A stretch of DNA of 41,997 nucleotides, from IMG/VR virus record IMGVR_UViG_3300032323_000426, positions 1 to 41,997 of that record. The stretch is one strand, 5' to 3'. The notes under the pieces are model-generated. The model had not been told where the DNA came from. It saw only the letters and a list, made by a program, of their open reading frames with translations, and searched no databases. The translations under genes and the position numbers were made by a program. This document shows positions 1-41,997 of the stretch, piece after piece (the stretch's first letter is position 1; each line of letters begins with the position of its first letter). This DNA comes from a virus.

Positions 1-123
1 CAGTTACACCAAGACGCGCAGCGCCTTTACGTGCAGCAGCACCAGTTGCTGCATCAGTAGTTCGCATCATGCTTCCTTGATTAAACTTGGCTGCGTTAGC
101 AGCGCCAGCCTTAACAGGCTTTA
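1..123. repeat. Direct terminal repeat, left copy
   Basis: These 123 bases recur exactly at the other end of the window (41875-41997). A minus-strand reading frame passes through the repeat and stays open when the two ends are joined. That is what a circular or circularly permuted assembly gives. Whether the length is biological terminal redundancy or an assembler overlap cannot be told from the sequence. Confidence 0.97.
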
Positions 124-259
124 CACTATTGCTTGCAATCCTTGCAGTCCTTCTTGAAGCGGCTTTTGCTAATCCTTGTTTTACTTTCTTTTGTGCAATT
201 TTTTTTGCAGCAAAACGAGTTGCTGCTGCAACTGCTGCGCCTACGATTGGTGCTGGCAT
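1..259 (-). CDS. Basic Ala/Lys-rich protein, N-terminal part (gene spans the circular join)
   Basis: This is the 5' part of a gene that continues at the right end of the window down to 41483. Joined, it encodes about 216 aa. The start at 259 (MPAPIVGAAAVAAATRF) follows a GTTAGGAAAA ribosome site and lies 9 bases after the terminase stop. The N-terminus is Ala-rich and then strongly basic (KKIAQKKVKQGLAKAASRR). It resembles the start of the 291-aa protein at 26540-27415 (MPAPLIGAAAMAAARII), so the two are probably paralogues. The position between terminase and portal suggests a virion or packaging role. I recognise no named family. Confidence 0.85.
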   Translation of the reverse strand, partial: MPAPIVGAAVAAATRFAAKKIAQKKVKQGLAKAASRRTARIASNSVKPVKAGAANAAKFNQGSMMRTTDAATGAAARKGAARLGVT

Positions 260-268
260 AATATTTTC

Positions 269-2155
269 CTAACCAAATTGTTCTTGCCACTGCTCTTGGT
301 AGGCAGCGTCTAGGTTGATTGATTGACGTTTTGATAGTTGCGCCTTGGTAGCCCAACGGTTTTCTTTGTAGCGACTAGTAAATGAAGACGCTTGCATTAG
401 TTCTTTTGCTCTAAGTACGGCAAACCATAAAGCCATAACGCAGTCGGTCTTGCCTTTAGTGTTTGGCTTCCATGTCATCAACTGTTGAAGTAAGGCTTTC
501 ATGCCCTCAGAACCTTCAGTAGATGGGAACTCTATTGAGTTGTTGTTTTGAAACTTGCCTTCACGCATTGTTCCAAAGAACGTAGACATAGATGCTACGC
601 CCATATTTGTGTCCCATTTATTCTTACCAGTAAAGTGTGGCTTTAAGTCACAGCCATACTGAGCAAGCCAGTTGCGCAAATCATCATCTAGGGCATAGCC
701 CTTCTGGTGTGCGTTAATCTCAACACGTAACTCATTAGGTCGGTGTGTAATAACCAACTCTTCAATTGTGTTTCTAATTTTTGCAGGTGTAGGCTCTGAC
801 ATGTTTACACAGTCAAGCACATATATACGGCTATCAGCAGCGTTATAATTAATTACCACAAATGCCGAGTTACCAGTCATTGCTGGGTCAAAGCCAATAA
901 TGGTGTAGCCACTAACTCGGTCTGGATGTCCAGGCTTATTTGGGTCTAACGGACCACGCTTACGCATGCCATTAACGCAGCCTTGCACCAAAGGTGCTGA
1001 GAAGATTGCATCCTCAGTCACATCTTCTTGCTGGTAGACAAGCGCCCAAGTAGAGGCGGTAACTTCACCGCGTCTTTTATTAAGGGCTTCGCCGTTCCAC
1101 TTGGGATATAAACCATCTTCATCTGGAGTATCTTCATCCCCGTCCCAAGGAATATCAGACCTACCCCAAAGAGTTACCCAGTTTTTAACTTTATCTTTAT
1201 ACTCAAGAACTGCTGGCATACCCATATAGGTAAATGGGCTTTTGCCGTTAGACCAGTACTTCGGGTCTCTTAACTCTTTATAGAAATCTGTGGGCGCGAT
1301 TCGCGTTCCCACTATAAGCAGTTTACCATTCTTGCCCAGACGGGTAATAACTTCTTTTTGTAGCCAGTTAATCTGCTTCTCATACTCATGGGCGTTAGCC
1401 GTAGTGATGCAGTCGTCCAAAATAATCAGGTCAGCACGAGCACCGTAAATCTGACCACCCATACCTAGGGCTTGGATAGTCGGGTCTTTCTCAGATGAAT
1501 CACGCGCATCGCCACCAAGGTAGACGGTATCTACACGCCAGGTGTCTGCGTCACCCTTCCAGCCGCCTTCAGGACCGAACGTATTCTGCATCTTGGCGTA
1601 ACGAGGGTGGGACAACCGATTCTTAATTGAGTATACAAACTCGCGTGCTTTGTTTAACGTCTTGGAGACCACGATGATGCGGACGTTAGAGTTGATGGCG
1701 ATACGGTAGGTCGAATAGTTCACCGTGACCACAGTGGACTTGGCATGCTCAGGAGGCACGTTTATTAATAGGCGAGTCTGGTCGCCTGGGTCATAGGTCA
1801 TAGAAGGGTGGAGCCACGAAGGTTCGCGCCCCTCAATCAAGTCAATCCAGTCTTGGTGGTGGGGGAATACCTTCGACCCCAAAAACATCTCAGAGAACTG
1901 GGCAAATGTTATATCTTCCTTAGGGATACCAAGGGCTTTGATAGAGTTGCTCTTGGCATCCTCTTTGGCTTGCTCAAGCCTACGGGCAAAGTCTGCATCT
2001 CTGTATATCCAGATGCGGGCGGTATCGGGCTTCGAGCCCACCTTCTCCATCGCCTTTGCCAACGACATTCCCTCAGCCACGTGAAGGAGAACTTGCTCCT
2101 TGGCTTGCTTGGTCTTGGCAGTCTTGGGGTTAGTCGCCCCCTTTTCAAACGTCAT
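269..2155 (-). CDS. terL: Terminase large subunit with N-terminal HTH
   Basis: The 628-aa DNA-packaging motor and nuclease cuts concatemeric DNA and pumps it through the portal. The ATPase half has a Walker A-like PPEHAKST (about 134-141) and Walker B LIILDD (243-248). The nuclease half has the acidic GFDPAMTG (421-428), an RVEI acidic site near 479 and a C-terminal TDCVMALW. Residues 18-70 look like the helix-turn-helix of small terminase subunits (AEGMSLAKAMEKVGSKPDTARIW is family-like), and no separate small subunit is apparent. It is the first gene of the leftward late unit, preceded by a G-rich ribosome site (TAGGGGGCTAG). Confidence 0.95.
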   Translation of the reverse strand: MTFEKGATNPKTAKTKQAKEQVLLHVAEGMSLAKAMEKVGSKPDTARIWIYRDADFARRLEQAKEDAKSNSIKALGIPKEDITFAQFSEMFLGSKVFPHHQDWIDLIEGREPSWLHPSMTYDPGDQTRLLINVPPEHAKSTVVTVNYSTYRIAINSNVRIIVVSKTLNKAREFVYSIKNRLSHPRYAKMQNTFGPEGGWKGDADTWRVDTVYLGGDARDSSEKDPTIQALGMGGQIYGARADLIILDDCITTANAHEYEKQINWLQKEVITRLGKNGKLLIVGTRIAPTDFYKELRDPKYWSNGKSPFTYMGMPAVLEYKDKVKNWVTLWGRSDIPWDGDEDTPDEDGLYPKWNGEALNKRRGEVTASTWALVYQQEDVTEDAIFSAPLVQGCVNGMRKRGPLDPNKPGHPDRVSGYTIIGFDPAMTGNSAFVVINYNAADSRIYVLDCVNMSEPTPAKIRNTIEELVITHRPNELRVEINAHQKGYALDDDLRNWLAQYGCDLKPHFTGKNKWDTNMGVASMSTFFGTMREGKFQNNNSIEFPSTEGSEGMKALLQQLMTWKPNTKGKTDCVMALWFAVLRAKELMQASSFTSRYKENRWATKAQLSKRQSINLDAAYQEQWQEQFG

Positions 2156-2267
2156 CTAGCCCCCTAGTTATGGACAGTATTCACCTGCCTTGTAGCAGTT
2201 TAGTACAGTCTATAGTAACAGAGTGAAGAAGGCTCTAAAAAGACTTCTGAACTATTTTACTATCTAC

Positions 2268-2295
2268 TATATATTAATCCGTTCAAATAGGTCAA
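2268..2295 (-). promoter_or_regulatory. Candidate sigma70-type promoter for the late unit
   Basis: Read leftward, TTGACC (2295-2290) is followed after 16 bases by TATATA (2273-2268). A transcript would begin near 2261 and leave a leader of about 105 bases before the terminase start. The match to the bacterial housekeeping consensus is reasonable; late genes could instead use the phage sigma-like factor. Confidence 0.5.
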
Positions 2296-2337
2296 ACGAA
2301 CACTTTCTATAGAACTATTTACAAAACTGCAGGTCAG

Positions 2338-2358
2338 ACAGTACTGGAGTCCTACTGT
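2338..2358. repeat. Inverted repeat ACAGTA-N9-TACTGT
   Basis: A perfect 6-bp inverted repeat with a 9-base spacer. The same hexamer occurs at 2174-2179 and 2452-2457, so this is a candidate operator for a phage or host regulator. Confidence 0.5.
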
Positions 2359-2496
2359 ACGGAAATATTTTTGGTAGAGATACAATACATACTCCGACCG
2401 TAAGTTAATAACTGTAGGGTCAAAGACTACAGATTACTACTACAAGACAGATACTGTACTGCGGAGTAGTCTGTCTGCGTAGATAGAGTCTGCCTA

Positions 2497-2606
2497 GGCA
2501 CAGACCAGACCTGTGCCCCAGTATAATTTAAACCAGTATACTGTGGTTGCCTATCGCTATAGCATAGACTGCTAGTCTATCAAGCCCTTGAAAAGAGCAG
2601 GGCTTG
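2497..2606. repeat. Cluster of four perfect inverted repeats upstream of the early unit
   Basis: In 110 bases there are GGCACAG-N7-CTGTGCC (2497-2517), the palindrome CAGTATACTG (2534-2543), ATAGACT-N3-AGTCTAT (2564-2580) and CAAGCCCT-N10-AGGGCTTG (2581-2606). The last is immediately followed by TTGACA. Such stacking just before the first early gene suggests operators, origin elements or leader RNA hairpins. Confidence 0.6.
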
Positions 2607-2673
2607 ACAGCCGTCTCAGCCTATGCTGGTCTGGATTCTGTAGTTAGAATCTCTCTAACACAGAAAGGTAATC

Positions 2674-2943
2674 ATGAAAGTGATACACGACATTCAGTGC
2701 TCATGGTGCGGTGGCAGGGGAGTTACCGACTGCCTCACCTGCAATCATGAGTCTTGCGACAACTGCGGTGCAGGTGGATACTGCGACTGCAACACTATTC
2801 GCTTATGCCCAGACTGTAAGTTCGGTATGAATGCAGTGCCAGCAGTGCCATGTGCCGAGCACAAATGGCACAACATACCAAACAGTGAAAGTTCAGACAT
2901 GTGCTGTAACTGCGGACTAGATATGGAGATACTATACAAATGA
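2674..2943 (+). CDS. Small Cys-rich zinc-binding protein
   Basis: The 89-aa product has paired cysteines throughout: CSWCGGRG, CLTC, CDNC, CDC, CPDC and a late CCNCG. The pattern recalls DnaJ-type zinc modules (CxxCxGxG), but no J domain is present and I cannot name the family. It is the first gene of the rightward unit, with an AAAGG ribosome site (CAGAAAGGTAATC), and overlaps the next gene by ATGA. A role in early host takeover is possible but unproven. Confidence 0.85.
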   Translation: MKVIHDIQCSWCGGRGVTDCLTCNHESCDNCGAGGYCDCNTIRLCPDCKFGMNAVPAVPCAEHKWHNIPNSESSDMCCNCGLDMEILYK

Positions 2944-3476
2944 ACGAATCAATAGGCATAACAGTCATGAATGACTGCTACGAATGCATGGTGATAGAGC
3001 GAGACAGGCAGGAAGGGTTCCTGCCTATGAAGTGCCAGACCTGCATAGATATGGCAGAAGCCAAAGCAGATAACGATGCTTGGAACCTGCACAATGACGA
3101 TAGGTTAGGTGAGCCTGGCAACTGCCTAACCTACGATACCAGTGACGCTCCCTCGGCAAGCGAGTGGGTCGCGTCAGAAACCTATATCAAACCTACAAAG
3201 TGGAGAGCACAAATGATAGAAAGATGGGACGATAACCTCAAGTTAATAGAACTCGCTGTGAAGTTCATAGACACAGACGAACCAGTAACGCGTAGCGAGT
3301 TCTTACCACCAATCGCACAACTCATAGACGGCGGTGTCTATGAAGAATATTGGGAACTAGACGACCAGCGCCAACGCGCTAGGGAAATTCAATGTCACTG
3401 GTGCAATCTGCTTACCCCAAAAGCATTCAACGACTGCCAAGCATGTGACCAACCACTAGAATTGAATGTCAGATAG
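2940..3476 (+). CDS. Zinc-binding protein of unknown function
   Basis: The 178-aa protein has Cys pairs near its N-terminus (CYEC, CQTC) and C-terminus (CHWC, CQAC). The middle is acidic and helical (ERWDDNLKLIELAVKFIDTDEP). The paired Cys at both ends suggests one or two zinc ribbons. Translation is probably coupled to the upstream Cys-rich gene through the ATGA overlap, with GGAGA upstream as a ribosome site. I do not recognise the family. Confidence 0.85.
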   Translation: MNESIGITVMNDCYECMVIERDRQEGFLPMKCQTCIDMAEAKADNDAWNLHNDDRLGEPGNCLTYDTSDAPSASEWVASETYIKPTKWRAQMIERWDDNLKLIELAVKFIDTDEPVTRSEFLPPIAQLIDGGVYEEYWELDDQRQRAREIQCHWCNLLTPKAFNDCQACDQPLELNVR

Positions 3477-3488
3477 GCATTCAAAGCA

Positions 3489-3518
3489 GGCAAGCCCGTC
3501 GCCTTTGGCGGGCTTGCC
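3489..3518 (+). terminator. Stable hairpin without a U tract
   Basis: GGCAAGCCCG pairs perfectly with CGGGCTTGCC across a 10-base loop, shortly after a stop codon. No run of T follows, so it may be an attenuator or mRNA-stabilising hairpin rather than a full terminator. Confidence 0.45.
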
Positions 3519-3563
3519 AGCCAAGTAAGTAAACTAATCAACTAACTAAGGAGAGTAAGACAG

Positions 3564-3911
3564 ATGAAGAACGAAGTAACTATCACAGGTACAATCAAGA
3601 ACGTAAAGACATATACAAACGAGCGTGGAACATTGCTTACAGGCTGGTTTGACCAACGCGATATTAGTCGCACAACAGATGGAACTGCAGACCGACAGGT
3701 ATATGTAGTTGGCATGAATGTAGTTGCGCTAGATGATTCCACTGTAAGTGAAATCCTAGGTGCAACCAAGGCAGGAACAGAAACCTCAATGCCAATCACA
3801 ATCACAGGACGCATGGTCACTCGCTTTGACCGCCGTCCTAATGTGCCTCGTGAAAAGCAGTACGCACCAACACTTCAGTTGGAAGTACATGCAGTAGAGG
3901 TTAACGCTTAA
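3564..3911 (+). CDS. OB-fold single-stranded DNA-binding-like protein
   Basis: The 115-aa protein has the strand pattern of SSB-type OB folds: VTITGTIKNVKTYTNERGTLLTGWF at the start, then VYVVGMNVVAL and MPITITGRMVTRF, ending LQLEVHAVEV. It lacks the acidic C-terminal tip of bacterial SSB. It would coat single-stranded DNA during replication or recombination. A GGAGAG ribosome site precedes the ATG and a strong terminator follows the stop, so this gene closes the first early transcript. The family call rests on overall pattern rather than a diagnostic motif. Confidence 0.6.
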   Translation: MKNEVTITGTIKNVKTYTNERGTLLTGWFDQRDISRTTDGTADRQVYVVGMNVVALDDSTVSEILGATKAGTETSMPITITGRMVTRFDRRPNVPREKQYAPTLQLEVHAVEVNA

Positions 3912-3916
3912 ATATC

Positions 3917-3961
3917 AGGTAGGTGGGTGGCAGAAATGTCACTCACCTATCTATTTTTTTT
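3917..3961 (+). terminator. Rho-independent terminator
   Basis: A stem of about 13 bp (3917-3929 with 3940-3952, two G-U pairs) and a 10-base loop are followed by one A and eight T (3954-3961). It ends the transcript carrying the zinc proteins and the SSB-like gene. Confidence 0.85.
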
Positions 3962-4002
3962 GGCGGGAACGCCGTAACCACTTCGGACACCTGCAAGTCC
4001 AT

Positions 4003-4008
4003 TATAAT
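4003..4008 (+). promoter_or_regulatory. Candidate -10 element TATAAT
   Basis: A perfect TATAAT lies 42 bases after the terminator and 13 bases before an ATG with an AGGAGAG ribosome site. No good -35 is seen. It could restart transcription for the rest of the early unit with a very short leader. Confidence 0.3.
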
Positions 4009-4021
4009 TCTAGGAGAGATT

Positions 4022-4195
4022 ATGTATCTATCAGCAGCAGAAGTGCTAGGTATTACTATAGCCCTAGCCTCATCTATATTCATCATGGTGCTAACTACCA
4101 TTGCAAACTACAGATTGCAGCAGGATAATAAACTGCTACGCCTCAGACTAAAGACTAACCGCAGATATTGGGAGGCAAGGGTAAACCACAGATGA
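4022..4195 (+). CDS. Small single-pass membrane protein
   Basis: The 57-aa protein starts at the ATG after AGGAGAG; a longer in-frame extension back to 3923 would run through the terminator and is unlikely. Residues 7-28 form one hydrophobic segment (VLGITIALASSIFIMVLTTIA), followed by a basic cytoplasmic tail rich in Arg/Lys (LRLRLKTNRRYWEARVNHR). Function is unknown. The stop overlaps the next start. Confidence 0.75.
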   Translation: MYLSAAEVLGITIALASSIFIMVLTTIANYRLQQDNKLLRLRLKTNRRYWEARVNHR

Positions 4196-4410
4196 TGAAT
4201 CTAAAAACAGCAGTAGCAAACCTGCAAGTATCTACAGTTGCATTGCCATTTGCCCATGGTCTAGACCTATACGAGACTATGGTATTTGATGAGCGTGACA
4301 TGGAAGTAGAACCATTTACCCGTAGGTATCAGACCTATGACTCTGCGGAAGCAGGTCATGAGGACACAGTAAACCAGATAGAATCTACCATGAGAGATGC
4401 ACGACTATGA
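4192..4410 (+). CDS. Hypothetical protein
   Basis: 72 aa from ATG 4192 (a second ATG follows at once). It overlaps the upstream stop by ATGA and has an AAGGG ribosome site about 10 bases upstream. It is acidic in its second half (DERDMEVEP, HEDTVNQIES). No domain is recognised. It is part of a coupled series of tiny early genes. Confidence 0.7.
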   Translation: MMNLKTAVANLQVSTVALPFAHGLDLYETMVFDERDMEVEPFTRRYQTYDSAEAGHEDTVNQIESTMRDARL

Positions 4411-4622
4411 CTCGACGACCATCAACAATAACAGCCAAGTGGTTCAGATTATATCAAGACGACAGAGTAACTATAGATGTAAATGAAAATGATAATATTC
4501 ATTTCAAAGTCGTACTTGATAACAGACCTAAGTACTTCTACAATGAGACAGTACATTCTGATGTTGTCCGCTATCTAGCAGATGAAACAGGTGAGATGAA
4601 ATATTGGGGAGCACTACTATGA
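4407..4622 (+). CDS. Hypothetical protein
   Basis: 71 aa, starting within the stop of the preceding gene (ATGA). It alternates beta-like stretches (VTIDVNENDNIHFKVVLDN) with aromatic residues (YFYNETV, YWGALL). No family is recognised. The overlaps on both sides indicate cotranslation with its neighbours. Confidence 0.7.
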   Translation: MTRRPSTITAKWFRLYQDDRVTIDVNENDNIHFKVVLDNRPKYFYNETVHSDVVRYLADETGEMKYWGALL

Positions 4623-4798
4623 CACCGAATGAGACTATGAAGATACGAGCCAAGGCTGCAAGTTATGCACAAACATTTCTTGCCAACAAATACTATGATG
4701 AGTACAAGGAATTGTATGACGCATACCTAACCAATCGTGGTATCAGTGTGCGTAGAGGTAAAGTTATGGTAGATGAAAGGATAGTTACTAATGAGTGA
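4619..4798 (+). CDS. Hypothetical protein
   Basis: 59 aa from ATG 4619, inside the preceding stop (ATGA), which is preferred over an upstream TTG. Predicted largely helical and Tyr-rich (YAQTFLANKYYDEYKELYDAY). No known domain. It is probably an early accessory protein, by position only. Confidence 0.65.
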   Translation: MTPNETMKIRAKAASYAQTFLANKYYDEYKELYDAYLTNRGISVRRGKVMVDERIVTNE

Positions 4799-4922
4799 GC
4801 CACGTGAAGAAGACGACATAGCACTAGACAAAGACCAAGAGTGTGAAGATTGTGGTTGCTTTATCTGGGAGTGCGTATGTAATGAACCAGACGAACCATT
4901 TGATGTAATATACGCAGACTAA
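4791..4922 (+). CDS. Tiny acidic zinc-ribbon-like protein
   Basis: 43 aa, overlapping the upstream stop. It is very acidic, with a cysteine cluster (ECEDCGCFIWECVCNEPDEP) giving five Cys that could bind one metal. Because it is so short its status rests on the overlapping start and the coherent Cys pattern. Function is unknown. Confidence 0.6.
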   Translation: MSEPREEDDIALDKDQECEDCGCFIWECVCNEPDEPFDVIYAD

Positions 4923-4939
4923 TCTAAGTTAGGAGCGCC

Positions 4940-5389
4940 ATGTTTACAGCGGCGAAGAAGTACCAAGCAATCATAAGTGCAGGTATATTAATACTTGCTA
5001 CCATGTTTGGCATACCAATCAAATCGTATGTCAAGTATGTAGACAAACAGATGGCAACAGACGAAGACTATGTTAAGCAGACTGTTGCACCTCACTACTG
5101 GACACCCTATATGTCGAAGACATATGCTCGTGGTTACATTGCACTTGAGTATCCACAATGGGGACGCAGTGAGTGGTCAGCCTTAAAGAAACTATGGGGT
5201 AAAGAATCAGCATGGAATCATAAGGCAGACAACCCTAAGTCCACAGCCTATGGTGTAGCCCAAGTATTAAAGACCAAGCCTGGAACGCCCGCCCCTCTCC
5301 AGATTGAGAAGGGGCTGGCGTATATCAAACACAGATATGACAAGCCTTCAATCGCATGGTCACACTGGAGAAAGCATGGTTGGTACTAA
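4940..5389 (+). CDS. Membrane-anchored lytic transglycosylase-like protein
   Basis: 149 aa. Residues 8-26 are a hydrophobic anchor or signal segment. Residues 78-148 match the transglycosylase-like fold common in actinobacteria and their phages: LKKLWGKESAWNHKADNP with probable catalytic Glu89, then STAYGVAQVL, and a C-terminal GLAYIKHRYDKPSIAWSHWRKHGWY. It would cut peptidoglycan glycan strands outside the membrane. It is unusual in being in the early block, away from the endolysin. TAGGAG provides the ribosome site. Confidence 0.75.
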   Translation: MFTAAKKYQAIISAGILILATMFGIPIKSYVKYVDKQMATDEDYVKQTVAPHYWTPYMSKTYARGYIALEYPQWGRSEWSALKKLWGKESAWNHKADNPKSTAYGVAQVLKTKPGTPAPLQIEKGLAYIKHRYDKPSIAWSHWRKHGWY

Positions 5390-5562
5390 TGAAATACATA
5401 GTGCAAGTAGAAATCTCAGTTCAAACAGATAACGATGACAATGCTTTGTTCTGGGTGCAAGATGCCATAAAAATGTATGGCGCAAGAATGTCTATCCACC
5501 GATGGATAGATACACGACTAGAAAGAGAGAGCAATAATGGAACAGACACTAACAATCAATGA
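5389..5562 (+). CDS. Hypothetical protein
   Basis: 57 aa starting at ATG 5389, which overlaps the preceding TAA (TAATG); upstream in-frame starts lie inside the transglycosylase gene. It begins with an amphipathic beta-like stretch (YIVQVEISVQTDND) and continues helical. It overlaps the next gene by 26 bases. No family recognised. Confidence 0.65.
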   Translation: MKYIVQVEISVQTDNDDNALFWVQDAIKMYGARMSIHRWIDTRLERESNNGTDTNNQ

Positions 5563-6034
5563 CCAACTCTGTGAGTTGGGTAGCCTAGTAAACAATGAAG
5601 AGAGAGCAGTCCAGCGTGTAGGTGCAAACCTTATTGATGGATTCTTTATGTCATTTACAGAATCAGATGTAGATATGGAAACAACAGCGTTAGTCCTCCA
5701 CTATCTAACGGACATTCAAGTGCGTGACTTTGCACTTGGTATCTTGCCTAAGTACAAAAACACAGAAGCAGCACTCAAGTATCTAATTGATAAAGCACCA
5801 ACAGATACAGAGTACATCAATGCACCTGCATCATTACTTGCTCAGTTGTATTACGAACAAGGCAATACAGCAGATGCATTCCTAATGCTAAGTAATGCAC
5901 AGCCAAGTTACTCTCTTGCTAGATTACTTAGCCGTGTATTCCAAGTAAACTGGGACCCTAAATCATTTGCTCGTATGCGTGCTGAACTACACCCACAGGT
6001 AGTAAAGAATATCTTCGGAGATGAGGCTAACTAA
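5537..6034 (+). CDS. DUF4192-like protein
   Basis: 165 aa, largely helical. The C-terminal part resembles the end of actinobacterial DUF4192 proteins: ASLLAQLYYEQGNTADAFLMLSNAQPSYSLARLL reads like their conserved helical repeat ending in YSLARLL. The molecular function of this family is not known to me. It starts at ATG 5537 after GAAAGAGAG, overlapping the upstream gene. Its presence supports an actinobacterial host. Confidence 0.65.
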   Translation: MEQTLTINDQLCELGSLVNNEERAVQRVGANLIDGFFMSFTESDVDMETTALVLHYLTDIQVRDFALGILPKYKNTEAALKYLIDKAPTDTEYINAPASLLAQLYYEQGNTADAFLMLSNAQPSYSLARLLSRVFQVNWDPKSFARMRAELHPQVVKNIFGDEAN

Positions 6035-6036
6035 TC

Positions 6037-6393
6037 ATGGGATTAGATATGTATTTATATCGTAAAGATACAGAGCAAGTAGCATATTGGCGTAAGGCTA
6101 ATGCTATTCATGGTTGGATTATTGAAGAGACAGGAGCAGTAGATAACTGCGACCCTATTCATATAAGCAAACCATTACTTATCAGACTACGTGATACATG
6201 TGCTGAAGTTCTACGAGTACAGACAGCAGACTATGCTGAAGAACTACTGCCACCTAGTAGTGGATTCTTCTTTGGCAGTCAGGAAGTTGATGACTGGTAC
6301 TGGGAAAACATTAAAGAGACAGTTGAAAGATTAAATGATATTATAGATAACAGTTCGGAAGACCAAGAGTTCGAGTACCACGCATCGTGGTAA
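6037..6393 (+). CDS. Conserved phage protein (GLDMYL type)
   Basis: 118 aa beginning MGLDMYLYRK, with YWRKANAIHGWI, DNCDPIHIS and a late GFFFGSQEVDDWYW. This motif series is shared by a widespread family of phage proteins whose function, as far as I know, is undetermined. It starts 3 bases after the upstream stop. It is rich in Trp/Tyr and acidic at the end. Likely a cytosolic early protein. Confidence 0.75.
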   Translation: MGLDMYLYRKDTEQVAYWRKANAIHGWIIEETGAVDNCDPIHISKPLLIRLRDTCAEVLRVQTADYAEELLPPSSGFFFGSQEVDDWYWENIKETVERLNDIIDNSSEDQEFEYHASW

Positions 6394-6415
6394 ACAACAA
6401 CAGAAGGAGAGAACA

Positions 6416-7438
6416 ATGCAACAAGTAACAGAAGAATACAATAACAAATCACTGGCTAAACTAAACAGACAGGCTTGGACTAGAGCAGGCGTTGCAGTCA
6501 ACGCTGGCTCAGCATCAGAGGCTGCAAAGCAGGCTGGTCTTGACTGGAATGTAATGCTTGCAGATATGCAGGCATATGTTTCTAATCAAGTCAATGAGTT
6601 CGAGTCAGTAACAGATTACTATCCTGTCCCAAGAAAGCAGGCAGTAATCAAACTTGGCAAAGACAATACCAATGAAGTCATTGGTGTAGTCGGTGACAAG
6701 TATAAGATTGTGCAGAACATGGAAGTATTCAGCGCACTAGATACGCTGGTAGATTCAGGCGATGCACGATACACAGCAGCAGGTGAGTACAATAACGGTG
6801 CTAACATCTGGATGATTATGGAATTACCTATTGGTGTAAACGTAGCCAATGACCCACATGCTGCATTCCTGTTGGTGCAATCATCACATGATGGTTCATG
6901 TGCAGTACGCATTCGTCCTATTATTGAGCGTTTGTTCTGCTCTAATCAAATCAACAGATTAATTAAGGGCAAGAAGACAAACGACTTTACTTATGTCATG
7001 AAGCACACAACTAATTCAGAATTGTCTGTCCAAGACATTCGTAACATCACCCAACTTACATACCAAGCAATCGAAGAGTATGAAGTAACAGCAGATGGTT
7101 TGCTCAAGCGTGAGGTATCAGCAGCACAAGTACGCGATTACTTCAAACGTGTATGGGCGCTGCCTTCTACCGTAGAGGACAAGCCATACCACCTACTAAC
7201 TCAAGGTGAGCGTAGACAACAGACTATTGCTATCACTGCACGCGACAAAGCGTGGCAGGTATACAATGAATCAGAAACACAAGCCAACATTAGAGGCACA
7301 GCCTTCGGTGCATGGCAAGCAGTGGTAGAATACGCAGACCATCATGCATCGGGCGGCTCCGAACGGCTCGCCGTTGCCGCCCTCAGTGGACGCAGTGATG
7401 GTATCAAGAACAAAGCACTAGAGTTAGTGCTTGCATAG
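6416..7438 (+). CDS. DUF932 / phage-plasmid-like protein
   Basis: 340 aa. It matches the DUF932 (phage/plasmid-like) family in length and signature: YPVPRKQAVIKLG, VGDKYKIVQNMEVFSALDTLVDSG, GANIWMIMELP, CAVRIRPIIERLFCSNQI. The family is common near replication and recombination genes of phages and plasmids; its biochemical role is not established. A GAAGGAGAG ribosome site precedes the start. Another 171 bases of structured leader separate it from the next gene. Confidence 0.85.
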   Translation: MQQVTEEYNNKSLAKLNRQAWTRAGVAVNAGSASEAAKQAGLDWNVMLADMQAYVSNQVNEFESVTDYYPVPRKQAVIKLGKDNTNEVIGVVGDKYKIVQNMEVFSALDTLVDSGDARYTAAGEYNNGANIWMIMELPIGVNVANDPHAAFLLVQSSHDGSCAVRIRPIIERLFCSNQINRLIKGKKTNDFTYVMKHTTNSELSVQDIRNITQLTYQAIEEYEVTADGLLKREVSAAQVRDYFKRVWALPSTVEDKPYHLLTQGERRQQTIAITARDKAWQVYNESETQANIRGTAFGAWQAVVEYADHHASGGSERLAVAALSGRSDGIKNKALELVLA

Positions 7439-7609
7439 TATTAGCATAGTGAACCAGCGTAAGGTGAAGTGAAGACCACCGAGATGCAGGTAGTTTATGC
7501 TAAAGCGCAGAACTTATGTCGTTACTCCTTATTTCTCCATAAGTTACACCTCACTGGGTTGCTCCGCCAGTGGCGCACACGGGGCACACACAAACAACGA
7601 GAGGGAAAC
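7439..7609 (+). promoter_or_regulatory. Structured leader before the acidic protein gene
   Basis: 171 bases between two same-strand genes, otherwise rare here. Two hairpins follow each other: AACTTATG-N19-CATAAGTT (7511-7545) and CACTGG-N9-CCAGTG (7552-7572). An in-frame extension of the next gene back to 7469 exists, but the hairpins and odd composition favour an untranslated leader. It could be a regulatory leader or processed spacer RNA. Confidence 0.45.
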
Positions 7610-8047
7610 ATGAACACAATCACAATCAGCCGTGTCAATGAAGAATCTGGCACACCACATGATGTAACATATACAGAAGTCGAAGTTCTAAACTTCATTA
7701 AAAATGCTAAGGAAATCAATGCCGTACAAGAATCATACCAATCAATGGTCAAAGAACTCCGTAGTATTCGTAATGAAGTCCGTGACTTTTTCAGTGAAGG
7801 TGAATGGTCAGACGGTGAAACAACATGCAACAAAGGTGATGTCAATGCAATGCTCGAACGTATCGGCGCAACCAAACTTACAACCAAGTATCGTGGAAAC
7901 TTTACCATCACTGGCACATTTGAAATAGATGTAGAAGATGAAGATGAAATTGAAGATACAATCACTGAGAATATTTCAGTTGAGTGCTATGCTGCAGATG
8001 TAGATGTAGATAGCATTGAGTTGCATGATATAGAAGAAGACAACTAA
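7610..8047 (+). CDS. Acidic protein of unknown function
   Basis: 145 aa from ATG 7610 with GAGAGGGA as ribosome site. The N-terminal third is mixed, the middle is helical (QESYQSMVKELRSIRNEVRDFF), and the C-terminus is very acidic (EIDVEDEDEIEDTITENISVE ending IEEDN). The strongly negative tail could mimic DNA or bind a basic partner; that is inference. It ends in a TAATG overlap with the next gene. Confidence 0.7.
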   Translation: MNTITISRVNEESGTPHDVTYTEVEVLNFIKNAKEINAVQESYQSMVKELRSIRNEVRDFFSEGEWSDGETTCNKGDVNAMLERIGATKLTTKYRGNFTITGTFEIDVEDEDEIEDTITENISVECYAADVDVDSIELHDIEEDN

Positions 8048-8418
8048 TGTCTTCAGCCTATGTCCCATATAATGGGACTGCTGGCTGGTCAGGTACAGAT
8101 ACAAGTCGAAAGAGGGCTATGTATAACCTGCGTACTGGCAAGGAATATAACAACCAGCAAAAAGCGTTAGCACTATTAAAAGATAATCCTGCTGGATTAA
8201 CTTGGAAAGAATTATCAGAAGCAGCAGGGGTACATCACGGCACTGCAAGTGGCGTGCTATCAGTACTACATAAGTCTGGTGCTATATTGCGTAGTGCAAA
8301 TGTTCGTGACAAATGTACTATATATTATAGCCTGCAATATAGTGACAGTATTATTAATCAGGTATATAAAAAGAAACAAAAACTTTGCCCACATTGTGGC
8401 AACGACATCAACGCATAA
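8047..8418 (+). CDS. Winged-helix DNA-binding protein with C-terminal zinc knuckle
   Basis: 123 aa. Residues about 40-95 look like a MarR-type winged helix: ALLKDNPAGLTWKELSEAAGVHHGTASGVLSVLHKSGAILRS. The C-terminus is LCPHCGNDINA, half of a zinc knuckle. It may regulate phage promoters, for example through the repeats near 2500. Alternatively it could be a host-directed regulator. The start overlaps the upstream stop. Confidence 0.75.
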   Translation: MSSAYVPYNGTAGWSGTDTSRKRAMYNLRTGKEYNNQQKALALLKDNPAGLTWKELSEAAGVHHGTASGVLSVLHKSGAILRSANVRDKCTIYYSLQYSDSIINQVYKKKQKLCPHCGNDINA

Positions 8419-8444
8419 GCCGTTCCTTATGCTATGATGGGACA

Positions 8445-8511
8445 ACCAGTAGGGCGGTAGGTTTTTGGCTCTCTCCTTGTCCTACCCCCACTGGTATCTA
8501 ATCAAAGGAGA
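8445..8511 (+). promoter_or_regulatory. Hairpin with anti-Shine-Dalgarno loop
   Basis: An imperfect stem of about 15 bp (8445-8461 with 8481-8495) presents a pyrimidine-rich loop containing TCTCCTT (8472-8478). This is exactly complementary to the ribosome site AAGGAGA (8505-8511) of the following nuclease gene. It could control translation of the nuclease, or simply be an intercistronic structure. Confidence 0.4.
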
Positions 8512-8514
8512 AAC

Positions 8515-9288
8515 ATGGCAGAGTTAGAAATACCTAGAGATAGGTATGGCAGACCTATGGTAGTACCACCTAAGGGTGGTAAGCCAGTGGCATATACAAG
8601 AACAACAACAGTTGCTGGTTCATTAGATGATGGCACTGCACTTGTAGCATGGAAGTTACGTATGGCTGCAACTGGATTAACATTGCGCTCTGACTTATTG
8701 TTAGCAGCAGCAGCATCTCGTGAAGATAAATTAGAGATGGATAAATTAGTTGAAGATGCAATGGAAGCAGCGGGTGCTACCAAGCAGGCTACTATTGGAA
8801 CAGCAATCCATTCTCTTACAGAAAAGTTAGACAGAGGTCAAGACCTTGGTCCTATCCCAGAAGATTATGTTGCAGACATACAAGCGTATGCTGATGCAAC
8901 TAAAAACTTTACCAACATTCATATCGAACAGTTCTGTGTGCTAGATAAGTATAAGATTGCTGGCACACCAGACCGCATTGTCGAATACAAAGGCGAGAAG
9001 TTTATCTCTGACCTTAAAACAGGCAGCATTAGTTACCCAAACAAAATCGCTATGCAGTTAGCAGTGTATGCACACGGCTTGCCGTATGACCCTGCTACCG
9101 CAAGCCGTGGTAGTTGGGGTGACATCAACACAGAGAAAGGAATCATCGTGCATCTACCAGCAGGTAGTGGACAATGTACCTTACACTTTGTAGACTTAGT
9201 TCATGGCTGGAAAGGTATTGAACTAGCCATGAAAGTAAGAAAGCACCGCGAAAAGAAAAACATATCAACACCAATACAAGGAGAATAA
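8515..9288 (+). CDS. PD-(D/E)XK nuclease, RecB/Cas4-like
   Basis: 257 aa. The motifs of RecB-type nucleases are in order: GTAIHSL (His99), AGTPDRIVEY (Asp153), ISDLKTG (Asp166 and Lys168), then QLAVYAHG (Gln181 and Tyr185). The enzyme would degrade or trim DNA ends in recombination or host DNA breakdown. Unlike Cas4 there is no obvious Fe-S cysteine cluster. It heads the replication/recombination subset and has a strong AAAGGAG ribosome site that may be masked by the upstream hairpin. Confidence 0.85.
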   Translation: MAELEIPRDRYGRPMVVPPKGGKPVAYTRTTTVAGSLDDGTALVAWKLRMAATGLTLRSDLLLAAAASREDKLEMDKLVEDAMEAAGATKQATIGTAIHSLTEKLDRGQDLGPIPEDYVADIQAYADATKNFTNIHIEQFCVLDKYKIAGTPDRIVEYKGEKFISDLKTGSISYPNKIAMQLAVYAHGLPYDPATASRGSWGDINTEKGIIVHLPAGSGQCTLHFVDLVHGWKGIELAMKVRKHREKKNISTPIQGE

Positions 9289-9752
9289 TGTCTCATTCAG
9301 AAGCACCAATTAGCATCACAGTTAAATCAGCAGCAGGTTCTCTAGTCACAGTTCGCGCTGCATCAGCAGAAGAACTTGACCAGACAATTGCAATGACACT
9401 TGCATCACTTGCATCTGCTACAGAAGAACTCGAAAAAGCAGTGCGTGGCACTGGTTTCAGCGCACCATCAGCAACTCCTATCTCACCAGCAGTTGGCTAT
9501 GCAGCCAATGCGCTAGGCGGAACTGTTGTTGCTGAATCATTTACACCAGCAGCAGCACCAGCAGGTGCAGGACAACGCATGTGTCCACATGGTTCAATGA
9601 CTCGTATCCATGGACTAACAGGTAAGTTCGGTCCTTACAAGGGTCACTTCTGTCCTGCTAAGCAGGGCGACCCAAGCAAGTGCGCAACTCAATATGTTAA
9701 GGCAGGCTCACCAGAGTTTGCTACATTCGTAGCCGACCAAACAAAGGCATAA
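9288..9752 (+). CDS. Protein with C-terminal zinc-ribbon, possible DNA-binding accessory
   Basis: 154 aa. Residues 1-60 form a mixed alpha/beta part (ISITVKSAAGSLVTVRAASAEEL), then an Ala/Pro/Ser-rich linker. A C-terminal metal site follows: MCPHGSMTRIHG, KGHFCPAK, SKCATQY. The ribbon resembles those in topoisomerase tails and in phage proteins coded between the nuclease and helicase. A single-strand-binding role is plausible but unproven. TAATG-type overlap with the nuclease gene upstream. Confidence 0.65.
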   Translation: MSHSEAPISITVKSAAGSLVTVRAASAEELDQTIAMTLASLASATEELEKAVRGTGFSAPSATPISPAVGYAANALGGTVVAESFTPAAAPAGAGQRMCPHGSMTRIHGLTGKFGPYKGHFCPAKQGDPSKCATQYVKAGSPEFATFVADQTKA

Positions 9753-10568
9753 ATGAAAACACTACGCCGTAGCGTAGGCAAGGCAGAGGTTGGCGGAGAA
9801 CCATTACCGCCACCTTTCCAAGCCTTCGCAAGAGAAGGAATGATATTACGGCGTGCAGAAGTAACTGTAATTGCAGGCACTCCAGGTGCAGGCAAGTCCA
9901 GTATCGCATTACATATCGCAGCAAGATTAAAACAACCAACATTATATTTCTCTGCGGATACTAATGCACATACAATGGCTATGCGATTACTCGCGCTTCG
10001 CGCACGCATTCCACAACAACAAGCAGAACTAATGCTTAAGACGCAACCAGATACAGCCGAGGCTATCTTGCGTGAGTATGGAAATATGTATTGGTCATTC
10101 GAACCAAGTCCTACTCTTCGTGATTTAGATGAGGAAGTATCTGCATTCGAAACTATATGGGGCAGAAGCCCTACTCTTATAGTGGTAGATAATCTTATGG
10201 ACATTGCTATTGATGGACACGAAGAGTTTGCTGGTATGAGACAGGTCATGAAAGAGTTGAAGTATCTTGCAAGAGATACCAACGCAGCCGTATTAGTATT
10301 ACACCATACGCAGGAAGGTGCACCTGGTTATCCGTGCCAACCACGCTCAGCGTTGCAAGGCAAGGTCGCGCAGATTCCTGCTATGGTGTTAACTGTAGGT
10401 CAGATGATGCAGGGGCAAGACGCATACTTATGTGTAGCCCCTGTCAAGAATAGGTATGGCAAGGCAGATGCAACTGGTAACACATACATATCGTTATCAT
10501 TTGAGCCTGGCTCTATGTATCTAGAAGATGTAGTCCGCGACTATAGACAGGCAGAGATGACACCATGA
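9753..10568 (+). CDS. DnaB/RecA-family replicative ATPase
   Basis: 271 aa. Walker A is GTPGAGKSS (42-50), Walker B TLIVVDNL (141-148), and AAVLVLHHTQ (179-187) corresponds to the sensor strand of DnaB/RadA-type ATPases. It lacks the DnaB N-terminal domain, so it equals the C-terminal motor domain only. Together with the primase two genes later it would form the phage helicase-primase. It starts directly after the upstream stop. Confidence 0.85.
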   Translation: MKTLRRSVGKAEVGGEPLPPPFQAFAREGMILRRAEVTVIAGTPGAGKSSIALHIAARLKQPTLYFSADTNAHTMAMRLLALRARIPQQQAELMLKTQPDTAEAILREYGNMYWSFEPSPTLRDLDEEVSAFETIWGRSPTLIVVDNLMDIAIDGHEEFAGMRQVMKELKYLARDTNAAVLVLHHTQEGAPGYPCQPRSALQGKVAQIPAMVLTVGQMMQGQDAYLCVAPVKNRYGKADATGNTYISLSFEPGSMYLEDVVRDYRQAEMTP

Positions 10569-10921
10569 GTAGCGCAGCCAAAGCCAAAGGCTCAGGAGCA
10601 GAACGAGATGTAGTTAAGTATCTAAAAGAGAACGGCTTCCAATATGCTGACAGGCGACTGGCTGGCGCAACACTAGACAAAGGTGATATATCAGGTATAC
10701 CTGGAGTTACAATTGAAATCAAGAACCATGCTAAGATGGACTTAGCAGGGTGGACAGAAGAGTTGATAGTCGAGATGGCTAACGACAAGGCATGGACAGG
10801 CGTAGTGTGGCACAAGCGCAAGGGTAGGGGAAGTCCTGGCGATTGGTACTGCACTATGCCTGGCTATGTATGGCTAGACCTATTAAAGAGAGCCTTAAAC
10901 AATGGAGAAACCAAGCATTGA
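10565..10921 (+). CDS. Holliday-junction-resolvase-like nuclease
   Basis: 118 aa. The PD-(D/E)XK pattern of archaeal-type Hjc resolvases is present: KGSGAERDVVKYL (Glu13), DKGDISGIPG (Asp41), TIEIKNH (Glu51, Lys53). It would resolve branched DNA before packaging. The length fits small phage resolvases. It overlaps the helicase gene by ATGA and the primase gene by 20 bases. Confidence 0.75.
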   Translation: MSSAAKAKGSGAERDVVKYLKENGFQYADRRLAGATLDKGDISGIPGVTIEIKNHAKMDLAGWTEELIVEMANDKAWTGVVWHKRKGRGSPGDWYCTMPGYVWLDLLKRALNNGETKH

Positions 10922-11751
10922 AGAATACCTGCGCTACATAGGTGCAGACACACCAGCAATGGGTGCAGGTTGGCGTAAGATGAAGTGCTGCTTTCATCTT
11001 GATAGTCACGCAAGTGCAGCAGTAAACTACGATAAGAACGCCTTTGTCTGCCACGGTTGTGGAGTCAAAGGCGATGTCTATTCGTTAATCATGTATAAAG
11101 AAGGGGTTAACTTTCGTGAGGCTAAACAATTCGCAGAGACAGTTCTTACTGCAGGCAACACAGAGGTACGCAGCAGCAATAGAAAGCGCGAGCGCCTATC
11201 TGTCAAACCGTCATCTCTCGGTAGAAGAGGCAAAAGTCTTTCACTTGGGAGTGGTAGAAGACCCGCTTCCAGGGCATGAGCCGTATCTAGGAAGGCTTGC
11301 TATCCCATATATCACGCCATCAGGCGTAGTAGATATACGATTCCGTGACCTTACAGGTACACACGATGCTAAGTATATGGGATTAGTTGGTGCTGAAACT
11401 ACTATGTTTAATACGCAAGCAGTCTTTGCTGCCGACAGTTACATATGTGTAACTGAAGGTGAGTTCGATTGCATTATGATGGGTACTAAAACACAGCACC
11501 CAACAGTTGGTATTCCAGGAGCAAACAACTGGAAAAAACACTATGCTAAAATCTTAGATGACTTTGAAACAGTCATTGTTCTAGCCGATGGCGATGCCCC
11601 TGGCTTAGAGTTTGGTAAGAAGATTAGCCGTGAACTAGGTAATGTTAATATCATCAGCATGCCAGACGGTGAAGATGTAAACTCTATGATGATAAAGAAA
11701 GGGAGTGAGTGGATTGACGAACGAATCCGAGAATGCATTGCCAATGGATGA
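10902..11751 (+). CDS. DNA primase (CHC2 zinc finger + TOPRIM) split by a +1 frameshift
   Basis: The first frame (10902-11279) encodes the CHC2 zinc finger: Cys29, His32, Cys50, Cys53. Its tail after about residue 87 turns into Ser/Arg/Lys filler. The next frame is open from 11089 to 11751 and encodes the TOPRIM half: ICVTEGEFDCIM and VIVLADGDAPG with the Glu and Asp-x-Asp residues. Joining them with a +1 shift near 11150-11175 (...ETVLTAGN to QRYAAAIESASAYL) gives about 282 aa of normal primase order. This may be a programmed frameshift, a sequence error, a real mutation, or two proteins: a GTG at 11116 with AGAAGGGG upstream could start the second. Confidence 0.8.
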
Positions 11752-12022
11752 CAGTTTCTGGGAGCATGCTGACCATTTAGATTTTGATATGATTATACAA
11801 TTGTCTGAGCAGAAGCATCTTAATATTCTTCATGCTTTGCATGATGTATACCTAGCCATAGATGAAGACCCAGACGAAGCCAAGTTCCTTGTCACTGGTA
11901 TAGCAGCCCTTATGCTGTCATCCAAGTATGGCAAGACAGATGATGTATACAATGAAATAGTAGTACAGATAGCCAAGAAAGACATGGACATAGAACTAAG
12001 GGAGTTACTCAATGAAGGATAG
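11714..12022 (+). CDS. Hypothetical helical protein
   Basis: About 102 aa from TTG 11714, chosen because AAGGGAG lies 8 bases upstream; GTG 11705 and ATG 11744 are alternatives. It overlaps the end of the primase. The protein is acidic and helical (HLNILHALHDVYLAIDEDPDEAKFLVTGIAALML). No recognised domain. Confidence 0.65.
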   Translation: MTNESENALPMDDSFWEHADHLDFDMIIQLSEQKHLNILHALHDVYLAIDEDPDEAKFLVTGIAALMLSSKYGKTDDVYNEIVVQIAKKDMDIELRELLNEG

Positions 12023-12329
12023 CGAAGATGCAGCGCAGATTATGCGCGAATTATTTGTAGTTCTAACTAAGAAGCATGAGGACTACGGTCCAATGAATAT
12101 AGCAGGAGCGCCTGGCGGTCCTATGAACGGACTGCGAGTCCGCATGTATGACAAGATGGCTAGACTTAACAACCTAGTAGACAGCGGCGACACGCCGAAC
12201 TATGAATCCATTGAAGATACACTGATTGACCTAGCAAACTATGCCATAATTGGTTTACTTGTTCAGCGCAATCAGTGGGCTGGCATTCCAAATGGAGAAC
12301 CATATGAAGAGAGTCGTCGTCCTCAGTGA
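12012..12329 (+). CDS. DUF1599-like (nucleotide modification associated domain 1)
   Basis: 105 aa with the family's core: KKHEDYGPMNIAG, RVRMYDKMARL, ESIEDTLIDLANYAIIGLLV. Proteins of this type relate to all-alpha nucleotide pyrophosphohydrolases (MazG-like) and are often found with nucleotide metabolism or modification genes. It may hydrolyse or bind nucleotides. No modification enzyme is seen elsewhere in the genome. The gene overlaps both neighbours. Confidence 0.7.
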   Translation: MKDSEDAAQIMRELFVVLTKKHEDYGPMNIAGAPGGPMNGLRVRMYDKMARLNNLVDSGDTPNYESIEDTLIDLANYAIIGLLVQRNQWAGIPNGEPYEESRRPQ

Positions 12330-13041
12330 CTTACAGATTCCATATCAAGATAACAAAGCAGTAGATGCAACCATAGACTTCATTGCCGACTACAAGCCAG
12401 ACGAACTATGGTGTGTAGGTGATGAACTAGATGCACCAGAACCTAGCCGTTGGAACAAAGGTATGGCTGGTGAATATGCAGGTACACTACAGCAAGGCAT
12501 TGATACAACAAAAGAAATTATAAGTGAATACAGAAAAGCATTAGGCAAAAAACCTTTTTATATTCAAAGGTCTAATCACACAGACCGCATTGACACTTAC
12601 ATTCGTAAGTATGCCCCAGCGTTCAGCAGTCTCAAGTCACTAGAGATTGAAGAACTACTGGGGTATAATTCTTTAGGCGTGACATACCTACACAGGATGC
12701 ACGAGTTACTACCTGGTTGGGTAATGGCACACGGAGACGAAGGCAAGTTGTCTCAGACTCCTGGAAGTACAGCCTTGTCATTAGCCAAACGTCTAGGCAA
12801 GTCAGTAGTCTGTGGGCACACGCATCGCGTGGGTTTGCAACATGAAACAGTTGGCTTCTATGGCAAGACAAACACTCTCTTCGGTCTCGAAGTGGGGCAT
12901 ATGATGGACATCAAGCAGGCGGATTACCTATCGGCAGGCACTGCCAACTGGCAGCAAGGCATTGGAATCCTAATAGAAAACAACAAGAAGGTTATTCCAT
13001 ACGCAGTACCTATTATTAATGGCGAGGTACACCTTCCATAA
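12304..13041 (+). CDS. Calcineurin-like metallophosphoesterase
   Basis: 245 aa from ATG 12304, which has GGAGA 6 bases upstream. The metal-binding motifs are in order: LSDLQIP (Asp9), VGDELD (Asp40), RSNHTDR (Asn91-His92), MAHGD (His143), GHTHR (His172, His174). The first motif has Gln where the family usually has His. The substrate could be nucleotides, RNA 2',3' ends or proteins; neighbours do not decide it. It overlaps the DUF1599 gene. Confidence 0.8.
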   Translation: MKRVVVLSDLQIPYQDNKAVDATIDFIADYKPDELWCVGDELDAPEPSRWNKGMAGEYAGTLQQGIDTTKEIISEYRKALGKKPFYIQRSNHTDRIDTYIRKYAPAFSSLKSLEIEELLGYNSLGVTYLHRMHELLPGWVMAHGDEGKLSQTPGSTALSLAKRLGKSVVCGHTHRVGLQHETVGFYGKTNTLFGLEVGHMMDIKQADYLSAGTANWQQGIGILIENNKKVIPYAVPIINGEVHLP

Positions 13042-13694
13042 TGAATTACATTTCAGAGTATAATGATTTAGTTCAGCAGTTAGCGTCAGAATATGCACGC
13101 AAATACAGCATGCTTGAACTAGATGACATTGGTCAAGAGTTATGGGTCTGGTTCGTATCTCATCCACGTAAGTACAAAGAGTGGTCAGAGTTAGAACAGA
13201 AAGACAAAGACAAACTCATTGCCAAGTCACTAAGGAACGCAGCCCTTAAGTTCTGCGAACGAGAAAAGGCAAGGAAAGTTGGGTACGATTCGTCCGATTT
13301 GTATTACTATGATGTGTCTGTAGTAGAGGCTTTTCTTCCATCAATCATTGCTGGAACCTATGCAATTCCTACAAGCATTCAAGATTTAAATTCAAAGTTT
13401 GGTACTGGTAATGCTGCAGAAGGCAACAACTGGCTTTCATTACGGAGCGACATTGCATTAGCGTTCGATAAACTATCAGATGCTAAGCAGAATATTTTAC
13501 GACTTCGCTTTAGTATTGATTCACCAGACTGGTCGCTGTTAGCCAAGGACATGGACAGCACGCCAGATGGCGCACGCATGAAAGTGCAACGCGCTATTAA
13601 CTCATTGGTTAAAAACCTAGGTGGTTGGCGACCATACAATGAGCCAGATAGTATTCAATCAGAAGCAGAGGAAGAACAGAATGTCAGTGATTGA
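13041..13694 (+). CDS. Sigma factor-like protein
   Basis: 217 aa. LDDIGQELWVWFVSHPRKY (about 27-45) resembles region 2 of ECF-type sigma factors. The C-terminal stretch AKQNILRLRFSIDSPDWSLLAKDMDSTPDGARMKVQRAINSL resembles region 4 with its helix-turn-helix. Similar proteins occur in actinophages. It could direct host RNA polymerase to late promoters. The match is structural rather than motif-perfect, so an anti-sigma or other DNA-binding role is possible. Confidence 0.7.
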   Translation: MNYISEYNDLVQQLASEYARKYSMLELDDIGQELWVWFVSHPRKYKEWSELEQKDKDKLIAKSLRNAALKFCEREKARKVGYDSSDLYYYDVSVVEAFLPSIIAGTYAIPTSIQDLNSKFGTGNAAEGNNWLSLRSDIALAFDKLSDAKQNILRLRFSIDSPDWSLLAKDMDSTPDGARMKVQRAINSLVKNLGGWRPYNEPDSIQSEAEEEQNVSD

Positions 13695-13720
13695 AACATA
13701 TTTAGAATGGTTGACAATCC

Positions 13721-13912
13721 ATGAATCAGAAGCAGGTGAATGACCTAAGAGGCGAACCAACATTCGCCTGCATATGTGGTTGCGCAATGTTCCGCATCAA
13801 TGTAATGTGGGACCAAGAAACCAGAGCAGTTGGCTGGTATGATTTAGCACAGGAATGTGTAGAGTGCGGTACGATAACAACCGCACCTACTGAAATAGAT
13901 GGGTGTGAGTAA
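13721..13912 (+). CDS. Zinc-ribbon protein
   Basis: 63 aa. CICGC near residue 17 and CVECG near residue 47 form a two-knuckle ribbon around FRINVMWDQETRAVGWYDLAQE. The sequence ends in APTEIDGCE. It looks like a conserved actinophage zinc protein with no assigned role. TAATG overlap joins it to the next zinc protein. Confidence 0.75.
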   Translation: MNQKQVNDLRGEPTFACICGCAMFRINVMWDQETRAVGWYDLAQECVECGTITTAPTEIDGCE

Positions 13913-14073
13913 TGCCGTTGTACGATTTCAAATGCGGTACTTGTAGTGAGGTTATAGAAACAAATGAAAACATACCACCAGTTTGTGGAACGTGTAGTGG
14001 AACTATGCAACGCATCTGGTCTTCTCCAGCAATTAAGTTTAATGCACCAGGCTTCTATTCAACAGGAGGATAA
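13912..14073 (+). CDS. FmdB-type zinc-ribbon protein
   Basis: 53 aa, starting in the upstream stop. MPLYDFKCGTC and PVCGTCSG form the ribbon, followed by MQRIWSSPAIKFNAPGFYSTGG, which is the typical end of FmdB-family regulatory zinc ribbons. In bacteria these are implicated in regulation; in phage the role is unknown. It directly precedes WhiB with TAATG overlap. Confidence 0.8.
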   Translation: MPLYDFKCGTCSEVIETNENIPPVCGTCSGTMQRIWSSPAIKFNAPGFYSTGG

Positions 14074-14339
14074 TGTATACATTCGGCGAAGAAGCAAACT
14101 GCAACGGTATAGATACAGAGTTGTTTTTCACAGACGAAAGCAAGACGTACAAAGAACTACCTTTATTAAAAAGAGTATGCGGTAATTGCACAGTCCAAGC
14201 CGAGTGTCTTGACTATGCCCTGCACCATGCGGTGCTAGGTTGGTGGGGTGGGACATCAGAAAAAACCCGCAGAGCGTTACAACAAAAACTTAATATCAGT
14301 CCAGAGCCAGTACTAATTACAGAAAAGTGGATAGCATAA
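14073..14339 (+). CDS. whiB: WhiB-family Fe-S transcription regulator
   Basis: 88 aa with the four conserved Cys (10, 36, 39, 45; CGNC motif CxxC then five residues to C) and the G-W-W-G-G turn (56-60), slightly changed from the usual G[VI]WGG. WhiB proteins bind a 4Fe-4S cluster and act with the host sigma factor; phage copies such as that of mycobacteriophage TM4 are known to interfere with host transcription. The family is confined to actinobacteria and their phages, so it identifies the host phylum. The C-terminal basic part (KTRRALQQK) may bind DNA. Confidence 0.92.
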   Translation: MYTFGEEANCNGIDTELFFTDESKTYKELPLLKRVCGNCTVQAECLDYALHHAVLGWWGGTSEKTRRALQQKLNISPEPVLITEKWIA

Positions 14340-14578
14340 TGGTATTAGAAATTGCACTAGGAGCATTCCTAGGTCTAGTTATATTTGATGCGGTCAAAGA
14401 CTTATCAGAGTTTCTTTCTTGTAAGTATCGAGCCTATCAATCACGCAAGCAAGTAGAAAGATACCTTGAAAGTCTAGACGACGAGCCACCCTATGACTAT
14501 AAGTTGCCTACTCCTAAGCGTAAACCAGCAGTCAAGAAGGCAGTAGGCAAGAAAAAGCCAGTCAGAAAGCGTAAGTAA
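14339..14578 (+). CDS. Small membrane protein with Lys-rich tail
   Basis: 79 aa from ATG 14339 (TAATG overlap with whiB). Residues 2-20 are hydrophobic (VLEIALGAFLGLVIFDAV), then a helical region, and the last 25 residues are almost all Lys/Arg/Pro (KRKPAVKKAVGKKKPVRKRK). A membrane-tethered nucleic-acid-binding role is conceivable. It is the last gene of the early unit. Confidence 0.7.
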   Translation: MVLEIALGAFLGLVIFDAVKDLSEFLSCKYRAYQSRKQVERYLESLDDEPPYDYKLPTPKRKPAVKKAVGKKKPVRKRK

Positions 14579-14586
14579 AAACAAAA

Positions 14587-14630
14587 AAGACCCCCGTCAG
14601 GTAGGTTAATGTACCTGAACGGGGGCTTTC
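14587..14630. terminator. Bidirectional terminator between converging units
   Basis: CCCCCGT-CAGGTA (14591-14603) pairs with TACCTGAACGGGGG (14612-14625) with one bulged base and an 8-base loop. AAAAAAG lies on the left side (a T run for leftward transcripts) and CTTTC on the right. It separates the ends of early and late transcription. Confidence 0.85.
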
Positions 14631-14664
14631 GTGTCTCTACGGGGCTTCTATGCCCCTAAAATGG

Positions 14665-14856
14665 CTATGCTTTGCGTCCGAACTGAGGCGCAGATTTGTC
14701 CAACGCCTTAAGAATAGGACCTACAAGACCTGCAGCAAAGGCAGATGCCAATACCTTAGGGTCATGCTGACCCGCAGTGTATAGAGCAACCACAGATGCA
14801 GCAGCAGCACGCAGATATGACAATCCGATTTGCTTTACTTTTTCTTTGTCGAACAT
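14665..14856 (-). CDS. Small membrane protein, holin-like
   Basis: 63 aa. A short charged N-terminus (MFDKEKVKQIG) precedes one or two hydrophobic helices (YLRAAAASVVALYTAG; LASAFAAGLVGPILKAL) and a basic end (FGRKA). Size, topology and position next to the endolysin fit a phage holin. It is the last gene of the late unit. AGGAGG-like ribosome site (CTAAGGAGGACAC). Confidence 0.65.
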   Translation of the reverse strand: MFDKEKVKQIGLSYLRAAAASVVALYTAGQHDPKVLASAFAAGLVGPILKALDKSAPQFGRKA

Positions 14857-14865
14857 GTGTCCTCC

Positions 14866-15375
14866 TTAGGACTTAAATACGGGCTTGCCAAAGCCCACGA
14901 TAAATACTGGCAGTGACTTCTTTAATGTAGCGCCATTCTTCTTCTTGTATGCACGCTTTTTGAGGCAGACTTCTCCACCATTGCGCTGGTCGCCCTTCTT
15001 ATCTGGGCTGGTATTACCTTCGATACAAGTTATAGTTCCGTCTCCGTTGTCTCTAACCACGATTCCAACATGGCTAATGCGGTCAATACCATCGTTGGGA
15101 AAATCAAAGAAAACAATATCCCCAGGTAGTGGAGTCGCTTCATCTACTTTTTCCCAAGCACCTTTTTTAATGAACGCTTGCGCTCCCGCCAACGTGCTGA
15201 CCACATTAGGAATCTTAAGTCCCACTTCATTTGCACACCAATTCACAAACGAGCCACACCAAGGTAGGAAGTTAGCCTTAGTGAATGCTCCGTACTTTGT
15301 CTCGTTATCTTTTGGACCTTCAATGACACCGACTTCCGCACGTGCCACCTTAATAAAGTCATTACGTTGACCCAT
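14866..15375 (-). CDS. CHAP-domain endolysin
   Basis: 169 aa. The CHAP catalytic order is present: PWCGSFVNWC (Cys40), SHVGIVV (His102), CIEGNT (Glu119/Asn121). Such enzymes cut peptidoglycan peptide bonds at the end of infection. No separate wall-binding domain is visible; the basic C-terminus (KKRAYKKKNGATLKK) may aid binding. It has no signal peptide and so depends on a holin, several of which are adjacent. Confidence 0.9.
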   Translation of the reverse strand: MGQRNDFIKVARAEVGVIEGPKDNETKYGAFTKANFLPWCGSFVNWCANEVGLKIPNVVSTLAGAQAFIKKGAWEKVDEATPLPGDIVFFDFPNDGIDRISHVGIVVRDNGDGTITCIEGNTSPDKKGDQRNGGEVCLKKRAYKKKNGATLKKSLPVFIVGFGKPVFKS

Positions 15376-15617
15376 TAGTTACTCGCTTTCTTATCTACCT
15401 TAGCAAAGGCAGCGTTGATTTCTTCTGTAGTTAGGCTTCCATCTGCTAGGTAGAATCTTGCTAATGCCTCAACTACTCGTGCTGCGCCAAGCGCACCAGC
15501 GAGAACTGCTGCTTGCCATACTTCAATACCTACCAAAGAACCAGCGCCGATTACGCCGAGAGACTCGGCAGCAATGACAGCAAGTATGCGCATCATTACA
15601 TTCTTAAATGTATCCAT
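15375..15617 (-). CDS. Holin-like membrane protein
   Basis: 80 aa with two hydrophobic helices (ILAVIAAESLGVIGAGSLVGI and WQAAVLAGALGAARVVEALA) followed by LADGSLTTEEINAAFAKVD. This arrangement is common among holins of actinophages, placed directly before the endolysin. It overlaps the preceding gene by TAATG. Which of the nearby small membrane proteins is the true holin cannot be decided from sequence. Confidence 0.75.
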   Translation of the reverse strand: MDTFKNVMMRILAVIAAESLGVIGAGSLVGIEVWQAAVLAGALGAARVVEALARFYLADGSLTTEEINAAFAKVDKKASN

Positions 15618-15790
15618 TATTCATCGTCCTTTAGATTGCGTAGATTAAGTGTGACTGTCCAGATGACTAGACAAATCACGATTGCATAACCAACAACTGT
15701 CTTGGCAGAACCTTCAAGGACTACCCAAGCGACGAACATTCCAAGGAGTGTCCATAGTTGATTGGCAATATCTGATAGTAGTTTTTTCAT
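15617..15790 (-). CDS. Small two-helix membrane protein
   Basis: 57 aa, MKKLLSDIANQLWTLLG..., with two hydrophobic segments (LGMFVAWVVLEG; VVGYAIVICLVIWTVTL) and an acidic end (LKDDE). Both ends overlap neighbours by TAATG. It may be a second holin or an antiholin. No sequence family recognised. Confidence 0.7.
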   Translation of the reverse strand: MKKLLSDIANQLWTLLGMFVAWVVLEGSAKTVVGYAIVICLVIWTVTLNLRNLKDDE

Positions 15791-17145
15791 TATGGCTTTC
15801 TCCTATATGCTGCAGTCGCAGCAGCGCCTGCTGCTGCCTGTGTTGCTATACCACCTGCGATAATTGCAGATACGACTACGTCTTCTGCAGTCTCTCTTAC
15901 TTCTGGTGGAAGGTCCGCCCCTACATTTCCGATGGCTGCAAGTGCAGCACCTGGGTCTGTAAATAATTCTTGCAGCAATGCTGCTGGGTCTTGCAATAAA
16001 GCCACGGCGATTGCAACTTCTGCCGTTACTACTACCCCATTATCCAAAGTTACTGGTGTCTCAGGTGCTAAACTTTCTAGGTCTACGCTACCTACACTTG
16101 GGGGTTCATATGAAGTATCAATCGGAGATGCTGGCTCAGGTTCTACGGGTTGCTCTGTCTCGGTCACAAGAACTTCTTCAGTCTCTTCCTGAGAATCATC
16201 CTCAATTGGAATATCCTGTTCAATCTCTTCATCAACAGGTTGCTCAGGTTCTTCGACAGGCAACTGCTCTTCAACAATTTCTGGCTCTTCCACAATTTCA
16301 AGAGACTCTTCCACCACAACGGGCTCTTCTTCAACAACAGGTTCCTCTTCAACCACAGGCTCAGGTTCAACCACAGGTTCAGGCTCTGGAAGAGGCTGGG
16401 CAACAGGTTCAGGGACTGGTTGAGGCTGAGGCTCAGGTTGAGGTGCTGGCTGCGGAGCAGGTGCAGGAGTTGGTTCAGGTTCAGTTACCACAGGATGAGT
16501 GGGTACACTGGGTACAGATGGAGAAGGAGTAGGTTCAGATGGAACTGTATTTACTGATTGCGTTTCTACTGTTGGTGTCTCTACTGGCACTACAGGGGTT
16601 ACTGTTTCGACAGTGGCGGTCTGCGTTTCGTGAGCGTCATGAGCAGGTGCTGTTGTTGTGTCAGGAAGTGGTGCGGTTGCAGTCGGAGAATCAACGACTG
16701 CAGTTGGAGAATCAACGACTGAAGGCGAAGGAGACGGAGATGGTTCGGGTTCGGCTTCAGGAGTTGGGCTAGGTGATGGAGTTGGTTCAGGGGTTGGTGT
16801 TGGGCTTGGCGTTGGTTCTGGTAATACGCCGTTATAATAACCCAAGGTAGTATCACTAAGATTATCACTAATGTAAGTTGTGAATCCTTGTGCGTATCCG
16901 CCTTCACAGAACAACCTAGGAATATATCCTCTGCCATTAAAGAACTGAGCACTGTTGTCCCATCCGATTTGAAAGGACTGTTGAGTTTCGTCTTGCCTAG
17001 CACACACAACAGTAGCGTTAGCCTGTGCTGCTTGTGAAACAGGACTCCAAAAGAATGAAGTGCCTAATACAATAAAAAATACTGCGTACTTACTTAGTCT
17101 TACTCTCGCAGAGTAGGATGTAAATCTGGTCAACGCGTTGTTCAA
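15790..17145 (-). CDS. Secreted Pro/Glu-rich protein with C-terminal anchor
   Basis: 451 aa from a TTG start. Residues 1-42 look like a signal peptide (SKYAVFFIVLGTSFFWSPVSQAAQA). A small domain of about 65 aa with two Cys (48, 80) follows. Residues 108 to about 345 are a Pro/Thr/Ser then Pro/Glu/Val repeat spacer (PTPSPTPTPEP; EPVVEEEPVVEEEP). The C-terminus is hydrophobic and ends in AYRRKP, like a membrane stop. The protein would span the host wall, anchored in the membrane. This is unusual beside lysis genes: superinfection exclusion, a wall-spanning lysis factor or a virion spike are options. It overlaps the upstream gene by 56 bases. Confidence 0.75.
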   Translation of the reverse strand: MNNALTRFTSYSARVRLSKYAVFFIVLGTSFFWSPVSQAAQANATVVCARQDETQQSFQIGWDNSAQFFNGRGYIPRLFCEGGYAQGFTTYISDNLSDTTLGYYNGVLPEPTPSPTPTPEPTPSPSPTPEAEPEPSPSPSPSVVDSPTAVVDSPTATAPLPDTTTAPAHDAHETQTATVETVTPVVPVETPTVETQSVNTVPSEPTPSPSVPSVPTHPVVTEPEPTPAPAPQPAPQPEPQPQPVPEPVAQPLPEPEPVVEPEPVVEEEPVVEEEPVVVEESLEIVEEPEIVEEQLPVEEPEQPVDEEIEQDIPIEDDSQEETEEVLVTETEQPVEPEPASPIDTSYEPPSVGSVDLESLAPETPVTLDNGVVVTAEVAIAVALLQDPAALLQELFTDPGAALAAIGNVGADLPPEVRETAEDVVVSAIIAGGIATQAAAGAAATAAYRRKP

Positions 17146-17314
17146 CTCGGTCCAATCGTTCGGTGTTGATATTAACTGCGTCCCTCATACTGCTACCTGA
17201 ATTTGGTTTTAACTCACTCAGATAGTGTTTAACTAACCAGCGGACGGCGGCAGAAAAGCCGCCTAGTAAAGTCATTATGGCTACAGCAAAGCCAGCCCAT
17301 TCTGTGGGTGTCAT
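17090..17314 (-). CDS. Small membrane protein with coiled-coil end (DUF2746-like)
   Basis: 74 aa. TPTEWAGFAVAIMTLLGGFSAAVRWLV forms one membrane helix, then a short linker and a predicted coiled coil (NINTERLDRVEQRVDQIYILL). This topology is found in actinophage DUF2746-type proteins near lysis genes. A holin or holin-partner role is plausible. It starts one base into the stop of the tail protein gene. Confidence 0.7.
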   Translation of the reverse strand: MTPTEWAGFAVAIMTLLGGFSAAVRWLVKHYLSELKPNSGSSMRDAVNINTERLDRVEQRVDQIYILLCESKTK

Positions 17315-19326
17315 TATACTGTCCTCACCACAATCGTTAAGATTCCACCATAACCATTGAACTTATCTGGTGGGGTTGTTCTCTTAAATGAAATGCCTTC
17401 GATTTGTACTTGGCGTAGTTCTTGTGTATTTAAATCCTGCCACAATACTACGTCTCCGCTTTCTTCAATTGCTTCTAACTGCAGCAGGCGCTCATGCGCT
17501 CTACCTTTATAGCCAGTAGTCACACCATTGCGGTCTGTCTCTGTGTCAAAGCAATAAACAGGGAACTGAATGATTCGCTGACGTGGCGTAGCAATAGTAG
17601 CCTTAGCCTGATAGCCTTTGAATATGGGACCAGTTGAAGTTGTAGTTGCATCACGCACAAACAAAAACTTGTAGGCAATATATTCACGGGCAGTAGATGG
17701 CTGGTTAGTTCCTACCTCAACCTCTGGTACTTGTGAGTCGTATGTAATGTGGTCATACTCTGTGCCATCAATATCAATAGTAAGCAAACCTAGTGACCCT
17801 TTAGAGAAATCACCGCGCCCGATAAGGCGCTTAAAGTTCTTAGGTTCTAGTGTTCCATAACGGATATTACCTGTAGTTAGGTAGCCAGTTGGACGCAAGA
17901 CAGTTGCTGATTCAAGATAGATAGCACCATCAGTTGTCTCATGCGCTGTGCAGAAAGCAAGACGATTAGTTGTTCCTATAAATGCAACACCAGTTGTGTA
18001 ATGCTCTGCAGTTTGAGTTACCTGCAAATCATTTGCATATGCCATGCGTAATGTACTAAGTTCATTATCTAAATCAACACGAATAAGACCAGCATCTAGT
18101 GTGCCAATGCCTGAGGCTGCCCATACAAATCGGTCACGAGCAGCAAAGTCATAGACTGGCTGGCTTGTTTCTACGATAAGTGGACCATAATCTAACGACC
18201 CATCTTGGTCGTTGACTAGCGCAACGCGCATACCCTTGCTTGTGCCAATGCACATATATCCTAAATAGTAATATATCTTTTCAATTATTTCACCTGCTGG
18301 TAATTCAGCAGCAACTATGGCTGATGTGAGTGTCGGCATGACACCAGAGGTATTTAGTGTATACTTCTGTATAGTAGAATAGATACCAGAATGTCCCGCC
18401 GTGTAAATGGCGGGTCCTGAAGCAGCGACAGATGTGTAGTGATAGTTAGTATTAGGATTTATATATACAGGAGTTGGCAGTGATGTAGCAGTTGTTGCTA
18501 ATTCATAAACCCTATTATTAACACACAATATGATGCGGTCTTTAATAAACTCCATAGTGGCATATTGAATTTCAATGTCACCACTTTGAAACATCTGTGT
18601 AACATCACCTGTTGCGGATGGGTTAGATGAACCAGTAGTTGAGTCACCACTTAATGGCTTCTTAAACATAGTAAGGCGTTGGTTTCCGCCTGATGTTTTA
18701 TTAGTTACCCAGTAAGCATTGACTCCGTCATCACAAATAGCGTGTACTTTGCGGTCAGTGCCAGAAATGTAATCAATAAAGTGGGTTACAGTTCCGTTAG
18801 CAGAAATCTTGTCTACGTCAAACTCATCATGTAGTAAAACACCATCTGTGCTGCTCCATTGAATTGACCGAACATGTTGGTTAACATGTTGATGGTCTGT
18901 ACCTACAATTGGACCAGTAGTTTGATGTGTATTAACTACATCTTTAAGTAAAGTTACTTGTCCCTTAGTCCAAACATCTACACCTTGACTGTCGGCAAAA
19001 CGATACTGTCCTGCTTCATCATTAGTGGCAGGGTCAAAAAACTTAATGCCAGTGCCACCATGAAAAGACATTTGTGAGCGTAGCCACCAACCAGTAAGCG
19101 ACTGCTCACCAGGCTCATTGCCATTATCAAACTGGTCTTTACGAAATGGTGCAGTCTGGCGAGTAGCCTCATCTTTATCTGAGATTGCAGATATAAACGG
19201 CATACCACCAACGGCTGTATCGTAAGAGATATTAGTGTTCTGCCAGACAGCATCTGTAGAAACAATACCAATGTCAGTTGTTAAGTCGTAAACTCCACCA
19301 CCGTCTGTTATGTCGCGACCAGCCAC
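17314..19326 (-). CDS. Minor tail protein
   Basis: 670 aa from a GTG start with AAGGAG upstream. Its N-terminal third has the string PGEQSLTGWWLRSQMSFHGG leading into GIKFFDP, which I associate with minor tail proteins of actinophages. The rest consists of short beta-rich units (IRLxxAxxDRFVWAASGIGT, IYTAGHSGIYSTI) suggesting a propeller. The C-terminus (FKRTTPPDKFNGYGGILTIVVRTV) may be an assembly domain. Likely part of the tail tip or hub, contacting the fibre proteins coded upstream. Confidence 0.75.
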   Translation of the reverse strand: MAGRDITDGGGVYDLTTDIGIVSTDAVWQNTNISYDTAVGGMPFISAISDKDEATRQTAPFRKDQFDNGNEPGEQSLTGWWLRSQMSFHGGTGIKFFDPATNDEAGQYRFADSQGVDVWTKGQVTLLKDVVNTHQTTGPIVGTDHQHVNQHVRSIQWSSTDGVLLHDEFDVDKISANGTVTHFIDYISGTDRKVHAICDDGVNAYWVTNKTSGGNQRLTMFKKPLSGDSTTGSSNPSATGDVTQMFQSGDIEIQYATMEFIKDRIILCVNNRVYELATTATSLPTPVYINPNTNYHYTSVAASGPAIYTAGHSGIYSTIQKYTLNTSGVMPTLTSAIVAAELPAGEIIEKIYYYLGYMCIGTSKGMRVALVNDQDGSLDYGPLIVETSQPVYDFAARDRFVWAASGIGTLDAGLIRVDLDNELSTLRMAYANDLQVTQTAEHYTTGVAFIGTTNRLAFCTAHETTDGAIYLESATVLRPTGYLTTGNIRYGTLEPKNFKRLIGRGDFSKGSLGLLTIDIDGTEYDHITYDSQVPEVEVGTNQPSTAREYIAYKFLFVRDATTTSTGPIFKGYQAKATIATPRQRIIQFPVYCFDTETDRNGVTTGYKGRAHERLLQLEAIEESGDVVLWQDLNTQELRQVQIEGISFKRTTPPDKFNGYGGILTIVVRTV

Positions 19327-19383
19327 GTTACTCCTTAAATAGAAAAATTAATGGGCAGTTTCCGTCCATACCCAGGGAACTTA

Positions 19384-19617
19384 TTACTTAGATAGTGCAG
19401 CGATTTCGTCAGCAGTCAAACCAAGTGCCGCTAACTTTGCTTCGGCTGATGCCTTAGCCTCTGCCGCAGCCTGTGCTGCTGCATCTTCTTCTGCCTTGCG
19501 AGCAGCGTATGCTGCTGCGTCGGCTTCGCGCTGTGCAATCTCTTCTGCTGTTAGAGGGCGTTCAATAACTTCCCCTGTTTCGCAGTTAACTTCGATTGCT
19601 GTCAGTGTATCTGTCAT
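19384..19617 (-). CDS. Small Ala/Glu-rich coiled-coil protein
   Basis: 77 aa. It begins with a beta-like part (VNCETGEVIERPLTAEEIAQRE) and continues as a long Ala/Glu helix (AARKAEEDAAAQAAAEAKASAEAKL), ending LGLTADEIAALSK. Similar short proteins accompany phage tail fibre genes and may act in fibre assembly. AAGGAG ribosome site. Confidence 0.7.
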   Translation of the reverse strand: MTDTLTAIEVNCETGEVIERPLTAEEIAQREADAAAYAARKAEEDAAAQAAAEAKASAEAKLAALGLTADEIAALSK

Positions 19618-19632
19618 TGTATTGCTCCTTCG

Positions 19633-20157
19633 TTATTGTTTGACTATGCCGTATAAATAGGCAGTTGAGTTTTGAACAAAATTAGTACCTGAGCCTGAAT
19701 ACTCTGAAATAGTAATACTAGTAATTGCTGCTGTATTAGACCATAATCCAGTATAAATTGCTGCATAACTTGTTGTAGCATTATTTTCGGTAACAGAATC
19801 AGATGAAAAAGATTTGTTATTAGAGCCAGCATAGTTTGGTATATAAGTTTCAAAGTTGTTAAAAGTGCTTGCTGTATAAGTGCTAGATTGAGCAAAAGCA
19901 ATACGAGCAAATGTTTCGGATGAACCACCATAAGTTCCCACCGACGCGCCATCACCAAGCAAAAGTTTTCGTGAATAACCACTACTTGAACCGTTGAATC
20001 TTATTCCTATCTGACTGCCATCGGCGCTTCCATTTTGTCTAGTTGATAGTTTTAAGACCAAATCTGTGTAAGTGCTAGGGATGCTTGTAAAATCAATCGT
20101 GTTTGCGCCACCTACTCCAACGGTTACTGCGCTAATAAGTGTCATTGTATTTGGCAT
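19633..20157 (-). CDS. Tail-tip-like protein, type A, copy 2
   Basis: 174 aa of beta-rich sequence with the family signature FTSIPSTYTDLVLKL near residue 25 and a C-terminal AYLYGI. Type A features are FNGSSSGYSRKLLLGD, YIPNYAGSNNKSFSSDS and WSNTAAITSI. Its closest relative in the genome is the type A protein at 21300-21779. These proteins presumably decorate the tail and may bind the host surface. Last gene of the second C-B-A cassette. Confidence 0.7.
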   Translation of the reverse strand: MPNTMTLISAVTVGVGGANTIDFTSIPSTYTDLVLKLSTRQNGSADGSQIGIRFNGSSSGYSRKLLLGDGASVGTYGGSSETFARIAFAQSSTYTASTFNNFETYIPNYAGSNNKSFSSDSVTENNATTSYAAIYTGLWSNTAAITSITISEYSGSGTNFVQNSTAYLYGIVKQ

Positions 20158-20166
20158 AGTTGCTCC

Positions 20167-20667
20167 TTAAGCAGCAGTGATTCCGTATAGTGTAAAGGTA
20201 GAGCCAGCAGAAAATGGGTCCCCAAGGCTAAATGCTCTAATTTGATTAATTGCTGAAGTGCTATTCCAAATACCTGCTACCATAACAGGTGCACCTGCAG
20301 GGTCATTATATCTATTAAGCATAGTCTTTTTTGTAGTTGTACTTGAATAACTTTGCAAACTCATATTCCACATCATTTGTATATTAGATGTTCCTGAATA
20401 GCCTGCATAAATTCCATTGTCGTTAGTACCGTTTGTTGATAAAGCGCTTGTACCATTACCATACGTATAAGTATAAGAGTAATTTGAGCCTGTGTCTATT
20501 GACCCATTACCAACTCGAATTTTTAGTGAGTTATTAGCAGGTAATCCAAAATTTGCAACAAGAATTAAATCGGTATAAGTGCTAGGAATTGAAGTAAAGG
20601 TTTGAGATGCTGATGTACCATCGGCGGTAATCGTTGCAATAGTTGAGTATGTGTTTCCTGCTGGCAT
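20167..20667 (-). CDS. Tail-tip-like protein, type B, copy 2
   Basis: 166 aa. It shares FTSIPSTYTDLILV with its neighbours. Type B features are DTGSNYSYTYTYGNG, SYSSTTTKKTMLNRYN and the end AGSTFTLYGI. The counterpart is 21788-22294. All-beta and Ser/Thr/Asn-rich, typical of receptor-binding or virion surface proteins. Middle gene of the second cassette. Confidence 0.7.
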   Translation of the reverse strand: MPAGNTYSTIATITADGTSASQTFTSIPSTYTDLILVANFGLPANNSLKIRVGNGSIDTGSNYSYTYTYGNGTSALSTNGTNDNGIYAGYSGTSNIQMMWNMSLQSYSSTTTKKTMLNRYNDPAGAPVMVAGIWNSTSAINQIRAFSLGDPFSAGSTFTLYGITAA

Positions 20668-20670
20668 TTG

Positions 20671-21291
20671 TTACCCCTTAATTCCGTATAGTGCGAACGA
20701 CCCTGAAGTAAAGTTTCCACCTAATTCAGTTGATAATGTAATAGAAGAAATTGCATCTGCGCTATTCATCCAAACACCAGAAGACAAAGTTGTTGCGCCA
20801 TACACGGTCCCAGATAAAGCAGCAGTTGGATGAACTCCAGCCAAGGTTCTTATGGTTTTATTTTTATTGGCAGAAGTGTAGTCAAGAATGTCGCTTACAA
20901 ATATTCCTGACGTGTCTGTTCCTGCAATACTTGTACCAATCTGACCAATAAGCATATACGAAGATGGGGTTCCAGGTGTAAATGAGTAAGGACTACCACC
21001 ATCGCCACCTAGTTGGTGGGTTGCGTAGTTATTACCCGAATCGGAATTTAAGCGTATACGTACTTGCTCAACCGAATAATTAGTTCGATTTGTTCTGCCT
21101 ATTGCTCTAATTTGTAGATGCTTATAAGTGGATGGAATAGAACTAAATGTAACGGTTGATTGACTTCCTGTAAGTGTTACAGTAGAAATAGAATCATACG
21201 CAGTAGGCGAATAGACTGCACTCTGGTCCCAGACCTTGCTTCGCTTAACGCCAGTAGAGATACTGGCTGTTCGTAGACTTCGGATTCCCAT
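20671..21291 (-). CDS. Tail-tip-like protein, type C, copy 2
   Basis: 206 aa, longest of the set because of an extra N-terminal segment (MGIRSLRTASISTGVKRSKVWDQSAVYS). It shares FSSIPSTYKHLQIRA, DYTSANKNKTIRTL and FALYGIKG with the type C protein at 22294-22872. The N-terminal extension may be the virion-binding part. First gene of the second cassette. Confidence 0.7.
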   Translation of the reverse strand: MGIRSLRTASISTGVKRSKVWDQSAVYSPTAYDSISTVTLTGSQSTVTFSSIPSTYKHLQIRAIGRTNRTNYSVEQVRIRLNSDSGNNYATHQLGGDGGSPYSFTPGTPSSYMLIGQIGTSIAGTDTSGIFVSDILDYTSANKNKTIRTLAGVHPTAALSGTVYGATTLSSGVWMNSADAISSITLSTELGGNFTSGSFALYGIKG

Positions 21292-21299
21292 AGTGTGTC

Positions 21300-21779
21300 C
21301 TAACTCTTGCTAATTCCATAAAGGAATGCTGATGAATTTGCGACCCATTCGCCGCCTTGACCAGTGTCAAATGAAATTGTTGTAATAGCAGATGTTACGT
21401 TTGAGGTTCCACACCCCATAGCAAAGTATTGGTCTCCAAAACTTTCAATTGAAACGCTCTTATAACTGCTGCTTGTATAGTTAGGTATATAAATAGTATT
21501 GCTGGAAAATGTATTTGCCACCCCATTGGCAGCAGGTACGTCATAAGTAGTTATGTTTACCCCGCCACCAAGATAATCGCCGAAATGGTTTCTATCACTA
21601 TAACCGCTAGAAGCGCCATTAAATGTCATTTGAAGAACGCGTCTATCATATGCGTTACTTCTCCTTAATGAAAGGTCAATGCGCAAATCGGTGTATGTTG
21701 ATGGAATAGAGGAAAAAGTTATTGTTGACGCATTACCGCTAAGTACAACCTGACCAATGCATTCATATTTTTTTGGCAT
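21300..21779 (-). CDS. Tail-tip-like protein, type A, copy 1
   Basis: 159 aa with FSSIPSTYTDLRIDLSL, FNGASSGYSDRNHFGD, YIPNYTSSSYKSVSIES and a C-terminal AFLYGI. It pairs with 19633-20157 by these motifs. Ser/Asn-rich beta structure. Third gene of the first cassette, with a GGGGATAAT spacer carrying the ribosome site. Confidence 0.7.
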   Translation of the reverse strand: MPKKYECIGQVVLSGNASTITFSSIPSTYTDLRIDLSLRRSNAYDRRVLQMTFNGASSGYSDRNHFGDYLGGGVNITTYDVPAANGVANTFSSNTIYIPNYTSSSYKSVSIESFGDQYFAMGCGTSNVTSAITTISFDTGQGGEWVANSSAFLYGISKS

Positions 21780-21787
21780 ATTATCCC

Positions 21788-22294
21788 CTAGAGTATTCCG
21801 TAAAGAGTAAAGGTTGAACCAGAAGAGTAATTTCCAGTATTAAGAAAACAAGTTACGGAAGTAATTGCAGATGCTGAGCGGTAAAGACCAGCACCTTCAA
21901 AAATTTCCTGTACCGCTCCATTAGCGTTAGCGCTAAGATTTACTCTAGAAATTGTTGTTTTATGATTTGTAGTACTAGAATAGTTTTGAATATGAGTAAT
22001 AATATTTGAGTTACCCATAAAAGAACTTGTTCCGTGTAAAATAAATGTTGCATTAGATTGTCTTCCAACAGTCATTGCGTTATAATAGTATTGATAAGTA
22101 GTGCTATAATTACTTCCAGTATCAGCATTAAGCCTTAGATTTGAATAAGCATACGTTGCAGTCGGGTCTCCTGGCAGTGACTGCACCAATACTAAATCTT
22201 TGTAGGTATTAGGAATACTTGAAAAAGTAACTGTTCCAGTAGACGTTCCACTAACTGTGTTAGTTGCAATAGGTTCATATGTTGAAGTAGGCAT
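21788..22294 (-). CDS. Tail-tip-like protein, type B, copy 1
   Basis: 168 aa with FSSIPNTYKDLVLV, DTGSNYSTTYQYYYN, YSSTTNHKTTISRVN and SGSTFTLYGI. It pairs with 20167-20667. Its start overlaps the upstream type C stop by TAATG, so these two are coupled. Middle gene of the first cassette. Confidence 0.7.
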   Translation of the reverse strand: MPTSTYEPIATNTVSGTSTGTVTFSSIPNTYKDLVLVQSLPGDPTATYAYSNLRLNADTGSNYSTTYQYYYNAMTVGRQSNATFILHGTSSFMGNSNIITHIQNYSSTTNHKTTISRVNLSANANGAVQEIFEGAGLYRSASAITSVTCFLNTGNYSSGSTFTLYGIL

Positions 22295-22872
22295 TATGAT
22301 GTTCCCTTAATTCCGTAAATTGCAAAAGTTGAGTTGGCGCCAAAAGAACCATATAGACCGACTTCAGTAATAGCACCCGTTTGATAAAAACTTCCTACGT
22401 GAAAACCAGTATTGCCAGAACCGTTTCTATCAGTTCCCCACAAGGCACGAATGTTTTTGTTTTTAGCGGCACTAGTATAATCAACATAGTCAATTATTGA
22501 TGAGAGTATACCGTCACCTTCTATTAAAGAAGTATAGGTATACCCAGCCTCTCCAGCGCCAAAATTCATACTTGAACCAGTTGAACCATTTGTATATGTT
22601 CCCCTGGAAGTGTAATTTGCTGCTGTTGTATTACCATTAATTCTTGTAATAAGCCACCAGGCTCCAGTGCCATTCATAGTTGCTCGAACTTGAAGATGCT
22701 TATATGTTTGGGGAATACTTGAAAAAAGTACTGTATTTGTAGATGAACTTAAAGTAGTTCTTGTTATAAGTTCATAGTCAGAACTAGATACTGCGCTGGT
22801 TCCATCCCATAGGTCTTGAAACTTTGGCAATCCTTGTGCCAAAGTAGATGTCTTAAATCTACTGATTGCCAT
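22294..22872 (-). CDS. Tail-tip-like protein, type C, copy 1
   Basis: 192 aa with the extended N-terminus MAISRFKTSTLAQGLPKF leading into a WDGTSAVSSSDYEL stretch, FSSIPQTYKHLQVRA, DYTSAAKNKNIRAL and FAIYGIKG. It pairs with 20671-21291. AGGAGGATACA is a strong ribosome site. First gene of the first cassette. Confidence 0.7.
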   Translation of the reverse strand: MAISRFKTSTLAQGLPKFQDLWDGTSAVSSSDYELITRTTLSSSTNTVLFSSIPQTYKHLQVRATMNGTGAWWLITRINGNTTAANYTSRGTYTNGSTGSSMNFGAGEAGYTYTSLIEGDGILSSIIDYVDYTSAAKNKNIRALWGTDRNGSGNTGFHVGSFYQTGAITEVGLYGSFGANSTFAIYGIKGTS

Positions 22873-22884
22873 TGTATCCTCCTA

Positions 22885-23214
22885 TTAAGAAATTTCTGAG
22901 CCGTATGCGTGGAATGAAAGTGTTGCAGATGAAGCGTAGACTGTTACTACGTCAGTTGTTGCAAGTGTCAATCCAAGTGTAATTGCTGTTGTATCGTTTG
23001 CTGCAAGTGCTACGTCATAAGCAACATAGTGAACTGCTGCTAGGGTTGCTCCTGCTGGGCGTACTGCAATACGGAATGAAGCAGCAGATGCTGCCTGATT
23101 ACATACTGTAATAGTTGATACTACGGTTGATGTTGCAGATGGTACTGTGTATAGAGTTGTTGCGGTTGTAGCACTTGGGTTGGACTGCGCTAGCACCTTG
23201 TATGTTGTTGGCAT
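22885..23214 (-). CDS. Small beta-rich virion protein
   Basis: 109 aa: YKVLAQSNPSATTATTLYTV, STVVSTITVCNQAASAASFRIAV, and VVTVYASSATLSFHAYG. Ala/Thr/Val-rich strands like those of phage fibre-associated or decoration proteins. It sits between the fibre and the six paralogues. AGGAGAAATAA ribosome site. Confidence 0.65.
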   Translation of the reverse strand: MPTTYKVLAQSNPSATTATTLYTVPSATSTVVSTITVCNQAASAASFRIAVRPAGATLAAVHYVAYDVALAANDTTAITLGLTLATTDVVTVYASSATLSFHAYGSEIS

Positions 23215-23227
23215 TTATTTCTCCTAG

Positions 23228-23554
23228 TTACATTCCACCCAGTAAGAATACTGTTGGTGTTGGGTCGGTTGTGATTGTTGCCCACGAAGCGGATGTTCCG
23301 TTTGTGGTTAGATATTTACCAGAGTTACCTGTCTGGCTAGGTAGAGCATCTACAGTTGCCCAAGAAGTAGCACTACCATTGGTAGTCAGGTACTTTCCTG
23401 AGTTGCTTGTTTGAGATGGAACTACATATACAGATGCTGTATCAAGTGCTACTGAAACAGTACCGCTTGTTCCTCCACCTGTTAATCCTGTTGAAGCCGT
23501 AACTCCTAAAATATCTGCTGCGTGGTTATCGGCATTTGTTCTTGCTTTTGACAT
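23228..23554 (-). CDS. Fibre-like protein with two tandem repeats
   Basis: 108 aa. Residues about 45-95 contain two copies of PSQT-NSGKYLTTNG-SWAT, a repeat type found in phage tail fibres. The start (ADILGVTASTGLTGGGTSG) is also fibre-like. TAATG overlap with the large fibre gene suggests the two work together. It may be a detached piece of a longer fibre. Confidence 0.65.
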   Translation of the reverse strand: MSKARTNADNHAADILGVTASTGLTGGGTSGTVSVALDTASVYVVPSQTSNSGKYLTTNGSATSWATVDALPSQTGNSGKYLTTNGTSASWATITTDPTPTVFLLGGM

Positions 23555-25608
23555 TATGCTCCCATCATCATGAAGATGTCAGATAGTGCTGCTCCGCCAG
23601 AAGCGGCAGGTGCAGCCCATTTAACACCTGTAGTTTGAGTTGAATCTGCGGTAAGTACGTATGTGTCAGTTCCTACAGCAAGTCGTCCCACAGTGTTATC
23701 TGCCGTTGCAACCATTAAGTCACCCTTGGCATCTACAAGTGTTGTTGTAAGAGCATTAGCAACGCTGTATGGAGTCCATGAAAGAACTTCTACAACGTCG
23801 CTTGCAGCCAAGGCTGGCGACAATCCAGTGATTGATGTTCCAGTTGATGCTGTGTAGTCTTGTCCACGAACAAGAAGTACGCCGTTAAGGTATACCTGCT
23901 CATAACCAACTGTGTATGCAAGGCTTACAGATGAGTCATCTGCTCCATTAAGAGTTGTTTCTCCACCAGCAACTGTCTTGCGCCAGCGTGTTGATGTGGC
24001 TGCTGATGTAATATTTTCCCATGCAGATGTAGTAGCGTCCCATACTTGCATAGCCCCAGTTGTAGTGTTCCAGTAAAGAGCACCAGCAACTAAAGCGTTT
24101 CCATCGTTATCTACTGACGGAGCGCTTGACTTAGCGCCAAGGTAGCGGTCATCAAATGAGTCATATGAAGCGGCTGCAGCAGCAGCAGCAGCGGATGCGG
24201 TAGCAGCATCTGCAGCAACTGTTGAGGCGTAAGAATCTACATAAGCCTTAGTTGCAGCATGCAAGTTAGAACTTGGTGCTCCAGACAGGGTTAATGGACC
24301 CGTCATTGTTGAGCCAGCCTTTAACACTACTGTGTCTGAGAAGTTTGCTGTATCAGCCAATGCTGCAGCAATCTCATTAAGAGTATCTAAAGTAGATGGT
24401 GCTCCATCAATAAGGTTAGCGATAGATGTATCTACGTAAGCCTTAGTAGAAGCGTCTGCGTTACTTGTAGGCGTAGCAAGGTTTGTAATCTTCTGGCTAT
24501 TCATTGAGAATGAACCAGTAGGTGCAGCAAGGTCAGTTACCTTAGAGGTGCGAACCTGTGTGTCAAAGTCTGAAATTGTTGATGCTGTCTGTGTTCCAGT
24601 GTGATTAGCGCGAGCCAATGGGTCTGTAGCCAATTTGGTAAGGTCAATTGCTGCGCCCGATGCAATGTCAGCATTTACGATGGTTGAGTTAGCAATCATT
24701 GCTGATGTAACAGTACCTGTATCAGCCTGTGTTACTGCTGTTCCAGTTACCTTAGTTGGTGCAATTGAACCAGCAAGCATTGTGTTTGTAACTGTACCTG
24801 TATCGGCAGCAGTAATTGCTGTTCCTGAAATCTTTGTAGCAGCAATTGCTGCGGATGCATTAATATCAGCATTGACAATTGTACCATCTAGAATCTTAGC
24901 AGATGTTACTGCTCCGTCTGCTAAGTCACCAGCAACAATAGTAGCATCTGCAATTTTAGCAGAAGTAATGGCGCTATCAACAATCTTTGCTGTAGTAATT
25001 GATAGGTCATCAATTTTGACTGTGCCTACAGCACCATCGGCAATCTTACCACTTGTGATAGCAGAGTCTGCAATATCACCAGAAGCAATTGTAAGGTCAG
25101 CAATCTTTGCAGATGTAATAGCACTGTCAGCAATCTTAGCGGTTGTGACGTTAGCATCTGTAATCTTGGCTGTTGTTACTGCATTGTTTTGCAACATAGC
25201 CGTAGTGATTACGTTTGTTTCTGTATCTAAAACTATGTTAGCAAGGGTAATACCGTGTGCTGTGGTTGTATTCTCAATGTGAGTATTGGCTTCGCGGTAG
25301 TCGCGACCAATAGCCATATGGCGAACCTCTGCACCAGCAGAGTGAGCCTGTGCAGATGACCCATCAATGTTTCTTGCGATTGATAGAATGTTTCCAGATA
25401 CTGGATTACCATCAGCCTTATATATATCTACAATTTCTTCAAGGGCTGTATCTGGGTCAATAACAACCGTGAAGGTTTCTCCAGCAGCAATCGTTACTCC
25501 ACCAAGCAAGGCTGTAGCAGATACGACTGTGATAGAACTACTACCAGAGTTAATAGAAGAAGCAAGCGTTGTCTTCTGCGAACGGGATGAGTATTTACGG
25601 GTTGTCAT
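23554..25608 (-). CDS. Tail fibre with TTAKI-type repeats
   Basis: 684 aa. The N-terminal 115 residues (TRKYSSRSQKTTLASSIN to GRDYREANTHIENTT) are probably the virion attachment domain. Residues about 140-335 are a run of near-decapeptide repeats of the form TAKIxDxxITS, a likely extended beta-rod. The middle has repeated TKAYVD boundaries, and the C-terminal part (YLNGVLLVRGQDYTASTG) resembles receptor-binding tips of other phage fibres. It is the major candidate for the host-recognition shaft. Confidence 0.8.
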   Translation of the reverse strand: MTTRKYSSRSQKTTLASSINSGSSSITVVSATALLGGVTIAAGETFTVVIDPDTALEEIVDIYKADGNPVSGNILSIARNIDGSSAQAHSAGAEVRHMAIGRDYREANTHIENTTTAHGITLANIVLDTETNVITTAMLQNNAVTTAKITDANVTTAKIADSAITSAKIADLTIASGDIADSAITSGKIADGAVGTVKIDDLSITTAKIVDSAITSAKIADATIVAGDLADGAVTSAKILDGTIVNADINASAAIAATKISGTAITAADTGTVTNTMLAGSIAPTKVTGTAVTQADTGTVTSAMIANSTIVNADIASGAAIDLTKLATDPLARANHTGTQTASTISDFDTQVRTSKVTDLAAPTGSFSMNSQKITNLATPTSNADASTKAYVDTSIANLIDGAPSTLDTLNEIAAALADTANFSDTVVLKAGSTMTGPLTLSGAPSSNLHAATKAYVDSYASTVAADAATASAAAAAAAASYDSFDDRYLGAKSSAPSVDNDGNALVAGALYWNTTTGAMQVWDATTSAWENITSAATSTRWRKTVAGGETTLNGADDSSVSLAYTVGYEQVYLNGVLLVRGQDYTASTGTSITGLSPALAASDVVEVLSWTPYSVANALTTTLVDAKGDLMVATADNTVGRLAVGTDTYVLTADSTQTTGVKWAAPAASGGAALSDIFMMMGA

Positions 25609-25616
25609 TCAGATTC

Positions 25617-26540
25617 CTATCGGCTGTAGCGAATGCGTGGGGGATATTGCTGTTGCTGTGCTTGAGTTTCTTCAGCCAAGCGTGTTGCATAGAGTTGATA
25701 TAGTGCACGTGTTGCTGTGTTACCAGAACCATACTGACGCTTGCTGTCTAGTTCATCAGCCTGTGGGCTGGTTAAAGCATTGCGTGCAGGGTCTAGGAAT
25801 GATAGCAATCGGTATGATGCTCCAAGCACAATTACATCTCTTACTGATTCGGGTAGCCCCGTCTGTGCTGCAAATGAATCTGTAGATGTTGTACTTAGAT
25901 TTGCTGGTGATGTTGCATAACTAACATTAATCTTACGACCAGCATGGATGTATCTATCGTTAATAGTTACAGTCTGTGAACCAGAACCCCATGTGGTTGC
26001 ATCTGGTGATGAATCAAATGTAAACTTATTAATAGGAATCCATCGCTTGCTAGAACCAATGTCCTGCCATGACATACGCAAAATGTTTTGGATGTTTAGA
26101 TTTGTAAAAGCATATGTATCTACAACTGAGTTGTAGTTAAAGGATGTATTCTTTGCAGCAAAGATAGCCGAGCCAATGGCTCGAATAGTATCTTGAATAG
26201 CACGCTTAACAGATGAGCGCGGGAATGTAGGAGTAATAACTACTCGGTCTCCAGCATCATGTGTGGTAGCAGTAGTACCCATAAAGCCACGACCATATGG
26301 CGGAATAGTGGCAGTCTTAGAGATGCGGTCATACGCATCTACCCATAGCAACTCATCACCAATCTCAACAATGCCCGTACCAATTTCCTGAGCGTCAAGC
26401 GAAAAGGTTGTAGGTGCAGAAAGTGTAGATGTAGTTGTAGTTATATTTGTAGTCAAGTGTGTGGTGCGGTCTTGCTGCAGCGTATAGCCAGCAAGATTCA
26501 TAATCACTTCATCTGCTAATACGTCCAATGTTGCTGTCAT
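25617..26540 (-). CDS. Head-tail connector-like protein
   Basis: 307 aa. A helical C-terminal half with VRDVIVLGASYRLLSFLDPAR and ALYQLYATRLAEE, and a beta-rich N-terminal half with GTGIVEIGDELLWVDAYD and GRGFMGTTATTHDAGDRV, resemble phage adaptor or tail tubular A proteins. The position between capsid genes and fibre fits. Assignment is by pattern and context; no diagnostic motif. Confidence 0.55.
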   Translation of the reverse strand: MTATLDVLADEVIMNLAGYTLQQDRTTHLTTNITTTTSTLSAPTTFSLDAQEIGTGIVEIGDELLWVDAYDRISKTATIPPYGRGFMGTTATTHDAGDRVVITPTFPRSSVKRAIQDTIRAIGSAIFAAKNTSFNYNSVVDTYAFTNLNIQNILRMSWQDIGSSKRWIPINKFTFDSSPDATTWGSGSQTVTINDRYIHAGRKINVSYATSPANLSTTSTDSFAAQTGLPESVRDVIVLGASYRLLSFLDPARNALTSPQADELDSKRQYGSGNTATRALYQLYATRLAEETQAQQQQYPPRIRYSR

Positions 26541-27415
26541 TATTTGCTAGCCCTTCTCGCAATAGCAGCAGCCTCAGCCTTTGCATTAGCAATCATTTTA
26601 TTAATTTGCGCATCTGTCATGCCACGTGCTTTAGCCTTGGAAATTGCTCGCTTTTGTATTTCTTTAATTGCAGCAGCCCTACGCTCAGCAGTTGGTTGTA
26701 GCGCTCTAGCACGACCACCTGCTATTTGTGCTCGTGAAACATTTGGAGCCTTAGCGCCAGACTCACGAAGCAATTGTGCATATCTACGTAATTCTGCACG
26801 AGACATTGTGCCAATAGCAGATTGATTACGTGATTGAACTGGAACGCTTTCAGCACGAGCAGTAAGTCTAGATTCAATTGTTGGCTGTTCTGGACGAACT
26901 TCTGGAGTTTCTGTTTTTTCTTTTTTACCTCTACGTGCTGCTAGTTTAGCCTGACGTTGACGCTCTGCTGTATACTCTCTACGGCTAATACGCAACTGTG
27001 CTTCTTCGCGTTTGCGAATGCGTGGGTTAGCAGCAGGCTTGCTAATTGCAATAACACGACCACGAACTTTAGTTACACGCTGTGGTTCTGCTTTAGTTTT
27101 TGTTGCTGCTTTTTTTACAGGAGGTTTTGTATTAGTTTTAGCAGGAAACTTTTTCTCAATCATCTTGCCAGATTTAGTTTTAGGACCAACAAGTTGACGA
27201 ACAGTTGTGTTACGTGGGGTATCGTCTGTATCGCGCAAACGTGGTCTCCTGTTAGGAGACGGCTTACGATATGTACCAAACGGAGCCTTAGCCCTTGGAC
27301 CAGCAGCCTCTCTAGCCATAGCAGTTGCTACTTTTTTTGATACCCTTTTAGCGCCTTGCCCTGCAATAATTCTTGCTGCAGCCATTGCTGCTGCTCCTAT
27401 TAATGGTGCTGGCAT
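26540..27415 (-). CDS. Basic Ala/Lys/Arg-rich virion-like protein (paralogue of the join-spanning gene)
   Basis: 291 aa, strongly basic. MPAPLIGAAAMAAARII at the start matches the 216-aa protein next to terminase. The middle is rich in Lys/Arg/Pro (KKFPAKTNTKPPVKKAATK) and the C-terminus is an Ala/Lys helix (AKARGMTDAQINKMIANAKAEAAAIARR). It could bind packaged DNA or a head surface. It is the last of a cluster of basic genes between capsid and connector. Confidence 0.75.
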   Translation of the reverse strand: MPAPLIGAAAMAAARIIAGQGAKRVSKKVATAMAREAAGPRAKAPFGTYRKPSPNRRPRLRDTDDTPRNTTVRQLVGPKTKSGKMIEKKFPAKTNTKPPVKKAATKTKAEPQRVTKVRGRVIAISKPAANPRIRKREEAQLRISRREYTAERQRQAKLAARRGKKEKTETPEVRPEQPTIESRLTARAESVPVQSRNQSAIGTMSRAELRRYAQLLRESGAKAPNVSRAQIAGGRARALQPTAERRAAAIKEIQKRAISKAKARGMTDAQINKMIANAKAEAAAIARRASK

Positions 27416-27416
27416 G

Positions 27417-27701
27417 TTACCACTTGACCTTATCTGCCCAGTATGCTGCGCTTAGTTTGCCCTTGGATATATTGCTTGCGTGTCGAGCCTTAAATGACTT
27501 GCGACGCGCTGCATATGAAGCAGACTCTCCAGCCTTTTTAGGTGAACCACTCACACCCTGCTGTCCAAAACGAATAGTCTTGACTACGTTGCCTTCCTTG
27601 GCAACGACAACATGGGACTTCTTAGGGTGGTTAGGGGTACGCTTTGGCTTGTTAAAGCCCGCTACCCCAGCCCTTGCTAGGCGAGAATCTTTTTTCTTCA
27701 T
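27417..27701 (-). CDS. Conserved basic phage protein
   Basis: 94 aa: DSRLARAGVAGFNKPKRTP, KSHVVVAKEGNVVKTIRFGQQG. This motif pair recurs in head regions of marine and freshwater phages, as far as I recall, without an assigned role. Many Lys and Arg, with a C-terminal YWADKVKW. It overlaps the preceding gene by ATGA. Confidence 0.75.
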   Translation of the reverse strand: MKKKDSRLARAGVAGFNKPKRTPNHPKKSHVVVAKEGNVVKTIRFGQQGVSGSPKKAGESASYAARRKSFKARHASNISKGKLSAAYWADKVKW

Positions 27702-28093
27702 CTGAACTTTGCCGTCTTCTTTGCTATAGATTTTGGTTGTCTTACAAACTGCTTGCCCTGCTTCATGCCAGCCCGTTTTGCAGCGGTTGTTTTAGCGTAC
27801 TCAGAGGCTGATAAAGCCGCTCTAGCCTTCTTGGGAAGGTAACGCTCACCAGTAGCCTTTGGACCCTGTGTGCTGGGCTTGCCTGACTTCGTACCCCACT
27901 TCTCCTTTGTCCACTTGGACAAAGAAGATTGAGCCTTAGTCTTGCTACCTGAGTAGCCACCGCCCGCTTTTTTGTAAGCCTGTGCTAGCAACTGTGCTTT
28001 ACGAGCAGACCACTGACCAGGCTTGCCGCCTTTAGAGCCAGCCATAATCTGGTTCTTAAGTCGCTCTCGCATGCCTGCTTTGGTGTATGCCAT
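27698..28093 (-). CDS. DUF5872-like basic protein
   Basis: 131 aa. SLSKWTKEKWGTKSGKPS and ATGERYLPKKARAALSASEYA are the signature of DUF5872, a short unknown domain seen in phages and some viruses of microbes. The N-terminal part is Lys/Gly-rich. Function unknown; position suggests a head or DNA-associated protein. Confidence 0.75.
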   Translation of the reverse strand: MAYTKAGMRERLKNQIMAGSKGGKPGQWSARKAQLLAQAYKKAGGGYSGSKTKAQSSLSKWTKEKWGTKSGKPSTQGPKATGERYLPKKARAALSASEYAKTTAAKRAGMKQGKQFVRQPKSIAKKTAKFR

Positions 28094-28452
28094 TAGAAGC
28101 CGCGCTTTCCTCGCTTAAGATATGCCATCTTTTCTGCAGGTGTCATGTTCTTTACGTCAAGCAATTGACGCTCTGTGACTGGCTTGCTTGGCTTCTTGGT
28201 TACTTTAGGCTTTGGCTTAGACATGGTAGTACGTTCAGCCATTCTTGCCACTGGTCCCTTGCCTGGTCTTTGAGGCATAGGAACTGGAGTACCAACTCTA
28301 GTTGCACGTGGCTTAGGTGCTGCTGCTTTCTTTTTTAATGGAGTCATATCCATTTTACGCTTTAATCCTCTAGCCCTTGCTGCTTTTACTTCTCGCATAG
28401 CGGCAGGATTAACGCCAGTCTTTGAATCAATTCTTTTAGTTTTGTTATCCAT
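28093..28452 (-). CDS. Lys/Arg/Pro-rich basic protein
   Basis: 119 aa, very basic, low complexity: MKRKMDMTPLKKKAAAPKPRA-like stretches, PKPKVTKKPSKP, and a C-terminal MTPAEKMAYLKRGKRGF. No fold is evident; likely disordered. It overlaps neighbours at both ends by TAATG or one base. A DNA-condensing virion role is plausible. Confidence 0.7.
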   Translation of the reverse strand: MDNKTKRIDSKTGVNPAAMREVKAARARGLKRKMDMTPLKKKAAAPKPRATRVGTPVPMPQRPGKGPVARMAERTTMSKPKPKVTKKPSKPVTERQLLDVKNMTPAEKMAYLKRGKRGF

Positions 28453-28598
28453 TACTTCTTCTTGCCCATCTTCTTAGATGCAGCCTTCTTAGCAGACTTT
28501 TTAACTGTCATCTTTTTACCAGTCTTCTTGGCATATTCTTTTGCAGCCTTCATACCTGCTGGTGTGTAATCAAACTTCTTGGCTCCGAACATTGGCAT
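28452..28598 (-). CDS. Tiny Lys-rich protein
   Basis: 48 aa: MPMFGAKKFDYTPAGMKAAK then an almost pure Lys/Ala tail (KKSAKKAASKKMGKKK). Both ends overlap neighbouring genes by TAATG, which supports translation. It resembles a histone-like tail. Function unknown. Confidence 0.65.
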   Translation of the reverse strand: MPMFGAKKFDYTPAGMKAAKEYAKKTGKKMTVKKSAKKAASKKMGKKK

Positions 28599-28912
28599 TA
28601 TATTACTCCTACTTCTTTGAGTTTAGATACTGTTTTATTTTGGATTATTTCACTACTACCCATGGTATTAGCATCAAATGCTTTGCCCATGACATCAGAG
28701 GCACGACGTGCTTCCTGAATTTTTGCCATACTTGTTCCAGCAGGTTGAATACCTTGGGCACGTGCTTCACGATAAGCGTTTAACTCGCCGTCCCATTTCT
28801 TATTGCTGGTTTGTTTCTGTGAAGAAGCATCTCCTGGGTTCATTTGAAGTCCAAGTATCTTGCAACCAAAACAATCTTCAACATCTTCTGGATGTTTCTC
28901 TCTGTGTTTCAT
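28598..28912 (-). CDS. Hypothetical head-region protein with CxxC motif
   Basis: 104 aa. CFGCKILGLQMNPGDAS near the start and ELNAYREARAQGIQPAGTS in the middle form a pattern I associate with actinophage head-region proteins of unknown role. One possible metal-binding pair (Cys14, Cys17). It overlaps the upstream gene by ATGA. Confidence 0.7.
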   Translation of the reverse strand: MKHREKHPEDVEDCFGCKILGLQMNPGDASSQKQTSNKKWDGELNAYREARAQGIQPAGTSMAKIQEARRASDVMGKAFDANTMGSSEIIQNKTVSKLKEVGVI

Positions 28913-29160
28913 ATTGTCTCCACTGTGTATCCTGCAGCCTCAAGGTCTGTCTTTTCCCCTAGGCTGACTTCATACGAATATCCTCCGATGTATGCAACGT
29001 CTGCATCTGCAACTTCCTCTGAGGAAGGGAATCGAATTTCGTAGTACTCTCCGTCTATCTTAAGTACTGTTACGCCACGCACGAGCCTATAGCGACTAAA
29101 TAAACGCCCTTCAGCAGCAGGTCCTTCGCTGATTGTTGGTGTTGTAAATCTGTATGCCAT
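28909..29160 (-). CDS. Hypothetical small head protein
   Basis: 83 aa, mostly beta: AYRFTTPTISEGPAAEGRLF, YRLVRGVTVLKIDGEYYEIR, VAYIGGYSYEVSL. Directly after the capsid gene with an AGGAGG ribosome site, it may be a head-completion or decoration protein. No named family. Confidence 0.7.
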   Translation of the reverse strand: MAYRFTTPTISEGPAAEGRLFSRYRLVRGVTVLKIDGEYYEIRFPSSEEVADADVAYIGGYSYEVSLGEKTDLEAAGYTVETI

Positions 29161-29185
29161 GTAGCCTCCTAAGCCGTTTTATGGA

Positions 29186-29211
29186 TAGGGCAGGAGTTTC
29201 CGCCTGCCCTA
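29186..29211 (-). terminator. Hairpin after the capsid gene
   Basis: TAGGGCAGG pairs perfectly with CCTGCCCTA across 8 bases. No T run follows in the leftward direction, so it is more likely an attenuator or mRNA 3'-end protector that sets capsid mRNA level. A second short repeat (AATCTAA-N4-TTAGATT, 29214-29231) overlaps the capsid stop codon. Confidence 0.5.
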
Positions 29212-29229
29212 CCAATCTAAATACTTAGA

Positions 29230-30417
29230 TTATGCACGAACTGATGATGCTGTCTCGATGCGATATAGCGCTTCTTGACGGTAGATAGACCAGTTGATGA
29301 TACCGTGCCAGCCGACTGGACGGAAACGGTTCAACTTATCTACAACGTTACCAAACTCAATGCCTGGTTCCTTCCATACTGCTTCAGCAAGTGCTTGCTG
29401 TCCGAGTACGTAAGTGTTGTAAACACGTGCAAGTGGAGTTACTGTAAGAGTGTTTGTTCCAACAGTACCTGAGTTAGCAACAGACACTGTAAGTGTTGTG
29501 TTTGTTGTGCCAACTGAAATTGCTGTAATCTTAGCACCAGTTCCTACGTTGGTTCCAGAGATTTTATCTCCGACCTCAGCAAGACCACCGAATGCGCCGT
29601 TTGCAACGACGATTGTGGATGCGCCTGAAGCACCGCTTACTGCAGGAGCAGTAGCAAGTGCTGTTAGGTCTCCACCTGAGATTGAGTTTGTCATGCGTGG
29701 TGTTTCGATAAAACGAACACCTTCCCATGCTCCGAGTTCACCAGCAAGAAGTGGACCAGCGTTCTGGTACTCGTGTGGTGTACGCCAGATGTTGTTACCT
29801 GTTTCTGTGCGTAGGTCGTGTGAAACTTCTGGGTGGATGTATGAAACATACATTCCGCCACGTGGAACAACGTTTGAAGCACGCAACTTTGTTACGGCGA
29901 AACGAACGTCGCGTCCCTTAAATGTATCTGATGCTACGACTGAAGTCTTAGCAGCAGTTGTTGAAAGTGCTCCGCCAGCCTCACGGATGACGTTTGTACC
30001 TGCATCAAGAATAGCAGCGACACCATTATCTAGTGTTGTTGCCATGTTGAATGCAACTGCGTTAGCAATCCATGGGTCAACATCTGCAAGTGACATAAGT
30101 GACAACTTGCGTGTTGGAAGAACTACGCGACCTAGTTCTGTCTGTGCGACATCTAGTGTTGTAGTTGCTGGTAGTGCTACTGCATCTGGGTCTACAGTCT
30201 CATCGAGTGTTGCACCTGCAATTGAGGTGTCAGCAATATCGTTGTGAAACTGGAAACGGATTGAAGAACCGTCGTGGGTTGGGCTTCCAATTTTCTTGTC
30301 CGCGATTGCGCGGAACTGTGGCACTGAACGAAGGTTGAGTTCAATCAACTTATCGTATGCCAAAGTTACAAGATTGGAACCTAAACCAGAGGTTGAAGTT
30401 GTAAAGTTATCAGGCAT
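29230..30417 (-). CDS. Major capsid protein, N4-gp56-like, with inserted beta domain
   Basis: 395 aa. Features of the N4-gp56/P22-type coat family are visible: ELGRVVLPTRKLSLMSL, GGMYVSYIHPEVSHDLRTE, WEGVRFIETPRM and a C-terminal GWHGIINWSIYRQEALYRIET. Residues about 245-330 look like an insertion of Gly/Thr/Val beta sequence (EVGDKISGTNVGTGAKITAI), interrupting the family fold between FIETPRM and YNTYVLG. The HK97-type shell would be built on the scaffold coded just upstream. Abundant expression is suggested by context and the hairpin after the gene. Confidence 0.85.
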   Translation of the reverse strand: MPDNFTTSTSGLGSNLVTLAYDKLIELNLRSVPQFRAIADKKIGSPTHDGSSIRFQFHNDIADTSIAGATLDETVDPDAVALPATTTLDVAQTELGRVVLPTRKLSLMSLADVDPWIANAVAFNMATTLDNGVAAILDAGTNVIREAGGALSTTAAKTSVVASDTFKGRDVRFAVTKLRASNVVPRGGMYVSYIHPEVSHDLRTETGNNIWRTPHEYQNAGPLLAGELGAWEGVRFIETPRMTNSISGGDLTALATAPAVSGASGASTIVVANGAFGGLAEVGDKISGTNVGTGAKITAISVGTTNTTLTVSVANSGTVGTNTLTVTPLARVYNTYVLGQQALAEAVWKEPGIEFGNVVDKLNRFRPVGWHGIINWSIYRQEALYRIETASSVRA

Positions 30418-30439
30418 TTGCCGATACCTTCTTTCTGGG

Positions 30440-30931
30440 TTATTGCATCTTGTTAGAGATGCTCTGGATTATGGATAGTAATTCCTCTTCAGAGTGTCCG
30501 TCATAGTTTTGTAACATATCAACATATTCATCTGAAACGTCGGGAGTCGCAGCAAATTGAGTTGCACCATCTTGGCGAGTAAACTCGCGCACGTTTGGCT
30601 TAGCCTCTTCTTGTACTGGTTCGGTGTATCCGACAATATCTCCATTTTCTTTGAGCCAAGTATTAACTGACTCTTCGTTGACTTCATCTAAATCCTTAAG
30701 AATTAGACGGGCAGCCTTGGAGTTGACTCCCTTAGATTCTAGGACTGACTTAACTGTAGTCTCACGCTGTTGGCGTTCAAACATTTCCAACTTTTCTGTG
30801 AGTTCTTTGATACGCTTTTCGTCTGCTCGCTTTGCTTTACGAAGGTCTTTAATACCATTCGTATCGTCTTGGCTTGCATCTGAATAGATGTCAAGGTCAT
30901 CGTCATTATCCCAGTTGTTGTTGTTGCTCAT
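30440..30931 (-). CDS. Scaffolding protein
   Basis: 163 aa, acidic, with a disordered N-terminus (NNNNWDNDDDLD) and a coiled coil at 30-60 (RKAKRADEKRIKELTEKLEMFERQQRE). The C-terminal part is helical (SEEELLSIIQSISNKM). Size, charge and place directly before the capsid gene are typical of scaffolds that guide procapsid assembly. GAAGGGTGAGG ribosome site. Confidence 0.8.
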   Translation of the reverse strand: MSNNNNWDNDDDLDIYSDASQDDTNGIKDLRKAKRADEKRIKELTEKLEMFERQQRETTVKSVLESKGVNSKAARLILKDLDEVNEESVNTWLKENGDIVGYTEPVQEEAKPNVREFTRQDGATQFAATPDVSDEYVDMLQNYDGHSEEELLSIIQSISNKMQ

Positions 30932-31052
30932 AGCAACCTCACCCTTCTATCGTTGTTAGTTTCGCAGACCACAGTTACAGTTCGGGGAAACTGGCTGGCT
31001 TCTACTCCTAGTCTTTTACGCCTGACGGGGCTAGTCGGTCCGTCTAGGGATT
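30932..31052 (-). promoter_or_regulatory. Leader gap before scaffold and capsid genes
   Basis: This 121-base gap is large for the late unit. A small stem (GACGG-N11-CCGTC) is possible, and TTTTAAAAT lies at its upstream edge. It could hold a promoter giving extra scaffold/capsid mRNA, but no convincing -35/-10 pair is visible. Confidence 0.35.
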
Positions 31053-32282
31053 TTAAAATTCACCAGTGTTACCTGATGTTTGTCCTGTTCTCACGCGACC
31101 TGAAGAACCTTCAAAGGCTGCTCGCGCCATTGATTCAAGTCGTCTACGCTTTTTACCAGCATCCGCTTGACCAAGTAGTATGTCTTGCTCTGCTGTCTCT
31201 TGTGTATAGTTAATACCTTCTTGGTTGTAAATCTTGCTATAGAGTTCAGCATCTGAAAGAAATGTACCAATCTGCTGATAACCAGCAACTGCTTCTGCTC
31301 TGTCAACTCCAGACTGAGCAAGCGTTTCAGCCATGCCCTTAGATGTAGCAGCAAGACCAACTTGCTTTGCTGCTCCGCCAATTTCAGCAGCAGTAATCTT
31401 TGTCTTAATAACTGGCATAGTAATATCTGGTCGAAGTATGTAACTAATAATGTCAGCATCTGTAAGAGCAGGAAAGTATTCTCTAAACTGTTGTTTAGTT
31501 TCTGGATTGCCGTAGATTACACGGCTAGATACTTCGTCAATACGGTCTGCAAACTCAGTAGCAGATAGACCCTTTTCCATATATCCAGCAAACTGTGCTT
31601 GATTAGAAGTGGCATCTGTGCTGATAAGGTTGGTTAGATTGTTTCTGCGGATAGTATCGGCGTATGAATCTTCGAGTGTTAGATACTCAGCCTCAGTGTA
31701 AGCATTAAGCCCCTGCTTAACACGGGCTGCATTGCCAGCAAAACGCTTTGTGTATTCTGAGTTCCATGCTTTACCAGTAGATGGATTAATGCTTGTATCG
31801 TACTTAATCTTATTCATTGCTTCTTGTGGCTTAAACCCTTGGGTAGCCAAAGATATAAATGTAGAAGCCAAAGAGTCTAGACCCCACTGACGCAACTGTG
31901 CTTCTAGTAAAGCAAACGCATCAATGTTTTCATTAGTTTTTGTCCCACCAGAAACAGTATTAATTGGTTCAAAAGCAGGACCACCCATGCGCTGGGCAAT
32001 AGCCCCAACCTCTTGACCAGCAACATTTACTGCAGTAATGTCTCTGTTTACTTCATCAATTGTTTTATCAATTTCTGCAGTAGCAGCCTGTGCATCAGCA
32101 AGAACCTTTGTGTAATCAACAGGTGTATTAAGAGCCTGACGTGCAGTAAAAGTATCCTTAGCAATTACTATGTTTTCTTTAGTAGGATTCTTTTTTGCAT
32201 TCTGTAAGGCAAAGTCAAGTGCAGCCTGTGATATACCTTGAGCGTTAGAAGCCTCTTCTGCTTCGCGGAAACTACGTGCCAT
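31053..32282 (-). CDS. Helical candidate internal virion protein
   Basis: 409 aa from ATG 32282, in a TAATG overlap (an upstream GTG is less likely). Almost entirely predicted helix with Ala/Gln-rich segments (AIDKTIDEVNRDITAVNVAGQE-like), and a basic C-terminus (KKRRRLESMARAAFEGSSGRVR). It has no recognised domain. With the two larger helical proteins upstream it may form an ejected core, as gp14-gp16 do in T7; this analogy rests on size and order only. Confidence 0.6.
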   Translation of the reverse strand: MARSFREAEEASNAQGISQAALDFALQNAKKNPTKENIVIAKDTFTARQALNTPVDYTKVLADAQAATAEIDKTIDEVNRDITAVNVAGQEVGAIAQRMGGPAFEPINTVSGGTKTNENIDAFALLEAQLRQWGLDSLASTFISLATQGFKPQEAMNKIKYDTSINPSTGKAWNSEYTKRFAGNAARVKQGLNAYTEAEYLTLEDSYADTIRRNNLTNLISTDATSNQAQFAGYMEKGLSATEFADRIDEVSSRVIYGNPETKQQFREYFPALTDADIISYILRPDITMPVIKTKITAAEIGGAAKQVGLAATSKGMAETLAQSGVDRAEAVAGYQQIGTFLSDAELYSKIYNQEGINYTQETAEQDILLGQADAGKKRRRLESMARAAFEGSSGRVRTGQTSGNTGEF

Positions 32283-33862
32283 TAACCGCGACCCCACATT
32301 CTACCAATTGTATCTAAGAAGTCAGAAGAAATTTCACGCGCTTCATCTGTAAAGCGCCACATAGGATTACCTTGCATGTCTTTGTTAAACTCTGCTATTG
32401 ACTTACCTGATGCAACTGCATCCATTACGTCTTTATCCTTTGTAGGTGCTTTAACTACAACACCAAGTTTATTAAACTTAGCACGAGCGTATGTATTAGC
32501 AATGTCAAGAACAGTTCCACCTGCATCAATATGGTCTGCAAGACCAGGGTGCATTTTCTTAGCAATAAGACGTAGGCGTTCCTGCTGCTTTTCAAGATAG
32601 TTCTTTTGACCAATGCCAAGAGTTACTTGCTTTAGGGCTTCTGCTGCTGTCATGTCAATGCCATAATCAGAAGCCAATTCTTGTAGTGTTGCTATATCCA
32701 TAGACACTTGGCTACCCTTTGAGGACGATAGCAAGGCATCTACATCTGTATTCTTAAGGCGCTTACGCGCTACTCTTGCAGCAATAACCATGCGCTCAGC
32801 ATCTGTCATTACATCGCCAGTAGTTGTGCCATCAACACTTACCATTGTCTGGCTTTTTTCTTCTGCGTTAAGAATCTTATAGTACTCTTCGTACTCTTCA
32901 TCCGTTGCTGCTGAACCAGTAAGGTCCATTAAGTATTCATCAATTTGCTGGCGAGCATCACCACGTGTAGATAGGTTGCGGTATACTGTTCTGCCGCCAG
33001 AACCAGAGTCTCTTTTTGTTTTTAAGAAATCTTCTGCACTAATTGGAGCGCCAAGACCATACTTAGTATCAGAAACCATCTTAACACTTCTTGCAAGAAG
33101 CATATCATCAAGACCAGTATACCAAGTTCCCTTAGCAATATCAGATTCTTTTATATAATTAGAATCAATTAACTGTTGTTGAAGTTGCTTAAGTTTACCT
33201 GGCTCTGAATATCCTTTCAGAAACTGTAAGCGTCCTTCATCATAATCTACATAAAACTTTGGTGTTGCTGTGCCATCCTTTATTACATCGACAAAAAAAC
33301 CTTCTCCGCCTTTTGGTCCCTGTACTAAACCTCTTGGCGAAAAGGCATACTCATTAAATAAGCCACCTTCTTCTTCTTGTTGTTCACCAGTGGCTACTTT
33401 TTTAGAACGACCAAGTTTGTTTTCAAGTTCTGCAATACGCTCATCTGCTGCCTTAACATCTGCATTGCCTCGTGATGGAGATAGAGCAATAGCGCGTTCT
33501 CTTTCAGAACGTGCTTTATTTAGTTCTTTTTCTGTATTTTTAATAGACTCTCTGGCAGAAGATTCTTCTCTAAGTTGTTCTAGTTCTTTGCGAAGTCTAT
33601 TTTTTTCGTTCTGAGCAGTCTGATATTCCTGTGCTGCCGTATCGTATATTGCTTTAACGCGAAGATACTCTTCTTCAAATTTTTTTGAGTCCTTGGAGTT
33701 GTTATTTTTGCTCTCATCATATCGTCGCTTTGCATTAAGGTATCCAGCCTCAAGACCACCGCGACCAGCAACCCCATTTAACCTATCATATGTTTCACGA
33801 GTACGCTTTGAGGCAATGCCAAACTCACGTTCCTTAGCATCTAGTTTTGAATTCTTTGCCAT
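32282..33862 (-). CDS. Coiled-coil candidate internal virion protein
   Basis: 526 aa. Residues 40-150 are a long charged coiled coil (EYQTAQNEKNRLRKELEQLRE, NTEKELNKARSERERAIA). The middle is mixed and the end helical. No named family. It overlaps both neighbours in the series 1721-526-409, so the three are made together and probably act together in the virion. Confidence 0.65.
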   Translation of the reverse strand: MAKNSKLDAKEREFGIASKRTRETYDRLNGVAGRGGLEAGYLNAKRRYDESKNNNSKDSKKFEEEYLRVKAIYDTAAQEYQTAQNEKNRLRKELEQLREESSARESIKNTEKELNKARSERERAIALSPSRGNADVKAADERIAELENKLGRSKKVATGEQQEEEGGLFNEYAFSPRGLVQGPKGGEGFFVDVIKDGTATPKFYVDYDEGRLQFLKGYSEPGKLKQLQQQLIDSNYIKESDIAKGTWYTGLDDMLLARSVKMVSDTKYGLGAPISAEDFLKTKRDSGSGGRTVYRNLSTRGDARQQIDEYLMDLTGSAATDEEYEEYYKILNAEEKSQTMVSVDGTTTGDVMTDAERMVIAARVARKRLKNTDVDALLSSSKGSQVSMDIATLQELASDYGIDMTAAEALKQVTLGIGQKNYLEKQQERLRLIAKKMHPGLADHIDAGGTVLDIANTYARAKFNKLGVVVKAPTKDKDVMDAVASGKSIAEFNKDMQGNPMWRFTDEAREISSDFLDTIGRMWGRG

Positions 33863-36800
33863 TACCTTAACTCCTTAGTTGCAAAATAAGAATTACGTGA
33901 ATAGAAGTTAAGTATTGACCTAAAGATTGCTCGATTAGCCTCTGTCACGTAAGCATCTCCAATCATTAGTTCATTTAGTTGTGCTTCTATTTGTCTCTTG
34001 CGTTCAGCCTTCAAATCGGTTGCGTTAATAATATTTGCTATCTGTGGGTCACGTGCAAAATTAATATAACTACGCATTAAACGAATAGCAATGCTCATAC
34101 GCTGACGAGTAGGTGTTTCAATTGGTGTATTTGGATTACCAATCATTTCTTCTACTTTACCAAGCATTACTTCTTCATCACCAATATTGTTGCCCTCGCC
34201 AATAAGTGCGGGATTTAATAGTGGATTAGAAGCCTTTAACGCATTACGTGCTGCAGTTGCTTCTCTAATAATTTGCGCACGCGCTCCTGGGTCTGACTCA
34301 TTGTCAAGTGCAAAGCGTTGTTCTTTGGCAATCTGATAATAAGTATTCTTATCTTCAGCAACCATAAGGTCTTCATAATACTTTTCAAGAGTCTTGGTTT
34401 CTATAAGACCAGCAGCCTTTAGCCAGTTATATGTAGCAGCATTAAACTCACCCACTTGTGGGGCAAAGATATATGCTGATTCTCCATATGTAGAGATTAA
34501 TCCCTTGTTTTTAATAGCCCAACCCTTAAGTGCTTCGGTGTTTTTAATAACTACCTTAGAACCCTTTTCAGTTGGAGATACTGTATAGATTAACTTGCCT
34601 GGGTACTTGCCAATAAACGTAGATAAAGCCAGTTCATATGGGTCATCTACATCGCCTACATTCATCTTAGATATGCTATTGAGAATATCAAAGAACTCAC
34701 CACGTAAACTATTAATACCAGTTGTCTTAATGTAATCTGGAATGCCCTTGCTGTCCTGTGCGCTAGGCGCTACTGGAGAAATTAAACCAAGGATATTACG
34801 TAGTGCAATTACGTTATGAGCAGAGATACGAATATTCTTTAGGTATTCGTTTTTCTCTTCTTCTGTAGCATTAGGGTCTAGGTAGCGACCATTTGCTGCA
34901 TTGTAAGCCATAGCCTGCTGTGCAGCAGTAACTTCTTGACGGTTCTTTTCATCGAATGGCAGAATAGCCCAGATACGCTGTAGGCTTGAAGGAACAATAG
35001 CCCTTCTAATATCCATGTTATCACCAAGATTACCCAGTGCAAATGTATCTAGTTTTTCTGCTGCTTGCTCTAGTGTTGGGTCAATCTTCTTACCGATAAA
35101 TGGCAATGAACCAGGAACTGAGCCAAGAATGTTTTTGAACGCAATTACAGACAAACCAGAGATAGGTCCAGATAGTGTAGGAACACCAGCATCCTGTGAA
35201 AATGATGGGTTTACCATGCGCAACTTAAGAGTTAACTCATTAAACTGTGGCTGTGAGTACCCACTATTACCAGTAAGAACACGCATTGTTGTATCTGTTG
35301 CTCTGAAAAGAATATCATCCATAGGCATCATTACATATGGGTCATTGTTCTGGTCATAATGGATACCACCAGTAGCATCTAATCCAACATGCGCTAAGCG
35401 CATACGGTATAAAACTCTAGGAGATACATCTTTCATTCTATAAATACGGCGATAGAAGTCTTCGGTTGCACGATAGTAACGACCTACTGTGCGAACAGAA
35501 TATGCAAAGTTAGAACGAATTGCTGGGTTATCTGCATACTTTAGGATTGTATCTGCAGCCTCACGAGTAGCAAGTTCTGTAAATCGCTTCTCTGCAATAT
35601 CATCAGCCAAAGCCTTAAGGCGTGCCTTTTCAGCGTTGGATAGTGTCTCTTTGAATACTCCACCACCCATATCGTTATACTGCTGGCGGGCAAACTCACG
35701 CTCTAGTGAAGCATACTTCTTACGTAGACCTGTATATGCAACCATAACTGCTGGCTGGCGGTAGATACCGCTAACCTGACGGTCCATCATATCCATTGCA
35801 GTATTACCCCAACGGCGGAATAGGTTTTCAGTATCAGCATAGTTACCAACACCAAGTTGTGTTGTTGTTTTACCAGTAATACGGAAGCCTTCTGATGCAT
35901 CAGCAAAATCATCTAGACTAATCCTTGCAACCGCTTGGTTCCAAGTAACCTTGCGATTTAAATCAGATGTCATATCTTTTAGATTCTTTTGAATTAAGTT
36001 CCATAGGTTTTCGTTAAAGTTATCTACACCACCGTTAAAGGTTTCAAACATATCAGTAAACATACGGCTTAGTTGAATACGAGTAATATCTGCATCTGTG
36101 CGTCCTTGTGAACGCAGGAATACTGTATTGGCACTGCCTTCTAGATATTCATCGGCAATCTTAGCCTGAAAGCCTGTTGGCTTTTCCCAAACATTTGATG
36201 AACCGTTAAACTTGTAGCCAAGAGAAAACATTGCATCGTCAAGTGCTGCTTCAAATACTTCTTTGCCGCTTTTTTCGTCAATAACCCCAGGTCTAAAGCC
36301 CTTGTATTGGAAAAATAATCTTGATGGATTAATAATTGTTTGTTTGTTAAACTTATATTTGTTTCCCACAAATTGTTTAACAAACTTTTCAAAATGAACT
36401 AGGACAGCCTCGCGCTCATTAAGCGTTGAAATGTCAATTTCCTTAGAAGCCTTATTAAGTTTAACATTCATGCTTTCGTATGCCAAAGTTAACTGTGAAG
36501 GTGTCAGTATTGCACGCTGAACGTCCTCGCCGTATACACCTGATAAACCGCTTCGACCAACAATAGAGTTGGCTGCAGAATACAAAGCCTCTGGCTGATG
36601 AATATACGCCTGTCGTAGATACTCAGCACCATCTTCGTCTATGTAACGGCTATACAATGACATAACTTCGTCAATAACCGCTTCGCGCTTTTCAATATTT
36701 GTCAAAAGTTCTGGGTCTGTTTTTAGTTCTCTAGCCTTAGCCTGAATAGCATTGACACGTGCCTCAATAGATAAGGCTTCTTCAGAGTTAATTCGAGTAC

Positions 36801-39027
36801 GCTCACCAATTACTTTAACGGCATTAACCTTAGCGCCTGTCTTATTAAGCACTTTTTGCAATCCAGAACGAATTGGACCAGTAGCATCTCTAGAACCCGT
36901 AAAGGTTCTGGTTACGTTTGACATTTTACGACCAGCACCTAGAGCAAATGCACGCAAATCACGTGATGGTGCAGTCAAAGCAAACATTGTTGCTTCGTCA
37001 ATTGCGGAACGAATACCCAAACGTGGGAACAAAGTTAAGATAGACCAAGCATCAACTATTTTTTTAGCCAATGCACCTTGAGTAGCACCACCTGCAGCAT
37101 AAATAATGTTGTTCTTTGATGCCTTCATGCTCCAAATCATGGAGCCAATCTCGTCATATGGTAATGAACCAACAGCCCAAGTAGATTGATATGGGTGAAT
37201 TGGACCAATACCATCTACATACAAGCCGTTTTCGTTTTGCCTTACAGCACCATCTGGTATAAACTTTGCATGTTCTGGGTTAATCTTAGAATCTATTTTA
37301 TTTGCAAAGCCAGATGTTGAGCCATACTTAAGTAGCAAAGTCTTTTCAATTAGTTCAGTGCCACGTGTTTCGCCACCAAGACCCATTGAGTACATTGTTG
37401 CAGCATCTAGGTTGCGCAAAATAACATATTGTTCATCAGCACTTGACGCAAGGAACTTAACAGTTAGCGCTTCAGCCATATCACGTGGAAGCAAGATACG
37501 AGCACGTGCAGTAAAGTTTGCTGCAGTCTCAACCGCATTGCGACCAGTGCGAACTTCTGCTCCCGCTGGAGAACGAGCAATCATTTGCCCAACTTTTTTC
37601 CAGCGTTGAATCTGCTTATTGGCTTCTAGAACAACACCAAAGTCTGCTTTATCTGGTGAAGTAATACGGCGTACAGCATCTTCTGGATTAAGTAAAGATT
37701 TAATAATAGGCTCTAAAGCCTTGTCAACTTCATCTGCGTTGCGTCCCGCACCAGCAAATGTAGTTTTTGATGTGCTGTTAAATACACCATCAAGATACTT
37801 GGAAAAGTTTTCACCAAACAAGCGACGAGTCTTTGCAACAACTACGCCATTACGCATATAGGTAATACCGTCAACTCGACCAGAAAGCATTAGGTGAAGA
37901 TTAGAAGCGTCTTCAAAGTACTTCTTGGCTTTTTCAGCATTAAATACTTTTCCGCGTGCTAGTGTTTCCACAGCGGCACGATTGGCATAGCCAGGAAAGT
38001 TTGTAGAAATTTCTCTAAAGGCTTCCGCTTTAGCAGCACCAGTTGCATCGTTATATTTTTTAATTGCTGGACCAAGGTCCTGCTCCCACAACTTAGTAAG
38101 TTTTGGCTCAGTTCTAAATGCAGTTTCTACAGCACGCTCAATAGGGATACCGCTATCAACGGCACGAAGAACGCTATTCTTAATACGCTCACCCTTAGTA
38201 ATGCCCTTGCTAAGACCACCAGTTAACCATGTAAGTGGGTCAATAGCAATTTGATAAATAAAGTCAATAGTTCCAGAAATACGACTATCGCTATCGCTTG
38301 CATAGTCGTATGTCATTCCGCCACCTCTAGGTGGCTTAGTTCCTAGCATACGAACAATATCTCGACCAGGACTAATCTGTGCAAACTTTACATTGTCAAG
38401 TACTTCTTTAAAGTTTTTTGAATCATCATATGCTTTTTGAATTGAAGCAAGAACTTTTTCATCAACTTTGCCGTATGACTCTAGAATTTCTCCAGGTGTC
38501 TTACCATCAAGAAGTCCCTGTGCTACGAACACATCTGCATCACCAAAGTATTTCTTGGCTTTATCAAGTGCCGCAACATCATACATGTCTGTGCCATTCC
38601 AAGCATCAGTCCATGTCTTTCCAGAAAACAAATCTTCACCTTGGGCTACCTGACGAGCAACCTTATAGGGTGTATTAATTAAACGATTGTATTGTCCACC
38701 AAGTTTAAACAAACCAATAAGTGGGCTAGCAGCAACCTTTAAGGCTCCTCCTAAAACTCCCTGTACTCTATCGGCAGCAGTAGGCATTGGTTGCAGATAG
38801 TCTGCATCTTTAAACAAAAACTTTAGTTGCTCTTGTGCTTTACCATTGAGTCTGTCAAATTCTTTACGCGCCATATCGTTATCTAGTTTTGCTAACTGGC
38901 GGTGCTTTTTAATTGCATAACTCATTTGCTCTACTTGATTAATCTGAGCAGGTTCTAGGTTTGCAGTTCTTGCAGCAGTATAAATATTAGGAGATACTTC
39001 AGCGACAACTGGCTTTAAATAGCGCAT
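33862..39027 (-). CDS. Giant 1721-aa candidate internal virion / DNA-ejection protein
   Basis: The largest gene, an eighth of the genome. Mostly helical, with semi-hydrophobic stretches early (RVQGVLGGALKVAASPLIGLFKL; FIYQIAIDPLTWLTGGL) and in the middle (AWSILTLFPRLGIRSAIDEATMF). I recognise no catalytic domain; a transglycosylase signature is not apparent. Position between portal and scaffold differs from tape-measure genes, which lie after the tail tube. The working idea is a portal-associated ejection protein comparable with T7 gp16. A minor capsid or unusual tape measure is the alternative. Confidence 0.65.
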   Translation of the reverse strand: MRYLKPVVAEVSPNIYTAARTANLEPAQINQVEQMSYAIKKHRQLAKLDNDMARKEFDRLNGKAQEQLKFLFKDADYLQPMPTAADRVQGVLGGALKVAASPLIGLFKLGGQYNRLINTPYKVARQVAQGEDLFSGKTWTDAWNGTDMYDVAALDKAKKYFGDADVFVAQGLLDGKTPGEILESYGKVDEKVLASIQKAYDDSKNFKEVLDNVKFAQISPGRDIVRMLGTKPPRGGGMTYDYASDSDSRISGTIDFIYQIAIDPLTWLTGGLSKGITKGERIKNSVLRAVDSGIPIERAVETAFRTEPKLTKLWEQDLGPAIKKYNDATGAAKAEAFREISTNFPGYANRAAVETLARGKVFNAEKAKKYFEDASNLHLMLSGRVDGITYMRNGVVVAKTRRLFGENFSKYLDGVFNSTSKTTFAGAGRNADEVDKALEPIIKSLLNPEDAVRRITSPDKADFGVVLEANKQIQRWKKVGQMIARSPAGAEVRTGRNAVETAANFTARARILLPRDMAEALTVKFLASSADEQYVILRNLDAATMYSMGLGGETRGTELIEKTLLLKYGSTSGFANKIDSKINPEHAKFIPDGAVRQNENGLYVDGIGPIHPYQSTWAVGSLPYDEIGSMIWSMKASKNNIIYAAGGATQGALAKKIVDAWSILTLFPRLGIRSAIDEATMFALTAPSRDLRAFALGAGRKMSNVTRTFTGSRDATGPIRSGLQKVLNKTGAKVNAVKVIGERTRINSEEALSIEARVNAIQAKARELKTDPELLTNIEKREAVIDEVMSLYSRYIDEDGAEYLRQAYIHQPEALYSAANSIVGRSGLSGVYGEDVQRAILTPSQLTLAYESMNVKLNKASKEIDISTLNEREAVLVHFEKFVKQFVGNKYKFNKQTIINPSRLFFQYKGFRPGVIDEKSGKEVFEAALDDAMFSLGYKFNGSSNVWEKPTGFQAKIADEYLEGSANTVFLRSQGRTDADITRIQLSRMFTDMFETFNGGVDNFNENLWNLIQKNLKDMTSDLNRKVTWNQAVARISLDDFADASEGFRITGKTTTQLGVGNYADTENLFRRWGNTAMDMMDRQVSGIYRQPAVMVAYTGLRKKYASLEREFARQQYNDMGGGVFKETLSNAEKARLKALADDIAEKRFTELATREAADTILKYADNPAIRSNFAYSVRTVGRYYRATEDFYRRIYRMKDVSPRVLYRMRLAHVGLDATGGIHYDQNNDPYVMMPMDDILFRATDTTMRVLTGNSGYSQPQFNELTLKLRMVNPSFSQDAGVPTLSGPISGLSVIAFKNILGSVPGSLPFIGKKIDPTLEQAAEKLDTFALGNLGDNMDIRRAIVPSSLQRIWAILPFDEKNRQEVTAAQQAMAYNAANGRYLDPNATEEEKNEYLKNIRISAHNVIALRNILGLISPVAPSAQDSKGIPDYIKTTGINSLRGEFFDILNSISKMNVGDVDDPYELALSTFIGKYPGKLIYTVSPTEKGSKVVIKNTEALKGWAIKNKGLISTYGESAYIFAPQVGEFNAATYNWLKAAGLIETKTLEKYYEDLMVAEDKNTYYQIAKEQRFALDNESDPGARAQIIREATAARNALKASNPLLNPALIGEGNNIGDEEVMLGKVEEMIGNPNTPIETPTRQRMSIAIRLMRSYINFARDPQIANIINATDLKAERKRQIEAQLNELMIGDAYVTEANRAIFRSILNFYSRNSYFATKELR

Positions 39028-39455
39028 TAGTACCCCTGGTCTGTGAGTGTCCTATAAATTAATTCTGCATCTCCCGATGGGTCAAACTGTGTAAGATAAC
39101 GAATAGTATCTACTAAAGATTGTGAACGATTTGGAAGATTCATAACTTCTGAACCAGGACCTTCGCCGATATTTAATCCAGCAGTAAGTGGTTCATCTGG
39201 TCGTTGTGTTGGGTCGTTAAGAGAAAGCATTGGTGGTCCGCTTGGCATTTCTGGTGCTGGCGGTGTCGGTGCAGAACCAGCCATAGGAGCAGCAGTTTGC
39301 TGGTCATATGTTGAGCGCCCTTCACCATAAGGAAGTCCTGACATATACTTAGCACCTTGCGCTGGTCCACCATCTGTGCGCTGTGATAGCGCACCAGGAC
39401 CCGATGTAGGAGCAGGCATATCTGGCTTGCGGTATCCGCCTCTTGTTTCAGCCAT
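39027..39455 (-). CDS. Pro/Gly-rich virion-region protein
   Basis: 142 aa, mostly disordered (PDMPAPTSGPGALSQRTDGG; GSAPTPPAPEMPSGPPML), ending in a short ordered helix (LVDTIRYLTQFDPSGDAELIYRTLTDQ). Overlaps its neighbours at both ends. Possibly a linker or chaperone for the giant protein. No family recognised. Confidence 0.65.
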   Translation of the reverse strand: MAETRGGYRKPDMPAPTSGPGALSQRTDGGPAQGAKYMSGLPYGEGRSTYDQQTAAPMAGSAPTPPAPEMPSGPPMLSLNDPTQRPDEPLTAGLNIGEGPGSEVMNLPNRSQSLVDTIRYLTQFDPSGDAELIYRTLTDQGY

Positions 39456-39700
39456 TAGTCATCATCCTCATCATCATATGGAATATTATCAATCTTGTTT
39501 GGTAGGTCTGGAATAATCCAGTTAGGATAAGATTCAACACTTTGAATCATTGATAACGCAATTGCTTCAGAAAATCCTGCTACACGTAGCGCCTTAAAAT
39601 ACTCATTAATTGCAATACAGTGCTTTTCTAGTGGAGAGTAATCATCACTAAGAACTGTCTGTACTTTTGTTTTACGTACTGGCTTCTTACGTGCTGCCAT
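39455..39700 (-). CDS. Small hypothetical protein
   Basis: 81 aa. A basic start (MAARKKPVRKTKVQ), a helical core (LEKHCIAINEYFKALRVAGFSEAIALSMIQS) and a very acidic end (YDDEDDD). It lies immediately after the portal gene with a GGAGGGATAATC ribosome site. Similar small proteins often follow portals in actinophages; role unknown. Confidence 0.7.
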   Translation of the reverse strand: MAARKKPVRKTKVQTVLSDDYSPLEKHCIAINEYFKALRVAGFSEAIALSMIQSVESYPNWIIPDLPNKIDNIPYDDEDDD

Positions 39701-39711
39701 GATTATCCCTC

Positions 39712-41457
39712 CTATAATACTTGCTGTTGTCTAATCTGTGCCGAGCCTGATGCTTCACCGCTTGAACTCAAACGGCTAAGAAGCATTTGCAAATCTGGTC
39801 GTGCTTGTGCAGGAGCGCCTCCTACTGGAGCGCCAGGAGCAGAGGGGACGGGTTGCTCAACTGGAGCACCAGCAGGAGGATTCTCTGGTGTAAACACTTC
39901 CTCGATAACATCCTCAATTTGTCTACCCTCTTTACGTCCCTTAATTGCCAAGGCAATCTTCTGAATGATAGGTAGTGGGTCTTGTCCCTGAGAAGCCATC
40001 TGTGGAATTGTTTGTGTATATGCTTGCAGAGAACCAATGAGAGCCTTACGAAGTTTTTCAACTTCAATCTTCTCTTGTTCCTGTGTGACGTTAATGCCAA
40101 ACGGCATTTCTCGTTGAGCCAAGTCAACGGAAATTAAATCGCCACCCAATGCTTGAAGCATAAAAATAAGTCCCTGTGCTGGATTAAGTCCAGCCAGCAT
40201 GCCGTAGCGTACATCTGCAGAATAGTCGCCCTTAATATTCTTAGATGGTGTGTACTCAAGTGCATATGGTGCACCAGCATCTACGCCACGAATTGTTTTC
40301 TTTTCATCAAATACTGTTTCATCAACTTCAAAGCAGATTGAAATAACATTCTTAAGTGCTGAAGCAAAGATAGCCTGAGCAGACTTAACCTGCGTATCGA
40401 ATCCACCCATGAGTGCTTGCACACCTTGACCAGTAATAATTGAAGCATCAACATTACCGCTACGAGATTCTGGATAGCGTGTTCCTGTACGTAGTTCCTG
40501 TTGCAAAACTTGCTGTGAGTTAAACGCTCCAGCAGGAATAGGAAGTTCTACACGGCGAACACCAGCAGGGTTATTTGTACGGATGACACCATCGCCACCA
40601 AACTCAAACTCTTGAACATCGCTAGGCAAAACAAGTGGTGCTTGTACTGACTTTTCTGCTGCTTCCATTGCAAGTAATGCAAAACGATTTCGAAGCAATT
40701 GAATACCAAGTACATCATCAAACTGTCCACGCATTTCGCCATCGATAGATGGGCGACGTGCAATGTGAACTAGCATTTTCTTTATTGGATTAACCGCTGT
40801 TGATACTGCGTAGTTTTTACGGTCTGGAACATAAATTACAGACTGTTCTTTATCGTAGTATCGAATGACAGTTAAATAACTATTCATGTCTTGCTCATAG
40901 CCATCTTTACCAAGAATGCCTTCTTCGTGCTCAGGGAACTGAGACACCAATTCGGCAACTGTCATACGGTATTTCTTAGCAAAAGCAATGCAGCGTCCAT
41001 AGCGGTCATACTCTGGGTAAGCACCTACAGGGTTTTCTATGCGAACACGCGGCAGTTTTGCCTCTTCGTCGAATTCAATAATGAAAGGGACGAAACCAAA
41101 TGTGAGATACCAGTCTGCACCAGTATACATCTGCACTTGTAAATCTGAATTAATGAAATAGTTTGCAGCAATACGGGTACGAGTGTCAGCAAACTTACGT
41201 GACTTATCCTCAACCTGGTTAATTGCAGAGCAGTTAATCGCTGGAAGCGGAGCCATAACTTCAGATAGGTCTCGTGCAACAACATCAATAAAGTTTGCTA
41301 CTACGTTTGCATCTACTCCTTCTGGAAAGAAGTCAGGATAGACGCTAGAGATTTGACCACGACGTACTGCTAGGACATCTTCATGTCTAGAATCGCGCTC
41401 GCGTGCGCGGTGTTTAAGCGACTCAACACGCGCCGCAATCTGCTTAACTGATAACAT
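39712..41457 (-). CDS. Portal protein
   Basis: 581 aa forming the DNA entry ring. Portal-like features are the N-terminal helix RVESLKHRARERDSRHEDVLAVRRG, the beta core (GFVPFIIEFDEEAKLPRVRIENPVGAYPEYD), the central helices (LLRNRFALLAMEAAEKSVQAPLVLP) and QQVLQQELRTGTRYPESRSG. The C-terminus is Pro/Ala-rich and disordered. Length and position after terminase fit. No diagnostic short motif exists for portals, so the call is by overall pattern and order. Confidence 0.8.
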   Translation of the reverse strand: MLSVKQIAARVESLKHRARERDSRHEDVLAVRRGQISSVYPDFFPEGVDANVVANFIDVVARDLSEVMAPLPAINCSAINQVEDKSRKFADTRTRIAANYFINSDLQVQMYTGADWYLTFGFVPFIIEFDEEAKLPRVRIENPVGAYPEYDRYGRCIAFAKKYRMTVAELVSQFPEHEEGILGKDGYEQDMNSYLTVIRYYDKEQSVIYVPDRKNYAVSTAVNPIKKMLVHIARRPSIDGEMRGQFDDVLGIQLLRNRFALLAMEAAEKSVQAPLVLPSDVQEFEFGGDGVIRTNNPAGVRRVELPIPAGAFNSQQVLQQELRTGTRYPESRSGNVDASIITGQGVQALMGGFDTQVKSAQAIFASALKNVISICFEVDETVFDEKKTIRGVDAGAPYALEYTPSKNIKGDYSADVRYGMLAGLNPAQGLIFMLQALGGDLISVDLAQREMPFGINVTQEQEKIEVEKLRKALIGSLQAYTQTIPQMASQGQDPLPIIQKIALAIKGRKEGRQIEDVIEEVFTPENPPAGAPVEQPVPSAPGAPVGGAPAQARPDLQMLLSRLSSSGEASGSAQIRQQQVL

Positions 41458-41482
41458 TATTGTCCTAACGATTGATTAAAAA

Positions 41483-41997
41483 TTACTTAGACTTAAGTGC
41501 GCTTTTGCCAAGGCGAGTGCGATTAGCACGTGCTGGTGTAGCACGCTTTAGAATATCTACTTTTAGTTTGCTAGCGGTTTGCCCAGAATTATTTTTTGAT
41601 ACTGGCTTATTAGCAGCCTTAAGACCGCGAGCATTTGCTTTAATGTCTTGTTTGACTTCTTGCTTTTGATACTTAGCAATTTGTCTTTTTGAAGACCACT
41701 TTCCTTTTTGCAAACGCTGGCTGCTCTTATAAGATGCAGCACCAGGATGTGTTGACCACTGACCTGAACGACGAACAGCATCTGCTTTTAATTCTTTTAC
41801 GCCATCTTTTACATTTTTGGAACTAAGGTTTTCTTGTGTTCTAATTTTTACTGGAGGCTGTACGCCCTTCTTGCCAGTTACACCAAGACGCGCAGCGCCT
41901 TTACGTGCAGCAGCACCAGTTGCTGCATCAGTAGTTCGCATCATGCTTCCTTGATTAAACTTGGCTGCGTTAGCAGCGCCAGCCTTAACAGGCTTTA
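41483..41997 (-). CDS. Basic Ala/Lys-rich protein, remaining part (spans the circular join)
   Basis: This is the 3' part of the gene that begins at 259 on the left end; the frame is continuous through the 123-base repeat. The segment is very basic: VKQDIKANARGLKAANKPVSK and the end RANRTRLGKSALKSK. The whole protein is about 216 aa. A second ATG at 41944 lies inside and is not the likely start, because the frame is open with a good ribosome site at 259. The function is unknown; virion DNA binding is a possibility. Confidence 0.85.
   Translation of the reverse strand, partial: KPVKAGAANAAKFNQGSMMRTTDAATGAAARKGAARLGVTGKKGVQPPVKIRTQENLSSKNVKDGVKELKADAVRRSGQWSTHPGAASYKSSQRLQKGKWSSKRQIAKYQKQEVKQDIKANARGLKAANKPVSKNNSGQTASKLKVDILKRATPARANRTRLGKSALKSK
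41875..41997. repeat. Direct terminal repeat, right copy
   Basis: Identical to 1-123. See the left copy for interpretation. Confidence 0.97.

Follow-up and report, generated by a model that had tools for sequence, protein, structure and literature searches.

A C-B-A triad of paralogous beta-sandwich proteins as a candidate three-slot host-recognition module of actinobacterial phages

Two copies of a three-gene series, C-B-A, lie side by side in an actinophage-like virus record; the three classes keep their order across related phages, while the individual genes, or slots, are replaced one at a time. We regard the series as what would be an old three-slot adhesin module, mainly of actinobacterial phages, and probably as a hypervariable host-recognition module in which C, B, and A form one C-anchored heterotrimeric head with slots exchangeable by recombination. 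Under this proposal the three paralogous proteins, predicted to be beta-sandwiches of a lectin- or jelly-roll-like kind, would most likely assemble 1:1:1; the N-terminal peptide of C would plug the head into the tail; the outer loops would touch the host surface and bind the receptor; and specificity would change via homologous recombination at conserved, slot-specific first and last codons, heads being exchanged slot by slot with the order kept. The phage analysed here would carry two such heads, each with an anchor of its own type. Membership of C, B, and A in a single heterotrimer is, in our estimation, likely rather than certain. The stricter version, an obligate heterotrimeric receptor-binding head whose slots are independently exchangeable and whose specificity is drawn combinatorially from three allele pools (six with two triads), we put at an even chance.

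The stretch of DNA analysed here (the window) is a virus record of 41,997 bases with actinophage-like character, in which the terminase, portal, and major head genes lie on the minus strand; the phage probably infects freshwater actinobacteria. The six triad genes occupy positions 19633-22872 of the minus strand with near-zero spacing between them, and sit between the gene of a 684-aa tail fibre and an endolysin gene:

23554..25608, minus strand: 684-aa tail fibre protein with SAKIAD-type repeats, upstream neighbour (phrog_38058, E 4e-68)
22885..23214, minus strand: 109-aa protein directly upstream of triad 1 (weak PHROG match, tail fibre proteins)
22294..22872, minus strand: C1, C-class head of triad 1, 192 aa, N-terminal peptide MAISRFKTSTLAQGLPKFQDLWDG (triad-1 type)
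21788..22294, minus strand: B1, B-class head of triad 1, 168 aa
21300..21779, minus strand: A1, A-class head of triad 1, 159 aa
20671..21291, minus strand: C2, C-class head of triad 2, 206 aa, N-terminal peptide MGIRSLRTASISTGVKRSKVWDQSA (triad-2 type)
20167..20667, minus strand: B2, B-class head of triad 2, 166 aa
19633..20157, minus strand: A2, A-class head of triad 2, 174 aa
19384..19617, minus strand: 77-aa protein directly downstream of triad 2
17314..19326, minus strand: 670-aa protein of unknown function, conserved downstream neighbour (phrog_11667, E 8e-137)
14073-14339, plus strand: WhiB-family transcription factor, an actinophage marker (PF02467)

An earlier, sequence-only reading of this DNA had described the six open reading frames and their shared motifs, and both are present, the frames at the positions given and all on the minus strand, the motifs with minor departures: FSSIPSTY occurs unaltered in C2 and A1 and reads FTSIPSTY in A2 and B2, FSSIPNTY in B1, and FSSIPQTY in C1; DYTSANKNKTIR is exact in C2 only, the C1 version being DYTSAAKNKNIR; and LYGI or IYGI followed by a few residues forms the C-terminus of all six proteins. 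Its division into three types, repeated in the order C-B-A and pairing across the two cassettes, is borne out by BLASTP, in which the reciprocal best pairs are A2-A1 (39% identity, E 1e-25), B2-B1 (41%, E 9e-22), and C2-C1 (36%, E 9e-22), with scores between non-partners of at most 50 bits. A tree of 278 domains from 86 loci agrees, gathering A into one clade of 87/87 (support 0.96), B into a clade of 92/94 (0.85), and C into one of 95/97 (0.74), the misplaced members all coming from a single divergent locus, L083; neighbours within a cassette do not group together, and the triad pattern therefore stands. Pfam and PHROG searches gave a convincing match for none of the six proteins, and almost none for the members of the A and C alignments; a sub-cut-off Pfam score of B1 to FGAR-AT (22.7 bits against the 27 needed) and one weak PHROG match of unknown function were dismissed.

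The distribution of the triad was followed in five scans of 2.9 million viral contigs, each listing up to 80 loci, some of which share a contig. Each of the three classes was used as bait, so that the C-B-A order is not the product of a single bait, and the 243 related loci listed were read with class HMMs built from 33-35 members each. Exactly CBA was found at 210 and CBACBA at 12, together 222/243, the best class HMM exceeding the second best by a median of 99 bits; one triad is thus usual among relatives and two are occasional. The other loci are mostly cut by contig ends, some carry an extra weak or distant domain, and there remain L083, whose classes are ambiguous, and a Streptomyces phage. 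The triad is thus a general module rather than a local oddity. In cellular genomes, a first scan gave no match and a second one contig, in an actinobacterium MAG (L247).

The slots of the module are replaced individually. Among pairs of loci whose flanks are alike in DNA, all three heads are less than 60% identical in 175 of 211. Among 173 distinct triads, 20 pairs are more than 70% identical in one slot and less than 52% in another, and only 3 pairs exceed 65% in all three, these being window triad 1 and its counterparts in the related loci L081 and L082. The pattern can be followed base by base in L101 and L220, which are 90% identical in DNA until about 130 bases into C, differ in the middle of C, are similar again over a stretch comprising the last 30 bases of C, all of B, and the first 35 bases of A, then differ within A, and are alike once more from the last 45 bases of A onward. 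Across 19 close pairs whose flanks are alike on both sides, identity at four-fold synonymous positions reaches 0.85 and 0.72 over the last ten codons and 0.41 mid-gene, where unrelated pairs show 0.34; the ends of the genes therefore belong to the genome backbone while the middles are replaced. The breakpoints lie in the first and last codons of each triad gene, and the ends of the genes resemble one another more within a slot than across slots, which would keep the C-B-A order during homologous recombination. The target of a diversity-generating retroelement would be expected to vary at adenines, in company with a template repeat and a reverse transcriptase; the variation observed is the replacement of whole cassettes, and a general scan of 40 window proteins showed no reverse transcriptase.

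Linkage between slots is weak: for the nearest neighbour of a triad by one slot, the median rank by another slot is 41-65 of 132, as against 27-36 between halves of one protein. Mantel tests between slots gave 0.03-0.09, inside the null, with a reduced alphabet, and 0.20-0.28, above the null, with full identity; as the outcome depends on the measure, slot independence is strong but not complete. Inter-slot covariation, considered as proof of contact, did exceed shuffles but was due to lineage subtypes in which all slots match, and none was left in the main group of 133 triads from which these subtypes had been removed. One such subtype (L024, L048, L060, L071, and similar loci) has matching unusual motifs in all three slots, among them SYAGST in B and NKP and SGSSFYLYGI in A. 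Slots seem, from these alignments, to mix within subtypes and not between them. The sequence-only reading had suggested a combinatorial receptor-binding set; slots do reassort between phages, and a role in host recognition is likely. The two triads may, as that reading also raised, give two host specificities. Because linkage is weak, partners need not match, and a heterotrimer would have to possess a generic interface.

The anatomy of the domains suggests how such a head might be oriented. The median number of residues before the IP.TY motif is 46 in C and 22 in both B and A, a difference of which over-long ORF starts explain part. In L072 and L069 an fn3 domain lies N-terminal to a C domain. 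B and/or A end, in some phages, in a Gly_rich_2 domain of about 270 residues (PF21722; L036:1583-4252, L043:3538-6240, and L084:7495-8820), and in L136, L143, L151, L225, L236, and L239 B and/or A likewise have a long C-terminal extension; among the loci with such extensions none was seen on C. Among the PHROG matches of the fused Gly_rich_2 and fn3 domains are families of tail fibre, of tail fibre assembly, and of minor tail proteins. Because the N-terminus of C is longer, fn3 precedes C, and Gly_rich_2 occurs on B and A only, the data fit an arrangement in which C would lie at the attachment end and B and A would extend distally.

Structure prediction took advantage of the fact that C2, B2, and A2 share a reading frame that TAA stops alone interrupt. 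Reading TAA as Gly yields a 552-residue in-silico single-chain trimer, a modelling device and not a chain that we propose the phage to make. The fused alignment was made from C-B pairs and full read-throughs, single-domain rows having been left out, as MAFFT placed all of them on the A domain; of the 45 rows of AlphaFold2 input, 7 cover all three domains and the rest C-B, so that only 7 cover A. The tethered chain was predicted with a pLDDT of 83.9 and a pTM of 0.83, with the same 12 strands in each domain, and only the first 30 residues of C and the junctions fell below pLDDT 50; A2 modelled alone reached 89. The common fold anticipated for the three classes is thus predicted as one 12-strand beta-sandwich, and the pTM indicates that the relative placement of the domains is also predicted confidently. 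The model supports a specific C-B-A assembly, short of proof because the domains are tethered and were modelled only as one C-B-A chain.

The best PDB matches of the fold, at Z 6-8 with none above 8, are GH32 C-terminal domains, galectins, ERGIC-53, and TNF-like trimers such as Chlamydia Pgp3 and BclA, and may reflect only a common strand arrangement. C1q is a heterotrimer of three paralogous chains; single-chain C1q entries were absent among the structure matches listed, and neither the six window proteins nor the C-class alignment members gave any Pfam match above cut-off, C1q or TNF-like families included. In a viral structure library the best match, a protein of 391 residues, aligned over two of the domains with a TM of 0.63 by target length, and Foldseek matches to porins and fatty acid synthase were set aside for low probability and low TM.

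Most known receptor-binding heads of phages are homotrimers, and the foremost alternative takes the classes as three independent homotrimeric adhesins (A3, B3, C3), displayed separately with receptors of their own, the operon being merely conserved. This reading, which we consider a serious though clearly less probable one, sits well with the almost independent exchange of slots and with the main group being free of residual covariation, but it would lead one to expect single losses or duplications, whereas the three genes co-occur and doubling proceeds by whole triads. A and B, being without the longer N-terminus of C, would need another route of attachment, and the read-through chain packs at its high pTM. 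In the Streptomyces phage, one tail-region protein terminates in a C-like domain that stands alone, from which it follows that a C-type domain can work without B and A. That protein, Intolerant gp29 (L091:5443-6633), is a larger protein near tail genes and a possible single-gene ancestor state of the triad; an apparent double C domain in it proved to be one C-terminal domain split into two matches. The hetero-complex that had been suggested from the sequence is thus favoured by several lines, among them triads kept whole, the longer N-terminus of C, and the predicted packing of C2-B2-A2, and we retain the C-anchored heterotrimer as the preferred reading.

The origin of the second triad bears on a further alternative, a recent duplication of one triad within the lineage of the window phage followed by fast divergence, as the sequence-only reading had supposed. 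The pairing of A1 with A2, B1 with B2, and C1 with C2 would suit such an event, as would the single triad of the close relative L081, which has a major head protein 89% identical to that of the window and a triad 1 that is 81-86% identical over shared regions. In L081 the 77-aa gene directly follows A1; in the window the same gene follows triad 2. Farther along, L081 has other genes, including that of a 321-aa protein weakly similar to Gly_rich_2. L082, however, carries two triads, the first 76-82% identical to that of the window and the second only 44-51%, and the closest relatives of C2, B2, and A2 of the window are spread over three phages, findings that contradict the duplication. Several two-triad relatives, moreover, share both C anchors while their heads differ: over the first 24 residues of C, mean identity is 0.65 within triad 1, 0.54 within triad 2, and 0.31 between them, and the heads are equally dissimilar throughout (0.42-0.45). 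The N-terminal peptide of C is fixed by triad position. Since relatives with two triads retain the arrangement together with the C anchors while heads are replaced slot-wise, the present two triads are better explained, as far as such comparisons reach, by assembly from different donors than by the drift of copies, and recent duplication strikes us as very improbable. The sole locus whose two triads group with each other in slot trees is L083 (L083:3386-6670), a divergent pair that is perhaps, judging by those trees, a true local triad duplication.

That the proteins are no adhesins at all, being capsid or tail decoration proteins that vary for some other cause, is scarcely credible, for although beta-sandwich folds occur in decoration proteins too and the tail location is itself a deduction, tail-fibre genes adjoin the triads, the natural Gly_rich_2 and fn3 fusions match tail families, and high allele turnover among otherwise alike phages is typical of host recognition.

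Each part of the proposed C-anchored three-slot head has a precedent. The Planktophila phages LanE43-AprE7 and -AprF5 have a reported hypervariable host-recognition island (PMC10202952). E7 has a tail fibre gene, then two other genes, then C, B, and A (191, 169, and 169 aa); in E7 and F5, isolated on one Ca. Planktophila landstejnensis strain, the triads share 96.5% DNA identity and have equal B and A HMM scores. From the gene order, we infer that the three reported proteins of the island are the C-B-A triad. The window shares its traits, having consecutive C, B, and A paralogues in order on one strand in a region hypervariable between otherwise alike phages; DUF2541 gave no Pfam match in window proteins. 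The main text of PMC10202952 does not describe three classes, a fixed order, slot-wise exchange, doubling, or a heterotrimer. Metaviromic islands of marine phages hold C1q-like putative receptor-binding proteins beside the tail fibre that under-recruit in metaviromes; like the window proteins they are small jelly-roll heads in that position, but they have a recognised C1q domain, where ours show only weak fold matches, and the available part of that source does not describe them as a triad (PMC3909814). In the virophage DSLV2, three consecutive related tail proteins, conserved in the lineage, co-purify 1:1:1 as one heterotrimeric complex proposed to be a receptor-binding fibre; this complex is likened to the T4 gp37 tip (collar and needle), whereas the window belongs to a tailed phage with predicted globular beta-sandwiches, and slot-wise exchange is not reported in the part of the source at hand (PMC12724248). 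Within the portion of the literature covered, in its main texts, we found no prior description of the three-slot grammar, slot-wise exchange, and doubling.

Ca. Nanopelagicales (acI) abound in freshwaters across the world, and predation by phages has been assumed to drive their microdiversity (PMC10202952). A reshuffling three-slot adhesin, if true, would give acI phages a multiplicative rather than additive variety of host recognition, and would be a rare case among tailed phages of a receptor-binding head in which three different chains take the place of a homotrimer. As two cultured phages and their host are available, the heterotrimer idea is directly testable; the rule of finding C-B-A and reading the middles would let candidate host-range determinants be drawn from metagenomes.

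Two further proteins of the window deserve mention. Its largest gene (33862-39027, minus strand) encodes a 1721-aa protein without a PHROG match at E 0.001, and a 451-aa protein rich in Pro/Glu/Val repeats (15790-17145, minus strand) has a middle that differs in L081 and L082, its N-terminus being kept in both and its C-terminus in L082; the 109-aa protein upstream of triad 1 is 76-87% identical to its counterparts in the same two loci.
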